Shown here piece by piece: positions 1 to 64,000 of a stretch of 64,000 bases of DNA. Each line of letters starts with the position of its first letter. Within the stretch, counting starts at the first letter, position 1. The stretch comes from Phycicoccus sp. Soil802 (GTDB lineage: Bacteria > Actinomycetota > Actinomycetes > Actinomycetales > Dermatophilaceae): assembly GCF_001429605.1 (NCBI RefSeq), contig NZ_LMSS01000006.1, positions 1 to 64,000 of the forward strand. The letters are read 5' to 3'. The notes under the pieces were generated by a model, which was not told where the DNA came from, did no database searches, and saw nothing but the letters and a program-made list of their open reading frames with translations. The translations under genes and the position numbers were made by a program.

Positions 1-98
1 CATGGATCCACGAGTACAACCACCACCGACCCCACACCGCCTGCGGGAACAAGCCACCCATCACCCGCTTGACCAACCTCTCCGGTCAGTACAGCTAG
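1..98 (+). pseudogene. IS481-family transposase, C-terminal end only
   Basis: Reading from base 3, 31 codons encode the tail of a DDE/integrase-type transposase, with the typical YN-x-x-RPH motif (WIHEYNHHRPH) followed by KPPITRL, then a TAG stop at 96-98. The rest lies outside the window. The complement of bases 69-93 begins TGTACTGACCGG, and IS481-type elements usually start with TGT. The insertion sequence may therefore end at base 93, with the stop codon supplied by the flanking gene (gcTAG). The family call rests on the C-terminal motif alone. The exact IS end is inference. Confidence 0.75.
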
Positions 99-641
99 CG
101 CAGCGCCGATGAAGGTGGTGCCGAGCGCCGACAGCGCCAGAGCGAATGCTCCTGCATGCAGCTGCCAGACGAGCTGGAGCAGCGGGCTCGGCTCAGCGAG
201 CTCGCGGGCGGACAATACGACTCCGTTCCACAGAACGGCGTAGAGCGCGAAGACCGCCGCGGTAGTCGCGCCCGCGGCCACCGCGAGGCGCGACCAGTCG
301 GCGCCCGCACCCCCGCGACGCCCGACCAGCCCGTGGAGACCGCTCAGGAACACGAGCAGCAGCGGCAGGTTCAGCGCCTCTGAGCCGACCGCGATCGCGA
401 CCACGTCCCGGTTCTGCTGGTGCCAGGCGAGCACGTCCTTGATCGGGTCCCCGTAGCCGGGCGCTCCGGCCCAACCAAACATCACGTTCTGGATGACCAA
501 CGACGCTACCAACGCGATCGCCGCCGCGCCCACGACCCGCTCCCCGAACGCAGGGGTCGGGATCGGTCCCCTCGTGGCCACTGCCGCGCTCGCAGGCACA
601 TGCTGGGACTCCACAGCTTTGTCGCTTTGCGGCGATCTCAT
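94..641 (-). pseudogene. Membrane protein gene interrupted by the IS481 end
   Basis: The start is ATG at 641, with a clear ribosome site (GAAGGAG) six bases upstream. About 180 codons encode a hydrophilic N-terminus (about 35 residues), a first membrane segment (AAAIALVASLVIQNVMF), a loop with YGDPIKDVLAWHQQNRD, and three further hydrophobic stretches ending near GTTFIGAALAVL. The frame then runs into the insertion-sequence end at about base 94 and stays open to the window edge, so the natural C-terminus is missing here. The topology resembles small DUF4386-like membrane proteins, but I do not recognise the family firmly. Transposition into the 3' part of the gene is the simplest reading. Confidence 0.6.
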
Positions 642-936
642 CTCTTACTCCTTCGGGCCGTCAGCGGAACCTTGTTCACGGCCACAGCATGCGCTCGTGT
701 AGCCGCGATCAACATCGGGGATCACCCCGATCCACGCCCTGGCCTACCCTGGCGCTGCTGTGGCGCTACTAAAGGCTGACTCGGGAAACGCACTCATCTG
801 CCGCAGTCCGGGTGGTGCGTCATTCCGCGGCGTCTGCGGCGCCGCCGTGACGACCCACCAGTCTCTCTGGCAGCCGGTCATCGTTGAGACACTCGACGGC
901 CTCGGCCTCGGCCTCGGCCTCGACATCGCGCCCGTC
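642..936. other. Intergenic region with a small hairpin and a hexamer repeat
   Basis: No convincing gene is seen in these 295 bases; the short open frames have no ribosome site and read as arginine- and proline-rich sequence. It contains a 7-bp stem with a 4-base loop (ATCGGGG at 714-720, CCCCGAT at 725-731) without a U-run, and a CTCGGC hexamer repeat just before the SulP stop codon. It must hold the promoter of the interrupted membrane gene and possibly the SulP terminator; I cannot point to either. Confidence 0.4.
901..924. repeat. Tandem hexamer CTCGGC, 3 perfect copies plus CTCGAC
   Basis: Three perfect CTCGGC units (901-918) are followed by a CTCGAC variant (919-924). It lies 13 bases downstream of the stop codon of the minus-strand SulP gene. 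It may be a simple slippage repeat. Confidence 0.7.
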
Positions 937-2646
937 TCAGGACGGACCGTTCGGGCTGTGCATCACCCGGGCGGCGTGCAGGCGCGCATGCGCGATCGCG
1001 TCGGATGTTGTGGCGAACAGGTGCCTCTCGTGGGCGAGGTGGCCGTAGACGCCGAGCTCGTGCAGCACCCGCTCGTGCTGCGGCTGGACCCCCGACAACA
1101 ACACCGTCACGTGGCGCCTCTCGAGGCGGCTGATTGTGTCGGCCAGGATACTGGCGCCCGTGGCGTCGATGGCCGTCACGCGGGACATTCTGAGCACCAC
1201 GACGCGCACGGTCGTGACCTCGGCGAGCTCCAGCAGGAAGTCGTGGGCGGCAGCGAAGAAGAGTGGGCCGTCGATCCGGTAGGCGATGATGTGCTCGTCG
1301 AGCAGCCGGCGCTCCTCATCGGTGTGGTCACCCTCGTCCAGGGGGACCTCCTCCACCCGCGCCGCCCGGGCCGCCTGTTGCAGTGCGAAGAAGCCCGCCA
1401 CCACCAGGCCGACCAGCACGGCGGTGACGAGGTCGAAGATGACCGTCGCCAAGGCCGTGAGGACGAGGACGACGCAGTCTCCACGAGTGGATCGCAGGAG
1501 TGCGTGCAGGCTGGACACCTTGACCATCTGGACCGCGGTGGCAATGAGCACGCCAGCGAGTGCAGCCAGCGGGATCTGGGCGACCCAGCGGGCGGCGACG
1601 AGGATGACGAAGAGCAGTACGAGGGCGTGCGTGAGCGACGCCAGCCGGGATGTCGCGCCGGAGCGGACGTTGACGGCGGTGCGCGCGATGGCCGCCGTGG
1701 CCGGGATCCCGCCGAACAGCGGTGATGCGAGGTTGGCCAGTCCTTGGCCGAAGAGCTCGCGATTGGGGTCGTGTCGTCGCCCGACGCTCATGCCGTCGGC
1801 GACGGTGGCGGAGAGCAGGCTCTCGAGAGCTGCGAGCGCGGCGACCGCGATGGCGGGCAGGACCAGCGCGCCCAGGTCACCCACGGGCACGCCCGGCAGC
1901 GACGGCACGGGCAGGTTCGACGGGATGCTGCCGATGGGTGTGACCCGCCAGCCGAGGACGGCGTTCCCGACCGTGGCGCCGACCACCGCGATGAGCGAAC
2001 CGGGGAGCGAGGGCCGGATCCGTGACAGCAGGAGGACGACCATCCCGACACCGGCGGCCACGAGCAGCGGTGCCCACACCGGGGACCTGGCCCACTCGGC
2101 GATGGCGTGTGCGGCCACGACGAGCACCTTGTCCGCGTCGACTCGCACGCCGAGAGCGGACGGGACCTGTTGGAGGGCGATGATGACGGCGATGCCGAGG
2201 GTGAAGCCCTCGACCACCGGAATGGGCACGTACCGGATGAAGCGCCCGGCACCGACGTAGCCGAGCCCGATGAGGACTGCTCCAGCGAGCAGGCCGACCA
2301 CCAGAACCCCGTCTGCTCCGTGGGTGGCAACGATGGGGACCAGGACCACTGTCATGGCGCCGGTCGGGCCACTGACCTGGACCCGGCTCCCCCCGAACAC
2401 CGCCGCGACGGCCCCCGCGACGATGGCGGTGACCAACCCGGCACTTGCGCCCAGCCCCGAGTTGGCCCCGAAACCGAGGGCCAGCGGCAGGGCCACCAGT
2501 CCGACCATGAGGCCCGCGGTCAGGTCACGCCCCGGTCGCACACCCGACCAGTCCGCCTTGCGTGGAAGGAGCTGGCCCGACCTGGCCGAGAACTGGCGCA
2601 AGGTTGTCGTGAGAGATGCCGGCCACCCGGGGTCCGGGGCGCTCAC
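937..2646 (-). CDS. SulP (SLC26-type) anion transporter with STAS domain
   Basis: The 569-residue integral membrane protein starts at GTG 2646. Residues about 40-430 hold the SulP transport core: DLTAGLMVGLVALPLALGF is the typical first segment, and GPTGAMTVVL and IPVVEGFTLGI follow the family pattern. Residues about 455-555 form a cytoplasmic STAS domain (AIDATGASILADTI). Family members move sulfate, bicarbonate or dicarboxylates in exchange with protons or sodium; the substrate cannot be read from sequence. The start overlaps the stop of the upstream ArsR gene by four bases (GTGA), so the two are translationally coupled. This implies that uptake is controlled by that repressor. Confidence 0.9.
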   Translation of the reverse strand: MSAPDPGWPASLTTTLRQFSARSGQLLPRKADWSGVRPGRDLTAGLMVGLVALPLALGFGANSGLGASAGLVTAIVAGAVAAVFGGSRVQVSGPTGAMTVVLVPIVATHGADGVLVVGLLAGAVLIGLGYVGAGRFIRYVPIPVVEGFTLGIAVIIALQQVPSALGVRVDADKVLVVAAHAIAEWARSPVWAPLLVAAGVGMVVLLLSRIRPSLPGSLIAVVGATVGNAVLGWRVTPIGSIPSNLPVPSLPGVPVGDLGALVLPAIAVAALAALESLLSATVADGMSVGRRHDPNRELFGQGLANLASPLFGGIPATAAIARTAVNVRSGATSRLASLTHALVLLFVILVAARWVAQIPLAALAGVLIATAVQMVKVSSLHALLRSTRGDCVVLVLTALATVIFDLVTAVLVGLVVAGFFALQQAARAARVEEVPLDEGDHTDEERRLLDEHIIAYRIDGPLFFAAAHDFLLELAEVTTVRVVVLRMSRVTAIDATGASILADTISRLERRHVTVLLSGVQPQHERVLHELGVYGHLAHERHLFATTSDAIAHARLHAARVMHSPNGPS

Positions 2647-2978
2647 GGACGGGTGGACGGAGAAAGTTCGGCCTCCAGCGCGCCCTGTGACGCGATGACG
2701 CCGGAGAGGATGCGGCGAGCCGCCAGGAGCAGGTCTCGAACCTCCGGCACGCTGATTGAGTAGACGACCTCCCCAGCGCGCCGGAGAGACACGACCAGAC
2801 CCGCCCGGCGCAGGACGGCCAGCTGCTGGCTGAGGTTGCTGGGCTCGATCACGATCATCTCGAGCAGCTCGTGCACAGCGTGGTCACGCTCGGAGAGCAA
2901 TTCCAGGATGCGGATCCGCGCGGGGTGACCAAGTGTCTTGAAGAACTCTGCCTTCGCTTGGTACAGCGGAACGCTCAT
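2643..2978 (-). CDS. ArsR/SmtB-family repressor coupled to SulP gene
   Basis: This is a 111-residue winged-helix protein. FFKTLGHPARIRILELL and the recognition region EPSNLSQQLAVLRRAGLV, followed by a beta-wing (SLRRAGEVVYSI), are diagnostic of ArsR. It has no cysteine at all, so classic alpha3 or alpha5 thiolate metal sensing is not possible. The signal may be sensed in another way (histidine/acidic site, small molecule). A GAGGGG ribosome site stands nine bases before the ATG. It is the first gene of a two-gene operon with the sulfate-type transporter, and it probably represses its own AT-rich promoter region just upstream. Confidence 0.9.
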   Translation of the reverse strand: MSVPLYQAKAEFFKTLGHPARIRILELLSERDHAVHELLEMIVIEPSNLSQQLAVLRRAGLVVSLRRAGEVVYSISVPEVRDLLLAARRILSGVIASQGALEAELSPSTRP

Positions 2979-3014
2979 CGAGTTGGCCCCTCATTTCCGA
3001 TCGTCGCGAGCTGG

Positions 3015-3070
3015 CGCCTTCAGGCGTCAACATGAAGGTTACATCAATTGCTAATTTCTTCATGCAACGT
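3015..3070 (-). promoter_or_regulatory. Probable arsR-sulP promoter/operator (AT-rich island)
   Basis: This is a distinctly AT-rich patch in otherwise GC-rich DNA, 40-90 bases before the ArsR start. ATGAAG at 3032-3037 is mirrored by CTTCAT at 3058-3063, enclosing CAATTG and TAATT sequences. A second small inverted repeat (CGCCT-TC-AGGCG) lies at 3016-3027. The placement fits autoregulation by an ArsR dimer. No single -10/-35 pair is convincing, so exact sites are inference. Confidence 0.45.
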
Positions 3071-3181
3071 CGCGCCCATGCATCTGGCCACGGTGCGGAT
3101 GCGCGGCTTGAGCCGGCGACGGGTGTGGACAGCTCCTGGAGGCCGCCCCTCACAGGGGGTCGTTTCCTCAGGTCAGTTGGG

Positions 3182-3264
3182 TGCCGAAGGCGGGACTTGA
3201 ACCCGCACGCCCTTTCGAGCAGAGCATTTTGAGTGCTCCGTGTCTGCCATTCCACCACTTCGGC
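3182..3264 (-). tRNA. tRNA-Leu (anticodon CAA)
   Basis: Read on the minus strand, a 7-bp acceptor stem pairs GCCGAAG (from 3264) with CTTCGGC (ending 3183), with discriminator A at 3182. The anticodon stem GAGCA/TGCTC encloses the loop CTCAAAA, giving anticodon CAA for UUG codons. A long variable arm and a GGGTTCAAGTCCC T-arm mark a class II tRNA. CCA is not encoded; the next bases read CCC. The 3' end faces the accessory SulP/IS side of the window, the usual side for element integration. Confidence 0.95.
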
Positions 3265-3333
3265 TGTGGCCACCTCAGCGGCCTCGGAAAGGATAGCGGT
3301 GCGGTGCGCCCGGACGACAAGGCGGCACCCGGC

Positions 3334-3900
3334 TCAGAAGGGTGCGCGCCGCGTGGGGTTGGCCACGTAGAGCACGCCACACGCCAGCACCACGATCGCC
3401 GCGGCCACCACCCCAGCATCACCGACCGGGGCGTGGGCCAGCGGCGCCCACCAGCGGGCAGGCTCCCCGCGCGGGGAAAGGACGCAGGTAGCGAACAGCA
3501 GGAAGCCGTAGAGCGTCGACCCACCCTCTGAGACCAGCGCGAGGAGACCGGAAAGCCCTGCGCCCCAGCCGATCACGAAGACCAGTCGTCGGGGTGCGAG
3601 CGCGAAACCCGACACCGACTCCGCGACCGCGACCACGAGCAGGAGCTGGATCACGAACCACAGCAAGCGATACCGCGCGCCGGAACGGACGCCCAAGGCA
3701 GCTGCGGCGCGCGACCGCAGGCTCAGTGCGAAGCCGACGCAGCTGCACAGCATGGCGAGCAGGCCGACTGTGATCCCTTGGTACGACTCGCCCAGCGGGC
3801 TGGCGAGGACTGGCTGCCCGGTCACGAAGGCGAGCCCCGCGAGGCCCGTGGACAGCAGCGCCAGTCGCCAGTCGTGGTCGGCCAGCCAGCCGCGGATCAC
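3334..3900 (-). CDS. Hypothetical six-segment membrane protein, last gene of the ABC operon
   Basis: This 188-residue protein (GTG start) is mostly hydrophobic, with about six membrane segments (LALLSTGLAGLAFVTG, LLAMLCSCVGFALSL, LLWFVIQLLLVVAVAE, LVFVIGWGAGLSGLLALV and others) and a short basic tail. I recognise no family. It starts seven bases after the stop of the 408-residue membrane protein and follows an ABC ATPase and a secreted-protein gene. It is therefore likely a second membrane component of the same transporter, or an immunity/accessory protein for it. That role is inferred from context only. Confidence 0.7.
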   Translation of the reverse strand: MIRGWLADHDWRLALLSTGLAGLAFVTGQPVLASPLGESYQGITVGLLAMLCSCVGFALSLRSRAAAALGVRSGARYRLLWFVIQLLLVVAVAESVSGFALAPRRLVFVIGWGAGLSGLLALVSEGGSTLYGFLLFATCVLSPRGEPARWWAPLAHAPVGDAGVVAAAIVVLACGVLYVANPTRRAPF

Positions 3901-3907
3901 CGCGCCA

Positions 3908-5134
3908 CTACTGGTTGCTGAACGATGGTGGCACCTTGGCCAGGTCGCACTCCTGGAGCGCCGTCGCTGCCTGCGTGACCAGCGCCCGCGACTGCTCGGC
4001 TCCCTTCGCGGTGAGGAGCCGGCCGTAGGGCTCGGTGATCCGAGCGGTCAGCTGGCTCATGACGAAGGACTCGACCAGCGCCTTGCTGTAGAACCACGAG
4101 TACGGTGGCGGCTCCGGGCCGGACCACAGCCCGCACGACAATGGGGCCACCACTCCGGCCACGACGGTCTGCAGTGTCAGGGGCGCGCGGAACGTGCCGG
4201 GGTCGACCAGCCTCAGGTTGTCCAGGTGGTCCCGGCCGGGTTGCCACATGACGAAGCGGCTGGGTGAGCTCACTCCGAGCGCCCGCAGCACCGCGCCGGT
4301 CTGACCGGCCATCTCGGCGGCCCGGACCGCACGATCGCGGAACTCCGGTGGTGCACAGACGACGACCGGCGTGGCCGTGCAGGTGTCTGCGCGCTTCGGC
4401 CGGATGCCGTAGCTGTCGTCGGTCGGGAAGGTGAGCTGTCCCGCGACCAGGGCAGCGCCCAGCGCCACGAGCAGACCTGTCCGGCGCCGCGGAACGGTCA
4501 CCAGGAGAGCCACGATGAGGGCGCCGACGAACACCATCCAGACCAGTCGCATCCCGAAGTAGGCCGGGTTGGCGACAGCCCCCAGCATCGTCCCGCTCGC
4601 GGCGTACTCGGCCAGGCCGGTGGAGATCGCCCCCATCCGGTCGAGGATGAGCACCGCGGCGGTCAGCAGGGCGGCGACCACCGACCCCAGCCACGACCTC
4701 AGTACCACCCCGAGGGCGTATCCCACGACGAAGACGAGCAGCGCGCCGGCGGTCTGGGTGATCGCCGGCCACGGCGTGGCGTTGGGGATCGACGGCTCAC
4801 TCCACCAGGAGGCCACGATCACGAAGAGGTTGCCCACGGCATACAAGGCCACGACGGGGATGGCCCACGCCCCGAACGTCGCCCAGAAGTGCCGCCACCG
4901 CTGTCGGCCGGCGGGGATCAGGGTGAGGATGCCCCCGACGTCGCGCCAACCGACGACGGCCGCACCACCGGCCAGCAGGGGAAGGACGAGCACCTGGGCG
5001 ACCCCGATCGTCTCCTGTCCCCAGAGCGCGTCACCCATCCAGTCGGCGTCGCGCAGCGACAGCGTCGTCGCCATCGCGGCCAGCATCAGGCCGGTCACCA
5101 GCCACACGAGGCGTCCGCGCAGCTGCGCCCTCAT
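3908..5134 (-). CDS. ABC-transporter-associated membrane protein with large exterior domain
   Basis: In this 408-residue protein, residues 1-230 contain about six or seven membrane segments (LVWLVTGLMLAAMAT, AWAIPVVALYAVGNLFVIVA, ALLVFVVGYALGVVL, LVALGAALVAGQ). The remaining 170 residues form a hydrophilic domain with several cysteines (TCTATPVVVCAPPE, PLSCGLW, LQECDL), probably outside the cell where disulfides can form. The ATG overlaps the ATPase stop by four bases (ATGA), so the two are made together and this is the likely permease. The transported substrate is unknown. The gene for a small secreted protein upstream is a candidate partner. Confidence 0.75.
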   Translation of the reverse strand: MRAQLRGRLVWLVTGLMLAAMATTLSLRDADWMGDALWGQETIGVAQVLVLPLLAGGAAVVGWRDVGGILTLIPAGRQRWRHFWATFGAWAIPVVALYAVGNLFVIVASWWSEPSIPNATPWPAITQTAGALLVFVVGYALGVVLRSWLGSVVAALLTAAVLILDRMGAISTGLAEYAASGTMLGAVANPAYFGMRLVWMVFVGALIVALLVTVPRRRTGLLVALGAALVAGQLTFPTDDSYGIRPKRADTCTATPVVVCAPPEFRDRAVRAAEMAGQTGAVLRALGVSSPSRFVMWQPGRDHLDNLRLVDPGTFRAPLTLQTVVAGVVAPLSCGLWSGPEPPPYSWFYSKALVESFVMSQLTARITEPYGRLLTAKGAEQSRALVTQAATALQECDLAKVPPSFSNQ

Positions 5135-5874
5135 GCGCTGCGCTCCTCGGGCTCGATCAGGCCGAGGAGGAAGCTCTCGGCCGACTGGGAGGCACGACCG
5201 AGGTCGGCGCGCAGCTGGTCACCCTCGAGCGCCGCGCCGACCACGCCGGCCTGCACCGTGACCATCTGGTCGCAGAACTCGACCGATGCGGACGCCTCGT
5301 GGGTGGCGACCACGACCGGCAGCCGCCCTGCGAGCTCGCGCATCAGCTCCCAGATGCTGCGCGCCGCCCCGACGTCGAGCGAGGCGGTCGGCTCGTCGAG
5401 CAGCAGCACCGTCGGCGACCCGAGCAGGCACTGCCCCACGAGGGCCCGCTGCTGCCAGCCGCCACTGAGCTGCCGCATCGGGATGACGGCGTGCTCGACC
5501 AGCCCAGCCAGCTCCAGCGCCGACTGCACCTCGGGCTCCCGATCGCGGCGCCGGACCCCACGCAGGGCGGCGAGGTAGCGGTAGAGGTCGACCACCGACG
5601 ACGCGCTGGACAGCCGGGCGACCTGGGGCAGGACGTTCGTCCGGTCGGCGAGCTCGACCTCGCCCCGGGTGGGGCCGAGCTGCCCGGAGAGCAGCTGCAG
5701 CAGGGTCGACTTGCCCGCCCCGTTGAGGCCCACGACGGCAGTCAGCCCGGGCCGGGTGCGCCAGCCGGGGCAGGCGAGCACGAAGCTCCCGCGCCGGACC
5801 GTGACGTCCCGCAGCCGAGGACGGAGGTCACCCTCGTCGCCCTCGGCTGCGAGCCGATGGTCGGCAGTCACCAC
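5131..5874 (-). CDS. ABC transporter ATP-binding protein
   Basis: This 247-residue ATPase has Walker A GLNGAGKST (about residue 50), signature LSGGWQQR, Walker B VLLLDEPTAS and the H-loop VVVATHE. The domain resembles the drug/peptide-type exporters (CcmA-like). The start is given as GTG 5874; a second GTG lies one codon further in. It overlaps the end of the secreted-protein gene by seven bases and the permease start by four, so the four genes 6314 to 3334 read as one operon. It energises a transporter formed with the downstream membrane proteins; import or export cannot be told from sequence. Confidence 0.9.
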   Translation of the reverse strand: MVTADHRLAAEGDEGDLRPRLRDVTVRRGSFVLACPGWRTRPGLTAVVGLNGAGKSTLLQLLSGQLGPTRGEVELADRTNVLPQVARLSSASSVVDLYRYLAALRGVRRRDREPEVQSALELAGLVEHAVIPMRQLSGGWQQRALVGQCLLGSPTVLLLDEPTASLDVGAARSIWELMRELAGRLPVVVATHEASASVEFCDQMVTVQAGVVGAALEGDQLRADLGRASQSAESFLLGLIEPEERSA

Positions 5875-6314
5875 TTCTGGTTGGTCCAGGCGCTGCCCTT
5901 GCAGGCGTCGGGGCCGGCCTTGTCGTTCTGGCAGGCCTCGCCACGCAGCTCAGCGGCGTCGTACTGGGTGTTGAGGTTGCCGTTGACGAACTTGTCGACC
6001 CAGGAAGACGTGGCGTTGTCGACCCCACGGGCATCGTGCGGACCGTCGAACTGCGGGACCGTGTAGTTGTAGTGGATCTTGGCGTAGGCCGGACTACCAC
6101 CCGGTCGCGGGTCGGACGAGGTGGCGTGTCCCCCGATCACGTCGAGCCCGTAGTCGACGCCCACCGTCCCCTTGCCCTGCGCCACCAGGGTCGATCCCTC
6201 GTAGGCGTTGACGATGCCCCAGTTGTAGTAGTTGGCGAAGGCTGGTGCCGCCAGCACCGTCAGGCCGAGACCGCAGACCACCGGGACCGAGGCCCAGCGC
6301 TTGATGGATGTCAT
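5868..6314 (-). CDS. Small secreted protein, unknown family, leading an ABC operon
   Basis: The start at ATG 6314 is supported by GAGAGGGGAAACTC just upstream; a longer frame from 6392 lacks a ribosome site. The protein has 148 residues: a basic N-terminus, a hydrophobic core (VPVVCGLGLTVLAAPAFA) and a likely signal-peptidase cut after residue 27. The mature part (about 120 residues) starts NYYNWG, is rich in Tyr, Asn and Gly, and has a single cysteine pair near its end (EAC and DAC). I do not recognise the family; it is not an obvious lactococcin-972 type. Its place at the head of an ABC operon suggests a secreted peptide with its own transport or immunity genes, but no function can be assigned. 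Confidence 0.75.
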   Translation of the reverse strand: MTSIKRWASVPVVCGLGLTVLAAPAFANYYNWGIVNAYEGSTLVAQGKGTVGVDYGLDVIGGHATSSDPRPGGSPAYAKIHYNYTVPQFDGPHDARGVDNATSSWVDKFVNGNLNTQYDAAELRGEACQNDKAGPDACKGSAWTNQKW

Positions 6315-6568
6315 GAGTTTCCCCTCTCCATGGATGTGGCCACCGGGAGGCAGGCATGCCCCACCGGCAGGGACGCATCCACGAAGAGCCACGCCGCAGC
6401 CACCGACCCAGCGGCACCTGCGGGCGGCTCAGCTCACCCCTGAGACCCGCCCCGTTCGAACGCGGCCATACAACCACACCCTGCTAGGTCTGGCTAGGTT
6501 TCTTCCACAGCCTTCGACGATAAGGGGTCAGCCAAGCACCAGGAAGCAGCCAACCACCGCCGCCGGGG
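6315..6568 (-). other. Leader region between pyk and the secreted-protein operon
   Basis: No gene is supported in these 254 bases. A short direct repeat (CCTAGC-CAGA-CCTAGC on the minus strand, about 6484-6500) sits in the middle, and the ribosome site of the secreted-protein gene lies at the near end. It probably holds the pyk transcription end and the promoter of the operon; no clear hairpin with a U-run is visible. Confidence 0.35.
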
Positions 6569-8020
6569 TCAGTCGGCGAGGTCCTCGTAGGCAGGCGCCA
6601 CCTTGTTGATGGCGTCGCCCATCTTGTGCACGCGCAGCGCGTTCGTGGAGCCGGGGATGCCGGGAGGCGAACCGGCGACGATGACGACCAGGTCACCTTC
6701 CTGGGCGCGTCCGGAGGCGAGCAGCGACTTGTCGACCTGCTGGGCCATCTGGTCGGTGTGGCGGGCCATCGGCACCAGGTAGGTCTCGATGCCCCACGCC
6801 AAGGCGAGTCGCGAGCGGGTGTGCGGCTCCGGTGTGAAGGCCAGCATGGGGATCCGCGGACGGATCCGCGACATCCGCTTCGCGGTGTCGCCGGACTGGC
6901 TGAACGTGATGAGGTACTTCGCGCCGAGCAGCTCGCCGATCTCGACGGCCGCGGCCGCCACGGCTCCACCCATCGTGTGCGGCTTGGTGCCCAGCGGCCG
7001 GATCCGCTCGAGCCCGTGCTCCTCGGTGCTCTCGATGATGCGGGCCATGGTCTGCACGGCGAGGATCGGATAGGCGCCGACGCTGGTCTCCCCCGAGAGC
7101 ATCAGCGCGTCGGCACCGTCGAGCACGGCGTTCGCGGCGTCCGAGGCCTCGGCACGGGTCGGGCGCGGGTTCTCGATCATCGACTCGAGCACCTGGGTGG
7201 CGACGATGACCGGCTTGGCGTTGCGACGCGCGATCTCGATGGCTTCCTTCTGGACGATCGGCACCTCCTCGAGCGGCAGCTCGACGCCGAGGTCACCACG
7301 GGCCACCATCACGCCGTCGAACGCCTCGATGATCTCGACGAGGTTGTCGACCGCCTGGGGCTTCTCGATCTTGGCGATGACGGGCAGCCGCACCCCGACC
7401 TCGTCCATCACCGCGTGCACGTCGTCGAGGTCGGCGGCCGAGCGCACGAACGACAGGGCGATCATGTCGGCGCGCAGCCCGAGCGCCCAGCGCAGGTCTT
7501 CCTTGTCCTTCTCGGACAGCGCCGGCACGGAGACCGCGACGCCGGGGAGGTTGATCCCCTTGTTGTTGGAGACCGTGCCGCCGACGGTGACGACGCACTT
7601 CACGTCGGTCTCGCTGACGTCGGTCGCCTGCAGGCAGACCTTGCCGTCGTCGATGAGGAGCAGGTCGCCGGGGCGGACGTCGCCGGGCAGGCCCTTGTAG
7701 GTCGTGCCGACCTCGGTCACCGACCCCTCGACGTCGCGGGTGGTGATGGTGAACTCGGCGCCGTTGACGAGGTCGACCGGGCCGTCCTTGAAGCGCGCGG
7801 TGCGGATCTTGGGACCCTGTAGGTCGACCAGGACGCCGACCGCGTGACCGGTCTCGTCACTGGCCCGGCGGATCTCCTGGTAGATCTTCTCGTGGTCGGC
7901 GTACTCGCCGTGCGAGAGGTTGAGGCGGGCCACATCCATCCCCGCGTCGACGAGCTGGCGGATCCCCTCTGGGGTGGATACAGCCGGGCCCAATGTGCAG
8001 ACGATCTTGGCGCGACGCAT
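6569..8020 (-). CDS. pyk: Pyruvate kinase
   Basis: This 483-residue protein has the usual length for bacterial pyruvate kinase, which makes pyruvate and ATP from phosphoenolpyruvate and ADP in the last step of glycolysis. The N-terminal barrel (RRAKIVCTLGPA, DVARLNLSHG), the active-site metal/substrate region (NKGINLPG, VARGDLGVEL) and the signature MIENPRPTRAEASDAANAVL with ALMLSGETSVG are all intact. The C-terminal regulatory domain (about 350-480) is present. It stands alone as a transcription unit downstream of gltD. Confidence 0.97.
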   Translation of the reverse strand: MRRAKIVCTLGPAVSTPEGIRQLVDAGMDVARLNLSHGEYADHEKIYQEIRRASDETGHAVGVLVDLQGPKIRTARFKDGPVDLVNGAEFTITTRDVEGSVTEVGTTYKGLPGDVRPGDLLLIDDGKVCLQATDVSETDVKCVVTVGGTVSNNKGINLPGVAVSVPALSEKDKEDLRWALGLRADMIALSFVRSAADLDDVHAVMDEVGVRLPVIAKIEKPQAVDNLVEIIEAFDGVMVARGDLGVELPLEEVPIVQKEAIEIARRNAKPVIVATQVLESMIENPRPTRAEASDAANAVLDGADALMLSGETSVGAYPILAVQTMARIIESTEEHGLERIRPLGTKPHTMGGAVAAAAVEIGELLGAKYLITFSQSGDTAKRMSRIRPRIPMLAFTPEPHTRSRLALAWGIETYLVPMARHTDQMAQQVDKSLLASGRAQEGDLVVIVAGSPPGIPGSTNALRVHKMGDAINKVAPAYEDLAD

Positions 8021-8027
8021 GTCCTCG

Positions 8028-8033
8028 ACCCTA
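8028..8033 (-). promoter_or_regulatory. -10 box (TAGGGT) seven bases before pyk
   Basis: TAGGGT at 8033-8028 is separated by seven bases (CGAGGAC) from the pyk ATG. This would place the transcription start at or next to the ATG, a leaderless or near-leaderless mRNA. The spacer does contain AGGA, so a very short leader with a weak ribosome site is also possible. Confidence 0.45.
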
Positions 8034-8113
8034 TCGGTCGACCCACCCCGAACGTGACCCCGGTCACCCTGCGGACACCGGAGTTCCGGGTATGCCGCGT
8101 GGGGCCTTTCGGG

Positions 8114-9568
8114 TCAGACGACGAGCGGGCGGTCGTTCGGGTTGATCGGGCGGGGCAGCGCCGTGGCGCCGGTGAGGAAGCGGTCGACACCGGCCGCCGC
8201 AGAGCGGCCCTCGGCGATGGCCCACACGATGAGCGACTGCCCACGACCGGCGTCACCGGCCACGAACACGCCCGGGACCGACGACATGTAGTCCTGGTCG
8301 CGCTTGACGTTGGAACGCTCGTCGAGCTCGACCTCGAGCTGCTCGACGACTCCCGGGCCCTGCGGCCCGAGGAAGCCCATCGCGAGCAGGATCAGCTGGG
8401 CCGGCAGCACGCGCTCGGTGCCCTCGACCTCCTCGAAGCCCTGGTCGCCCATGCGGACCTCGACGACCCGGATGCCGGAGACCTTCCCGTCCTCGCCCAG
8501 GATCTCCTTGGTGGACGTGGCGTAGACGCGCTCCCCGCCCTCCTCGTGGGCCGACGCGACGCGGAAGAGCATCGGGTAGGTGGGCCACGGCTGACCCGCG
8601 ACCCGCTCCTCGCCCGGCTGCGGCATGATCTCGAGGCTGGTGACCGAGCGGGCGCCCTGGCGGTGCGAGGTGCCGATGCAGTCGGCGCCGGTGTCGCCAC
8701 CGCCGATGACGATGACGTCCTTGCCCTCGGCGGTGACCTGTCCCTCGACGGTCTCGCCGAGTGCGACGCGGTTGGCCGGCGGGAGGAAGTCCATCGCCTG
8801 CATGACGCCGTCGAGCTCGCGCCCGGGCACCGGCAGGTCACGCGGGACGGTGGCCCCGATGGCCAGGACGACAGCGTCGTAGCGGTCGCGCAGCTGCTTG
8901 CCGGTCACGTCGCCACCGACGTCGACCCCGCTGCGGAACCGGGTGCCTTCGGCCTCCATCTGGGCGATGCGGCGGTCGAGGACCGACTTCTCCATCTTGA
9001 ACTCGGGGATGCCGTAGCGCAGCAGGCCACCGGGCTTGTCGGCGCGCTCGTAGACCGCGACGGTGTGACCGGCGCGGGTGAGCTGCTGGGCCGCGGCCAG
9101 TCCCGCCGGACCGGAGCCGACGACGGCGACGGTCTTGCCGGAGAGCCGCTCGGGCGCCTGCGGCTGGACGTAGCCGGCGTCGAAGGCACGGTCGATCGTC
9201 GTGACCTCGATCTGCTTGATGGTCACCGCGGGCTGGTTGATCCCGAGGACGCAGGCCGTCTCACACGGTGCAGGGCAGAGCCGACCGGTGAACTCCGGGA
9301 AGTTGTTCGTGGCGTGCAGCCGCTCGATGGCCTCGCGCCAGTCGCCCTTCCAGGCCAGGTCGTTCCACTCGGGGATGAGGTTGCCGAGGGGACAACCGCT
9401 GTGGCAGAACGGGATCCCGCAGTCCATGCAGCGCCCCGCCTGCCGCTGCAGCTGGCCGAGCTCCTGCTCCTCGTAGACCTCCTTCCAGTCCCTGATCCGG
9501 ACCGGCACGGGGCGACGGGCGGGCAGCTCGCGCTCCCGCGTCTTCAGAAAACCTTGGGGGTCAGCCAC
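8114..9568 (-). CDS. gltD: Glutamate synthase (NADPH) small subunit
   Basis: The protein has 484 residues. The N-terminal cysteine-rich region ([20 protein letters not shown] and CPAPCETAC) carries the iron-sulfur clusters. It is followed by an FAD-binding Rossmann motif ([15 protein letters not shown], about residue 150), an NADPH-binding motif ([15 protein letters not shown], about residue 290) and a C-terminal GDAGRGQSL. It delivers electrons from NADPH to the large subunit for glutamate formation from glutamine and 2-oxoglutarate. The GTG start overlaps the gltB end by eight bases, with GGAGG upstream, so the two subunits are made in step. Confidence 0.97.
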
Positions 9569-12500
9569 GGGAGGCCTCCATGATCCGCTCCCAGACCTCG
9601 GAGCCGTTGACGTCTAGTCCCTCCGCCTCGGCGGCGGCGCGCACGTCGAGGACGCGCTGGTAGTCACGCGGGAGGACCAGGGTGAACCGCGACCTCGCGG
9701 ACTCCCACTCCTCGAGCAGCCGGGCCGCGATGGGCGACTCGGTCTCCGCCACGTGTTGGACGAGCAGCTCGCGCACGACCGTCTCGTCGTCGGGGCGGAG
9801 CCCGGAGACGTCGACGAGCTCGGTGTTGACCCGGCTCTCGTCGAGGTCGAGGACGTAGGCCACTCCCCCGGACATGCCGGCCGCGAAGTTGCGCCCGGTC
9901 GGTCCGAGCACGAGGACGGTGCCGCCGGTCATGTACTCGCAGCCGTGGTCGCCGACACCCTCGACGACGGCGGTCGCGCCGGAGTTGCGGACGCAGAAGC
10001 GCTCGCCGACGAGTCCGCGCAGGAAGATCTGGCCCGTGGTGGCGCCGTAGCCGATGACGTTGCCGGCAATGACGTTCGCCTCGGCCTGCAACGGCGCGGC
10101 GCGGTCGGGACGGACCACGACGCGACCACCGGACAGGCCCTTGCCCACGTAGTCGTTCGCGTCACCCACCAGGCGCAGCGTGATGCCGCGTGGCAGGAAC
10201 GCGCCGAGCGACTGGCCGGCCGAACCGGTCAGGGTCAGGTCGATCGTGTTGTCGGGCAGCCCGTCGGGGTGCGCCTTGGTGACCTCGTGGCCGAGCAGCG
10301 TGCCGATCGTGCGGTTGACGTTGCGGACCGCGACCTCGCCGACCACCGGGGTGCCGTCGTTGATGGCCTCCCGCGCGATGGTGATGAGGTGGTGGTCGAG
10401 GGCCTTCTCCAGCCCGTGGTCCTGGGTCGTCGTGTTGCGACGGGCCGACCCGTCCGGGCTCTCCACGTCGGTGAAGATCGGTGCCAGGTCGAGCCCAGCG
10501 GCCTTCCAGTGGTTGACGGCGCGGGTGGCGTCGATCGCCGACACCTGGCCGATGGCCTCCTCGATGCTGCGGAAGCCCAGCACTGCCAGGTGCTCGCGGA
10601 CCTCCTCGGCGACGTACTCGAAGAACGTCTCGACGAACTCGGGCTTGCCGGAGAAGCGCGCGCGCAGCTCGGGGTTCTGGGTGGCGATGCCCACCGGACA
10701 GGTGTCGAGGTGGCAGACCCGCATCATGATGCAGCCGCTGACGACCAGCGGAGCCGTGGCGAACCCGAACTCCTCGGCACCGAGCAGCGCGGCGATGACG
10801 ACGTCGCGGCCGGTCTTGAGCTGACCGTCGCACTGCACGACGATCCGGTCGCGCAACCCGTTGAGCACCAAGGTCTGCTGGGTCTCGGCGAGGCCGATCT
10901 CCCACGGCCCACCGGCGTGCTTGAGCGAGGTGAGCGGGGACGCGCCGGTGCCACCGTCGTGACCGGAGATGAGGACCACGTCGGAGTGCGCCTTGGAGAC
11001 ACCCGCCGCGACCGTGCCGACACCGATCTCGGAGACCAGCTTCACGTGGATCCGGGCCTCGGGGTTGGCGTTCTTGAGGTCGTGGATCAGCTGGGCGAGG
11101 TCCTCGATCGAGTAGATGTCGTGGTGCGGCGGCGGGCTGATCAGGCCGACACCCGGCGTGGAGTGCCGGGTCGTGGCGATCCACGGGTAGACCTTGTGGC
11201 CGGGCAGCTGTCCGCCCTCACCGGGCTTGGCACCCTGCGCCATCTTGATCTGGATGTCGCCCGCCTTCGTCAGGTAGAGCGAGGTCACGCCGAACCGGCC
11301 CGACGCGACCTGCTTGATCGTCGAGCGCCGCTCGGGGTCCATCAGGCGGTCGATGTCCTCGCCACCCTCACCGGTGTTGGAGCGACCGCCGATGCGGTTC
11401 ATCGCGATGGCCAGCGTCTCGTGGGCTTCCTGGCTGATCGAGCCGTAGGACATGGCCCCGGTGTTGAACCGCTTGACGATCTCGCTGATCGGCTCGACCT
11501 CGTCGATCGGGACCGCGGGGCGCGGCGACGGGCCGCCGAGCGTGAACAGGCCACGCAGCGTCATCAGCCGCTCGGACTGCTCGTCGATCCGCGAGGTGTA
11601 CTGCTTGAAGATGTCGTAGCGCCGCTGCCGCGTCGAGTGCTGCAGGCGGAAGACGGTGTCGGGGTCGAACAGGTGCGGTTCACCTTCGCGCCGCCACTGG
11701 TACTCACCGCCCACACCGAGCTTGCGGTGCGGGAGCCGCACCCCGTCCGGAGGGTATGCCGCGGCGTGCCGGGCCGCGGTCTCCGCGGCGAGCACGTCGA
11801 GGCCAACGCCACCGAGCTGGCTCACCGTGCCGGTGAAGTAGCGGTCGACGAGCTCCTGCGAGAGCCCTAGTGCCTCGAAGACCTGGGCGCCGCGGTAGGA
11901 CGCGACGGTGGAGATGCCCATCTTCGACATCACCTTGAGGACGCCCTTGCCGAGCGCCTTGATCAGGTTCGCGACGGCTTGGTCGGCGGTGACGCCCTCG
12001 ATGGCGCCGGAGCGCACCAGGTCCTCCACCGACTCCATCGCGAGGTAGGGGTTGACCGCGGCCGCGCCGTAGCCGATGAGCAGGGCGACGTGGTGGACCT
12101 CGCGCACGTCACCGGCCTCGACGACGAGCCCCACGAGGGTGCGGGTCTTCTCACGGATCAGGTGGTGGTGCACCGCCGAGGTGAGGAGGAGCGACGGGAT
12201 CGGCGCGTAGTCGCGACCGGAGTCACGGTCGGAGAGCACGACGAAGCGGGCACCCTCGGCGATCGCCGCCGACACCTCGGCGAAGATCTCCTCGAGCCGC
12301 GCGGTCATCGCAGCGGCCCCACCGGTGACGTCGTAGAGCCCGCGCACGACGTGCGTCGCGTAGCCCGGCAGGTCGCCGTCGGCGTTGACGTGGACGATCT
12401 TGGCGAGGTGGTCGTTGTCGATCACCGGGAACGGCAGGACGACCTGGCGCGCGTGCGCCGGTCCCGCCGCGAGGGCGTTGCCCTCCGGACCGATGACGGT

Positions 12501-14105
12501 GCCCAGGGAGGTGACCAGCTCCTCGCGGATCGCGTCGAGCGGCGGGTTGGTCACCTGGGCGAACAGCTGCGTGAAGTAGTCGAAGACCAGCCGCGGACGG
12601 TCCGACAGCACGGCGATCGGGGTGTCGGTGCCCATCGAGCCGAGCGCCTCTCCCCCGGTCCTGGCCATCGGGGTGAGGAGGATCTTGAGCTCCTCCTGGG
12701 TGTAGCCGAAGGTCTGCTGGCGCCGGGCCACCGAGGCCGCGGTGTGCACGATGTGCTCGCGCTCGGGCAGGTCGTCGAGGTGGATGAGGCCGGCGTGCAG
12801 CCACTCGTCGTAGGGGTGCTGGGCGGCCAGCGAGGACTTCACCTCGTCGTCGGACACGATGCGGCCGTGCTCGGTGTCGACGAGGAACATCCGCCCCGGC
12901 TGGAGCCGGCCCTTGCGCACGACCCGCGTCGGGTCGAGGTCGAGGACCCCCGACTCGGAGGCGAGCACGACGAGCCCGTCGTCGGTCACCGAGTAGCGAC
13001 CGGGACGCAGGCCGTTGCGGTCCAGGACGGCGCCGATGAGGGACCCGTCCGTGAAGGTCACGCAGGCGGGGCCGTCCCACGGCTCCATGAACGTCGAGTG
13101 GAACTCGTAGAAGGCCCGTCGGGCCGGGTCCATCTCGGTGTTGTTCTCCCACGCCTCCGGGATCATCATGAGCACCGCGTGGGGCAGCGGGCGTCCGCCG
13201 AGGTGCAACAGCTCGAGCGCCTCGTCGAAGGAGGCCGAGTCGGAGGCCTCGGGGGTGCAGATCGGGAACAGCCGGTCGAGGTCGCCCGGGATGACGTCGG
13301 AGACCAGCTGGCTCTCGCGGGCGCTCATCCAGTTGCGGTTGCCCTTGACGGTGTTGATCTCGCCGTTGTGGGCGATCAGCCGGTAGGGGTGCGCGAGCGG
13401 CCAGCTCGGGAAGGTGTTGGTCGAGAACCGGGAGTGCACCAGCGCGAGCTGGGTCTCGAACCGGCGGTCGGACAGGTCGGGGAAGAACGGCTCGAGCTGC
13501 CCGGTGGTGAGCATGCCCTTGTAGACGAGCGTGCGACAGGACAGCGAGGGGAAGTAGACCTCGGTCTCGCGCTCGGCGCGCTTGCGCAGGCAGAAGGCGA
13601 GGCGGTCCAGCCCCAGCCCGACCATCCGGCCGACCGCGGCGGACACGAACAGCTGGCGGAAGAACGGCATGCAGTCGCGGGCGGCCTGGCCCACGAGCTC
13701 GGCGGCGACCGGCACGTCGCGCCAGCCCAGGACGGTGAGCCCCTCCTCGGCGGCGAGCTCCTCGATCCGGGCCACCACCTGGGCCCGCTCGGTCTCGTCG
13801 GTCGGCAGGAAGGCGGTGCCCACGGCATACGCGCCGTTGACCGGGAGGTCGAACTCGACCACCTCGCGGAAGAACGCGTCGGGGATCTGGGTGAGGATGC
13901 CGGCGCCGTCGCCGACCAGCGGGTCGGCGCCGGTGGCGCCGCGGTGGTCGAGGTTGCGCAGGGCGGTCAGCGCGTGGTCGACGATGTCGTGACCTGCACT
14001 TCCCCGCATCGTCGCCACGAGGGCCACGCCGCAAGCGTCGTGCTCGTGCTCGCGGCGGTAGAGGCCCGTGTCGGCGGGCTGGGCGGAGAAGCGCGCAGGA
14101 GTCAC
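9561..14105 (-). CDS. gltB: Glutamate synthase (NADPH) large subunit
   Basis: The protein has 1514 residues, the normal alpha-subunit length. A short propeptide precedes the catalytic Cys of the glutaminase domain ([12 protein letters not shown], about residue 25). The FMN-binding synthase domain lies in the second half ([34 protein letters not shown]), with the 3Fe-4S cysteines in [15 protein letters not shown], and the C-terminal beta-helix of the GXGXG type ([21 protein letters not shown]). With GltD it forms the main nitrogen-assimilation enzyme alongside glutamine synthetase. The start is GTG 14105. A leader of about 90 bases is likely. Confidence 0.97.
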
Positions 14106-14246
14106 GTTCGGGTCACCGTCCTTGGGGGGGAGTCAAGTGCGTTGTGGAACCCAAGTTGGGCACACCATTTCACGCGCGTGGACGGCCTTGGCCACGGCTG
14201 CAGGAAGGATAGCCGGTGGGCCGTTTGTCCCGCCATGTGAGCCGAC
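14106..14246 (-). promoter_or_regulatory. gltB upstream region with palindrome
   Basis: The spacer between lgt and gltB holds a possible -10 box TATCCT (14211-14206) without a good -35, and a short palindrome CCCAAGTTGGG at 14150-14160 about 50 bases before the gltB start. An AAGGACGG ribosome site stands about ten bases before the GTG. The palindrome is a candidate nitrogen-control or other regulator site; the regulator is unknown. Confidence 0.4.
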
Positions 14247-15134
14247 CTATTCCGTATGTTGAGACGCGACCTCTCGGGGGACCGCCACCTCGCGACGCCT
14301 CCCGAACCAGACGATGGCGATGCCGAGCAGGAAGACCAGGATGCTGGTCCACACGTTGACCCGCACGCCGAAGATCAGGTTGGCCTCGTCGCTGCGCATC
14401 AGCTCGAAGACGATCCGGCCCATCGGGTAGCCGATCACGTAGAGGCCGAAGAGCTGGCCCTTGCGCAGCGCCCACCGGCGGTCCACGAGCACGAGGACGA
14501 GGGCCAGGAGCAGGCACCACAGGGACTCGTAGAGGAAGGTCGGCTGGAAGGTGCCGAGCACGATGGCCTTGCCGTTCGCGTCCCGCACCGCGTGGCCGGC
14601 CGACTGGTCCCACTCGTGGATGGTCAGGCCCCAGGGCAGGTCGGTCGGCCGGCCGTAGAGCTCGTTGTTGAACCAGTTGCCCCAGCGGCCCAGCGCCTGC
14701 GCGACGGCCACCCCGGGGGCTGCGGCGTCGATGTAGTCCAGGAACGGCACCCCGTGACGGCGGGCGCCGATCCAGGCGCCGAGCGCACCCAGGGAGATGG
14801 CACCCCAGATGCCGAGGCCGCCCTCCCAGATGTACAGCGCCTTGAGCGGGTGACCGCCCGCGCCGAAGTAGGGCTCCGGCGTCGTGATGACGTGGTAGAT
14901 CCGGCCGCCGATGATGCCGAACGGGACCGCCCAGGCCGAGATGTCGACGGCCTTCTCCTTGGCGTGCCCCCGGTCGACGAGTCGCCGACCGGTGATCCAG
15001 ACGGCGACCACGATGCCCGCGAGGATGCACAGCGCGTAGCCACGCAGCGGGAAGGGCCCGAGGTGCCAGACACCGGAGGACGGGCTGGGCAGCGACCCCG
15101 GGAGGGCGCTCGGAAGGGCCGCCAGCGAGGTCAC
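14247..15134 (-). CDS. lgt: Prolipoprotein diacylglyceryl transferase
   Basis: The start is GTG 15134, which overlaps the DsbA-like stop (GTGA); an upstream ATG in the same frame lies inside the neighbouring gene and is rejected. The 295-residue membrane enzyme attaches diacylglycerol from phosphatidylglycerol to the cysteine of prolipoproteins. The Lgt signature region is clear (AQALGRWGNWFNNELYGRP) with its conserved Arg and Asn, plus PFPLRGYALCILAGI near the N-terminus and GTFQPTFLYESLW. Seven membrane segments are expected. Its place behind a DsbA/MauE pair groups envelope-protein maturation functions. Confidence 0.95.
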   Translation of the reverse strand: MTSLAALPSALPGSLPSPSSGVWHLGPFPLRGYALCILAGIVVAVWITGRRLVDRGHAKEKAVDISAWAVPFGIIGGRIYHVITTPEPYFGAGGHPLKALYIWEGGLGIWGAISLGALGAWIGARRHGVPFLDYIDAAAPGVAVAQALGRWGNWFNNELYGRPTDLPWGLTIHEWDQSAGHAVRDANGKAIVLGTFQPTFLYESLWCLLLALVLVLVDRRWALRKGQLFGLYVIGYPMGRIVFELMRSDEANLIFGVRVNVWTSILVFLLGIAIVWFGRRREVAVPREVASQHTE

Positions 15135-15910
15135 TTGGTCGCGGCCTTGACCTCGGCGGCGAGCTTGTCGCGGGTGAGGCCGCTGAGGTCGACGACCTTG
15201 CCGTTGAGCTTGACCGTCGGGGTGCCGTTCACGCCGTCCTTCTCCGACTGGGTCTGCACCGACTCGACCCACTGGTTGTGCGACTTGGCCGCGTAGCACT
15301 GCTCCCACGTGGTCAGGGTGGGACCATCGAGCCCGGCCTGCACGGCGAACCTCTTGAGGTCGGCGTCGGTGTAGCCGGCGCCCTCGGTCTTGGGCTGACC
15401 CTGGAAGGTGGCGGCGTGGTACTGCAGGAACTTGTCGGCGTCAGCGGCGCACGAGGCGGCGTTCGCAGCACGGTTCGAGGAGTCGTTGCGGAGGTTGTCG
15501 TCGAGGAACGACAGGGGGTGGGCGACCAGCTTCACCTGGTTGGCCTTGACCAGGTCGACGATCTGGAGCCCGAAGATCTCCTCGAACCGCGCACAGACCG
15601 GGCACTGGAAGTCCTCGTAGAGGTCCAGGGTGGGCACGTTCGCGGGCGCAGTCGGGTTCACGACGATGCCGGCGCCCATCGCCGCCACGTTCTTGGGAAG
15701 GGCCGACCCGCCCGCCGTGGTGGCCTCCTTCTTGTCGCTGCTGCCCAGGATCACCGCCGTGATCACCGCTGCGAGCACGACCACCACGACCACCGTCGCC
15801 ACCACGATGCGGTTCGCGCCGCCGTTGCCACCGCCCTTGGCGTTGCGGATGCCACCCTTGGGGGCTGCGGCCTGGATCTTGGCCTTGCGGCTGGCGCTGG
15901 TGCTGGTCAT
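15131..15910 (-). CDS. DsbA-like membrane-anchored thiol-disulfide oxidoreductase
   Basis: The start is ATG 15910, overlapping the MauE stop (ATGA). The 259-residue protein has a basic cytoplasmic N-terminus, one membrane anchor (about residues 33-55, IVVATVVVVVVLAAVITAVI) and an exterior DsbA/thioredoxin_4 domain with the redox motif CPVC in LYEDFQCPVCARFEE and the cis-proline loop NGTPTV. It probably oxidises or isomerises disulfides in exported proteins. The partner upstream, a MauE/DoxX-type membrane protein, may recycle it. Downstream is lgt. Confidence 0.9.
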   Translation of the reverse strand: MTSTSASRKAKIQAAAPKGGIRNAKGGGNGGANRIVVATVVVVVVLAAVITAVILGSSDKKEATTAGGSALPKNVAAMGAGIVVNPTAPANVPTLDLYEDFQCPVCARFEEIFGLQIVDLVKANQVKLVAHPLSFLDDNLRNDSSNRAANAASCAADADKFLQYHAATFQGQPKTEGAGYTDADLKRFAVQAGLDGPTLTTWEQCYAAKSHNQWVESVQTQSEKDGVNGTPTVKLNGKVVDLSGLTRDKLAAEVKAATK

Positions 15911-16419
15911 GCGTGGGGCTGCCTCTCGTGGTCCGAACTGTGCTGGTCGCCGAACAGGGTCCGCTCGAGGCTGAGGGAGGACCGAGGTCGCACCGTCAGC
16001 CACAGGGCGCAGGCGAGCAGCCCGACGTCGCGGGCGATCTCCTGCGGATACTGCGTCTGGGAGGCCGCAATGGTTCCCCCCTTGCCGAAACAACCGCAGT
16101 CGATGGACAGGCCACGGGCCCACGCCGAGGCGATCCCGATGATGAAGACCACCATCAGGAAGCCGCCCACGACGGCACTGAACCGGGTGAACAACCCCAG
16201 GATCAGCAGCACGCCGATCGCGACCTCGAGGATCGGCAGGCCGTAGCCGAGGTAGCCGGCCACGTCGTAGGGCAGCAGCTGGTAGGCCCGGACCGACCGC
16301 GCGGAGGTCTCGAGGTGACCGACCTTGAGCAGCCCGGCCACGAGGACCACGCCACCCAGGATGAGCCGGGCGAGCAGCCCGATGACGTCGCGGACCCGCG
16401 GGGTCGACAGCAGGCTCAT
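15907..16419 (-). CDS. MauE/DoxX-family redox-associated membrane protein
   Basis: The start chosen is ATG 16419, one base after the trpA stop; a frame from 16455 would run into trpA. The 170-residue protein has four membrane segments (LLARLILGGVVLVAGLLK, LGYGLPILEVAIGVLLIL, VVGGFLMVVFIIGI) and the conserved motif DCGCFGKGG at the membrane edge, whose cysteines fit a quinone-linked thiol relay as in MauE-type proteins. It overlaps the DsbA-like gene by four bases, which supports a functional pair (DsbB-like role, inferred). Confidence 0.88.
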   Translation of the reverse strand: MSLLSTPRVRDVIGLLARLILGGVVLVAGLLKVGHLETSARSVRAYQLLPYDVAGYLGYGLPILEVAIGVLLILGLFTRFSAVVGGFLMVVFIIGIASAWARGLSIDCGCFGKGGTIAASQTQYPQEIARDVGLLACALWLTVRPRSSLSLERTLFGDQHSSDHERQPHA

Positions 16420-16420
16420 C

Positions 16421-17239
16421 TCAGCGACCGCTCCGGACGCCCTCGGCCAGCTCACCGACCAGGGCGCGGAGCGAGGCGAGGCCGGCGGCCGGGTCGTCCG
16501 CCTCGGTGAGGCACCGCACCAGCGCAGAGCCCACGATCACGCCGTCGGCGTAGGCGGCGACCTCGGCCGCCTGCGACCCGCCGGAGACCCCGAGGCCCAC
16601 GCACACCGGCTTGTCGGTGACCGCCTTGGTGCGGTTGACGATGACTGCCGCGGCGTCGCCCATCGACGTCCTGGCGCCGGTCACGCCCATGTGCGACACG
16701 GCATACACGAAGCCACGGCACTGGGCGGTCACGGCGGCGATGCGCTGCTCCGTGGAGCTGGGGGCGACCAGGAAGACGCGGTCGAGGCCGGTCTCGTCGC
16801 TCGCGGCGATCCACTCGGCCGCCTCGTCGGGGATGAGGTCGGGCGTGATGATGCCGGCGCCACCGGCGGCTGCGAGGTCACGCGCGAAGGCGGTGGGCCC
16901 GTGGCGCAGGATGAGGTTCCAGTAGGACATCACGAGTGGCGGGGCCCCGGCGTCGCGGACCGCTCGCGTCGCGGCGAAGGCGTCGGCGACGTGGACCCCG
17001 CGCTTGAGCGCCTGGTCGGCGGCGTAGGCGATCACCGGACCGTCCATCAGGGGGTCGCTGTAGGGGATGCCGACCTCGACGATGTCGACGCCCGCCTCGA
17101 CCATCGCGACCATCGCCTCGATCGAGCCCGCGACCGAGGGGAAGCCGACAGGGAGGTAGCCGACGAGCGCGGCGCGGTTCTCGGCGCGGCACTGCTCGAG
17201 GACGGCGCCGACCCCGATGCCCGTGGTCGTGGAGCTCAC
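16421..17239 (-). CDS. trpA: Tryptophan synthase alpha chain
   Basis: The start is GTG 17239, overlapping the trpB stop (GTGA). The 272-residue TIM barrel cleaves indole-3-glycerol phosphate to indole and glyceraldehyde 3-phosphate and passes indole to TrpB. The signature [19 protein letters not shown] contains the catalytic Glu and Asp, and the phosphate-binding loop VCVGLGVSG is seen near the C-terminus. It is the third gene of trpC-trpB-trpA. Confidence 0.97.
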
Positions 17240-18507
17240 AGCTGGGTCCTTCCGTCGCCCTCGGCGCGCGGCTCGTCGGCCGTGCCGCTCCGGACCGGGT
17301 CGGTCTCGATGAGGCCGAACCACTCGGCGGCCGTGTGCATGTCCTTGTCGCCGCGCCCCGACAGGTTGACCAGGAGCAGGGCGTCAGGGCCGAGCTCGCG
17401 ACCGACCTCGATCGCGCCGGCGAGGGCGTGCGCCGACTCCAGGGCCGGGATGATCCCCTCGGTGCGGCAGAGCAGCTCGAAGGCCTTCATGGTCTGCTCG
17501 TCGGTGGCGTAGCGGTACTCGGCGCGACCCGTGTCGCGCAGGTGGGCGTGCTCCGGGCCGACGCTCGGGTAGTCGAGCCCCGCCGAGATCGAGTGCGACT
17601 CGAGGGTCTGGCCGTCGTCGTCCTGCATGAGGTAGCTGAAGGTGCCGTGCAGCACCCCCGGCGAGCTGGCCGCGAACCGCGCGGCGTGCCGGCCGGACTC
17701 GATGCCCTCTCCCCCGGCCTCGATGCCGATCAGCCGGACCCCGGCGTCGTCGATGAACCGGTGGAAGATGCCCATCGCGTTGGATCCCCCACCGACACAG
17801 GCGATCACGGCGTCGGGGAGACGTCCGGTGAGGTCGAGGACCTGGGCGCGGGCCTCGACCCCGATCACGCGGTGGAAGTCGCGGACCATCTCGGGGAACG
17901 GGTGCGGTCCCGTCACGGTGCCTAGGATGTAGTGGGTGTTGCCGACGTTGGTGACCCAGTCGCGCAGGGCGTCGTTGATGGCGTCCTTGAGGGTCGCGCT
18001 GCCGGTCGGGACGGCGACCACCTCGGCACCGAGCATCCGCATGCGGGCCACGTTGAGGGCCTGGCGCTCGGTGTCGACCTTTCCCATGTAGATGACGCAC
18101 TCGAGCCCCATGAGGGCGGCCGCGGTGGCGGTCGCGACGCCGTGCTGACCGGCACCGGTCTCGGCGATCACCCGCGTCTTGCCCATCCGCTTGGTCAGCA
18201 GGGCCTGCGCCAGCACGTTGTTGATCTTGTGCGAACCGGTGTGGTTGAGGTCCTCGCGCTTGAGGATGATCCGGGCGCCACCGGCGTGGGCGGCGAACCG
18301 CGGCACCTCGGTGATGATGCTCGGACGGCCCGTGTAGGTGCGGTGCAGGCGCTCGAGCTCGCCCATGAACTCGGGGTCGACCATCGCCTTGCGGCGCGCC
18401 TCGTCGAGCTCCTCCAGCGCGGGGATGAGGGCCTCGGGCACGTAGCGGCCGCCGAAGTCGCCGAAGCGTCCGGGGCGGGCCAGGGGCTCGGGGGTCAGAC
18501 CGGTCAT
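17236..18507 (-). CDS. trpB: Tryptophan synthase beta chain
   Basis: The 423-residue PLP enzyme joins indole and serine to give tryptophan. The N-terminal [19 protein letters not shown] is typical of TrpB1. The PLP lysine lies in [11 protein letters not shown], and the phosphate-binding loop is [14 protein letters not shown]-terminal tail of about 20 residues ([12 protein letters not shown]) extends past the usual end. The ATG overlaps the trpC stop by four bases. Confidence 0.97.
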
Positions 18508-19295
18508 GGTGTGGCTCCCGCCGCGATGAGTTCGTATGCCGCGCGGCGCGGGTCGCTGCCCCGCACCAGTGCCTCGCCCACGAGCACGGCATCGGCGCCT
18601 TCACCCGCGAACCGGGCGGCGTCCTGCGGTCCCCCGACCCCGGACTCGGCCACCTTGACACAGGAGTCGGGGATCAAGGGGGTGAGTCGAGCGAAGGTGT
18701 CGGGGTCGACGGCGAGCGTCTTGAGGTTGCGGGCGTTGACCCCGATCACCGAGGCGCCTGCGTCGACGGCTCGACGGGTCTCGTCCTCGTCGTGCACCTC
18801 GACGAGCGCGGTCATGCCGAGCTCGTGGGCCAGCCCGTGCATCCGGACGAGGTCGTCCTGCCCCAATGCCGCGACGATGAGCAGGATCAGGTCGGCGCCG
18901 TGGGCTCGGGCTTCGAAGAGCTGGTAGTCGTCGACCATGAAGTCCTTGCGCAGCACCGGGATCCGCACCGCCTTGCGCACCGCGTCGAGGTCGTCGAGCG
19001 AGCCGTGGAACCGGCGGCGCTCGGTGAGGACGCTGACCGCGGTGGCTCCGCCCGCCTCGTACTCCGCAGCGAGAGCGGCGGGGTCGGCGATCGGTGCCAG
19101 CGCGCCCTTGCTGGGGCTGGCTCGCTTGACCTCGGCGATCAGCGCCAGGCCGGGACGACGGAGGGCTGACTCGGCGTCGAGGGCAGGGGCGGCTGCTGCC
19201 GCCAGCTCCTCGATGCGGTCACGGCCGACGACCGCCTGTGCGCCGGCGAGGTCTTCGCGGACGCCGGCAACGATGTCGTCGAGCACGGTGGGCAT
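18504..19295 (-). CDS. trpC: Indole-3-glycerol phosphate synthase
   Basis: The 263-residue TIM barrel has the motif [12 protein letters not shown] with the catalytic lysine, [15 protein letters not shown], and EVHDEDE and [11 protein letters not shown]-type strands ([14 protein letters not shown]). It closes the indole ring from CdRP. It is the first gene of the trpC-trpB-trpA-mauE-dsbA-lgt run, all linked by overlaps or a one-base gap. A -10 box six bases before the ATG predicts a leaderless message. Confidence 0.96.
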
Positions 19296-19301
19296 GTCGA
19301 C

Positions 19302-19307
19302 AGGCTA
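19302..19307 (-). promoter_or_regulatory. -10 box (TAGCCT) six bases before trpC
   Basis: TAGCCT at 19307-19302, then six bases (GTCGAC) and the trpC ATG at 19295. There is no purine-rich ribosome site, so transcription and translation probably start at the same A. This is a typical actinobacterial leaderless arrangement. Confidence 0.6.
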
Positions 19308-19403
19308 TCCAGCGGAACTGGGAGCTCCCTGCAGGGGTCAGCCGGTGGACGGGTTGCCGCTCTACCGCACGGCGGCCCGGCGACGCCGGGCATGCGCCGC
19401 CAG

Positions 19404-19664
19404 CTACTTGATGCCGACCTCGGGCTTGTTGCTGTCGGGGGTGTCCGGGCCGTCGAGCGTGGTCGCGCCGTAGCCGGCGAGCGACAGCACCTTGCCAGCC
19501 ACTGCACCGATGACGCAGATGACCATGCCGATGACGAACACCGCGACGTTGGCGATGGCGACACCCCAGGCAGCGATGGCCGACCCGAGGAGGATGACGC
19601 CGACTCCCGTCCACGCGGCAACACTGTGCCCGTGGTCTTCTTCGTGGATCTCTTGGTCTGCCAT
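19404..19664 (-). CDS. HGxxPAAW-family small membrane protein
   Basis: This 86-residue protein has an N-terminal acidic/His stretch followed by HGHSVAAWTGVGV, a variant of the HGxxPAAW motif (V in place of P), and two membrane helices (VILLGSAIAAWGVAIANVAV; IGMVICVIGAVAGKVL). Such proteins regularly sit inside actinobacterial trp clusters; their role is unknown. AGGAG stands before the ATG. It lies between the trpE/TRP-membrane unit and trpC, with about 80-110 bases on either side. Confidence 0.85.
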   Translation of the reverse strand: MADQEIHEEDHGHSVAAWTGVGVILLGSAIAAWGVAIANVAVFVIGMVICVIGAVAGKVLSLAGYGATTLDGPDTPDSNKPEVGIK

Positions 19665-19746
19665 CGGCTTGGCTCCTGCTGGTGGTTAGTGGTCGTGCGC
19701 GGTGGGCCGGGGACTGCGGGTCGTGGCCGGGTCGGCGCCCATTCTG

Positions 19747-20346
19747 TCAGGTGCTCGCGCCGCCGTCGCGCAGCGTGGGGTCGTCACCGGCATCCAGTCG
19801 GTCCCAGTCCGTGGCGACGCGCTGGCCCCGCGCTCCGGCGGAGGTGGTCGGGGCCTCGTAGCGGGCGCCCAGCCCCCGCCACCGGGAGGCACCCAGCCAG
19901 CCCGCGACCGAGGCGAGCAGCAGCAGCGCGCCGGCCGCCACACAGATCCAGGGCCACGTGGTGATCGTGGCGTGCGTCTCGATGGAGCCCGTGCGTCCGG
20001 CGGCCTTGGCGGCGATGGCGCCGAGGGGGTCCTCGGGCGCCAGGGCGACGCGGGCGGCCACGACCGCCTCCGCGATGCCGGCCAGGGCCAGCACGCCCAG
20101 GGTGAGCCGGCGCACCAGCGCACCGCTGGTCGCACTGGCCAGCGCAGCCGCGGCTCCCACGAGCGCCAGGGCGACGACGCCCGAGGCCACCTCGGTGCCG
20201 GTGCCGGAGATCCTGCTCGCCCCGAGCACCGCATCGTCCACGGTGCCGGTGACCCAGACCCGGCCGCCACTGGACAGCAGGATGCCGGAGCCGACGAGGG
20301 CCAGCAGCACGACCGCGAGCTTGGAGGTCAGCCGAGAGCGGTTCAC
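19747..20346 (-). CDS. TRP-region conserved membrane protein
   Basis: The 199-residue protein has four membrane segments (LAVVLLALVGSGILLSS, ASGVVALALVGAAAALA, LTLGVLALAGIAEAVVAA, WICVAAGALLLLASVAGW) and a hydrophilic tail. It matches the pattern of the actinobacterial 'trp region conserved hypothetical membrane protein' family, which sits next to trpE. The GTG start overlaps the trpE stop (GTGA). The function is unknown; co-expression with TrpE suggests a role tied to tryptophan or aromatic compound handling. Confidence 0.85.
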   Translation of the reverse strand: MNRSRLTSKLAVVLLALVGSGILLSSGGRVWVTGTVDDAVLGASRISGTGTEVASGVVALALVGAAAALASATSGALVRRLTLGVLALAGIAEAVVAARVALAPEDPLGAIAAKAAGRTGSIETHATITTWPWICVAAGALLLLASVAGWLGASRWRGLGARYEAPTTSAGARGQRVATDWDRLDAGDDPTLRDGGAST

Positions 20347-21896
20347 TCGACGGTCCTCAGCGCTGCGGCCGTGGCCACCGCGCGCAGGGCTGCCGCAGCC
20401 TTGTTGACGGTCTCCTCGAACTCCGACGTCGGCACCGAGTCGGCGACGATCCCGGCGCCGGCCTGCACGTGGGCGGTGCCGTCCTTGATGACGGCGGTCC
20501 GGATCGCGATCGCCATGTCGAGGTCACCGTGGAAGTCGAGGTAGCCGACGACCCCGCCGTAGACCCCACGACGGCTGGGCTCGTAGTGCTCGATCAGGCT
20601 GAGCGCCCGGGGCTTCGGCGCGCCGGACAACGTGCCGGCCGGGAAGGTCGCGACCAGCACGTCGTAGGCGGACTGGCCGGGGCGGATGTCGCCCACGACG
20701 GTCGACTCGAGGTGGGTCACGTGCGAGTAGCGGCGGACGTTCATGAACTCGACGACGTCGACCGTGCCTGCGGCGCACACGCGCTGGAGGTCGTTGCGGC
20801 CCAGGTCGACGAGCATCACGTGCTCGGCCCGCTCCTTGGGGTCGGCGAGCAGGTCCTCGGCCAGCCGCTGGTCGTCCTCTGGCGTCTTGCCCCGCGGGCG
20901 CGAGCCGGCGATCGGGTGGGTGATGGCCCGACGGCCGGTCACCTTGACCAGGGCCTCCGGCGACGAGCCGACCACGTCGTACGTCGTGCCGTCGCCGGCC
21001 GGGAGCCGCAGGAGGTACATGTAGGGGCTCGGGTTCGAGGACCGCAGCGCGCGGTAGACGTCGAGGGCGTCCGCGGGGCACGGCGTCGAGAACCGTTGCG
21101 ACAGCACGACCTGGAACACTTCCCCCGCCCGGATGTCCTCCTTGGCCTGCTCGACCATCTCCTCGAAGTCGGCCTGGGTCAGGTTGCTGCGCACCTCGTC
21201 GCGGGCCGCGGCGAAGGCGGCCCGGTCGACGGTGGCCACCGTCGACGCGGCATCGGCGGCCAGGTCGCTGGTCATGGCGTCGAGCCGGAACACGGCGTCG
21301 GCCCAGGCGTCCTCGACCCGCTCGTCGGTGGCGTCGTAGTTCACCGCGTTGGCCACGAGCAGCACCGAACCGTCGGCATGGTCGAGCACCGCGAGGTCGG
21401 TCGCGAGCATCATCGAGATCTCGGGCAACCCCAGCTCGTCGGGCAGGGTGGCCGGCACCTTCTCCCACCGACGGACGGCGTCGTAGGTGATCGCGCCGAC
21501 CATGCCGCCGGTCAGCGGGGGCAGGCCCTCGATGGGTTCGGTGGCGAGGGCCGCCACGGTGTCACGCAGCGCCTCGAGGGGGTTGCCGTCCGTGGGGACG
21601 CCCACCGGCGGCTCACCCACCCAGTGCGCCCGGCCGTCGCGCTCGGTCAGCGTCGCCCGGCTGGAGGCGCCCACGATCGAGTAGCGCGACCAGACGCCGC
21701 CGTGCTCGGCGGACTCGAGCAGGAACGTGCCGGGCGCGTCCTGGGCGAGCTTGCGGTAGAGGCCGACCGGGGTCTCGGCGTCGGCCATCAGCCGCCGCAC
21801 CACCGGGATGACGCGACGGTCCTTGGCCAGGATCTGGAAGGTCTCGAGGTTCGGCCAGGTGGTGCCGAACGACAGGTCGGGGCTGACGTCCGTCAC
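20343..21896 (-). CDS. trpE: Anthranilate synthase component I
   Basis: The start is GTG 21896, overlapping the hisI stop (GTGA); the longer frame from 21959 lies within hisI and is rejected. The 517-residue protein makes anthranilate from chorismate with ammonia from a TrpG partner not seen here. The chorismate-binding domain motifs are [26 protein letters not shown]-type ([14 protein letters not shown]) and [15 protein letters not shown]. The N-terminal region carries the LLES element ([11 protein letters not shown]) linked to tryptophan feedback. Confidence 0.96.
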
Positions 21897-22258
21897 GGCT
21901 CGACCACGCTCGCCCCGAGGTCGCCGGCGTCGAAACAGGTGCGGTCTCCGGTGTGGCATGCGGCGCCGACCTGGTCGACGCGCACGAGCAGGGCGTCACC
22001 GTCGCAGTCGAGCGCCACCGAGCGCACGTGCTGGACGTGGCCGCTGGTGTCGCCCTTGCGCCAGTACTCCCCTCGACTGCGCGACCAGAACGTCACGCGG
22101 CCCTCGCCGAGGGTGCGGCGCAGCGCCTCGTCGTCCATCCAGCCCAGCATCAGCACCTCACCGGTGTCGTGCTGCTGGACGATGGCCGCCACGAGGCCCT
22201 GCGCGTCACGCTTGAGGCGCGCCGCGATGGCCGGGTCGAGGACTGCTGGCGAGGTCAC
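21893..22258 (-). CDS. hisI: Phosphoribosyl-AMP cyclohydrolase
   Basis: The start is GTG 22258; the longer open frame upstream reads through a neighbouring region and has no homology. The 121-residue enzyme opens the adenine ring of PR-AMP in histidine synthesis. The motifs [35 protein letters not shown] and [21 protein letters not shown] carry the zinc-binding cysteines. It is coupled to trpE. HisF, its usual neighbour, is 14 kb away at 36.6 kb. Confidence 0.95.
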
Positions 22259-22264
22259 CCGGCC

Positions 22265-22270
22265 ATTCTG
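22265..22270 (-). promoter_or_regulatory. -10-like box (CAGAAT) six bases before hisI
   Basis: CAGAAT at 22270-22265 is followed by six bases (GGCCGG) and the GTG start of hisI. No other ribosome site is visible. It fits a leaderless start; the hexamer matches TANNNT at A2 and T6 only. Confidence 0.4.
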
Positions 22271-22353
22271 CCGTGCGTGGGCCCGAAGGGTCCGGCCCGC
22301 CCAGCATCCGACGGGTATGCCGCGTGCTCGCGGGTGCCGCGCGCCGTGCGTCC

Positions 22354-22926
22354 TCAGGTGACGAGGTGGGCGACCGGCCAGGCGATCAGCGCGAAGCGGG
22401 CAAGCCGTCCGGTCAGGCACCCTGCGATGAACAGTGGCAGCCGCAGCCGCGCCGTCCCGGCCACCACGCTGACCGCCGCCAGTGGAGGCAGGCCGACCGT
22501 CGCGCTCAAGAGGACGACGGAGGTCCCGGCGAGCGGCCGGGCGAGCAGCCTCAGGAGGTGTTCCGGCCGCAGCCACGAGGGAGTCCGTGCCGCGAGCCCT
22601 GCCACCCACCGCGGGCGGGGCCGGATGCTGCGGGCACGGGCGCGGGCGCGGGCCCTGGAGCGGACGCGGTCCACGAGCCGACCGACCCGGCCGTCCGAGT
22701 GGAGACGTTGCGGTCCCTCGCGAGCCGTGAGGTAGATCAACACCTTGGCGAAGCACTGCCCAACTGTGAGGCTGACGGCCAGGCCCAGCCAGAGGTGCGG
22801 GTTGCCTGCGGTGGCCGCCGTGAGCACCGCCTCCGCGTTGATGACCGGGACCAGGCCAGCGACCGTTCCGGCGCCCAGGACCCCGAACAGGAGTCCAGCA
22901 CTCCCCAGCTCACCTGCAGCGCTCAT
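22354..22926 (-). CDS. VTT/YqaA-like membrane protein
   Basis: The 190-residue protein has hydrophobic segments at both ends ([77 protein letters not shown]) around an arginine-rich loop ([14 protein letters not shown]). The pattern of two re-entrant-like helices and the C-terminal [16 protein letters not shown] resembles small SNARE-associated/VTT (YqaA, DedA-like) proteins; this is a weak family call. It overlaps the CDP-alcohol transferase gene by 17 bases, suggesting a joint lipid or envelope role. Confidence 0.65.
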
Positions 22927-23536
22927 GGCTCACGTCCATGGCGGTCGTCCTGACCAGCAGGTGCAGGCGGAAGCAGGACCACACCTTCGCCACGAGGACG
23001 GCGACGGCGAACACCGTCGCCAGCCCGACCTGACCTGCCAGGCAGGCCAGCACGATGCAGGAGGTGTTGAGCGCCTTCGCCGGCCGGGACCAGTTCCAGC
23101 GCCAGAGGAGCAGGTCGACGCCGTGGAAGTCGTTGGGGCCCAACACCTCGAAGGCGAGGAACCCCAGGGACAGCATCGTGTCCACGACCGCGAACTCGAT
23201 GACGTAGATCGCCATGGGGATGGCGAGCCGCGGATCGAGCGCGACGAAGCAGGCCGCGCAGGTGAGGCTGTTGGCCCGGTCGGCGACGATGTCGAAGACC
23301 GCGCCGATCCGGGTCTCGAGGCCCATCCGCCGGGCCACCTCGCCGTCAGCCATGTCGCCGACCCAGTAGACGAGGTAGGAGGCGACCAGCAGACCGGGAC
23401 TGGAGTGGGCCAGGGCGGCCATGGCGAGGGCGAGCGAGAGGACCGTCCGCAGGACAGTGATGGCGTTCGGTGCCGTGAGGACGGGGTCGTGGTCGACCCC
23501 TCTGGGACTGGGGGCCACCGCAGCGGGTGACCACAC
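22910..23536 (-). CDS. CDP-alcohol phosphatidyltransferase-family protein
   Basis: The start chosen is GTG 23536, one base after the upstream lipoprotein stop; it lacks a strong ribosome site, so a GTG six codons further in is possible. The 208-residue protein carries the complete signature D-x2-DG-x2-AR-x8-G-x3-D-x3-D, visible as DMADGEVARRMGLETRIGAV then FDIVADR. Such enzymes transfer a phospho-group from CDP-diacylglycerol to an alcohol in the membrane. The alcohol acceptor cannot be told. The gene is coupled to a lipoprotein upstream and a VTT-like protein downstream. Confidence 0.88.
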   Translation of the reverse strand: MWSPAAVAPSPRGVDHDPVLTAPNAITVLRTVLSLALAMAALAHSSPGLLVASYLVYWVGDMADGEVARRMGLETRIGAVFDIVADRANSLTCAACFVALDPRLAIPMAIYVIEFAVVDTMLSLGFLAFEVLGPNDFHGVDLLLWRWNWSRPAKALNTSCIVLACLAGQVGLATVFAVAVLVAKVWSCFRLHLLVRTTAMDVSHERCR

Positions 23537-23537
23537 C

Positions 23538-24623
23538 TCAGCCCAGCGCACGAGACCACTCCCCCAGCTGGGCGGCGGGTGCCGACGGGCGGGCGAACTG
23601 GCTGACCGTGCCGGAGGCGTCGACGAAGGCGACGACCCCCTCGTCCCACGCGTTCTGGTTGCCCCTGTTGGCCGCGGCGTCCAGGAACCAGACCGCGGAA
23701 AGGGGCACGGCGGCATACCCGACGGGCACTCCCAGGTCGCCCACCTCCGACTCGATCTCGGCCACGGGCCGCGGGTTGAACTTGTCGCCGGTGGGGTCGC
23801 TGACCAGCCCGAGCAACGGAGGGTGCGAGGCGTTGCGCGCGATGAGGGGCTTCAGCCGCTGCACGGTCGCAGACACCTGGGGTCCGGTGCCGACGACCAG
23901 GACCAGGGGCTTGCCGCGGTAGTCCGCCCAGGCCAGCTCCCCGCCCCCGAGTCGCTCCACCGTGAAGTCGGGGACCGTGGAGTTGTCGAGCGCGTCCGGA
24001 CCACCGCCCAGCTCGTGCGACACCTCCTGTCCCGGGGTGGTGCCGCAGACCTCGTCCATCCAGCCGGCCACCTCAGGGGTCGGTGGCGGGAGCGACCCGA
24101 CCGGCGACGCCTCCCCCACCCGCCTCAGGGTGGCAAGTGCCCGGACGGCCGGCCGGATCCCGTCGCCGTCGGGACGCTCGCGGAAGTCGGAGACGGTGAT
24201 GACGAGCTCACCGGTGACCAGGGTGAGCTCACCCATGACCACGCCGGCGGGCACGCCGAGCTGTGGGTCGAGACGCTGGCAGGTCAGGCCGTCGACGTCC
24301 GGTCGCCAGTCGTTCGTGGAGACCACGACCGGGTCGGAGCACCCGCCGTCGCCGAAGGACTCGCAGGTGCCGTAGTCGGCCTGGACCTGGAAGGAGGGGG
24401 CGTTCTCCTCGACGAGGTCGAGCCAGGTCAGCGGGAGGTCGTCATAGGAGGAACCCAGGTAGTAGGCCGGCTTGCCGGTGGCCGCTATCTGGTCCACCGC
24501 GGCTCGGAAGTCGTTGCTGCTCAACGCTTGTCCGGTGCCGAAGCTGCTGCCCGCGCCGCAGGCAGCGAGGGCCAGCACGAGGGCGACGGCAGTCGTCACG
24601 GGGAGCAGGGTGGGCGGTCTCAT
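23538..24623 (-). CDS. Lipoprotein with degenerate thioredoxin-like domain
   Basis: The start is ATG 24623 with GAGAGGATC upstream; longer frames lack support. The 361-residue protein has a lipobox LAAC with the lipidated Cys at 22. The middle part (about 30-200) is not recognised; it has four or five cysteines. Residues about 225-360 look like a TlpA/AhpC fold (PDFTVERLGGGELAWADYRG, KPLVLVVGTG) but have Gly-Thr-Gly-Pro where the redox CxxC should be, so oxidoreductase activity is unlikely. It is first in a three-gene operon with the CDP-alcohol transferase and VTT-like protein, and divergent from a two-component system that may control it. Confidence 0.8.
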   Translation of the reverse strand: MRPPTLLPVTTAVALVLALAACGAGSSFGTGQALSSNDFRAAVDQIAATGKPAYYLGSSYDDLPLTWLDLVEENAPSFQVQADYGTCESFGDGGCSDPVVVSTNDWRPDVDGLTCQRLDPQLGVPAGVVMGELTLVTGELVITVSDFRERPDGDGIRPAVRALATLRRVGEASPVGSLPPPTPEVAGWMDEVCGTTPGQEVSHELGGGPDALDNSTVPDFTVERLGGGELAWADYRGKPLVLVVGTGPQVSATVQRLKPLIARNASHPPLLGLVSDPTGDKFNPRPVAEIESEVGDLGVPVGYAAVPLSAVWFLDAAANRGNQNAWDEGVVAFVDASGTVSQFARPSAPAAQLGEWSRALG

Positions 24624-24789
24624 CGAAGATCCTCTCGTTGCCCCTGCTCTGGGTGGATGGCTGCAGCGTGCCGTTGACCGCCGGATGCCCGCGTCGGCGG
24701 TGCAGCCCGACTTCGTCGTCCCCAGGGGTGGTTTCCGTGTGGACCACAGGACGACGTCCCGAGGCCACCCACCCGCGTAGCCTTGGTGC
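24624..24789. promoter_or_regulatory. Divergent promoter region between lipoprotein operon and two-component system
   Basis: These 166 bases serve both directions. On the plus strand TAGCCT at 24778-24783 lies six bases before the histidine-kinase ATG, predicting a leaderless message. On the minus strand GAGAGG serves as a ribosome site for the lipoprotein gene, whose promoter is not obvious. The shared region is a plausible target of the response regulator. Confidence 0.5.
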
Positions 24790-25935
24790 ATGTCGGGGCT
24801 GGTGCGCCGCCTCACCTGGCGGGACTGGGCGGTCCCTGCGGCGCTCTGGGCCGCGGGGCAGGTCGAGCTGTGGGTCGTCGGCCCGCAGACGGTCGCCGTG
24901 CACGGCCCTCGGTGGCCGTTCGCGGTCGCGCTGACCGTCTGTGCCCTGGCCGTGTGCTTCCGCCGCACGTACCCCGTCCCGGCCCTGCTCGTGGTGGTCG
25001 GCGCCCTCGCCCTCACGACGAGGGAGGACCTGCACGCGTTCCTGCTGTCGGGCCTCTATCTGTTGGTCGTCGCCGTGTTCGCGTGCGGGCGCTACGGGCG
25101 GGGCCCCATCAGGTATGCCGCGCTCGTGCTACCCGAGGTGCCGGTGCTGTTGTGGACGTCGGTCATCCCGGAGATCGAGGTCGGCAACGCCTGGGCGTGG
25201 GGACTCAATGCCTGGTGGGTGTTCGCCCTGGGAGCCGCCTTCCAGCACGAGCGCCTGCTGCGGGAGCACGTCGCGCAGGCCGTGGCCGCTCAGTCGCAGG
25301 CCGAGTCGGCCGAACAACGCCTCAACCTGGCCCGCGAAGTGCACGACGTGGTCTCGCACGGCCTGAGCGTCGTGGTGGTGCAGTCTGAGCTGGCGCGGCT
25401 GTTCATGACCTCCGACCCGGCCCGCGCCGACGAGGCGATGCGGCGGGTGCAGGACACCGGCCGCGAGGCGCTCGGGGAGACGCGCCGCCTGCTGGAGTCG
25501 CTCCGGGACCCCACGCAGGGCGGACAGACCGCGCAGGCACCCACCTGGCCGGACGTGCCGGAGCTCGTGCGGCGGATGCGGGAGTCCGGACTGGAGGTCA
25601 CGCTCGACGCTCCCGGCGACGCCCCGACGCTGACCCCGGAGGCGTCGGCCACGGCATACCGCGTCGTGCAGGAGGCCCTGACCAACGCGCTGCGCCACGC
25701 GCACACCTCACCGACGTCCGTCGAGGTGACGCAGCAGGCTGACCTGCTCGTCATCGACGTGCAGAACGAGAGTGAGCTCACGAGCCAGGCCAATGGGTTC
25801 GCGGGCTCGCCGGGCTACGGCCTGTCGGGGATGCAGGAGCGGGTGGCGGCCTGCGGTGGCCTGCTGACGACGGGCCCTCGACCGGGTGGTGGCTACCGCG
25901 TGCGAGCGGTCCTTCCCTTGCGCGGCAACCCGTGA
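24790..25935 (+). CDS. Two-component sensor histidine kinase (NarL/DesK type)
   Basis: In this 381-residue protein, residues about 10-160 carry five or six membrane helices with almost no exterior domain. A dimerisation/phosphoacceptor domain (HisKA_3) follows, with the phosphorylated His about residue 185 in REVHDVVSHGLSVVVVQSE. The C-terminal HATPase holds the N-box QEALTNALRHAH and G-box GYGLSGMQERV. This architecture fits DesK-like sensors of membrane or envelope state. It overlaps the response regulator by four bases and is divergent from the lipoprotein operon. Confidence 0.93.
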   Translation: MSGLVRRLTWRDWAVPAALWAAGQVELWVVGPQTVAVHGPRWPFAVALTVCALAVCFRRTYPVPALLVVVGALALTTREDLHAFLLSGLYLLVVAVFACGRYGRGPIRYAALVLPEVPVLLWTSVIPEIEVGNAWAWGLNAWWVFALGAAFQHERLLREHVAQAVAAQSQAESAEQRLNLAREVHDVVSHGLSVVVVQSELARLFMTSDPARADEAMRRVQDTGREALGETRRLLESLRDPTQGGQTAQAPTWPDVPELVRRMRESGLEVTLDAPGDAPTLTPEASATAYRVVQEALTNALRHAHTSPTSVEVTQQADLLVIDVQNESELTSQANGFAGSPGYGLSGMQERVAACGGLLTTGPRPGGGYRVRAVLPLRGNP

Positions 25936-26570
25936 CGACGATCGTGGTCGTCGACGACCAGTTCCTGATCCGCGACGGGGTCGCCGCGATCCTCGACGCC
26001 GAAGAGGACTTCACCGTCCTCGGCACGGCGGCCGACGGGGCCGAGGCCATCGGCCTGATCGCGACGCTCGCCCCGGACATCGCCCTGATGGACATCCGCA
26101 TGCCGGAGGTCGACGGGATCGAGGCGACCCGGCAGGTGATCGAGTCGGGCTCGGCGACGAAGATCCTGATCCTCACCACCTTCGGCGCAGACGACTACGT
26201 GCTCGCCGCGCTCCGGGCCGGCGCCAGCGGCTACCTCCTGAAGGACGCTCCGCGCGAGTCACTCGTCGCGGCGATCCGCGCGGTCGCGGCGGGCGACGTC
26301 GCCGTGGAGAAGCAGGTGCTGGCCCAGCTCGTGCGCGGCCAACCCGCCCAACGGCACCCGGAGGCGGTCGCGGCGGTGGGTCGGCTGTCCCCCCGGGAGT
26401 CGCAGGTGCTCGGGCTCGTGGCACAAGGCGCGACCAACCCCGAGATCGCGACGAGCCTGTTCATCGGGGAGACCACGGTGAAGACCCACGTCTCGCGCAT
26501 CCAGGCCAAGCTCGACGCCCGTGACCGCGTGCACCTGGTCGTCATCGCGCACCGAGCGGGGCTCGCCTGA
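25932..26570 (+). CDS. Response regulator, NarL/LuxR type
   Basis: The 212-residue protein starts at GTG 25932, overlapping the kinase stop (GTGA). The receiver domain (1-120) has acidic residues VVVDDQ, phosphoacceptor Asp 54 (IALMDIRMPEVDG), and Lys in YLLKDAPRE. The C-terminal LuxR helix-turn-helix (about 145-205) has LSPRESQVLGLVAQGATNPEI and VKTHVSRIQAKL. It is the cognate DNA-binding partner of the kinase. Targets are unknown; the divergent lipoprotein operon is the nearest candidate. Confidence 0.95.
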   Translation: MTTIVVVDDQFLIRDGVAAILDAEEDFTVLGTAADGAEAIGLIATLAPDIALMDIRMPEVDGIEATRQVIESGSATKILILTTFGADDYVLAALRAGASGYLLKDAPRESLVAAIRAVAAGDVAVEKQVLAQLVRGQPAQRHPEAVAAVGRLSPRESQVLGLVAQGATNPEIATSLFIGETTVKTHVSRIQAKLDARDRVHLVVIAHRAGLA

Positions 26571-26612
26571 CGGGACCGGCGGCCCCTCACCCCCGGGCGC
26601 CCCCCGTCGGCT

Positions 26613-27047
26613 TCAGGCGCTGACGCCCTCCCCCAGCCAGACCGGCCGTGTCGCGTCACCCGCCTCGAACGCGACCCAGACGTCGGCGCCGATGGCGGGG
26701 ACGACATTGGTACCTGTGGCGGGAAGGCAGGCCGCAGCCCACACCGACTCGTCCCCGCTCACGTCGGGCACGCGGACGAAGAGCCGACTGCGCCCGAGTG
26801 GGTCCGCGTTGTCGACCACGGTGGCCCGGTGCACCCCATACCTCCGCCGCTCGCTGCCCAGGTACGCCTCGGACCCGATCTGCTCGGAGTAGCTGCTGAG
26901 CAGGTCGCCGACGTACGCGAGCAGCTCCAGCAGCGCTACGCCCGGATCGTGCTCGTTGGCGTCGGTCCAGTCCCGCAGCTCGATCCTGGCCCGTTGGACC
27001 AGCTCCTCGACTCGTGGCCGACCACGCCGACCGTCGTCCGGGCTCAT
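26613..27047 (-). CDS. Small protein joining baseplate-J-like and gpV/VgrG OB-fold-like parts
   Basis: This 144-residue protein has residues about 8-70 (RIELRDWTDANEHDPGVALL, LLAYVGDLLSSYSEQIG, EAYL) that read like the N-terminal part of phage/contractile-injection baseplate wedge proteins (baseplate J; family pattern WTDHNPSDPG-x-TLLELFAWL). Residues about 84-142 (GRSRLFVRVPD, VWAAACLPATG, IGADVWVAFEAGD, RPVWLG) read like the OB-fold of gpV/gp5/VgrG spike-hub proteins. The two parts normally belong to different, much longer proteins. No other tail or sheath gene is in the window. It overlaps the upstream surface-protein gene by four bases, so the two are co-translated. The homology is by pattern recognition only. 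Confidence 0.6.
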   Translation of the reverse strand: MSPDDGRRGRPRVEELVQRARIELRDWTDANEHDPGVALLELLAYVGDLLSSYSEQIGSEAYLGSERRRYGVHRATVVDNADPLGRSRLFVRVPDVSGDESVWAAACLPATGTNVVPAIGADVWVAFEAGDATRPVWLGEGVSA

Positions 27048-27934
27048 CGGCTCGCCTCCGTCGGCCGACGCCTGCCGAGCAGCTCGCAGGCCAAGCCGGT
27101 GCCAAGCAGGAGCAGCGCGAGGCCGACGAGCCCAGAAGGCGCTGACCCGGTGTTGGCCAGCTCCGGGCCCTGGGTCGGACTCAACGCCGGACGAGGTGCG
27201 GCCGCCGCCGTGATGGTGAACTCGGTCTCGCCGTAGCCGTCGCGCACGGGTTGTTGCGCTTCGGGATCACCACACACGAGCACCACGAGGGCTGGGCCGA
27301 CCTCCGGGTCGGTGAAGCCGCGTGCGTGATCTGCGCTGATCGGCAGCCTGACGGTCACGTCCCCGTTCGGACGCGGTCTCACGGTCGCCTGCCTGAAGAT
27401 GAACCCGTCACCGGGGAAGGACGCCTCGAACTGGACCTGCAGGTAGACCACCGACATCTCAGTCCCCGGATCGCAGGTCGCCGACACGGTGACGACTCCT
27501 CCGAGGGGCACGGAGCGCGGCGACACCGAGACCTGCACCTCGTAGTCAGCAGTGTCGGGGCCGAAGAGAAGGACCTCCACCTCGGCAGTACCGAGAGGCG
27601 CCTGGTCGCTGTAGGCGAAGCAGGCCAGCGTCACCCTGCCCGTGCCCGTCAGCGCCTTCGAGATGTCGAGCACCGTGGCGAAGCCGAGGTCGTCAGCCAC
27701 ATCGGTTGCGGTCTGCGCGACCTCCACGTCGTCGCTGGTCACGGCCACGGTGGCGGTCCGGCTTCCCTCGGGACAGGTGCCCTCGACCGGGAACGGGTCC
27801 TGCGTGGAGAACTTGCCGGGTTGCGGCACCGTGATGGTGGCATCCGCGGCCCGAGCCGGCAGGGCTGGCACCAGCACCAGCCCCGCGGAGACGACGGCAA
27901 CGACGGTGGTTCTTCGAAGTCGGTGAGCGAACAC
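27044..27934 (-). CDS. Secreted surface protein with LAXTG sortase signal
   Basis: The 296-residue protein starts at GTG 27934 (GAGGGTG upstream). A signal peptide (about 1-29, VVAVVSAGLVLVPALPARA) is followed by two beta-rich, Ig-like repeats without known catalytic motifs and a proline-rich linker. The C-terminus has LANTG at residues 259-263, a hydrophobic helix (LVGLALLLLGTGLACELL) and a basic tail (GRRRP). LAXTG is the motif expected for class E sortases of high-GC Gram-positives. It is probably fixed to the cell wall. It is coupled to the small baseplate-like gene downstream. Confidence 0.82.
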   Translation of the reverse strand: MFAHRLRRTTVVAVVSAGLVLVPALPARAADATITVPQPGKFSTQDPFPVEGTCPEGSRTATVAVTSDDVEVAQTATDVADDLGFATVLDISKALTGTGRVTLACFAYSDQAPLGTAEVEVLLFGPDTADYEVQVSVSPRSVPLGGVVTVSATCDPGTEMSVVYLQVQFEASFPGDGFIFRQATVRPRPNGDVTVRLPISADHARGFTDPEVGPALVVLVCGDPEAQQPVRDGYGETEFTITAAAAPRPALSPTQGPELANTGSAPSGLVGLALLLLGTGLACELLGRRRPTEASR

Positions 27935-28077
27935 GGGACACCCTCAGGGTCGGCCAGCCAGCACGCAGGCGTCACACAGCGGCAGGATCCAGCACCCGCG
28001 ATGCCCCACGGTCCCAGCCGGGCCCCTCCGTGACAAGGGGCAGGCGGTCACCCCTGCGCCTCGTCTGCGAGTACCCG

Positions 28078-30150
28078 TCAGGCGCGGCTGGCGACGAGGT
28101 GCTTACGGCCGGTCAGCAGTGCGGCCCCGTAGAGGACCGCCACCACGATCAGCAGCGCGTTGAAGCCGAAGATGAGCGCGAGGTACTCCAGTGCCCCACC
28201 CACCATGGCGCCGAGGAGGTTGGCTCCGAAGGCGACGGTGCTGGAGCCAGCGCCCTTGAACCGCACGGCAAACAGCAGGTTGGCGATGAAGATCGGGGCG
28301 AAGGCGATGGTCACCCCGGCCAGGAACCGCGGCACCAGGGACAGGTCCAGCAAGGCGTCCTGCGGGATCAGCCAGGCGGCCGCGAGCGCCGCCAGCAACG
28401 CGGCATACAGCAGGATGGGGCGACGGATGGTGACGCGTCGCGCCACCTCGATCGCGGCGAGGACGCTGAGGAGCACCCCGGCGAAGACCGCCGCATTCAC
28501 TGCCCAGGTGGTGCCGAAGAGCAGCGCGAACTGGACGACGTTCTTGGTCTCCAGCAACAGGAACGCCGCGCCCATGAAGAACAGGTCGACGTAGGGACGC
28601 ATGGTCCGCAGCGGACCCGCGACAGTGCGGACCCCCACGACCGAGGCCAGCAGCACGAGCCCGAGCATCCAGAGGTAGAACGACGGGATGGTGCGGGAGC
28701 CGAGGTAGGGGAACGGTCGGTCGTCGACGGACGGCTCGAGGGCGGCGGTCCGCGGGGACCACGTCGTCGTGCAGCCACCGGTGCTGGCGTCCTTGCGGAG
28801 CGTCAGCACCGCCTGCTGCCGCGGTCCGTAGCTCGGGCCGAGCTGCACGCACGGGGCAGCGTCGTAGACGGTGCGCACGGTGTTGGCGTAGCGGTCCAGC
28901 AGCCATGGCTCGTAGTAGTTGTACATGGCGAACGTGCCGTCGGGCTTGAGCAGCGAGCGGGCCTGCGTCAGCGCCTGGGTGGTGAAGAGGTAGTTCTCCA
29001 GCCGCAGCGCGGACTGGCCGGTGACGATCGTCGCCGAGTCAGGCAGCGCGAGCAGGATCAGGTCGTAGCGGCGGTCGGTGCGCTCCATGAACGCCCGTCC
29101 GTCGTCGACGTGGGTGGTCACCCGCGGATCGGCGAAGGGACGGTCCGGGTGGTGGTCGCGGCCGAGCTGCATGATCGCGGGGTCGATCTCGACCGCGTCG
29201 ACGCGCTTGGCGCCCTGGGCCAGGGCCACCGCCACGTCGTTGCCGGTGCCCGCCCCGATGACGAGCACGTCGTCGTGCGAGCCCGCGTAGGTGTACGGGT
29301 AGAGGTAGAACGGCGAGTCGCGCCGGATGTCGGCCACCGGGAGCGCGGTCTGGAGCGGGGTGTTGTTGACCTCGACCCGGAAGAGCCCGCCGGCCAGCTG
29401 GGTGGTGTGGATCTTGTAGTACGGCGACCACTGGAAGCTGCCCACAACAGACTCGGCACCGAGCATCAGGACGAGGGCCGCGAGGGCGATGGCCGGCCCG
29501 TGGCGCAGCAACCGCGTCCGACGGCCGAGGAGGACGACGAAGACAGCGACCCCGACCAGTCCCCAGCCGAGCGGAGGCAGCCGCAGGAACGACAGTGCCG
29601 CGAAGCAGGCGATGCCGGTCAGGCTCCCCATCACGTCGAGCCGGTAGGCCTCCAGCGGTTCGAACCGTGCGAAGGTCCGGGCGACCTCCTGTGCCAGCGC
29701 CATCAGCGTCCCCACCGTGAGGACGAAGATGACGGTCAGGCTGAGCCAGCGCGGCAGCGGCGGCCAGTCGAAGGACCCCACCAGCTCCCACCGGCCGCCG
29801 CGTCCCGTCCCCGTCCGGACGGGGAACGCGAGGACGAAGCCCACCAGCGTGGCGAGGAGGACCGGCGCCAGCGGGAACAGGTCGCGGGTGGCCCTGGCGC
29901 GCAGGAAGCCCATCCCGATGCCGAGGAAGCTCGCCAGCAGGACGAAGTTGGTCATGTGGACGAGGTAGAGGTTGTTGGACGAGGTCCACCGGATCAGCGC
30001 CAGCTCCACGAACAGCATGAGCGCGCTGGCCAGGACCAGCCTCGTGCGGTCACGGGGTGCGAGGAAGCGCGCTGCGCCACCCGCGGGGCGCGCCTCTGCC
30101 GCCACCGCTGTGGGCTCAGCGGCGTGGCCCACCTCGTCGTCCAGCTGCAT
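28078..30150 (-). CDS. Membrane protein with spermidine-synthase-like domain
   Basis: This 690-residue protein has two blocks of membrane helices (about 30-230 and 450-680) flanking a cytoplasmic Rossmann methyltransferase/aminopropyltransferase-like domain (about 240-430): VLVIGAGTGNDVAVAL is the nucleotide-binding loop, DAVEIDPAIMQLGRDHHPD the acidic second strand, and YDLILLALPDSATI the motif-IV region. The spermidine-synthase Asp pair is not obvious, so the reaction is unknown. Similar large membrane spermine/spermidine-synthase-like proteins occur in many actinobacteria without a proven role. It is transcribed alone, with GAGGGGAAT before the ATG. Confidence 0.8.
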   Translation of the reverse strand: MQLDDEVGHAAEPTAVAAEARPAGGAARFLAPRDRTRLVLASALMLFVELALIRWTSSNNLYLVHMTNFVLLASFLGIGMGFLRARATRDLFPLAPVLLATLVGFVLAFPVRTGTGRGGRWELVGSFDWPPLPRWLSLTVIFVLTVGTLMALAQEVARTFARFEPLEAYRLDVMGSLTGIACFAALSFLRLPPLGWGLVGVAVFVVLLGRRTRLLRHGPAIALAALVLMLGAESVVGSFQWSPYYKIHTTQLAGGLFRVEVNNTPLQTALPVADIRRDSPFYLYPYTYAGSHDDVLVIGAGTGNDVAVALAQGAKRVDAVEIDPAIMQLGRDHHPDRPFADPRVTTHVDDGRAFMERTDRRYDLILLALPDSATIVTGQSALRLENYLFTTQALTQARSLLKPDGTFAMYNYYEPWLLDRYANTVRTVYDAAPCVQLGPSYGPRQQAVLTLRKDASTGGCTTTWSPRTAALEPSVDDRPFPYLGSRTIPSFYLWMLGLVLLASVVGVRTVAGPLRTMRPYVDLFFMGAAFLLLETKNVVQFALLFGTTWAVNAAVFAGVLLSVLAAIEVARRVTIRRPILLYAALLAALAAAWLIPQDALLDLSLVPRFLAGVTIAFAPIFIANLLFAVRFKGAGSSTVAFGANLLGAMVGGALEYLALIFGFNALLIVVAVLYGAALLTGRKHLVASRA

Positions 30151-30208
30151 CGCATTCCCCTCGTATGCCGGTCGGCACTGATCGAGGGAACCGTAGCAAC
30201 AGCGCGTG

Positions 30209-31021
30209 CTACCGGCCCGCCAGAGCGGCCACCACGGGGGCCATCACCTCGGCGAAGTCGGCCCCGATCACGACGTACGAGAACCCCAGCTCCTCACGTC
30301 GTCGCTGGACCTCCTCGATGGCCGCGGCTGGATCGTCCGGGAGGACGAGCATCGAGTCCGCCTCGTGCAGCGCGGCCGGGTCGATCTCGCGCGCCGACGC
30401 CATGAAGGCCGCGATCCCGTCACCGACGACCGGCACGTGGAGGGCCAGCTCGACGTCGCGGGTGGACGTGAAGCCGCGGGCGAGCTCGGCCACCTCGTCG
30501 CGAGTGTCAGTCGGTCGCAGGACGAAGGTGACCGTGTCCGCGACCTCGCTCGCCAGGGCCTGCGCCTTCGGTCCACGGACCGCCATCACCACGGGCGTGT
30601 GGACCTCGGGTCCGTCCAGCTCGCGGAGCTGGGACACCGCCTCGCGCACCTCGCCCAGCCGCCGCCCCGGCGAGGTGACCGGCATGCCACGCTCGCGCAG
30701 CTCGTCCTCGATACCGGGCCGGCCGGTGCCGAGGCCCAGCTCGAAGCGTCCCTCGGTGAGCGTCGTGAGCGAATGCGCCTCCCAGGCGAGGCTCCACGCC
30801 GGACGGAACGGCGCGGCATACACCCAGGTCCCGACCCGAAGGTCCGGTGCGACCGCGGCAGCAAGGGCGAGGGTCGGAGCAGGGGCGGGCTGCCAGAGCG
30901 GGACGTCGGGCATGAGCAGGGTCGAGTAGCCCAGGTCAGCGATGTGGCGCACCCGGTCCCGCCAGGTCGGCAGGTCGGTGAGCACCGGGGCCACTACCCC
31001 GAACCGGAACGGTCTCGTCAT
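30209..31021 (-). CDS. LLM-class F420-dependent oxidoreductase
   Basis: The start chosen is ATG 31021 because GAGGAGG lies nine bases upstream; an ATG three codons earlier is too close to that site. The 270-residue luciferase-like TIM barrel has RPFRFGVVAP, the loop LTEGRFELGLGTGRPG and a C-terminal FSYVVIGADF. It resembles the TIGR03621 F420 subfamily. Such enzymes use reduced F420 for hydride transfer; the substrate is unknown. It stands between a membrane methyltransferase-like gene and a small membrane protein. Confidence 0.85.
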   Translation of the reverse strand: MTRPFRFGVVAPVLTDLPTWRDRVRHIADLGYSTLLMPDVPLWQPAPAPTLALAAAVAPDLRVGTWVYAAPFRPAWSLAWEAHSLTTLTEGRFELGLGTGRPGIEDELRERGMPVTSPGRRLGEVREAVSQLRELDGPEVHTPVVMAVRGPKAQALASEVADTVTFVLRPTDTRDEVAELARGFTSTRDVELALHVPVVGDGIAAFMASAREIDPAALHEADSMLVLPDDPAAAIEEVQRRREELGFSYVVIGADFAEVMAPVVAALAGR

Positions 31022-31156
31022 GTCGGTCATCCTCCTCGCGGGGCACGACGCGCTCGAGCGCGCCACCACAACTGACTGGGCGGCCCACCCGAACTCATCG
31101 CGCAGGCGCCACCGTCGTGGTCAGGCGCCGACGCCTCGCCCGCCGTTGCCACAGAG

Positions 31157-31753
31157 TCAGTAACCGCTGGCCGGCCAACCCTTGGCGCCGAGGTACCAGA
31201 CCGCCGAGGTCAGCACCGCTGCCATGAGCAGCGTGAAGAGCAGCCCACCCGCCACGGGGAGGAACCACCCGGGCGCGCGCCTCGACCGCACCGCGACCAC
31301 CTTGGTCACCAGGGCGCCGATCACCAGGCAGCCGAGTATGCCGTGCAAAAGCGTTCGCGCGGACACGGGCTCTCCGTCGGGCAACGTCCCGTACTCCAGG
31401 CCGAGGGCCCAGAGGCAGTGGTAGGCGACGAAGACGATGAGCACGACGCCGATCGAGCCCGAGACCCGGTGGGCGGTCCCGAGCCACGCAGGCGCCTTCA
31501 CACCCAGCTTGCCGTAGAGCACCAGCGCACCGAGGAGCTGGAGCACGGCGATGACCCCGATGGCGACGGTGGCGACCACCTTCATGGCCAGCACCGTCCG
31601 GAAGCCGAGGGTCGTGGTGCCCGCCAGGGTCGGGTCGTGCACCCTGCCGAACACCCCGACGAGCACGGCGACGACCGCGCCGACGGCGAATCCGGTCAGG
31701 GGGACGGCCACGCTCCCGGAGGGCGTCGGCGCAGCCAACGAGCTCTCTGCCAT
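31157..31753 (-). CDS. Five-helix membrane protein (DUF6529/cytochrome b561-like)
   Basis: The start is ATG 31753 (start of MAESSLAAPTPSG); the longer frame has no support. The 198-residue protein has five membrane helices, with histidines at matching depths in AHRVSGSIGV, VAYHCLW and RTLLHGILGCL, as in b-type haem-binding cytochrome b561-like proteins. It may take part in electron transfer or sense redox state; this is inferred from histidine placement only. CATCCT six bases before the ATG is a possible leaderless promoter. Confidence 0.7.
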   Translation of the reverse strand: MAESSLAAPTPSGSVAVPLTGFAVGAVVAVLVGVFGRVHDPTLAGTTTLGFRTVLAMKVVATVAIGVIAVLQLLGALVLYGKLGVKAPAWLGTAHRVSGSIGVVLIVFVAYHCLWALGLEYGTLPDGEPVSARTLLHGILGCLVIGALVTKVVAVRSRRAPGWFLPVAGGLLFTLLMAAVLTSAVWYLGAKGWPASGY

Positions 31754-31890
31754 GAGGTCAGGATGCTCCTGCGCCTCCACCCCCGCCATAGTCTGCGGGA
31801 GCCAGTCGTCGCCGCACGGAGGTGTCGGACCTCCACGCCTGCAGGCTGGGGCACGGCGATGTTCATCGTTCGTTCGAGTTCCGAGACTCG

Positions 31891-33672
31891 CTAGCCGCGT
31901 TGCTGGGCTGCCCACGAAGCGTGCAGCGCGGCATACACCCCGTCCTGGCGGACCAGGTCGCGGTGCGGTCCGCGCTCGACGATCCGGCCACGGTCGACGA
32001 CGACGACCTCGTCGGCGGCCTCGGCGGTGGAGAGCCGGTGCGCGATGGCGATCGAGGTGCGACCGCGGGTGAGGCCCTCGAGGGCCCGCTGGAGGCGGAC
32101 CTCCGTCGAGGGGTCCACCGCGGAGGTCGCCTCGTCGAGGACCAGCAGGTCGGGGTCGGCGAGGTAGGCGCGGGCCAGGGCGACCAGCTGGCGCTCCCCC
32201 GCCGACAGCGACTCGCCGCGCTGGCCGACCTCGGTCGCGAGGCCCTGTGGGAGCCCGGCCAGCCAGGCGTCGAGACCGAGCTCGGTGATGGCCAGGCGCA
32301 CGTCCTCGTCGGTGGCGTCGGGGCGACCGAATCGGACGTTCTCGCGCAGCGTCGCGTCGAAGAGGAAGCCCTCCTGCGGCACGAGCACGACGCGCTCGCG
32401 CAGGGAGGAGAAGCGCACGTGGCGCAGGTCGACCCCGTCGATGTGGACGGTGCCCTCGGTGGGGTCCATCAGCCGGGTCAGCAGCTTGGCCAGGGTGGAC
32501 TTGCCCGACCCGGTCTCCCCCACGATCGCGACCCGCGACCGTGGCGCGATCGACAGGTTCACGTCGTGCAGGACGGTGTCCCCACCGGGGTAGGCGAACG
32601 ACACGGCGTCGAAGTCGACGGTGATCGGTCCACGCGGCAACGTCTGGCCGTCGTCACCCGGGTCGGCCACGTCAGCCGGGGTGTCGATCACGCCGATCAC
32701 CCGACGCCAGCCGGCCACGGCATTCTGGAGCTCGTTGAGGATCTCGGTGGCCTGCTGCACCGGCTGGGTGAACAGGTTGACGAGGAAGAGGAACGCCAGC
32801 AGCTTGCCCAGCGTGAGGTGGCCACCGCTGGCCTGGATGGTGCCGACGACCAGGACCACCGCGAGCGTCAGGCCGGCGACGAGCTGACCGGAGGAGAAGG
32901 CCACGACGGAGCGCACCTGCGCCCTGATCGAGGCCGCGCGGTGCGCCTCGATGGCCGCGTCGATGCGGGTGGCCGTGCGCTCCTCGACGCCGTAGGCGCG
33001 GATCGTGGCCGCGCCCACGACCGACTCCGACACGGCGGCCAGCAGGTCGCCGACCCGCTCGCGGACGATCGTGTAGGCCCGGCCGACGATGGCCTGGAAC
33101 CGGCGGATCACGAACAGCAGCGGCACGAAGCAGAGCCACACCACGCCGGTGAGCAACGGGCTGTAGAAGAGCATCAGCCCCGTGGCGACCGCGATCTGCC
33201 CGAGGCTGAGCACCAGGATGATGCCGCCGAACTGGACGAACTGGCTGATCGTGTCGACGTCAGACGTGACACGGCTGACCATAGAACCGCGCCGCTCGGT
33301 GTTCTGGGTGAGCATCGACAGGTCGTGGATGTGGCGGAAGGCCTTGAGCCGCAACGATGCCAGTCCCGCCTCGGAGGAGCGGAAGAGGCGCACGTTCACG
33401 GCATACGCACTCGCGGCGGTGATGGCCACGGCGATCAGTGCGAAGAGCACGTAACGGGTCACGAGGCCGGGGTCCGGACCGTCCTTGCCGAGCAGGCCGT
33501 GGTCGGTCGTCTGCTGGACCACGAAGGGCACGACGATCCGGCCGACGGTGGTCACGGCGGCGAGGCCGAGGGTGACGCCCAGGCCGCGGCGCAGCTCGGG
33601 CGACAGGTCGAGGCCGCGCTTCAGGGTGGCGACGGTGCCCAGTGACGAGGTGGCGTCGATGGAGGTGCTCAC
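31891..33672 (-). CDS. ABC exporter half, heterodimer subunit 2
   Basis: This 593-residue protein (GTG start) has six membrane helices (about 25-330) and an ATPase domain with Walker A GETGSGKST, Walker B LLVLDEATSAVD with the catalytic Glu, H-loop IAIAHRL, and a deviating signature LSAGERQL. It overlaps the upstream half-transporter by four bases. The two deviate in complementary positions, as in heterodimeric multidrug or lipid exporters (BmrCD/TM287-288 type). The substrate is unknown. Confidence 0.92.
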   Translation of the reverse strand: MSTSIDATSSLGTVATLKRGLDLSPELRRGLGVTLGLAAVTTVGRIVVPFVVQQTTDHGLLGKDGPDPGLVTRYVLFALIAVAITAASAYAVNVRLFRSSEAGLASLRLKAFRHIHDLSMLTQNTERRGSMVSRVTSDVDTISQFVQFGGIILVLSLGQIAVATGLMLFYSPLLTGVVWLCFVPLLFVIRRFQAIVGRAYTIVRERVGDLLAAVSESVVGAATIRAYGVEERTATRIDAAIEAHRAASIRAQVRSVVAFSSGQLVAGLTLAVVLVVGTIQASGGHLTLGKLLAFLFLVNLFTQPVQQATEILNELQNAVAGWRRVIGVIDTPADVADPGDDGQTLPRGPITVDFDAVSFAYPGGDTVLHDVNLSIAPRSRVAIVGETGSGKSTLAKLLTRLMDPTEGTVHIDGVDLRHVRFSSLRERVVLVPQEGFLFDATLRENVRFGRPDATDEDVRLAITELGLDAWLAGLPQGLATEVGQRGESLSAGERQLVALARAYLADPDLLVLDEATSAVDPSTEVRLQRALEGLTRGRTSIAIAHRLSTAEAADEVVVVDRGRIVERGPHRDLVRQDGVYAALHASWAAQQRG

Positions 33673-35507
33673 GCGTCCACCTCCTCGTCCGCGGCGACAG
33701 CAGCCCGCTCGGCGGCCTCACGCGCGTAGGCCGTGACCAGCCGCTGGTAGCCGACACACCGCTGCTCGAGCTCCTGGTGGGTGCCGTGGTCGACGACGCG
33801 CCCACCTTCGACGTAGACGATCTGGTCGGCGAGGGTGATCGTCGACATGCGGTAGGCCACGACGAGCACCGAGGTGCCGGCACTGGTCTTGCGCAGCCCG
33901 GCGAGGATCGCCTGCTCCACAGCCGGGTCCACGGCGCTCGTGGCGTCGTCGAGGACCAGCAGCCGTGGACCGCGGATCACGGCGCGGGCCAGCGCGATCC
34001 GCTGCCTCTGCCCACCCGACAACGACGTGCCACGCTCCCCGACCCGGGTCTCGATGCCGAGCGGCAGGTCGGTCACGAAGCCGGTGGCCTGGGCGACCTC
34101 GAGCGCCTGCCAGACCTCCTCGTCGGTGTAGTAGCCGCCCAGCGTGACGTTGCCGCTCACGGTGTCGTCGAACATGAAGGTCTGCTGCGGCACCAGCGCG
34201 GCCACCGCCGACACCCCGCCGCGGGCGACCTCGCGCAGGTCGAGCCCGTCGAGGGTCACCCGGCCGTGGTGCGGGTCGACGAGGCGCAGCGTGAGGTTGG
34301 TCAGGGTGGTCTTGCCCGAGCCGGTGGGTCCGACGAGGGCCACCGTGGAACCGGCCTCGACCTCGAGCGAGACCCCGTGGATCGCCTGGAACGTCGACTC
34401 CTCACCGTGCTCGTCGACGATGTCGTAGGAGTAGTCGACCCGGTCGAGGCGGGCGTGCGACGCCCCACGCGGCTCGAGCTCCTCGGACCCGAAGGCCAGC
34501 TCGCCGCGCGCCTTGAGAACGGCGTCGACGCGGTCCCAGCCGACGACGGTGCGCGGCAGCTCGCCGAGCACCCAGCCCAGCGCGCGCACCGGGAAGGCCA
34601 GCACCGAGATGAGGTAGGCGACCTGGACGACGGCGGCGGGCGTGAGGGCGCCGTTCGCGACCTGGTGCGCCCCGACGGCGAGCACCGCGAGCGTGCCGAG
34701 GGTGGGGATCGACTCGATGACGGGGTCGAAGGTGCCCCGGGTGCGGCCCACTTCGACGTTGGCCGCCTGCAACCGTCGGGTCACCTCCTCGAACCGGTCG
34801 GACTCCTGCTGCTCGCGACCCATCGACTTCACGATGAGCGCGGCCTCGAAGCTCTCGTGGGCGACCTCGCTGACCTCGGCGCGCAGCTGCTGGGCGCGCG
34901 AGACCCGAGGCGACATCGCCCGCTGGAAGACCATGTTGGCGAGGAACAGCAGCGGGAAGACGGTCAGGCCGATGATCGCCATGACCGGGTCGACGAGCAC
35001 CATCTGCACGATGCCGGCCACCAGCATGATGATCACGCCGATGGCCATCGGCAGCGGCGCGAAGACGTTCCAGGTCGCCTCGACGTCGGCGTTGGCGTTG
35101 GAGAGCAGCTGCCCGGACGGGTGCCGGTGGTGCCACGCGAGCGGGAGCCGCAGGTACTGCCTGGTCACCTCGCGACGGAAACCGGCGGCCACGTTGTACA
35201 TCGTGTAGCCGGCCGCGATGCGCCGGATCACGACGCCCACGACGTTGATGACGACGACGCCTGCGATCCAGCCGAAGATGGTCCACAGCTGGGCTGCGGT
35301 CGCGTGCCCGGCAGCCACGGCCGGCTGCACCTGCTCGCGGGTGACCTTGCCGATCGCCCAGGCGGTCAACACCGTCATCACGCCGTAGAGAGCGCTCCCC
35401 GCGACGGCGAACGCGAACCAGCGTGGCTCGCGCCGCACCCCCACCCACACGATCTGCAGGCTGCGCTTCAGCGACGGCGCAGCATCGGCTGACGCGTCGA
35501 GCGACAC
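33669..35507 (-). CDS. ABC exporter half, heterodimer subunit 1
   Basis: This 612-residue protein (GTG start, CGGAGG upstream) has six membrane helices followed by an ATPase domain. Walker A is GPTGSGKTT and the signature LSGGQRQR is canonical, but Walker B reads LLVLDDATSAVD, with Asp in place of the catalytic Glu, and the H-loop reads VVAYRM with Tyr instead of His. This half therefore contributes the degenerate ATP site of a heterodimer with the downstream subunit. Confidence 0.92.
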   Translation of the reverse strand: MSLDASADAAPSLKRSLQIVWVGVRREPRWFAFAVAGSALYGVMTVLTAWAIGKVTREQVQPAVAAGHATAAQLWTIFGWIAGVVVINVVGVVIRRIAAGYTMYNVAAGFRREVTRQYLRLPLAWHHRHPSGQLLSNANADVEATWNVFAPLPMAIGVIIMLVAGIVQMVLVDPVMAIIGLTVFPLLFLANMVFQRAMSPRVSRAQQLRAEVSEVAHESFEAALIVKSMGREQQESDRFEEVTRRLQAANVEVGRTRGTFDPVIESIPTLGTLAVLAVGAHQVANGALTPAAVVQVAYLISVLAFPVRALGWVLGELPRTVVGWDRVDAVLKARGELAFGSEELEPRGASHARLDRVDYSYDIVDEHGEESTFQAIHGVSLEVEAGSTVALVGPTGSGKTTLTNLTLRLVDPHHGRVTLDGLDLREVARGGVSAVAALVPQQTFMFDDTVSGNVTLGGYYTDEEVWQALEVAQATGFVTDLPLGIETRVGERGTSLSGGQRQRIALARAVIRGPRLLVLDDATSAVDPAVEQAILAGLRKTSAGTSVLVVAYRMSTITLADQIVYVEGGRVVDHGTHQELEQRCVGYQRLVTAYAREAAERAAVAADEEVDA

Positions 35508-35570
35508 TGCTGACCTCCGAGAGCTGGGTGGGGAATCCCAACCCTCTCACGGGGCAGGCATGATGACGTC

Positions 35571-36215
35571 ATGACCCACCTCGCCCGGACCGAGCGCGAA
35601 TCCCTCTGCGACACCTTCGAGGCGGTCGGCCCCGACGCACCCACGCTGTGCTCACCCTGGACGACGGCCGACCTCGCGGCGCACCTCGTCGTCCGCGAGC
35701 GTCGCCCCGACCTCGCGCCCGGGATCTGGATCCCGCCGCTGGCCGGGCGGCTCGAGGACGGGCAGGCCGACTACGCCGCGAAACCGTGGCCCGAGCTGGT
35801 CGACCTGGTCCGCTCGGGACCCCCGTCGTGGGCGCCGACCCAGCTGGCCTCGGTCGACGACGCCGTCAACTTCGTGGAGTTCTTCATCCACCACGAGGAC
35901 GTCCTGCGTGGGGACGGCCAGGTCGGCCCTCGACGCGAGGTGCCGCTCCGTGAGCAGAAGGCCCTGTGGAAGACCCTCAAGCGGATGGGCAAGCTGTTCT
36001 TCCGCCGCAGCCCGGTCGGGGTGGTGCTCGAGCGGACCGACGGCAAGTCGCTCACCGTCCGGGGCGAGACCGAGCTCGGCACCGTGACCCTGCGCGGGGA
36101 GGCGACCGAGCTCGTCCTCGCCGCCTACGGTCGCCGTCGCGTGGCCGACCTCCAGGTGACCGGCAGCGACGAGGCCGTCCAGGCCCTCTGGGACGCACCG
36201 CTCGGGTTGTCCTGA
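35571..36215 (+). CDS. TIGR03085-family (DinB-like) metal-binding protein
   Basis: This 214-residue protein begins MTHLARTERESLCDTFEAVG, then CSPWTTADLAAHLVVRERRP and FVEFFIHHEDVLR. The spaced histidines (AHLVVRE, HHED) fit the metal site of DinB/maleylpyruvate-isomerase-like four-helix proteins in the actinobacterial TIGR03085 family. The function is not known; relatives use mycothiol. CATGAT six bases before the ATG suggests a leaderless mRNA. It is divergent from the ABC exporter. Confidence 0.85.
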   Translation: MTHLARTERESLCDTFEAVGPDAPTLCSPWTTADLAAHLVVRERRPDLAPGIWIPPLAGRLEDGQADYAAKPWPELVDLVRSGPPSWAPTQLASVDDAVNFVEFFIHHEDVLRGDGQVGPRREVPLREQKALWKTLKRMGKLFFRRSPVGVVLERTDGKSLTVRGETELGTVTLRGEATELVLAAYGRRRVADLQVTGSDEAVQALWDAPLGLS

Positions 36216-36259
36216 ACCGGCGGATTCCTGGCAACAGCGGGCACGAGGCAGGAGGAGCC

Positions 36260-36553
36260 GTGGGAGAACAGGTCGAGTTCACCGCCCCGTTGTGGGAGTG
36301 GGGCGCCCGCGACTCCTGGTACTTCGTGACCCTCGACGAGGAGGCCAGCGAGGTGGTCAGCGAGCGACCGCCTCCCGGCCGTGGGTTCGGGTCGGTGCGG
36401 GTGCGGGTCACGGTCGGCGCGACGACGTGGACGACCTCGGTCTTCCCCGGCGACGACGGCCGCTACGTCCTCCCCGTCAAGAAGGCCGTGCGCGTGGCCG
36501 AGTCCATCGAGGAGGAGGACCCCGTGTCGGTGCTCCTCGAGGTGCTCGACTAG
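36260..36553 (+). CDS. DUF1905 domain protein
   Basis: The start is GTG 36260, with AGGAGGAGCC immediately upstream; longer frames overlap the previous gene. The 97-residue protein VEFTAPLWEWGARDSWYFVT...GFGSVRV...TTSVFPGDDGRYVLPVKKAVR is the typical DUF1905 beta-barrel. The function is unknown. It follows the TIGR03085 gene by 44 bases and is convergent with hisF. Confidence 0.88.
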   Translation: MGEQVEFTAPLWEWGARDSWYFVTLDEEASEVVSERPPPGRGFGSVRVRVTVGATTWTTSVFPGDDGRYVLPVKKAVRVAESIEEEDPVSVLLEVLD

Positions 36554-36625
36554 CCGCGTTCCCGCGACTCAGCCGTGGCCGGCTCGGCGCCAACTCACCC
36601 TTTGCATGAGTGAGCGGCTGGGTCC

Positions 36626-37399
36626 TCAGCGGACCGGTATGCCGTCCTGCCGCAGTGCGTCCTTGACGTCACCGATCGTGAGCTCACCGAAGTGGAAGAC
36701 GCTCGCCGCCAGCACCGCGTCCGCGCCGGCTCGGACCGCCGGGGCGAAGTGCTCGACCCGACCGGCGCCCCCACTGGCGATCAGCGGGATCCGCACCTCG
36801 CGGCGCACCAGCTCGATCAGCTCGACGTCGAAGCCGTCCTTGGTGCCGTCGGCGTCCATCGAGTTCAGCAGGATCTCGCCGGCCCCCAGCTCAGCGGCAC
36901 GGGCGCACCACTCGACCGCGTCGAGCCCGGTGCCCTGTCGGCCGCCGTGGGTGGTGACCTCGAAGCCCCCGCTGCGGTGGCCCGCGTCGTCGACCCGCCG
37001 CCGCACGTCCGCCGAGAGCACGAGCACCTGCGAGCCGAACCGGTCCGCCACCTCGGCGATCAGCTCGGGTCGGGCGATCGCGGCGGTGTTGACGCCCACC
37101 TTGTCGGCCCCCGCCCGCAGGAGCCGGTCGACGTCGTCCACCGTGCGGACTCCCCCGCCCACGGTCAGCGGGATGAAGACCTGCTCGGCGGTCCGGCCGA
37201 CGATGTCGTAGGTCGTCTCGCGGTTGCCGCTGCTGGCCGTCACGTCGAGGAAGGTCAGCTCGTCCGCGCCCTGCTCGCCGTACAGCTTGGCGAGTTCGAC
37301 CGGGTCACCCGCGTCGCGCAGGTTCAGGAAGTTGACCCCCTTGACGACGCGCCCGGCATCGACGTCGAGGCAGGGGATGACGCGGGTCGCAACACTCAC
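36626..37399 (-). CDS. hisF: Imidazole glycerol phosphate synthase cyclase subunit
   Basis: This 257-residue TIM barrel (GTG start) has [19 protein letters not shown], the catalytic Asp 11 region, [31 protein letters not shown] and the second catalytic Asp in [15 protein letters not shown]. It makes IGP and AICAR with ammonia from HisH, which is not in the window. It is separated from hisI by a 14-kb accessory block, though the two are usually neighbours. A -10 box lies six bases before the start. Confidence 0.96.
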
Positions 37400-37405
37400 G
37401 CGGCG

Positions 37406-37411
37406 AGCCTA
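37406..37411 (-). promoter_or_regulatory. -10 box (TAGGCT) six bases before hisF
   Basis: TAGGCT at 37411-37406 is followed by six bases and the hisF GTG (37399). It lies in a 31-base gap that also holds the divergent kinase promoter; a leaderless hisF message is predicted. Confidence 0.55.
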
Positions 37412-37417
37412 GCGATC

Positions 37418-37423
37418 TAGTCT
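37418..37423 (+). promoter_or_regulatory. -10 box (TAGTCT) seven bases before the small kinase gene
   Basis: TAGTCT at 37418-37423 precedes GGAGCCC and the ATG at 37431. With only 31 bases between two divergent starts, both -35 regions must fall inside the opposite gene. The GGAG may serve as a ribosome site if transcription starts slightly upstream. Confidence 0.5.
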
Positions 37424-37430
37424 GGAGCCC

Positions 37431-37478
37431 ATGCCCGTCGACCAGAGAGCGACCATGCCTGTCGACCAGAGAGCGGTG
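37431..37478 (+). repeat. 24-bp tandem duplication covering a start codon
   Basis: ATGCCCGTCGACCAGAGAGC at 37431 recurs at 37455 as ATGCCTGTCGACCAGAGAGC, one mismatch in the first 21 bases. It duplicates the first eight codons of the kinase, including its ATG. Confidence 0.85.
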
Positions 37479-38018
37479 GTGGCGACAATCGTCGCGCTCG
37501 TCGACGGCAGCCGGCCGCTCTGTGGCACGACGCACCTGGTCTGCATCGACGGTCCGAGCGGTGCCGGCAAGACCACGCTGGCCAACGACGTCGCCGCCGA
37601 CCTGGCCGCCCCGACCGTGCACATGGACGACCTCTACCCGGGCTGGGACGGCCTGCGGGCCGGCACCCACCGCGCCCAGGAGTGGGTCGTGGGCCCGCTC
37701 ACCGAGGGCCTGCCCGCCCGGTACCGCCGGTGGGACTGGGCGGCCGGCCGGTATGCCGAGTGGGTGCAGCTGCCGTCCTCGGAGGTCGTCGTCCTCGAAG
37801 GCTGCGGCGCCGGGGCGCTGCCCGCCGGCAAGGCCGCCTCGGTGCTGGTCTGGGTGGAGGCCGAGGAGTCGGTGCGCCGGGCCCGAGGGCTGGCGCGCGA
37901 CCCCGGCTACGCGCCGTTCTGGGACCGCTGGTCCACCCAGGAACGCCGGCTCTACGAGGCCGACCGCACCTGGGAACGCGCCGACCTCTTCCTCGACACG
38001 ACCCACGACCGCCGCTAG
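37431..38018 (+). CDS. P-loop small-molecule kinase (uridine-kinase-like)
   Basis: In this 195-residue protein, Walker A is IDGPSGAGKTTLAND (about residue 40), followed by VHMDDLYPGWDGL, the substrate-binding Asp region of uridine/pantothenate-kinase-like proteins, and VVVLEGCGAGALP. The substrate is not known. The N-terminus is duplicated: MPVDQRAT is followed by MPVDQRAV from a 24-bp tandem repeat, giving two candidate start codons (37431 and 37455). Only the first has GGAG upstream. Confidence 0.85.
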   Translation: MPVDQRATMPVDQRAVVATIVALVDGSRPLCGTTHLVCIDGPSGAGKTTLANDVAADLAAPTVHMDDLYPGWDGLRAGTHRAQEWVVGPLTEGLPARYRRWDWAAGRYAEWVQLPSSEVVVLEGCGAGALPAGKAASVLVWVEAEESVRRARGLARDPGYAPFWDRWSTQERRLYEADRTWERADLFLDTTHDRR

Positions 38019-38032
38019 CCCGTCACGCGCCC

Positions 38033-38123
38033 CAGCTTTATCGGGTCTAGGGAGAAGGTTGACCTTCACCCCACTTCGAAAGTCGAGTGAGGGTCAACCT
38101 TCCTGCTTGACCCGATAAAGCTG
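38033..38123. repeat. 91-bp nested inverted repeat
   Basis: The outer arms are 15 bp and perfect: CAGCTTTATCGGGTC (38033-38047) against GACCCGATAAAGCTG (38109-38123). The inner arms are 10 bp and perfect: AAGGTTGACC (38055-38064) against GGTCAACCTT (38092-38101). The centre (38072-38089) adds a near-palindrome CACTTCGA/TCGAGTG. It lies between two plus-strand genes, 15 bases after the kinase stop. It has no U-run, so it is not a standard terminator; it could be a miniature mobile element, an RNA hairpin or a protein site. The unusual TTTATC/GATAAA in GC-rich DNA marks it as a specific element. Confidence 0.85.
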
Positions 38124-38163
38124 AGGTCAGGTGGGGAGGAGGGCGGGCTGGGCATGCGGCAGA

Positions 38164-38169
38164 CATAAT
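38164..38169 (+). promoter_or_regulatory. -10 box (CATAAT) seven bases before the DUF4287 gene
   Basis: CATAAT at 38164-38169, then seven bases (CGGGGCC) and ATG 38177. There is no ribosome-binding sequence, consistent with a leaderless transcript. Confidence 0.5.
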
Positions 38170-38176
38170 CGGGGCC

Positions 38177-38752
38177 ATGGAACCCGCAGACATGATGGCC
38201 GCGGTCACCGAGTCGATGCAGGCCCGCACCGGTCACACGCTCGACGAGTGGGTCGTGCTGGTCGACGGGTCGGGGGTCGACGCGCTGGACCAGCGGGCCG
38301 TGCGGGCCTGGCTGCGTGACGTGCACGGGGTGCCACAGAACTCCCAGTGGGCCATCGCCGACGCGGCCGCCACGGCTGCGGGGTGGAAGCGACCCGACCC
38401 CGACGGCTACACCGATGCGCTCTACGCAGACGCGAAGGCGCACCTGCGCCCGATCCACGACGCCATCGTCACGCTCGCGGAGGGACTCGGCGACGACGCC
38501 CACCGCGAGGGCCGCGGCACCTACATCCCGGTGGTCCGCCGCACCCAGTTCGTGGCGGTGGCTCCCGGCCCCCGTGACACCGTGCGCGTGGGCTTCCGGT
38601 TCCGCGGTGCCGTGCCCGACGACGAACGGCTCTCGCCGGCCAAGGGATTCGCGCAGGCGACCCACTGGCTGCACCTCTCCTCCGACGCGGACGAGGACGA
38701 CCTGCGCTCGCTCGGGCCGCTGCTCGAGGCCGCCTACGCGCAGAACGGCTGA
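38177..38752 (+). CDS. DUF4287/DUF5655 domain protein
   Basis: In this 191-residue protein, the first 70 residues (TGHTLDEWVVLVDGSG, AVRAWLRDVHGVPQ) fit DUF4287 and the rest (IHDAIVTLAEGL, YIPVVRRTQFVAVAP, VRVGFRFRG) fits DUF5655. The function is unknown. Two bases (one after the stop) separate it from the FUSC gene, so they are probably co-transcribed. Confidence 0.8.
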   Translation: MEPADMMAAVTESMQARTGHTLDEWVVLVDGSGVDALDQRAVRAWLRDVHGVPQNSQWAIADAAATAAGWKRPDPDGYTDALYADAKAHLRPIHDAIVTLAEGLGDDAHREGRGTYIPVVRRTQFVAVAPGPRDTVRVGFRFRGAVPDDERLSPAKGFAQATHWLHLSSDADEDDLRSLGPLLEAAYAQNG

Positions 38753-38753
38753 C

Positions 38754-39872
38754 GTGTCCACCGTCGACCTCGCCCGCGCGGCGCGACGCTCGCGCCGTGA
38801 GGCGCGGGTGCGCACCGACCGGCTGGTCAGCCGGATGTTCTTCATCGTGCAGTGCGGCCTCGGCGCGGCCACCGCGTGGTGGGTGGCCAGCGACGTGCTC
38901 CAGCACGACCGGCCGTTCTTCGCCCCCGTCACGGCGATGATCTCGCTCGGCATGTCCTTCGGCCAGCGGCTGCGCAGGGTCACCGAGGTGATGCTCGGGG
39001 TCGCGGTGGGGGTCTTCGTCGGCGATGTCTTCGTGCACTTCTTCGGGTCGGGGTTCTGGCAGATCATCGTGGTGGTCGTGCTGTCGATGAGCGTGGCTGC
39101 CCTGCTCGGCGCGGGCATGCTGCTCATCACCCAGGCCGGCGTGCAGTCGGTGATCGTCACGACCCTGGTCGCCGGCTCGGGGCAGGCGTTCACCCGCTGG
39201 CTCGACGCCGTCGTGGGCGGCTGCGTGGCGCTGGCCTTCACGCTCGTGGCCCCCGCCGCTCCCCTGCGCCGGCCGCGTCAGCAGGCCTCCCTCGTCGTCC
39301 ACGAGATCGGCGCGATCCTCGCCGACACCGCGCGCTCGTTGCGCACCGGCGACTCCGACCTCGCCTCGGCCACCCTGTCCCGCGCCCGGGACTCCGAGGC
39401 CATGCTCGATGAGGCGCGGGCGCTGTCCGCCGAGGGCATCGCGGTCGTGCGGCTGTCGCCGTTCCGGCGCCGTCACCTCCCGGGCGTGCAGGCCATCGCC
39501 GACCTCCTCGAACCGCTCGACCGCGCCATCCGCAACCTACGGGTCCTGGTCCGCCGGGCCGCGATCGCGACCTGGCGCGAGGAGGCGGTCCCCACGGCAT
39601 ACCTGCGGTTGCTCGACGCACTGGCCGAGACCTGCGAGGACATCGCCCGCGAGCTCGGCGAACGACGGCTGCCCACCAACGCGCGGGTGGGCCTGCAGCG
39701 GATCGGTGAGGCCAGCGCGGTGATCGACCCGTCGGCTGGGCTGTCCGGTGAGGTGATGCGCGCCCAGATCCGGTCGATGGTCGTCGACCTGCTCATGCTC
39801 ACGGGTATGCCGCTGGACGAGGCACGCGACATGGTGCCCGAGTCGATGACCACCGGCCCGCAGGACGACTGA
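38754..39872 (+). CDS. FUSC-family aromatic-acid-exporter-like membrane protein
   Basis: The start chosen is GTG 38754, right after the previous stop; the longer frame overlaps that gene. The 372-residue protein has an N-terminal block of about six helices (FFIVQCGLGAATAWWVAS, RPFFAPVTAMISLGMSFGQR, MLGVAVGVFVGDVFVHFFG, LLITQAGVQSVIVTTLVAG) and a cytoplasmic helical C-terminal half with paired charged residues. The PFFAPVTAMI...G.R segment is typical of FUSC/ArAE proteins. It may export aromatic acids; the substrate is not known. Confidence 0.85.
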   Translation: MSTVDLARAARRSRREARVRTDRLVSRMFFIVQCGLGAATAWWVASDVLQHDRPFFAPVTAMISLGMSFGQRLRRVTEVMLGVAVGVFVGDVFVHFFGSGFWQIIVVVVLSMSVAALLGAGMLLITQAGVQSVIVTTLVAGSGQAFTRWLDAVVGGCVALAFTLVAPAAPLRRPRQQASLVVHEIGAILADTARSLRTGDSDLASATLSRARDSEAMLDEARALSAEGIAVVRLSPFRRRHLPGVQAIADLLEPLDRAIRNLRVLVRRAAIATWREEAVPTAYLRLLDALAETCEDIARELGERRLPTNARVGLQRIGEASAVIDPSAGLSGEVMRAQIRSMVVDLLMLTGMPLDEARDMVPESMTTGPQDD

Positions 39873-39895
39873 GCGCGGCTGCGAGACTGGCGGGG

Positions 39896-41092
39896 ATGTC
39901 CACTCGCCGCCACCCCCACCTTCCTCCCGTCTGGCTGATGGCGCTCGCGCTCGTCGCCGTCGCCGCCAACCTGCGCACCGCGATGGCCAGCGTGCCGCCG
40001 CTCACCGAGACCATCGCCGACGACCTGGGGCTGTCCAACACCGCCCTAGGCGCGCTCACCACGCTGCCGGTGCTGTGCATGGGACTGTTCGCCCCCAGTG
40101 CGCAGCGGATCGCCGCGCGGCTGGGTGCCGCGGCCTCGGTCGAGCTGTCGATCGTGTGCGTCGCGGTGGGGCTCGGCCTCCGTCTCGCGGGCGGCGCCAC
40201 GTGGCCCTTGTATGCCGGGACGTTCCTCGCCGGGGTCGGTATCGCCATCGGCGGCACGCTGCTTCCCGGCCTGGTCAAGGAGCTCTTCCCACCCCAGCGC
40301 GCGGGGCTGGTCACCGGTCTCTACATGCTGGCGATGATGGGCGGGGCCGGTGCCTCGTCGGCGTTGTCGGTGCCGCTGGAGGGCTGGCTGGGCTCATGGC
40401 AGGCCTCGCTCGCGTCCTGGTCGCTGCTCGCGGTGGTGGGCGTCCTCGCCTGGGTGCCGGTCCTGACGGGGCACGCGCGGCACCGTGCCGCGAACCCGAC
40501 CGTCGTCGCCCCCGCCCGGCTCCCCTGGCGGCACGCGACGGCCTGGCTGGTCGCCGGCTACCTCGCCATCCAGTCGGTGGAGTTCTACTCCACGCTGGCC
40601 TGGCTCGCCCCGTCCTACACCGCCCGCGGCTGGGACCCGACCGACGCGGGCTACCTGCTGTCCGTCTTCACCGCCGCACAGCTGGTCTCCGGGCTCCTGG
40701 CCCCGGCGCTCACCGACCGCATCCACGACCGGCGCGTGCTGCTGCTCTCGGCGTCGGTGCTCGGGCTCCTCGGCCAGGCGGGTCTGTGGCTGGCTCCGCA
40801 CGGTGCGCCCTGGGTGTGGGCGACGGTCCTGGGGTTCGGCCAGGGCGCGTCGTTCGCGCTGGGCCTCGTCCTGATGGTCGACTACGCCGGCTCCCCCGCC
40901 GCCAGCGCGCGGCTGGCCGGGATGGCGTTCCTGTTCAGCTACACGATCGCGTCGTTCGGTCCCGCGAGCATGGGAGCGCTGCGCGACCTCACCGGCGGGT
41001 TCACCGCGGTCTGGGGGACGCTGACGGTGCTGATGCTGGCCCAGGTCGGCTTCTCGGCCCTGCTCCGCCCGGGCCTGCGCAAGGTGGAGTGA
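39896..41092 (+). CDS. MFS transporter, CynX/NimT-like
   Basis: This 398-residue protein has twelve membrane helices. The N-terminal pattern NLRTAMASVPPLTETIADDL, GALTTLPVLCMGLFAP and GIAIGGTLLPGLVKE matches the CynX/NimT branch (cyanate, nitroimidazole and related efflux). GAGACT seven bases before the ATG may be a -10 box. It is convergent with the PH-domain gene. Confidence 0.88.
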   Translation: MSTRRHPHLPPVWLMALALVAVAANLRTAMASVPPLTETIADDLGLSNTALGALTTLPVLCMGLFAPSAQRIAARLGAAASVELSIVCVAVGLGLRLAGGATWPLYAGTFLAGVGIAIGGTLLPGLVKELFPPQRAGLVTGLYMLAMMGGAGASSALSVPLEGWLGSWQASLASWSLLAVVGVLAWVPVLTGHARHRAANPTVVAPARLPWRHATAWLVAGYLAIQSVEFYSTLAWLAPSYTARGWDPTDAGYLLSVFTAAQLVSGLLAPALTDRIHDRRVLLLSASVLGLLGQAGLWLAPHGAPWVWATVLGFGQGASFALGLVLMVDYAGSPAASARLAGMAFLFSYTIASFGPASMGALRDLTGGFTAVWGTLTVLMLAQVGFSALLRPGLRKVE

Positions 41093-41128
41093 CCCGAGGA
41101 CGGCCCGTCGAGACCGCGCCGGACCTTG

Positions 41129-41653
41129 TCAGTCGAGCGTGACGTCGGGGCTCGTGGCCGACGGGCCGAGCGCCTGCACGAGCGCGGCCAGTCGTCCGGC
41201 CTCGGCCCGCCCGAACTCGGCGTCGGCCTTCTGGATCGCCATCACCGCGAGCGTGTCGGTGTCGGACAACGCGAGGCTGACCCACGGGTCGCCCCCGGAG
41301 AAGCGCACGTCGAGCACCTCTCGCCAGGACAGCGTGCGGGTCGTGAAGAGGTTGCGCACCGTCAGGCCGTCACGCGTCGGCACCGCCCGGATGGCGGCGA
41401 ACCTCCACAGCATCGCCGCGATCGCGACGCCGACACCCACGAAGAAGATCTTGTCGCCGGTGCGCCAGGTGCCACCCTCGGCCGGGCCGGGCAGCAGGAC
41501 GGCGATCACCGCGAACAGCACCAGGGTCAGCGCAGCGAAGCCGTAGGCCACCTGTCGCCCGCGGCGCGGACGGAACACCGCGAAGGCCGCCTGCTCGTCC
41601 GCGCTCCCGGCGGCCGAGTGCGGGGTCCGACCCGACGGGGTCACGGCCGTCAC
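41129..41653 (-). CDS. PH-domain membrane protein
   Basis: The start is GTG 41653, overlapping the hisG stop by three bases; a second GTG lies three codons in. The 174-residue protein has two helices (VAYGFAALTLVLFAVIAVLL; KIFFVGVGVAIAAMLW) followed by a bacterial PH-like domain (IRAVPTRDGLTVRNLFTTRT, LSWREVLDVRFSGGDPWV). This small PH protein is commonly found beside riboflavin/histidine genes in actinobacteria; its role is unknown. It is the last gene of the riboflavin-histidine run. Confidence 0.82.
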   Translation of the reverse strand: MTAVTPSGRTPHSAAGSADEQAAFAVFRPRRGRQVAYGFAALTLVLFAVIAVLLPGPAEGGTWRTGDKIFFVGVGVAIAAMLWRFAAIRAVPTRDGLTVRNLFTTRTLSWREVLDVRFSGGDPWVSLALSDTDTLAVMAIQKADAEFGRAEAGRLAALVQALGPSATSPDVTLD

Positions 41654-42495
41654 AACCGGCAGGCGGCGATGTCGGTCACCAGGATCGCCCGCGCGCCCAG
41701 CTCGTAGAGCTCGTCCATGATCGCGTTGGTCCGCGCCCGCGGCACCATGGCGCGCACTGCGGCCCAGTCCTTGTTCTGCAGCGCCGAGACGGTCGGCGAC
41801 TCGAGCCCCGGGGTGATGGCGCAGGCCGCCTCGACCAGCGCGACGGGCACGTCGTAGTCGAGCATCACGTAGTGGCGCGCAGTGACGACACCGGTCAGTC
41901 GCCGACGCAGCACCTCGACGGCCGCGGTCTCGTGCGAGCCCTCGCGCCGGATCAGCACCGCCTCGCTGCGCAGGATCTCCTCGCCGAAGATCTCCAGGCC
42001 CTGCTGGCGCAGGGTGGTGCCGGTCTCGACCACGTCGGCGATGACGTCGGCCACGCCGAGGGTGATCGCCGTCTCGACGGCGCCGTCGAGGCGCACCACC
42101 TCGGCGCTGACCCCCTGGTCGGCGAGGTGCTTGCCGACCAGACCCGGGTAGCTGGTCGCGACGCGATGACCCGAGATCTCGGCGACGCTGGAGCAGGTGC
42201 CGGGCTTCGCGGCATACCGGAAGGTGGAGCCCCCGAAGCCGAGCGTCATCACCTCGATGGCGGCGCTGCCGGCGTCGAGCAGCAGGTCGCGGCCGGTGAC
42301 CCCGCAGTCGACCGTGCCGGAGCCGACGTAGACCGCGATGTCGCGCGGTCGCAGGTAGAAGAACTCCACCTCGTTGTCGGTGTCGGTGAGCACGAGCTCC
42401 TTGGTGTCGCGGCGCGTGCGGTAGCCCGCCTCGCGCAGCATCTCGACAGCCGGCTCGGACAGCGAACCCTTGTTGGGGACGGCGATGCGCAACAT
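41650..42495 (-). CDS. hisG: ATP phosphoribosyltransferase (long form)
   Basis: This 281-residue protein starts histidine synthesis from ATP and PRPP. MLRIAVPNKGSLSEPA and GSGTVDCGVTGRDLLLD are typical, as is the PRPP loop VADVIADVVETGTTLRQQGLE. The C-terminal 80 residues form the regulatory domain found only in the long form, which binds histidine for feedback (MLDYDVPVALVEAACAITPG region). It stands 72 bases after hisE, a gap filled by a 17-bp repeat. Confidence 0.96.
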   Translation of the reverse strand: MLRIAVPNKGSLSEPAVEMLREAGYRTRRDTKELVLTDTDNEVEFFYLRPRDIAVYVGSGTVDCGVTGRDLLLDAGSAAIEVMTLGFGGSTFRYAAKPGTCSSVAEISGHRVATSYPGLVGKHLADQGVSAEVVRLDGAVETAITLGVADVIADVVETGTTLRQQGLEIFGEEILRSEAVLIRREGSHETAAVEVLRRRLTGVVTARHYVMLDYDVPVALVEAACAITPGLESPTVSALQNKDWAAVRAMVPRARTNAIMDELYELGARAILVTDIAACRL

Positions 42496-42527
42496 CTGCG
42501 TGACTCTCTGGACGTGGTGACTGGCTG

Positions 42528-42569
42528 TGGTTGCTGGCGGGCGGTGGTTGCTGGCGGGCGGTGGTTGCT
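42528..42569. repeat. 17-bp tandem repeat, about 2.5 copies, between hisE and hisG
   Basis: TGGTTGCTGGCGGGCGG occurs at 42528-42544 and 42545-42561 and is cut short after eight bases (42562-42569), where it runs into the hisE stop codon. The repeat seems to have grown from the end of hisE, and it stretches the spacing to hisG. Confidence 0.85.
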
Positions 42570-42831
42570 AGAGGTGCGTGTAGACGTCGTCGAGGGAGAT
42601 GTCGGCCGCGACCATGAGCACCTGCAGGTGGTAGAGCAGCTGGCTGATCTCCTCGGCCGTGCGGTCCTTGCCCTCGTGCTCGGCAGCCATCCAGACCTCG
42701 GCCGCCTCCTCCACGATCTTCTTGCCGATGGCATGCACGCCTGCGTCCAGCGCGGCGACGGTGCCGGACCCCTCGGGTCGGCTCACCGCCTTCTCGGCCA
42801 GCTCGGCGTACAGGTCCTCGAAAGTCTTCAC
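42568..42831 (-). CDS. hisE: Phosphoribosyl-ATP pyrophosphatase
   Basis: The start is GTG 42831, overlapping the ribH stop (GTGA). The 87-residue helical protein has [32 protein letters not shown] and [12 protein letters not shown], the MazG-like metal-binding Glu/Asp pattern of HisE. It hydrolyses PR-ATP to PR-AMP. Its coupling to ribH places histidine genes inside the FMN-controlled riboflavin transcript. Confidence 0.95.
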
Positions 42832-43313
42832 GCGCCAAGGGTACGGGGAGCGAGGTCGCCGAGGGTGACCGCGGTCGCCACGGCGGCCATCGCGGCCTCG
42901 TGCCCCTTGTCCTCGCTGGATCCCGGCAGCCCGGCACGGTCGAGCGCCTGGGCGTCGTCGTCGCACGTGAGCACCCCGAACCCGATGGGGATCCCCGTGT
43001 GCACGCTCACCTGGGCCAGCCCGTGCGTGACCCCCGAGCAGACGTAGTCGAAGTGCGGTGTGCCACCGCGGATCACGACCCCCAGCGCGACGAGCGCGTC
43101 GTATGCCGGGGCGAGACGCGCGCACGCGACGGTGAGCTCCACCGTGCCCGGCACCCGCACGAGCGGCACGTCGACGACGCCGGCCTCGGCCAGGGCTCGC
43201 TGGGCACCCGCGACCAGCCCGTCCATCACCTCGGTGTGCCAGGAGGCGGCCACGATCGCGACCCGCAGGCCGCTGCCGTCCGCGGTGACAGCAGGGGCAC
43301 CGTGTCCGCTCAC
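42828..43313 (-). CDS. ribH: 6,7-dimethyl-8-ribityllumazine synthase
   Basis: The 161-residue protein has [46 protein letters not shown], the catalytic His in that loop, and [19 protein letters not shown]. It condenses the RibA/D product with dihydroxybutanone phosphate to lumazine. The GTG start overlaps the ribBA stop (GTGA). Confidence 0.96.
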
Positions 43314-44536
43314 GCGCTGGCTCCCTGGTCGCTCGCGTCGACCACGAGGTCGTGGCCCATCCGGTCACGCTTGGTGCGCAGGTAGTCGCGGTTGGCGGAG
43401 TTCGGCGCGATCGAGAGGCGCTCGACGGCCGCCACGGCGATGCCGTAGCGCGAGAGCGCCTCGACCTTCGCGGGGTTGTTCGTGAGCAGCCGCACCGACG
43501 ACAAGCCGAGCGCGGAGAGGATGGCGGCACCGGCGGCATACTCCCTCGCGTCGACCGGGAGGTCGAGCTCGAGCTGGGCGTCGACGGTGTCGAGCCCCGC
43601 GTCCTGGAGCGCGTAGGCCTGCAGCTTGGAGACCAGCCCGACGCCGCGCCCCTCGTGGCCGCGCAGGTAGACGAGCACGCCACCCTCGGCGGCGATCCGC
43701 TCCATCGACCGCTCGAGCTGCGGCCCGCAGTCGCAGCGCAGCGACCCGAAGGCATCGCCGGTGAGGCACTCGGAGTGCAGTCGCACCAACGGGTTTGGGC
43801 CCTCAGCGCCCTTCGGGCTGACCAGCGCGACGTGCTCGTGGCCGGTCAGCCGGTCGCGGAAGCCGACGGTCGCGAACTCGCCGTGCCGGGTGGGCAGCGT
43901 GGTCTCCGCAAGCGTCTCGACCCGGTCGTGCAGCTGACGCCAGGCGACGAGCTGCTCGATGGTGATGACCGGGACGTCGTGGACGGCGCCGGTCGCGAGC
44001 ACCTCCGGCAGCCGCATCATCGTGCCGTCGTCGTTGACCAGCTCACCGATCGCGCCGGCCGGGGCGAGCCCGGCGAGCCGGCACAGGTCGACGGCCGCCT
44101 CCGTGTGACCCGGGCGCTCGAGGACGCCGCCGTCCCTGGCCCTCAGCGGGATCACGTGTCCCGGCCGCACGAACGAGTCGGCGGTCGACAGCGGGTCGGC
44201 GAGCAGCCGGATGGTGCGCGCTCGGTCAGCCGCGCTGATCCCGGTCGTGACGCCCTCGGCCGCATCGATGGTCACCGTGTAGGCGGTGCGCAACGGGTCG
44301 CGGTTGTCGGCCACCATGAGCGGGAGCCCGAGCCGGTCGGCGGTCGCCGCCGTCACCGGTGCGCAGACGTAGCCGCTGGTGTGGCGGATCGTCCAGGCGA
44401 GCCACTCGTCCGTGAGGGTCTGCGCAGCGAGGATCACGTCGCCCTCGTTCTCGCGGTCCGCGCTGTCGGTGACCAGCACCGGGCGGCCGTCGCGCAGCGC
44501 TCCGAGGGCCTGCTCGACGGTGGCCAGGCCGATCAT
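43310..44536 (-). CDS. ribBA: Bifunctional DHBP synthase / GTP cyclohydrolase II
   Basis: In this 408-residue protein, the N-terminal RibB domain (1-200) has [20 protein letters not shown] and [11 protein letters not shown], with the Glu/His metal site. The C-terminal RibA domain (about 205-400) has the zinc cysteines in [20 protein letters not shown] and [20 protein letters not shown]. It supplies both riboflavin precursors. The ATG overlaps the PnuC-like stop. Confidence 0.97.
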
Positions 44537-45246
44537 GCCGAGACCTCACTCAGCTCGGGCGCCGGGTCGCGCTCCTCGCGAGAGGCCTTGAGCCACACGA
44601 AGAACCCGTAGATCACCAGGGCGCCGTAGACGACATAGAGGATCGCGGACGGGTAGAACTTCGAGTGCCACAGGAGCGGGACACCCACCAGGTCGACCGC
44701 GATCCAGGCGAGCCAGAAGTCGTTCCAACCGCGGGCCATGGCATAGGTCGCCACGATCGAGCCGATGAAGATCCAGGCGTCGCACCAGAAGTACCACCGC
44801 GGCGCCTGCCAGAACGGGCCGCTGCCGATCGAGGCGAACACCCACTGCATGACGACGACGCCGGCCACCCAGAAGCCCACGTACTGCAGGCGTTCGGCTG
44901 CTGTCGCCCACCGCGGGGTGATGGCCGGGGCGTCGTCACCGGCGTGCCGGCGGGCCCTCACCTGGTTCCAGCGCCACCAGCCGTACACGCTGGTGATGAT
45001 GAAGAAGATCTGCCGGCCGGCCTGCCCGTACAAGGTCTCCTGCTGGGGGTTGCTGAAGGCGACCCCGAAGAACACCGTGAAGAGCAGGAGGTTGCCGACG
45101 ATCCCGACCGGCCAGGCCCAGACGCGACGACGCATGCCACCGATCGCCGAGGCGAACCCGAAGGCGTTGCCGACGATCTCGCGCCACAGGATGTGGCTGC
45201 TGCCGATGGTGAGCTCTGCGGAGAAGAGCTGTTCGAGCCAGTTCAT
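44533..45246 (-). CDS. PnuC-family transporter, probable riboflavin importer
   Basis: This 237-residue membrane protein has about seven helices. The PnuC pattern is clear (WREIVGNAFGFASAIGGMRR, YGWWRWNQV, WLAWIAVDLVGVPL). PnuC itself carries nicotinamide riboside, but a homologue inside an FMN-riboswitch operon, as here between ribE and ribBA, is typical of RibM/PnuX-type riboflavin uptake proteins. The substrate is inferred from that position. Four-base overlaps on both sides show tight coupling. Confidence 0.88.
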   Translation of the reverse strand: MNWLEQLFSAELTIGSSHILWREIVGNAFGFASAIGGMRRRVWAWPVGIVGNLLLFTVFFGVAFSNPQQETLYGQAGRQIFFIITSVYGWWRWNQVRARRHAGDDAPAITPRWATAAERLQYVGFWVAGVVVMQWVFASIGSGPFWQAPRWYFWCDAWIFIGSIVATYAMARGWNDFWLAWIAVDLVGVPLLWHSKFYPSAILYVVYGALVIYGFFVWLKASREERDPAPELSEVSA

Positions 45247-45863
45247 GCGAAGGTCTCCTTGGTGGTGATCAGGCGTTCGACATACTTCGCCAGGACATCG
45301 ACTTCGAGGTTGACGGTGTCGCCAACTCCCTTGTGTCCCAACGTGGTGAGGGCAAGCGTGGTGGGGATCAGCGAGACGCTGAAGGTGGCGGGGGTGCCGT
45401 CGGTGGGCTCGGAGAGGGCCGACACCGTGAGGCTCACGCCGTCAACGGTGATCGAGCCCTTCTCGACCACGTAGCGGGACAGCGACTCCGGGAGGGTGAA
45501 CTGCACGACCTCCCACCGGTCTCCGGGAGTGCGGCTCAGGATCTCGGCGGTGCCGTCGACGTGGCCCTGGACGATGTGTCCGCCGAACCGGCTCGTGGCC
45601 GACATCGCGCGCTCCAGGTTGACCCGGTCACCCACCGCGAGGCCACCGAGGCTGCTGCGGTCGAGGGTCTCGGCCATGACGTCGACGGTGAACTGCCCGT
45701 CGCCGTGCTCGACGACCGTCAGACAGACGCCGTTGACCGAGATCGACGCGCCGTGGGTCGCGTCGGACGTCACGAGCGGGCCGGCGACGGTGAGCCGGGC
45801 CGACGCGGCGCCGGGTTCGAGCGCGACGACGTGGCCGAGCTCCTCCACGATTCCGGTGAACAT
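45243..45863 (-). CDS. ribE: Riboflavin synthase alpha chain
   Basis: The start is ATG 45863, sharing one base with the ribD stop (TGATG). The 206-residue protein is made of two similar lumazine-binding barrels: MFTGIVEELGHV with SVNGVCLTV and GGHIVQGHVDG in the first, and VEKGSITVDGVSLTVSAL in the second. It forms riboflavin by dismutation of two lumazines. Confidence 0.96.
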   Translation of the reverse strand: MFTGIVEELGHVVALEPGAASARLTVAGPLVTSDATHGASISVNGVCLTVVEHGDGQFTVDVMAETLDRSSLGGLAVGDRVNLERAMSATSRFGGHIVQGHVDGTAEILSRTPGDRWEVVQFTLPESLSRYVVEKGSITVDGVSLTVSALSEPTDGTPATFSVSLIPTTLALTTLGHKGVGDTVNLEVDVLAKYVERLITTKETFA

Positions 45864-46888
45864 CAGGCGATCTCCTTCAAGGCTGCGGTGATCCGCACGT
45901 CGTGGCCGATCAGCGTGATGTCGGTGGGGCGCAGGCGCAGCGCGTGGTCGATGGTGGTGATGCCGAGGTCGCTCACCGACGGGCGACCGCGGCCCAGCAG
46001 GACCGGGGCGACGTAGGCGACGATCTCGTCGACGAGGCCGCCCGCCATGAGGGCCGCGGCGACGGTGGGCCCGCCCTCCAGCCAGACGTGGTGCACACCG
46101 GCCTCGGCCAGCGCCGTCAGGACCTGCTTGGGGTCGCGGGTCCGCAGGTGCCAGGTCGGTGCGGCGTCGTCGAGCACCCGTGCCGTGGCGGGCAGGTCGC
46201 GCTCCCCCATCACCACCCGGATCGGCTGGTGCGGGTAGAGCGAGCCGTCGGGCTTGCGGGCGGTCAGCTGGGGGTCGTCGAGCAGGGCCGTCCCGGTGCC
46301 GACGAGGACCGCCCCGCACCGCGACCGCTGTTCGTGCACGTCGGCCCGCGCCTCGTCACCCGTGATCCACTGGCTGGTGCCGTCGGCTGCCGCGCTGCGG
46401 CCGTCCAGGGTCGTCGCCAGCTTCCAGGTGACCCACGGCCGGCCGGTGGTGACCAGGTGCGTCCAGGTGGGGTTGAGTGCCAGCGCCTCCTCGGCGAGCA
46501 CACCCGACTCCACGGCCACGCCCTTGCGGCGCAGCCAGGCCGCCCCACCCGCTGCGACCGGGTTGGGATCGGCCTGGGCGTAGACCACGCGGCTGACGCC
46601 CGCGGCATACAAGGCCTTCGCACAGGAGGGCGTGCGCCCGACGTGGTTGCACGGTTCGAGCGTCACGTATGCCGTGCTGCCCGCCGCGCGCTCCCCGGCC
46701 GCCTCGAGCGCGTCGGCCTCCGCGTGCGGGGTGCCGGCGCCGTGGTGCCAGCCTGCGGCCACGACCTCACCCTCGGGGTCGACGAGCACGCAGCCGACCC
46801 TGGGGTTGGCGTCGGCGTCCGGACCGTGGGCAGCCAGCGCCACGGCACGGCTCATCATCGCCGTGTCGCTGGTGGGTTGCTCTGCCAC
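45863..46888 (-). CDS. ribD: Riboflavin biosynthesis deaminase/reductase
   Basis: The start chosen is GTG 46888, with a weak AGGGCAGGA upstream; longer frames run into the riboswitch. In this 341-residue protein, the N-terminal deaminase has the zinc motif HAEADAL and PCNHVGRTPSCAKAL. The C-terminal reductase has VTWKLATTLDGRSAAADG, SQWITGDEAR and WLEGGPTVAAALM. It is the first gene after the FMN riboswitch. Confidence 0.95.
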   Translation of the reverse strand: MAEQPTSDTAMMSRAVALAAHGPDADANPRVGCVLVDPEGEVVAAGWHHGAGTPHAEADALEAAGERAAGSTAYVTLEPCNHVGRTPSCAKALYAAGVSRVVYAQADPNPVAAGGAAWLRRKGVAVESGVLAEEALALNPTWTHLVTTGRPWVTWKLATTLDGRSAAADGTSQWITGDEARADVHEQRSRCGAVLVGTGTALLDDPQLTARKPDGSLYPHQPIRVVMGERDLPATARVLDDAAPTWHLRTRDPKQVLTALAEAGVHHVWLEGGPTVAAALMAGGLVDEIVAYVAPVLLGRGRPSVSDLGITTIDHALRLRPTDITLIGHDVRITAALKEIA

Positions 46889-47013
46889 TGTCCTGCCCTC
46901 GCTCGAGACCGATGGTCGAGCTCCGGGGGGTCGTGCAGGGCGGGCCTGCTGGGCGAGATCAGTGACGCGGGGAGGCTGGTGCCTCACCGCGGACCCACTG
47001 GTCCCGCTGTCGC
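46889..47013 (-). other. Riboswitch expression platform / ribD leader
   Basis: About 125 bases lie between the aptamer end and the ribD start. They contain GC-rich stretches (CCCCCCGGAGCTCG region) able to pair, but no clear terminator with a U-run. Control may act on translation start of ribD or by Rho-type termination; I cannot decide. Confidence 0.4.
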
Positions 47014-47136
47014 GTGCTGCCTACCATCCGGACTTTAACCGTCGGTCTGGGAGTTCCACCCAGTCAACCGGCCGCTGGCTGCGGTCGGGTCGCGGACTGT
47101 CACCGCCGGTTCGGAATTGCACCGACCCCGGAGCAC
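47014..47136 (-). ncRNA. FMN riboswitch (RFN element)
   Basis: On the minus strand the conserved RFN blocks appear in order: CCGGGGTCGGTGCAATTCCG, AACCGGCGGTGACAGTCCGC, CCGGTTGACTGGGTGGAACTC, and the end block GACGGTTAAAGTCCGGATGG. The GTGC/GCAC ends close stem P1. Such elements bind FMN and switch off riboflavin genes. Here it governs ribD-ribE-pnuC-ribBA-ribH and, by read-through of overlapping genes, hisE-hisG. Confidence 0.96.
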
Positions 47137-47146
47137 GTCAGCTCCC

Positions 47147-47152
47147 AGTATG
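47147..47152 (-). promoter_or_regulatory. -10 box (CATACT) of the riboflavin operon
   Basis: CATACT at 47152-47147 would start transcription near 47141, just ahead of the aptamer. No good -35 is visible. The box overlaps one copy of the GTATGCCG octamer. Confidence 0.45.
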
Positions 47153-47197
47153 CCGCAGTGTCAGCGGGTCGGCGCCGACCGGTCCGCGTGATGGTCC

Positions 47198-48883
47198 TCA
47201 CGACCGGTCGCTGGACCCCGGGTCCTTGGGCACGAACCGGTCGACCATGCGGTCGACGTCCAGCGCTGCTGCCCGGGCCGCCGGGGTGAAGCCGAGGACG
47301 ACGGCCAGGAAGCGGGTCGAGAGCAGCGCGCGCAACCGCACGTCGGTGCGGGCCACGACGGTCGCGGTCCTCGGGGAGTCGCGCAGCAGGGCGATCTCCC
47401 CGAAGCCCTCACCCGGCCCGAGGGTGGTGACGAGCGCCCCGTCGCCCATGACCTCGACCTCGCCGGCCTCGATGACGTAGTAGCGGTCGCCCACGTCGCC
47501 CTGGCTGAACACCACCTGCCCGGCCGGGACGGCCACCGGCTCCAGCCCGCGAGCCAGCTGTTCGATGGACGGCAGCGGCAGGGTGCGCAGCATCGGCACC
47601 CGCTGGAGGAGCGCGACATCGACGTCGTGCCCGCCCACCGACCGGTCCAGCTGTCGCAGCCGCGACCACGAAGCCACGGCCAGCACCGGACACACGAGGC
47701 CGATGGCGATCAACGCCGGGCGCGGGCCGAACTCGTCGACCACCCATGACGCGACCAGCGCGCCCACGCCGATCGACACCGCGACGATGCTCTCCAAGAC
47801 CCCGAAGACCCTGGCCAGCACCTCGTCGGGAGCCATTCGCGCCAACAGCGTGAACCCTGCTACGTCGATCAGCGCGTTGCCGACACCGACGAGGGCGATG
47901 AGGCCGAGCGCCGCGCCCTCGTGCGGCACGACCCCGATGAGCGCGATCGGCAGCCCCCACAGGGCGACCCCGACCGCGAACCAGACCCCCAGACCTCTGG
48001 TGCCCACGAGGAGCGAGGCAGCCAGTGAGCCGAGCAGCGCACCCACTCCGACCGCGGTCATCAGCGCACCGGCCCCGGGCTCCCCGGTGCCGAGCAGCTC
48101 GATGGCGACGACGACAGACAGCACGGTCAGCGCGCCGCGGGTGAAGGACTGGACGGCCGCCAGGCCGATGATCAGGGCCAGTCCCCCGTGGCGGGCAACC
48201 GTCGTGAGGCCGTCGACGGCCTCACGGACCAAGCGGGGGCGGGTCGCTGCCGACGGGCGAGGCGGTGCGTCGTACCGCAGGCGGAGCAGCAGGAGGGCCG
48301 CCCACCACGACGCCGCGGCGGCCACCCAGAACACCGCGGACACATCGGCGACCTCCAGGAGCACCGCGGCGAGCAGCGGCCCGACCAGCGTGGCCGCGGA
48401 GTCGAGCAACCCGCGCACCACGTTGGCGCTGGCGAGCTCGCTGCCCGTGTGGCACAAGGACGGGAGCAGCGCGGAGTGCGCGGGCCTGAAGAGGGTGGCC
48501 GCGATGGTCGAGACCACGGCCAGGGCGTACACGACGACCGTCGGCCCGGCCCCCGCGGCGACCACTGCGGCCCCGGCCGTCGCGGCCCCTCGTACGGTGG
48601 AGACCGCGACGAGGACCCGCTCCCGCCGGCCACGGTCGGCCAGTGGCGAGAGCAGGGGGGCGCACACCGCCGCTGGGACCATGCGGAGCAGGCCCACGAG
48701 CCCGACGGCGGTCGCCCCGCCATCGCGGTAGGCGACGATCCCGAGCGCCACGGTGAACGCCCACTCCGCGGTCCAGGCCCCCAGGAAGCTCAGCTGCGCC
48801 CGCCGAAGCTGGGGGTTGCGGGCGTTGCTGGTGAACGCGACCGCGGCGTTGGCCAGCCGGCTGCGACTGCCCGCCTCCGCCAT
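47198..48883 (-). CDS. MFS-type transporter fused to cyclic-nucleotide-binding domain
   Basis: In this 561-residue protein, residues 1-400 form an MFS fold of the enterobactin-exporter/MFS_3 type (LSPLADRGRRERVLVAV, ATLFRPAHSALLPSL). Residues about 425-545 form a cNMP-binding beta-barrel (VPAGQVVFSQGDVGDRYYVI, GEGFGEIALLRDSPRTATV), with the phosphate cassette FGEIALL and Arg in place. A transporter gated or tuned by cAMP-like ligands is implied. The substrate is unknown. TAGAGT six bases before the ATG suggests a leaderless mRNA. Confidence 0.88.
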   Translation of the reverse strand: MAEAGSRSRLANAAVAFTSNARNPQLRRAQLSFLGAWTAEWAFTVALGIVAYRDGGATAVGLVGLLRMVPAAVCAPLLSPLADRGRRERVLVAVSTVRGAATAGAAVVAAGAGPTVVVYALAVVSTIAATLFRPAHSALLPSLCHTGSELASANVVRGLLDSAATLVGPLLAAVLLEVADVSAVFWVAAAASWWAALLLLRLRYDAPPRPSAATRPRLVREAVDGLTTVARHGGLALIIGLAAVQSFTRGALTVLSVVVAIELLGTGEPGAGALMTAVGVGALLGSLAASLLVGTRGLGVWFAVGVALWGLPIALIGVVPHEGAALGLIALVGVGNALIDVAGFTLLARMAPDEVLARVFGVLESIVAVSIGVGALVASWVVDEFGPRPALIAIGLVCPVLAVASWSRLRQLDRSVGGHDVDVALLQRVPMLRTLPLPSIEQLARGLEPVAVPAGQVVFSQGDVGDRYYVIEAGEVEVMGDGALVTTLGPGEGFGEIALLRDSPRTATVVARTDVRLRALLSTRFLAVVLGFTPAARAAALDVDRMVDRFVPKDPGSSDRS

Positions 48884-48889
48884 GAGCAG

Positions 48890-48895
48890 ACTCTA
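48890..48895 (-). promoter_or_regulatory. -10 box (TAGAGT) six bases before the MFS-cNMP gene
   Basis: TAGAGT at 48895-48890, then CTGCTC and ATG 48883. There is no ribosome site in the gap, so a leaderless message is likely. Confidence 0.55.
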
Positions 48896-48953
48896 GGCCC
48901 GCACCACGACACGACTCCAGACCTGCGGCCAGGCGCGGCGGTGGTCCCTGCGC

Positions 48954-49610
48954 TCAGTACTGGTGGTTGGCGGCGAGCTCGCGCAGCTCGTCGACCGCTG
49001 CGGCGGCGTCCTCGGCCCCGTAGACGGCAGACCCTGCGACGAACACGTCAGCCCCGGCCTCGGCGCACTGCTCGATGGTGCTGGCCGACACTCCCCCGTC
49101 GACCTGCACCCAGATCTCACCACCGTGGCGCCGGACCGCCTCGCGGACCTGGGTGACCTTGGGCATCTGGTCGGCCATGAACGACTGGCCCCCGAACCCG
49201 GGCTCGACCGTCATGACCAGGACCATGTCGAGGTCGGGCAGCAGCTCCTCGTAGGGAGCGAACGACGTCCCGGGCTTGATCGCCATACCGGCGCGGGCGC
49301 CGAGCGCACGCAGGTTTCGCGCCAGGGCGCGCGGGTCGTGAGCGGCCTCGATGTGGAACGTCACCGACGAACCGCCGGCCTCGGCATACCTCGGCGCCCA
49401 ACGGTCGGGGTCCTCGATCATGAGGTGGCAGTCGAGGGGGATCGGGCTGACCCGGGCCAACGCCTCGACCACGGGCAGGCCCAGGGTGAGGTTCGGCACG
49501 AAGTGGCCGTCCATCACGTCCACGTGCGCCCAGTCGGCGTTGGCGATGCGGCGGAGCTCGGCCTCGAGGTTGGCGAAGTCCGCGGACAGGATGCTGGGCG
49601 AGATCTGCAC
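48954..49610 (-). CDS. rpe: Ribulose-phosphate 3-epimerase
   Basis: The start is GTG 49610, supported by the promoter spacing. The 218-residue TIM barrel of the pentose phosphate pathway has [17 protein letters not shown], the metal His/Asp in [39 protein letters not shown] and [10 protein letters not shown]. It stands alone between an MFS gene and a divergent TPR gene. Confidence 0.97.
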
Positions 49611-49616
49611 GCGGCC

Positions 49617-49645
49617 ACAGTAGTAGGGGGCCGTCCTAGTCCCAA
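49617..49645 (-). promoter_or_regulatory. rpe promoter (TTGGGA-17-TACTGT)
   Basis: The -35 TTGGGA (49645-49640), a 17-base spacer and the -10 TACTGT (49622-49617) lie six bases before the rpe GTG. This is the best-formed promoter seen in the window and again gives a leaderless mRNA. Confidence 0.65.
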
Positions 49646-49703
49646 CGGACGGCCTCGCGCCAGATCCGCACGAGCTCGTTCCCCCACGCGCCAGACTCGG
49701 AGC

Positions 49704-50714
49704 GTGACCCCGCTGATCACCGCAGTGCTCGGTTTCGCCCTGCTGGGCCTCCTGGTCGTCGCCCTCGTGCACTGGCACGCCCGGCGCACCATCACGGCAA
49801 TGACGACGCTGTTGATGGGCGGCGAGCACGAGCGGGTGCTCACCCACCGTGCCCCACCGAAGGCCTACCGCCCCCTGGCCGACCGGCTCCGCGCCACGAG
49901 CGCGCTGCTGACCGGCCGGAACGAGCTCGCCCTGCGTCTGCTCGACAAGAGTCGAGTGCCCACCTCGGTGACCGACCGGGTCGGCGACCTCGACCTGCAC
50001 CTGCGAGCCGGAGCCCTCGTCGCGATGGGTCGCTACGCCGACGCCGTGGCCGTGCTCGGCGACGACCCGAGCGGCGCCATCGTCCGCCACCAACGTGCCC
50101 AGGTGGCCATCGAGACCGGCGACGACGCCACCGCCCTGCGGCTGCTCGAGGTCCCGGACACCGACCCGGACGAGGAGGCCGGTCGGCTGCGCATCCTCGG
50201 CGACCTGCACATCCGCAGGGGGCGGTTGGCGGAGGGCGAAGCGCTGGTCCGACAGGCTCGCGCCGCCTACACCGTCTCCCGCATGGCCGCTCGCGAGGTC
50301 GACACGGGGTACTGCCACCACCACCTCGGCGAGGCTGCCCTGGGGCGGAGCGACACGGCCGGTGCCCTGGCCCAGTTCACGACCGCCCTGGCGCTGCTGT
50401 CGGTCCGCTCGGACAACGCCCCCGGACTGGCCGCCGTCCATGCCCGGCTCGCCGAGGCCTACGCCCGGTCAGGGGACCCGCGACTCGCGCAGGAGCACCT
50501 GGACGAGGCCCTGCAGCGCGGCGACCTCGTGGGCTCGCCCAGCCTGACGACGTCGCTCGAACGCAGCCAAGGGGTGGTCGCGCTCCACCTCGGGCGGCTC
50601 GACGACGCTCGACGCCACCTCACCAACGCCCGCGCCGGTCACCTCGAGCTGGGAGAGCTGCCCGCTGCCGCCGAGGTCGCCGAGCTGCTCGCCGACCTCG
50701 ACGGCAGCACCTGA
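49704..50714 (+). CDS. Membrane-anchored TPR-repeat protein
   Basis: The start chosen is GTG 49704, with CAGACT six bases before it. The 336-residue protein has one N-terminal membrane helix ([19 protein letters not shown]), then helical pairs typical of tetratricopeptide repeats ([61 protein letters not shown]). It is probably a cytoplasmic scaffold held at the membrane. Its partner is unknown. Its stop codon lies in a 17-bp direct repeat. Confidence 0.8.
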
Positions 50715-50742
50715 CGGCACCACCCGACGGCAGCACCTGACG
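50700..50742. repeat. 17-bp direct repeat at the TPR gene end
   Basis: GACGGCAGCACCTGACG is present at 50700-50716 and again, identical, at 50726-50742 (period 26). The first copy contains the last codons and stop of the TPR gene, so the gene end has been duplicated downstream. Confidence 0.85.
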
Positions 50743-50776
50743 TCGGCGACGGTCGACCAAGGCTCGGCCGACCCCG

Positions 50777-50822
50777 GGGCTCAGGCGACCCAGGGCTCAG
50801 GCGGCCGAGGGTTCAGGCGGCC
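50777..50822. repeat. 16-bp tandem repeat overlapping the LLM gene end
   Basis: GGGCTCAGGCG starts at 50777 and 50793, with a GGGTTCAGGCG copy at 50809, a period of 16. The last copy contains the stop codon of the minus-strand LLM oxidoreductase gene. Confidence 0.8.
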
Positions 50823-51874
50823 TGCTGCCCGAAGGCCTCGGCCAGCAGGGCCAGAGTCGCCTCCCGAGCGGGGGCCCGGTCGGCCGGCGTGCCGGCCAGC
50901 GCGCCCGCGACCGGGTGCACCATCACCTCGTCGACGTCGTGCTCGGCCGCCAGCGCAGCCACCCGCTCGGCGACCGTGTCCGGGGTGCCGACCACCCAGC
51001 GGCTGCGCATCTCGTCGGCGAGCCCCCGGTGCACATCGGCGATCCCGGCCTCCTCGGCCTGCTCGACGAGCAGCTGGGGTGCCAGCGGCCCGCCGGTGCG
51101 CAGCGCCACCATCGAGGCCAGGTTGGGCAGCACCAGTCGATCCGCCTCCGCCTGGGTGGGCGCCACGACGACGTTGAGGGTCAGGAAGGTCCGCGGAACC
51201 GGGTGGCTCGCGGTGGGCGTGTACCCCGAGCGGTAGAGCTCGAGGGCAGCCGCGGTGCCGCGGCCCGAGAAGTGGTGGGCGAAGACGTAGGGCAGCCCGC
51301 GCTCGGCCGCGAGGCGCGCTGAGTAGTCGGACGACCCGAGCAGCCAGACCTCGGGCACGGACTCCGCCCGAGGAGTGGCGTTCAGCGGGTGGACCTCCCC
51401 GCCGACCCGGATGCCGACGCCCTCGGCCGACATCAGGGAGATGACGTCGTCGACGTACTGCGGGAACCGCGCCACCGCGTCGGCCTCCACTCCCCCGGCA
51501 CCGTGGCGCAGGGCGTAGCTAGTGACCGGATCGGTGCCCGGCGCCCGGCCGATGCCGAGGTCGATCCGTCCGGGGTGCGCCGCCTCGAGCAGCGCGAACT
51601 GCTCAGCCACCACGAGGGGTGCGTGGTTCGGCAGCATCACGCCACCGGAGCCGACCCGGATCCGCTCCGTGGCTGCCGCGACCATGGCGATCAGCACGGG
51701 CGGGTTCGTCGCCGCGACTGCTGGCATGTTGTGGTGCTCGGCCAGCCAGTAGCGCCGGTAGCCGTGCCGGTCGGCGACCCGCGCCAGCGACCGGGTCGCG
51801 GCCAACGCCTGACCGGTGCTCTGGTCCTGACGGACGGGGACGAGGTCGAGGACGGACAGCGCGGGGGTGTTCAC
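50813..51874 (-). CDS. LLM-class flavin-dependent oxidoreductase
   Basis: This 353-residue protein (GTG start) has a luciferase-like barrel with ALSVLDLVPVRQDQS, YWLAEHHNMPAVAATNP, RIRVGSGGVMLPNHAPLVVA and IDLGIGRAPGTDP, the pattern of the 'alkanal monooxygenase alpha-like' MsnO8/YwcH-like group. The flavin (FMN or F420) and substrate are unknown. It follows rsmB by 91 bases on the same strand. Confidence 0.9.
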   Translation of the reverse strand: MNTPALSVLDLVPVRQDQSTGQALAATRSLARVADRHGYRRYWLAEHHNMPAVAATNPPVLIAMVAAATERIRVGSGGVMLPNHAPLVVAEQFALLEAAHPGRIDLGIGRAPGTDPVTSYALRHGAGGVEADAVARFPQYVDDVISLMSAEGVGIRVGGEVHPLNATPRAESVPEVWLLGSSDYSARLAAERGLPYVFAHHFSGRGTAAALELYRSGYTPTASHPVPRTFLTLNVVVAPTQAEADRLVLPNLASMVALRTGGPLAPQLLVEQAEEAGIADVHRGLADEMRSRWVVGTPDTVAERVAALAAEHDVDEVMVHPVAGALAGTPADRAPAREATLALLAEAFGQQAA

Positions 51875-51965
51875 CTGTGGGCCAACCTGCCACCGGTGGC
51901 GGCTATTCCGGTCGCCGGACCAGCCGAGGCCGCGCGTGGACCGGCCGGCGACCGGCCACTCCGGG

Positions 51966-53519
51966 TCAGCCCTTCTTGCGCAAGAGCGCCAGGAACATCC
52001 CGTCGGTACCGTGCACGTGCGGCCACAGCTGAACGGTCGGCCCCGTTCCCGGCACGACGACCTGCCCGCCGTCGGCCCCCCGCACGAACTCGCGGGCGTC
52101 GAGGAGCTCGACGTCGGTGCGTCGTTTGGTCACGTCACCCACGACGAACGACGTCTCGGCCAGGTGCGGGCTGCAGGTCGCGTAGGCGATGACCCCGCCG
52201 TCAGCAGTGGCGTCGATCGCGGAAGCGAGCAGCTCGCGCTGGAGCTTGCCCAGGTCGGCGAGGTCGGCCGGCGTGCGTCGCCACCTCGCCTCCGGGCGAC
52301 GACGCAGGGCACCGAGCCCGGTGCAGGGGGCGTCGACCAGCACCCGGTCGTAGCGGCCTGGGTCGTCCTCCCCCACCACCCGTCCGTCGCGGGTGCGCAC
52401 GGTGACCGACCGGCCCTCGGTGCGCGCCCTGGCGATGGCGGGGCGCAGCGTCTGCCGGACCAGGTCGGCACGGTGCTGGCTGACCTCGTTGGCGGTCAGG
52501 TCGGCGCCCGCCTCGATGGCCAGGCCGGCCAGCAGGCCGGCCTTGCCACCGGGTCCGGCGCAGAGGTCGAGCCACTGCTCGGGGTTCGCGGAGCGCGCGC
52601 CCGTGCGCGTCACGGGCACGGCCGCCAGGGCCAGCGCGACCAGCTGCGAGCCCTCGTCCTGCACCGCGGCGCGTCCCTCACGCACCGCGGGTATGCCGCC
52701 CGGGTCGCCTCCCTCGAGCACCGCACCGACCGGTGAGAGCGGCGAGGCGGACGCCCCGGCGTCGACGAGCTCACTGACGGTGGCCAGCCCCGGTCGGGCG
52801 ACCAGCGAGACCTTGGCCGGCGCGTTGTCCGACGTCACCAGGGCGGTGAGCTCGGCGTCGACGGTATCAGCGGTCGCGGCGCCGTGGCCGAGCAGCGCGG
52901 CGCGCAGGGCCTTGACGATCCACTCCGGGTGCGACTGCTCGACGGCCAGCTGGGCGCTGAGCTCGCCCGACGGGACGACCTCCGCCAGCCAGGCGTCGAG
53001 GTCGCGTTCGCTGACCCGTCGCATGACGGCGTTGACGAACCCCGCCGCCCCCGCACCGTTGACCTTGCGCGCAAGACCGACGGTCTCGTCGACCGCCGCG
53101 TGGGTCGGCACGCGCATGCCCAGGAGCTGGTGCGCACCAAGCCGGAGCGTGTCGAGGACGTTGGGGTCGATCTTGTCGAGGGTCCGGCCGGCCGCCACGG
53201 CGATGATCGGGTCGTAGAGCCCGTGCATCCGGACCGCGCCGTAGACGAGCTCGGTCGTGAAGGCCGCATCGCGCCCCTGGATGCCCCGGTCGCGCAGCAC
53301 CTTGGGGAGCTCGAGGTTGGCGTAGGCGCCGTCGGCGACGGCCCGCAGGACGGTGTACGCCGCGAGCCGCTGCGGGTCACCGCCACGGTTCCGCTCGCTC
53401 GGCCGCTGAGCGGAGCGTTCCCGGCCACCGTGCGCGCGCTCGGGCCGCTGCCGACCCTTGGCGTTGCGCCGACCGCCGTCGCCGTCCCGTCGGGGGCCGC
53501 GTGATCCCTGCTCACTCAT
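51966..53519 (-). CDS. rsmB: 16S rRNA m5C967 methyltransferase
   Basis: The start is ATG 53519; longer frames run into fmt. The 517-residue protein has a basic low-complexity N-terminus (about 50 residues), a NusB-like domain ([19 protein letters not shown], about 55-190), then the methyltransferase with SAM loop [16 protein letters not shown], the catalytic Cys in YATCSPH and the second Cys in [11 protein letters not shown]. It overlaps fmt by eight bases. Confidence 0.94.
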
Positions 53520-54453
53520 GGCTGAACCGCTCTCCCGCGTCGATCCGGACGCCACGGGCCCAGTCGGCCGCGGCCATCTCCTTCTTGCCGTGCGGCTGCA
53601 CCGCCGAGAGGCGCACCACGCCACTGGCGGTGCCGACGTGCACCTCATGCTTCCCGGCGGCGAGCTCCCCCGGGGCGAGGGGCGACCCGTCATACCCGGG
53701 CTCGAGGAGCACGGGAGCGAGCTTGACGCGGGTGTCACGGAAGGTCGACCACGCGCCGGGTGCCGGGGTGCACCCGCGCACCTGGCGGTCGACGGCCGCC
53801 GCCGGACGGTCCCAGCGCACCTGCGCGTCGGCGACCTCGATCTTGGGGGCGAGCGACACCCCGTCAGCAGCCTGTGGGACCGGCGTCAGGGAGCCGTCGG
53901 CGAGCCCGTCCATCGTGGCGAGCAGCAGTCCCGCACCCCCCTCGGCGAGCCGGCCGAGCAGGTCGCCCGCCGTGTCGCGGGGGCGGATGCGCTCGGTCAT
54001 CACGCCGAACACCGGACCGGTGTCGAGACCGGCCTCGATGAGGAAGGTCGAAGCACCGGTCACCTCGTCGCCCGCCATCACGGCGTGCTGCACCGGCGCG
54101 GCGCCGCGCCAGGCGGGCAACAGCGAGAAGTGCAGGTTGACCCAGCCGTGCCGGGGTATGTCGAGCGCGACCTGCGGGATCAGCGCGCCGTAGGCGACCA
54201 CCGGGCACGCGTCGGGCGCGAGCTCGCGCAGCCGGTCGAGGAAGTCGGGGTCACGGGGCCGGTCGGGGGTCAGCACCTCGATGCCGAGCTCCTCGGCTCG
54301 CTGGCGCACCGGGGACGTCACGACTGCGCGGCCCCGCCCGGCCCGGGCGTCAGGGCGGGTGACGACGGCGACCACCTCGTGGGGCGAGGCCACCAGGGCG
54401 TCGAGCGACGGCACCGCCGCCGCGGGGGTGCCGGCGAAGACCAGCCGCATCAC
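53512..54453 (-). CDS. fmt: Methionyl-tRNA formyltransferase
   Basis: This 313-residue protein (GTG start overlapping the def stop; an ATG follows immediately) has [19 protein letters not shown], the active-site block [19 protein letters not shown] and [18 protein letters not shown] with the catalytic Asn/His/Asp. It formylates initiator Met-tRNA; Def downstream in function removes the formyl group, and the genes are coupled. Confidence 0.96.
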
Positions 54454-54995
54454 ATGCCCCGGCCGAAGGTGGCGTGCGGGCTGACCTTGACCACGGGGGT
54501 CGTGCCACCACCCCAGTCGGCCTCGCGGATCGCCCGCATGGCCACCTTGCGCTGCTCCCGGTCCATCCGGTCGATGAAGAGGATCCCGTCGAGGTGGTCG
54601 GTCTCGTGCTGGAGGCAGCGGGCCAGCAGCTCGGACCCCTCGACCACCACCGGCTCTCCGAACTGGTTGAAGCCCTTGGCCACCGTGCGCAAGGCCCGGG
54701 GCGTCTCGAACCGGAGTCCGGGGAAGGACAGGCAGCCCTCCTCGCCCTCCTGCAGCTCGGTCGACAGGTCGAGGTCGGGGTTGACCAGGTGGCCCAGCTC
54801 GCCGTCGACCCAGTAGGTGAACACCCGCAGCCCGACGCCGATCTGCGGGGCCGCCAACCCTGCCCCCGGCGCGTCCACCATCGTCTCGGTCAGGTCCTTC
54901 ACGAGCTGACGCAGCTCCCGGTCGAAGTCCACGACGGGCGCCGCGGGCGTGCGGAGGACGGGATCGCCGAAGAGGCGGATGTTCTGGATCGACAC
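54450..54995 (-). CDS. def: Peptide deformylase
   Basis: The start is GTG 54995; the longer frame is a reading of priA in another phase. The 181-residue metalloenzyme has all three motifs: [18 protein letters not shown] with the metal Cys, and QHETDHLDG with the two metal His. It has a C-terminal extension of about 20 residues. Confidence 0.96.
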
Positions 54996-55032
54996 GCGCA
55001 GCAGTCTAGGCGGGGGGTGGTGTGGGTCATCC

Positions 55033-57102
55033 TCAGGTGGCTGGGTCGCGGGGGTCCATCCGCACCTGGACCGAGGACTTCTCCTTGCGGGCACTGCGGA
55101 TCGACCGCATCGCCGCCAACGACTCGGCGAGCGCCGCCCGCTGGTCCAGGGGGCACCGCAGGAGCATCCGAACGGCGTCGTCGGCCACCTGGAGGGGGCC
55201 GAGTCGGTCGACTCCCTCAGGGAGCTGGGCCAGCCGGAGAGCCGCCTCGACGGCCCGGCGCTCACCGGTGACCGCGGCCAGGGCCACGGTCGGAGGCAGC
55301 GCCAGCTCGCGACGGTCGGCGAGCTCGCGGCCCGCGAACCACGCGGGATCCCAGCGGACCAGGGCCTCGACGACCGGCAGGGTCGTGTGGCTGGGGGCAC
55401 CGCACAGGACCACCTGCCCACCGTCGAGGGCGCCACGCGTGAGGGCGGCCGCGGCGGTCCAGCGGCGCAGGGCCTCCTCGCCCGCGTCCAGGGTGGGCCG
55501 GTCGAGACTGGCCCAGCCGTCGAGCAGCAGGCACGCGGCATACCCGCCCTCGGCGACGGGCTCGGCACCCGGGGTGGCGATGACGAGGGCAGGTGTCGCC
55601 GCCACCCGCTCGAGCACCGCCCCGGCACCGGAGGTGTGCACCGGCACCCCGGGGAAGGCCCGGCCCAGCTCCTCGGCGGTGCGTCGGGCGCCGACGACCG
55701 ACGAACGCAGCTCGCGACCCCCGCAGTGCCGACACTCGAACCGACCCACGCCGCGACCGCACCAGCGGCAGGCCGGCTCGGCCTGGCGGGAGCCCAGCGC
55801 GACCGGGCCGCCGCAGTGGCCGCAGCGCACGGCGGTGCGGCAGGTCTGGCAGGACAGGGAGGGCACGTAGCCGCGGCGCGGCACCTGGACGAGCACCGGG
55901 CCGGACTCCAGGGCGGCCTTGGCCGTGCGCCACGCGATCGACGGCAGGTGGGCCGAGGCGGCCGCGGCATCGCGCTCGACCTCGACTCCCTCGCCGGCGA
56001 CCTGGACCCGCGGGACCACCCCGCGCACGGAGGCGCCGGCGATGACGCGCAGGTCGCCGGTCTCGACGAGGCGCTGCACGGCCGCGGTGCGGGTGAAGCC
56101 ACCGGAGAGCACCGCGGCGCCCTCCACCCTCGCCCGGGTCAGCAGCACGTCACGGACGTGCGGATAGGGCGCGCGGGGCTCGTCGAGCAGGTCGTCGCCG
56201 TCGTCCCACCACGCGACCAGACCCAGGTCGCGCACGGGTGCGAAGGCCGCTGCCCGGGTGCCGACCACGACCGACACGTGGCCGCGCAGCACCTTGAGCC
56301 AGGCGGTGTAGCGGGCCTGCGGACCCTGGTCGGCGGTGAGGCGGACGTGGCGGCCCGGACCGAGGGCGGCGGTGAGCGCAGCGTCCACCCGGGCGACGTC
56401 GCGGTGGTCGGGGACGACCAGCACGCTGCCCCGGCCGGCGGCCAGGGTGGCGGCGGCAGCGGCGGCCAGCGCAGCCGGCCAGTCCTGCTCGGGAGACACG
56501 GTCGGCAGCGCCAGCCACGAGGCAGCCGGGGACTCCCCCGCCGCGAGCCGGGCCAGGTAGGCCGGCCCCGCGGCATACCTGCTCCAGGCCGGGCTGGCGA
56601 CGGCTGGCGCCGGGAGGGGGTCGGGGGTGGGCGCCTCGAGGGCGAGGGCCTTCTCGGCCGCCGCGTGCCGCGGCGGGACGGCCAGTCGGAGCACGTCACC
56701 GAGGGTGCCCGCGCACGCCGCGGCGACCTCGGTGGCCACCTGCAGCTGCGTCGGCGTCAGCACCGGCTCGGCCGACACCACCCGACGGATGGGCGCGAGC
56801 CGTCCCTCGTGCTCGGCCTGCGGCTGCCTGCCGACCACGAACCCGTCGAGGTCCTGCCCGGCGAACCGCACCTTGACCCGGACACCCGGCACGGCCGTCT
56901 CGGCCAGCGCCTCGGGCACGAGGTACTCGAACGGACGCGCGAGGTGGGCCAGCCCGGTGTCGACCACGACCGAGGCCACCGGGTCGGTGGACGCGGTGGC
57001 CTGGTCGGTGGTGCGGGGCGGGCGGGCGGGCTTGGCCAGGGCAGAGCGGATCAGCGCCAGCTGTTCGCCGGCCTGCTCACCGGGTCCGCCCTGTCCACTC
57101 AC
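55033..57102 (-). CDS. priA: PriA-like primosomal protein N', degenerate helicase
   Basis: In this 689-residue protein, the N-terminal DNA-binding domain (VDTGLAHLARPFEYLVPE, VRVKVRFAGQDLDGFVVG) and zinc-binding loop with four CxxC pairs (CQTC, CGHC, CRWC, CRHC) are kept. The helicase Walker A (normally GSGKT) is missing, and the DEEH box reads WDDGDD, so ATP-driven unwinding is unlikely. This is the known actinobacterial type of PriA. It follows metK by 27 bases. Confidence 0.9.
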   Translation of the reverse strand: MSGQGGPGEQAGEQLALIRSALAKPARPPRTTDQATASTDPVASVVVDTGLAHLARPFEYLVPEALAETAVPGVRVKVRFAGQDLDGFVVGRQPQAEHEGRLAPIRRVVSAEPVLTPTQLQVATEVAAACAGTLGDVLRLAVPPRHAAAEKALALEAPTPDPLPAPAVASPAWSRYAAGPAYLARLAAGESPAASWLALPTVSPEQDWPAALAAAAAATLAAGRGSVLVVPDHRDVARVDAALTAALGPGRHVRLTADQGPQARYTAWLKVLRGHVSVVVGTRAAAFAPVRDLGLVAWWDDGDDLLDEPRAPYPHVRDVLLTRARVEGAAVLSGGFTRTAAVQRLVETGDLRVIAGASVRGVVPRVQVAGEGVEVERDAAAASAHLPSIAWRTAKAALESGPVLVQVPRRGYVPSLSCQTCRTAVRCGHCGGPVALGSRQAEPACRWCGRGVGRFECRHCGGRELRSSVVGARRTAEELGRAFPGVPVHTSGAGAVLERVAATPALVIATPGAEPVAEGGYAACLLLDGWASLDRPTLDAGEEALRRWTAAAALTRGALDGGQVVLCGAPSHTTLPVVEALVRWDPAWFAGRELADRRELALPPTVALAAVTGERRAVEAALRLAQLPEGVDRLGPLQVADDAVRMLLRCPLDQRAALAESLAAMRSIRSARKEKSSVQVRMDPRDPAT

Positions 57103-57129
57103 GGGAGCGAACCTAGCGAACGGGTCCGA

Positions 57130-58350
57130 CTAGCCCTTGACTGCCTTCTGCAGGTCCTCGACGCGGTCGGTCCGCTCCCAGGTGAAGGGGTTGTCGACGC
57201 CGGCGGCCACGGTGCGACCGAAGTGGCCGTACGCAGCGGTCGGCTTGTAGATCGGGCGCAGCAGGTCGAGGTCGTGGACCAGGGCGCCGGGGCGCAGGTC
57301 GAAGACCGACGAGATGGCGGCCTGGATCTTGTCGACCGGCACCGACTCGGTGCCGAAGGTCTCCACGTAGAGACCGACCGGCTGCGCCTTGCCGATGGCG
57401 TAGGCGACCTGGACCTCGCAGCGGCGGGCGAGCCCGGCGGCGACGACGTTCTTGGCGACCCAGCGCATGGCGTAGGCGGCCGAGCGGTCGACCTTCGACG
57501 GGTCCTTGCCGGAGAAGGCGCCGCCACCGTGGCGGGACATGCCGCCGTAGGTGTCGACGATGATCTTGCGACCGGTGAGGCCGGCGTCACCCATGGGGCC
57601 ACCGATGACGAAGTTGCCGGTGGGGTTGATCAGGGTGCGGTAGCTCGACACGTCGAGGTCGGTGCCCTCGTCGGCGAGCTCGGCCAGCACCGGCTTGATC
57701 ACGTGCTCGATGATGTCGGGGGCCAGGAGGCCCTCGAGCGAGATGTCCTCGGCGTGCTGCGTGGACAGCACGACGGTGTCGAGCCGGACCGCCTTGTCGC
57801 CGTCGTAGCCGATGGTGACCTGGGTCTTGCCGTCGGGGCGCAGGTAGGCGACGTCGCCGCTCTGGCGGACCGCGGTGAGGCGCTCGGCCAGGCGGTGCGC
57901 GAGGTGGATCGGCAGCGGCATGAGCTCTGCGGTGTCCTCGCAGGCGTAGCCGAACATCAGGCCCTGGTCGCCGGCGCCCTGCTTGTCGAGCGGGTCCACG
58001 CCACCGGTGCGGTTCTCGTAGGCGGTGTCGACACCCTGCGCGATGTCGGGGCTCTGCTGCCCGATCGACACCTCGACGCCGCACGAGGCCCCGTCGAAGC
58101 CCTTGGTGGACGAGTCGTAGCCGATGCCCAGCACGGTGTCGCGGACGATCTTGGGGATCTCCACGTAGGCCTCGGTGGTGACCTCACCCGCGACGTGCAC
58201 GAGGCCGGTGGTCACCATCGTCTCGACCGCGACCCGGCTGCCCGGGTCCTGGCTCAGCATGGCATCGAGGATCGAGTCGGAGATCTGGTCGCAGATCTTG
58301 TCCGGGTGACCCTCGGTGACGGACTCGGACGTAAAGAGGCGTGCAGACAC
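57130..58350 (-). CDS. metK: S-adenosylmethionine synthetase
   Basis: This 406-residue protein (GTG start, AAGGAG upstream) has [19 protein letters not shown], the loop [12 protein letters not shown] and the P-loop-like [15 protein letters not shown]. It makes SAM from methionine and ATP. No SAM riboswitch is seen in its leader. Confidence 0.97.
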
Positions 58351-58464
58351 TCAAATCTCCTTCGGGGCGGCAATCGCTGTCGATGCTGGCTGTGCTGTCG
58401 GTACGGTGCTGACAAGGGGCCGCGGCGACGGGCACGGCTGCGCGACCCCGAGAGTGTACCTAGG
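58351..58464 (-). promoter_or_regulatory. metK leader and candidate promoter
   Basis: TACACT at 58458-58453 is a good -10 box and would give a leader of about 95 bases before metK; no -35 is clear. The leader is GC-rich, with a CAGCACCGTACCGACAGCAC stretch. I see no known riboswitch pattern. Confidence 0.45.
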
Positions 58465-59751
58465 TCAGAGGATCTCCTGTACGGCGTCCCACACAGCGGC
58501 GGCGACGACCTCCTTGGAGGCCGGGCCGGCGTCGACGACGTGGCTCGACCCCTGGCGCAGGATGTGCACCGTGTTGTCGTCGAGGCCGAAGGTCTTGTCG
58601 AGGCCCACCTCGTTGACCACGAGCAGGTCGCACCCCTTGCGGGCCAGCTTGGCGCGGCCGTGCTGCAGCACCCCGCCCTGCTCGTCACCGGTCTCGGCGG
58701 CGAACCCCACGATGACCGGCGTGGCCTCCTCGCCGCGCGCCTCGACCAGCCCGGCGAGGACGTCGGGGTTGCGCACCAGCGTGATGGTCGGAGCGGCGTC
58801 GGGGTCGGCCGGGTCGTGCGTCTTCTTGATCTTGGCGTCGGTGTAGTGCGCCGGGCGGAAGTCGGCCACGGCAGCAGCCATCACGACGACGTCGGCGTCC
58901 TTGGCGGCGCGCTCCACGGCAGCCTGCAGCTCGAGGGCGGTCGACACCGGCACGACGGTGACCCCGGGAGGCGCGACGAGGGAGGTGTTCGCGGCGACCA
59001 GGGTCACCGAGGCACCCCGGCTCGCGGCCACGGCAGCGAGGGCGTACCCCTGCTTGCCCGAGCTGCGGTTGCCGAGGTAGCGCACCGGGTCGAGCGGCTC
59101 ACGGGTGCCACCGGCGGACACGACGACGCTGCGACCGGCGAGCTCCGAAGTGGTGGCCTCAGTCCGTGCCGAAACGTCCGGAGATCCGGGTGTTTCGCTT
59201 CCAACACCGGTGTGGGGGGCGGGATGGGCGAGGATCCGCTCGCACACGGCATACAGGGCCTCGGGCTCGGGGAGCCGCCCCGGACCGGTGTCGGCGCCGG
59301 TGAGGCGCCCCGATGCCGGCGGGATGATGTGTATGCCGCGTTCGGCCAGCGTGGAGACGTTCGCCTGGGTGGCCGCGTGCTCCCACATCTCGGTGTGCAT
59401 CGCCGGGGCCATCACCACCGGGCAGCGGGCCGTCAGCAGGACGTTGGTCAGCAGGTCGCCGGCCAGCCCGTGGGCGGCCTTGGCGAGCAGGTCGGCGGTG
59501 GCGGGGGCCACGACCACGAGGTCGGCGGTCTGGCCCAGCCGGACGTGCGGCACCTCGTGCACGGAGTCCCAGACCCCGGTGTGCACAGGCTTGCCCGACA
59601 GCGCCTCCCACGTGGGGGCGCCGACGAACTGCAGCGCCGAGGCGGTGGGCACGACCGTGACGTCGTGTCCAGCCTCGGTGAACAGGCGCAACAGGGAGCA
59701 GGCCTTGTAGGCGGCGATGCCACCACTGACCCCGAGGACGATGCGCGCCAT
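58465..59751 (-). CDS. coaBC: Bifunctional phosphopantothenoylcysteine decarboxylase/synthase
   Basis: In this 428-residue protein, the N-terminal CoaC flavoprotein has ARIVLGVSGGIAAYKACSLL and MAPAMHTEMW, with the catalytic PAMH-type block. The C-terminal CoaB has VVSAGGTREPLDPVRYLGNR and NRSSGKQGYALA. The linker between the domains (about 165-200) is longer than usual. It makes 4'-phosphopantetheine for coenzyme A. It starts 11 bases after rpoZ. Confidence 0.96.
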   Translation of the reverse strand: MARIVLGVSGGIAAYKACSLLRLFTEAGHDVTVVPTASALQFVGAPTWEALSGKPVHTGVWDSVHEVPHVRLGQTADLVVVAPATADLLAKAAHGLAGDLLTNVLLTARCPVVMAPAMHTEMWEHAATQANVSTLAERGIHIIPPASGRLTGADTGPGRLPEPEALYAVCERILAHPAPHTGVGSETPGSPDVSARTEATTSELAGRSVVVSAGGTREPLDPVRYLGNRSSGKQGYALAAVAASRGASVTLVAANTSLVAPPGVTVVPVSTALELQAAVERAAKDADVVVMAAAVADFRPAHYTDAKIKKTHDPADPDAAPTITLVRNPDVLAGLVEARGEEATPVIVGFAAETGDEQGGVLQHGRAKLARKGCDLLVVNEVGLDKTFGLDDNTVHILRQGSSHVVDAGPASKEVVAAAVWDAVQEIL

Positions 59752-59762
59752 GGGGGTGGGGC

Positions 59763-60026
59763 TCAGCCCTCGATCGGCTCGGAGGTGACCAGACCCTCGT
59801 TGATCTCACGCAGCGCGATGGACATCGGCTTCTCGTGGACCTGGCTGTCGACCAGCGGGCCGACGTGCTCGAGCAGGCCCTCCTGCAGCTGGGAGTAGTA
59901 GGCGTTGATCTGGCGGGCGCGCTTGGCTGAGTAGATGACCAGGGCGTACTTGGAGTCGGCCTTGGTCAGCAGGTCGTCGATCGGCGGGTTGGTGATGCCG
60001 ATCGGGTTGGCGACGGTTCCAGACAC
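59763..60026 (-). CDS. rpoZ: RNA polymerase omega subunit
   Basis: The start chosen is GTG 60026 ([20 protein letters not shown]); a TTG four codons upstream is an alternative, and neither has a strong ribosome site. The 87-residue protein [20 protein letters not shown] is the conserved omega core. It assists beta-prime folding and RNA polymerase assembly. It lies between gmk and coaBC, its usual place. Confidence 0.95.
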
Positions 60027-60094
60027 AGGGGTGCTCAATTCTTTTGGGGGTGACTCAGCTTCTAGACGGTTCACTCGGCTTCTGACCTCGGAGG

Positions 60095-60679
60095 TCAGTG
60101 CGATCGCATCAATGATACGAGTTCTTCGGCCGCACGACGAACGTCGTCGTTGACGATGGTCACGTCGAACTCGTCCTCGGCGGCCATTTCGACCTTCGCG
60201 GTCTCCAGCCGACGGGTGCGTTCCGCCTCGTCCTCGGTGCCGCGGCCGACCAGCCGACGGACCAGCTCGTCCCAGCTGGGAGGAGCGAGGAAGACGAACA
60301 GGGCCTCCGGCATGGTGGCCCGCACCTGGCGCGCGCCCTGCAGGTCGATCTCCAGCAGCGCCATCCGGTGGTCGCGCAGCGCCTGCTCGACGGGGGCCCG
60401 CGGCGTGCCGTAGTGGTTGAACCCGTGCACGACGGCCGACTCGAGCAGCTCGCCGTCCCGCTCCATCCGGGCGAACTCGTCGGTGTCGACGAAGTGGTAG
60501 TGGGTGCCCTCGACCTCGCCGGGGCGGGGACTGCGGGTCGTGGCGCTCACGGAGAGCCAGACCTCGGGGAAGTGGTCTCGCACGTAGGCGGACAGGGTGC
60601 CCTTGCCCACCGCGGTGGGACCGGCGAGCACGACGAGCCGCCTCGGGCGGTCCTCGCCTGGGGGAACCGGCTGGCTCAC
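60095..60679 (-). CDS. gmk: Guanylate kinase
   Basis: This 194-residue protein (GTG start) has P-loop [16 protein letters not shown], the GMP-binding block [16 protein letters not shown] and [10 protein letters not shown], and [12 protein letters not shown]. It phosphorylates GMP to GDP. The start overlaps the mihF stop (GTGA). Confidence 0.96.
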
Positions 60680-60993
60680 GCCTCGTCGAAGCGCGTGAGC
60701 AGAGCCGAGATCTGGTTGGCGCCGAGACCACGGACGCGGCGGCTCTCGGAGATGCCGACCTCCTCCATGATCTGGCGGGCGCGGACCCGGCCGACGCCGG
60801 GCATCGACTCCAGCAGCGCGGAGACCTTCATCTTCCCGACGACCTCGTTGGCCTTGCCGTCGGTGATGACCTCCTTGAGGGAGCCTTGGGCGTACTTCAG
60901 CCGGTTCTTGACGGCCGCACGCTCACGGCGGGCTACTGCAGCCTTCTCGAGGGCCGCGGCACGCTGCTCCGGGGTCAACGGGGGAAGGGCCAC
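60676..60993 (-). CDS. mihF: Integration host factor, actinobacterial type
   Basis: This 105-residue protein (GTG start, AAGGAG upstream) has an N-terminal helix rich in Ala/Arg/Lys and a helix-two-turn-helix [20 protein letters not shown], then [20 protein letters not shown]. This nucleoid-associated protein is unrelated in fold to enteric IHF and is essential in mycobacteria. It is usually placed directly before gmk, as here. Confidence 0.96.
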
Positions 60994-61061
60994 GGTGGTA
61001 CTCCTTGCAGGCAGATCGGCACGTACTTCGTGTCAGATGGGTATCGCGGTGGTGCCTTCCG

Positions 61062-61067
61062 ACAATA
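61062..61067 (-). promoter_or_regulatory. -10 box (TATTGT) upstream of mihF
   Basis: TATTGT at 61067-61062 lies within a relatively AT-rich stretch and would give a leader of about 60 bases before mihF-gmk-rpoZ. No strong -35 is visible. Confidence 0.5.
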
Positions 61068-61125
61068 GCAACCGACCAGCGGGGTTTCGCGTCGAGGTCG
61101 GCCCGGCGCGCCCTGCCGAGGGCCG

Positions 61126-62016
61126 TCAGCGCAGCAAGGCGGCCAGCGAGGCGCTGGTCTGCAGGGCGCGGTCACGCAGGGCGGCGACCTCCGGTCCGGC
61201 CGTCAGGACCTCACGGCTGCTGGCCGGCAGGACGTTCGGGAGCGCGTCGCCGAAGACCCGGCGCAGGTCGTCCGTGGTGCCCCCCTGGGCACCGACACCC
61301 GGTGACAGCAGGGGTCCGTTGACTGCGGCGAGGTCGAGCTGGAGCTCCTGGACCGCCGACCCCACGGTGGCGCCGACGACGAGGCCGACGCTCCCCAGCT
61401 CCCCGCGGGCCGCCGCCGCGGCGTTCTCGGCGGCTGCCGAAATGACCATGCTCTCAGCGACGCTCGTGTCGCGCAGTCGGGCGTGTTGCACCGAGCGCCC
61501 CTCCGGGTTGGACGTGAGCGCGAGCACGAAGACCCCGCGGTGGGTCTGCGCCGCCAGGTCCAGGGCCGGCCGCAGCGACTCGAAGCCCAGGTAGGGGCTG
61601 ACCGTCAGGGCGTCTCCGGGGGCGACGGCGTCCTTGCCGAGGTAGGCCTCGGCATAGGCCGCCATGGTCGAGCCGATGTCGCCGCGCTTGGCATCGAGGA
61701 TGACCAGGGTGCCGGCCTCGCGCAGGGCGGCGATGGCGGCCTCGAGGATGGCGACGCCTCGCGACCCGAAGACCTCGAAGAACGCGGACTGCGGCTTCAC
61801 GACGCCCACGTGGCCGGCGAAGGCCTCGACACAGGCGTCGGTGAACCGCGCCAGGCCGTCGAGGTCGTAGCCGAGGCCCCACGACTCGACCAGCGCGCGA
61901 TGCGGGTCGATGCCCGCGCAGAGCGGGCCGTGGGTGTCGGTGGTGGCGCGCAGCCGCTGCCCGAAGGTCAGTCCGGTCATGATCGTGTCCGTGGTCGTGT
62001 CTGTGCTTGCACTCAT
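61126..62016 (-). CDS. pyrF: Orotidine 5'-phosphate decarboxylase
   Basis: The start is ATG 62016, overlapping the pyrD stop (ATGA); a later ATG (MTGLTFGQRL) has no better site. The 296-residue protein is of the long, actinobacterial/archaeal-type class: LCAGIDPHRALV, VVKPQSAFFEVFGS, the catalytic VILDAKRGDIGSTM and SPYLGFESL. It releases CO2 to give UMP. Confidence 0.96.
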   Translation of the reverse strand: MSASTDTTTDTIMTGLTFGQRLRATTDTHGPLCAGIDPHRALVESWGLGYDLDGLARFTDACVEAFAGHVGVVKPQSAFFEVFGSRGVAILEAAIAALREAGTLVILDAKRGDIGSTMAAYAEAYLGKDAVAPGDALTVSPYLGFESLRPALDLAAQTHRGVFVLALTSNPEGRSVQHARLRDTSVAESMVISAAAENAAAAARGELGSVGLVVGATVGSAVQELQLDLAAVNGPLLSPGVGAQGGTTDDLRRVFGDALPNVLPASSREVLTAGPEVAALRDRALQTSASLAALLR

Positions 62017-62975
62017 GCTCGTGCCACCCTCCCGTGGGCCACACCGACGGCGTCGGTGAACCGCTCGAATCCCTTGTCCTCCAGGAGCCCGGCCAGCTCC
62101 CGGCCCACGCGCACCGGGGCGCTGGGGTCGTTGAAGGTCGCCGTGCCCACCTGGACTGCACTGGCTCCGGCGGCGACCAGCTCCAGGGCGTCGCGTCCGG
62201 TGCGCACTCCCCCGACGCCGATGATCGGCACCGTGGGCAGCCGGCCCTCGAGCATCGCTGCCCGGGTCTGCCAGATCGCGCGGACCGCGACCGGGCGGAC
62301 CGCCGGCCCGGAGAGACCCCCGGTGACCCCGGCCACCTGCGGCCGGAGCCGGTCGGTGTCGATGACCATGCCGAGCAGGGTGTTGATCATGGTGAGCCCG
62401 TCGGCGCCGGCCTTCACGCAGGCCTGGGCGACACTGACGATGTCGGTCACGTCGGGGGTCAGCTTGGCGAAGATCGGCACGTCGCGCGGCAGCTGCTCGC
62501 GGACCAGGGCGACCACCTTGGCGCTGGCCATCGGGTCGCAGGCGAAGACCAGCCCGCGGTTGGCGACGTTGGGGCACGAGATGTTGACCTCGACGCCCAC
62601 CACGGCGTCGAAGGCGTCGCTGGCCCGCAGGGTCGCCGCCACGTCGGCGAACTCGCCGCTGGTGTTGCCGGCGATGGACACGAGGGTGCGCGCCCCGGCC
62701 TGCTTCAGCCAGGCGAGGTCCTGGTCGACGAACGCCGAGATGCCCGGCCCCTGGAGCCCGATGGAGTTGAGCATCCCCGACGGGGTCTCGGCCATCCGTG
62801 GGGTGCCGCGCCCGGAGCGCGGGTCGGCCATCACGGACTTGGTCACGAAGGCGCCGAGCTCACGGATGTCGAAGAACCGGGCCAGCTCGCGCCCGTTCGC
62901 CGCACAGCCGGAGGCGGTCATCATCGGGCTCGGCAGGGTCGCGGCGCCGAGCGGCACCGACATGTCTACCGGCAT
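62013..62975 (-). CDS. pyrD: Dihydroorotate dehydrogenase, class 1B catalytic subunit
   Basis: The start is ATG 62975, sharing one base with the pyrK stop (TGATG). The 320-residue FMN barrel has ASGCAANGRELARF, the catalytic Cys in VEVNISCPNV, AKLTPDVTDI and IIGVGGVRTGRDALE. Class 1B enzymes need the PyrK subunit encoded just upstream. Confidence 0.96.
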   Translation of the reverse strand: MPVDMSVPLGAATLPSPMMTASGCAANGRELARFFDIRELGAFVTKSVMADPRSGRGTPRMAETPSGMLNSIGLQGPGISAFVDQDLAWLKQAGARTLVSIAGNTSGEFADVAATLRASDAFDAVVGVEVNISCPNVANRGLVFACDPMASAKVVALVREQLPRDVPIFAKLTPDVTDIVSVAQACVKAGADGLTMINTLLGMVIDTDRLRPQVAGVTGGLSGPAVRPVAVRAIWQTRAAMLEGRLPTVPIIGVGGVRTGRDALELVAAGASAVQVGTATFNDPSAPVRVGRELAGLLEDKGFERFTDAVGVAHGRVARA

Positions 62976-63883
62976 CAGTGACCACCCACCCGAGGAGCAC
63001 CGACGGCGTCGGCAGGCACGCGGCACAGCCCGTCCGAGAACGCGTCCCAGCGCACCCGGTCGCCGCGGAAGACCGGGCCCTCGACGCACGAGCGCACCAT
63101 GCGGGTCGTCCCATCCTTCCCGGCCACCGGCATCACGCAGGTCATGCAGACGCCCACCCCGCACGCCATCGACTCCTCGACCGCGACCTGCGCGACGGCA
63201 CCCTCGGCCGTCGCGATGTCGGTGATCGACCTGAGCATCCCCATCGGCCCGCAGCCGTAGACCACGGCCGCACCGGTCCGCCGGATGACCATGGGGAGCA
63301 CGTCGGACACCCAGCCCTTGTTGCCGGCCGAGCCGTCGTCGGTGGTGACGGTCACGCCGTCGGCGAAACGGCGGGCCTCGACGACGCCGAACAGCTTCGA
63401 CTCCGTGGCAGCGCCGAGCACCATCTCGACATGGCAGCCACGCTCGCGCAGCGCCCCCGCGAGCCAGAAGAGCGGCGCGCTGCCGTAGCCACCGCCGACC
63501 AGCACGCACGCCACCGGCTCGCTGGGCAGCGGGAACGGGCGGCCGAGCGGCCCGACGATGTCGACCTCGTCGTGGGCGCGCAGGGTGCTGAGCCACTCGG
63601 TCCCGGCCCCGACCGCGGAGATCACCACGTCGACCGTGCCGCCGTAGGTGCCGGACGGGCTCACCTTGTGGATCGAGAAGCACCGTCGCAGGAGGTTCGC
63701 GCTGGTGTCGCCACCGACTGCCAGGGCCACGAACTGGCCGGGGCGGGCCAGCTCGGCCAGCCCGGGGGCCACGAAGGTGAGGTGGTGGTAGGCGCCGGCT
63801 CGGCGGGTGGCGATCAGCTCACCGGTCACCTGGACGACGCCGGACCCCTCGACCCGGGTATGCCGCGTGCTCGCCTCGCTCAC
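62975..63883 (-). CDS. pyrK: Dihydroorotate dehydrogenase electron-transfer subunit
   Basis: This 302-residue protein (GTG start overlapping the carB stop) has a flavin-binding barrel with RRCFSIHKV (FAD), the NAD region VLVGGGYGSAPLFWLAG and VYGCGPMGML, and 2Fe-2S cysteines in ESMACGVGVCMTCVMP and RSCVEGPVF. It passes electrons from dihydroorotate to NAD via PyrD. Confidence 0.95.
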   Translation of the reverse strand: MSEASTRHTRVEGSGVVQVTGELIATRRAGAYHHLTFVAPGLAELARPGQFVALAVGGDTSANLLRRCFSIHKVSPSGTYGGTVDVVISAVGAGTEWLSTLRAHDEVDIVGPLGRPFPLPSEPVACVLVGGGYGSAPLFWLAGALRERGCHVEMVLGAATESKLFGVVEARRFADGVTVTTDDGSAGNKGWVSDVLPMVIRRTGAAVVYGCGPMGMLRSITDIATAEGAVAQVAVEESMACGVGVCMTCVMPVAGKDGTTRMVRSCVEGPVFRGDRVRWDAFSDGLCRVPADAVGAPRVGGH

Positions 63884-64000
63884 GCGGCACCCCCTGCCGT
63901 GGCGACGGGCTGCCTGGGCGGTGCACCCACTCCGGTGCCGACCCCGTAGAGGTCGAGGTCGCGGGCGTGCTCCTGGAGCGGCTTCACGGTGAACTCGCCC
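63880..64000 (-). CDS. carB: Carbamoyl-phosphate synthase large subunit, C-terminal end
   Basis: Only the last 39 codons and stop are in the window: GEFTVKPLQEHARDLDLYG matches the end of actinobacterial CarB, followed by a glycine/alanine-rich tail. The start lies beyond the right edge. It is coupled to pyrK (GTGA). The call rests on this short tail and on operon context. Confidence 0.75.
   Translation of the reverse strand, partial: GEFTVKPLQEHARDLDLYGVGTGVGAPPRQPVATAGGAA

Follow-up and report, generated by a model that had tools for sequence, protein, structure and literature searches.

How does a protein of 144 residues come to combine pieces of two different baseplate components in a genome that encodes no contractile machine, and what might it do there? 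The question is raised by a small gene on contig NZ_LMSS01000006.1 of Phycicoccus sp. Soil802, within the stretch of 64,000 nucleotides that was analysed here (hereafter the window). An original prediction, made from the letters of this stretch, had singled the gene out; here we describe its anatomy, its relatives and surroundings, the selection acting on it, and the roles that it may have.

Anatomy of the fusion gene

The 144-residue protein is a fusion of the start of a Cis11/TIGR02243 wedge protein and the OB domain of a Cis8/gpV spike (Table 1). The original prediction had seen wedge-like and OB-fold-like patterns joined in this gene, and profile searches split the protein in just this way. 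TIGR02243 (baseplate assembly, J-like) matched from residue 13 with an E-value of 1e-13 and 50.8 bits; this is a partial match at the profile start, covering positions 11–86 of 659 and falling below the full-length cut-off of 155.8 bits. Pfam PF04717 (gpV/VgrG OB) matched residues 74–139 with an E-value of 2.5e-15 (57 bits against a cut-off of 23.8). The WTD..DPG..LLEL helical pair of Cis11-type wedge N-termini was found in the first module, and a profile built from the N-terminal segments of five members of the family described below retrieved the baseplate protein 9gtp_1K of Streptomyces coelicolor (J-like domain) with an E-value of 9.4e-5; from its description, we read 9gtp_1K as Cis11. The two parts were therefore named rightly; two further baseplate-derived segments occur in the family but not in the window copy.

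Table 1. Positions of the fusion gene, its modules and its upstream neighbour in the window, and of the leader ORFs of relatives.
Feature	Coordinates	Strand	Remarks
Small fusion gene, 144 aa	26613..27047	(-)	ATG start; GGAGG at 27055-27059
Module 1: wedge (Cis11/TIGR02243) N-terminal helical pair, residues 13-63	26859..27011	(-)	
Linker, residues 64-68	26844..26858	(-)	From alignment; model confidence low
Module 2: gpV/Cis8-type OB domain, residues 68-144	26616..26846	(-)	PF04717; 9gtr_q fold
LAXTG-type secreted wall-protein gene, 296 aa	27044..27934	(-)	Upstream neighbour of fusion gene
LANTG sorting motif, residues 259-263	27146..27160	(-)	Direct sequence reading
ATGA overlap of LAXTG gene stop and fusion gene start	27044..27047	(-)	4 nt
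7-codon leader ORFs of relatives	L038 9353-9376; L037 9297-9320; L040 9392-9415; L041 9746-9769		Derived coordinates

The predicted structure (39 sequences; mean pLDDT 84) likewise agreed with the proposed division, with helices at residues 13–23 and 35–62 joined by a loose linker to an OB barrel, and with pLDDT values of 78–91 across residues 11–60 of the first module. The barrel folds like the S. coelicolor CIS spike 9gtr_q (Z 11.3, rmsd 2.2 over 78 residues, 27% identity) and matched further spikes as well. No beta-helix follows it: the reading frame stops at residue 144, five residues past the PF04717 match, at the point where the beta-helix of a spike would start, and the protein is thus not a gpV/Cis8 spike protein in the full sense. 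A GGAGG sequence 7 nt before the ATG provides a good ribosome-binding site, and no signal peptide was evident in the 144 residues.

In the contractile injection system (CIS) of S. coelicolor, Cis11 and Cis12 are the wedges and Cis8 is the spike (PMC12237407), and in AlgoCIS domain I of Alg11 and parts of Alg12 contribute to the core bundle (PMC8894135). The window protein resembles the former system in its OB fold (9gtr_q) and its WTD..DPG helical N-terminus (9gtp_1K), but there the two belong to separate large proteins of a complete machine, whereas here they are fused segments of an orphan. CIS loci of related genomes (e.g. locus L047 of genome G040) contain gpV and wedge genes about 42–47% identical to the window segments; unlike the chimera, these are separate full-length genes, arranged in the order gpV, PAAR, gp25, wedge, wedge, tail, DUF6519.

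Absence of a contractile machine in the genus carriers

The source genome was found to contain no sheath gene and no PF04717 or TIGR02243 match other than the fusion gene itself, and hence, by these genes, no contractile injection system. The absence of tail genes, which had been proposed for the surroundings of the gene, thus extends to the whole genome for the sheath and for other gpV-type and wedge genes, and because wedge and gpV-type OB are fused without tail genes, the suggestion of a remnant or reused part was right. Among the 11 genomes of the genus, a sheath (PF04984) occurred only in G147, whose CIS locus is complete and which carries no chimera, and PF04717 was restricted to five chimera carriers and G147; this complementarity between sheath and chimera could be chance. 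In the anatomy and orphan status of the gene, taken by themselves, our confidence is high.

A family of baseplate chimeras

A survey of 188 genomes of the taxonomic family identified six intact copies, five of them in the 11 genus genomes (the window, G141, G142, G143 and G145) and one in G129, of another genus, so that the gene is neither absent from nor broken in all relatives. The copy in G184 is frame-broken, its OB domain running across two frames (L027 1268–1696); this assembly is in many contigs and a sequencing error is possible. The chimera was absent from the remaining six genus genomes, G147 included, no further recognisable chimera was found among 396 genomes of the order, and a single scan of a genome contig collection returned three partial relatives.

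The members share their start (MSxDRG-like in most) and an end just past the OB domain; what distinguishes them is which middle segments, or in G129 the first segment, have been lost in frame. The longest, in G142, has 241 residues and holds four segments in a single frame: the wedge N-terminal helices, a wedge 'FGDG' segment, a DUF6519-like N-terminal motif and the spike OB. The window copy, which keeps two of these, is the shortest, and its linker lies at the site where relatives have the 'FGDG' segment and DUF6519-like motif (up to ~97 extra residues). In G142 the 'FGDG'-like segment comprises two TIGR02243 stretches, mostly with 35–45% identity to wedge-type proteins. The DUF6519-like motif of the relatives has 65% identity over 20 residues to the DUF6519-type gene of G040, and its link in G143 has an E-value of 0.0027, under the Pfam cut-off; this putative assignment is the weakest of the segment identities. 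All five large length differences among the six intact copies preserve the frame. The OB domain is the only module present in every member, and five of the six also have the wedge helices.

In a midpoint-rooted tree of the OB domain (79 columns), the six members grouped together with support of 89/78, below the star level of the tool, and among their end branches that of the window copy was the shortest. A spike OB loop, which runs to 17 residues from W to VP in most of the CIS-type hub OBs compared, is altered in all six, mostly to 13 residues. Judged from their sequences, the chimeras are one family. It is an orphan family made up of the four CIS baseplate segments named above (the helices from Cis11/12-type wedges, the OB from Cis8/gpV), and our best guess is that it has been domesticated.

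Solo OB proteins of Microbacteriaceae (L002, L059 and L062) are also orphans of gpV type, with 52% identity in L002 and with an altered hub loop; unlike the chimera, they have no wedge segment and carry another C-terminal tail. Genes of this type (L002 8001–8342, L059 and L062) have in common the tail GDAWDxGHAAG...NPYR or NPFR, and that of L059 has a stop within its wider frame. Around the gpV-like genes L046 9389–10066, L044 8959–9432 and L043 near 9700–10086, no other tail genes were recognised in the stretch concerned, which for L043 reaches a contig end about 3.6 kb downstream of the gene.

Upstream genes and the origin of the chimera

The overlap of the fusion gene with the gene of a secreted, sortase-type wall protein was confirmed: both reading frames are real and share the ATGA. 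The wall protein has a signal-peptide-like N-terminus (judged by eye) and a C-terminal LANTG motif followed by a hydrophobic stretch and RRR, and two sortase genes lie elsewhere in the source genome; with these features it is a LAXTG/LPXTG sortase substrate, with a partial NCBIfam match below cut-off. The proposal of a functional pair did not hold up in relatives. Homologues of the wall protein occur in G142, G144, G146, G147 and G148, none adjoining a chimera, the pairing is found in this genome only, and a conserved pairing was thus ruled out.

In relatives, what precedes the chimera varies: a leader ORF of 7 codons, a fragment of CIS13, or other genes. In G142, G145, G141 and G129, an ATG 20 nt upstream opens the leader ORF, whose TGA overlaps the ATG of the chimera (ATGA). 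Because the LAXTG frame ends in this same overlap, the pairing in the window looks like a local replacement of the leader-ORF position. A -10-like hexamer (GATACT, GACAAT, GACAAT and CATAAT) lies 6–7 nt before the leader ATG, a spacing that would fit a leaderless leader ORF, and DNA similarity among these members starts about 36–60 nt upstream of the chimera. A tandem repeat of the hexamer and leader start was observed in G141 (L040 about 9357–9400). In G143, a truncated, orphan CIS13-like gene (L039 10164–10688; NF053767, E 1e-18) is located directly upstream of the chimera; no CIS13-like gene was found in the other genus genomes. In the window, G142 and G143, the chimera has an LLM-type oxidoreductase gene in its vicinity; G144 and G149 possess this gene and no chimera.

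Plain deletion within a CIS locus like that of G147 or G040 would not yield the chimera, because in full CIS loci the spike gene precedes the wedge genes, while the order in the chimera is wedge, DUF6519, spike. A phage or plasmid origin was also rejected, as records in phage and plasmid collections each cover a single segment at most; in a scan of viral contigs, two hits were obtained, in which the segments lay apart from each other, and the best phage match was 39% over 68 residues, with no close phage baseplate found. A search for inverted repeats as mobile-element ends gave weak pairs only, none convincing.

Selection on the family

Pairwise dN/dS across the whole gene ranged from 0.33 to 0.52, with every bootstrap interval below 1 (upper limits ≤0.80); for the separate modules, some intervals reached 1. 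The neighbouring oxidoreductase gene gave 0.18–0.37, and the values of the chimera were higher than those of most pairs of a neighbouring metabolic gene. On the window branch, 4 unique changes were synonymous and 11 were not, so that no constraint is visible there, in a count biased towards otherwise-conserved sites. At the level of codon comparison, the whole-gene ratios establish protein-level constraint on the family. A family kept under such selection without a machine would probably represent an injection-machine part given a new use, and that use is perhaps the jamming of such machines.

Possible roles of the chimera

We tentatively propose that the protein is a domesticated cytoplasmic baseplate mimic that stalls contractile baseplates. 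It would be made in the cytoplasm, probably by stop-start coupling to the preceding gene or leader ORF, and it keeps segments that build wedge and spike into a baseplate, without the beta-helix of the spike or the body of the wedge. In a forming contractile baseplate, whether of an infecting myophage or of an acquired injection system, it could occupy a docking site and, as a decoy subunit, might stall assembly. Two things favour this reading: the segments derive from proteins that belong to one assembly, and small proteins that block the assembly of tails exist, namely Tab, which acts on the tape measure protein (PMC10884400), Tai (PMC11364771), and Rta, whose escape mutants point to the tape measure protein (PMC12987554). 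The proposed analogy to these stoppers is one of function, and since it is the tape measure protein, not the baseplate, with which Tab and Rta are linked, the decoy reading is an analogy only. PADLOC gave no match for the window protein at E≤1 (2023 library, which possibly does not include Tab, Tai and Rta).

Several observations count against a decoy. No genus carrier has a CIS as a possible target and no close phage baseplate came to light, the window branch shows no constraint, the gene is missing in 5 of the 11 genus genomes besides G147 and broken in G184, and module loss fits poorly because only the OB domain is universal (G129 is without module 1); with the hub loop lost, docking in the hub may no longer be possible. 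A new binding role is about as likely as the decoy, and so is slow decay. Recruitment to a non-tail role, with the OB domain binding some cellular ligand and the other segments being dispensable extensions, is an equally guarded possibility that would account for the OB as sole invariant module, for a changed spike-hub loop both in all members and in the solo Microbacteriaceae genes, which the tree places on the side of the chimeras, and for other orphan gpV genes without CIS neighbours within the taxonomic family; yet it has no conserved neighbour or ligand to offer, the residues that never vary are typical of the OB family in general, and the wedge helices persist in all members but one. Nearly as possible is slow decay, in which the gene would be a functionless relic of an ancient CIS locus, worn down stepwise by in-frame deletions. 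The variable module loss, the patchy presence within the genus, the broken G184 copy, the truncated CIS13 gene beside the G143 copy, the dN/dS above most pairs of the neighbouring metabolic gene and the unconstrained window branch are all consistent with such decay, but whole-gene dN/dS is below 1 in every pair and six frames are intact despite five large deletions, for which we estimate a neutral chance of about (1/3)^5. Moreover, the spike-first order of full loci makes simple deletion insufficient, and four relatives retain a leader ORF with the same ATGA overlap.

Two further explanations tie the protein to a partner. That the small protein and the LAXTG protein work as one unit, for example to receive or anchor a baseplate-like part at the cell surface, is very improbable: the ATGA overlap in the window speaks for it, but the pairing is peculiar to this genome, homologues of the LAXTG gene are unlinked to the small gene, and no signal peptide is evident in the small protein. 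Hardly any weight can be given to a working subunit of a contractile system encoded elsewhere in the genome, since the wedge and spike folds are retained but the genome has no sheath, no other wedge or spike gene and no beta-helix spike. Returning to the decoy, its extension to a conserved class of orphan baseplate chimeras acting against contractile tails in machine-less bacteria is unlikely, more so than the decoy itself.

Implications for the reuse of baseplate parts

Domestication of phage tails is known for entire machines. To join as many as four pieces of separate baseplate genes in one chimera, and to keep it under selection outside any machine, is a different mode of reuse, and we found no earlier description of such a chimera in the open-access literature, most subscription papers being outside our scope. 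If the chimera blocks contractile tails, it would represent a mimic-type defence that could be searched for elsewhere; if it does not, baseplate domains would still have been recruited to a cellular role.
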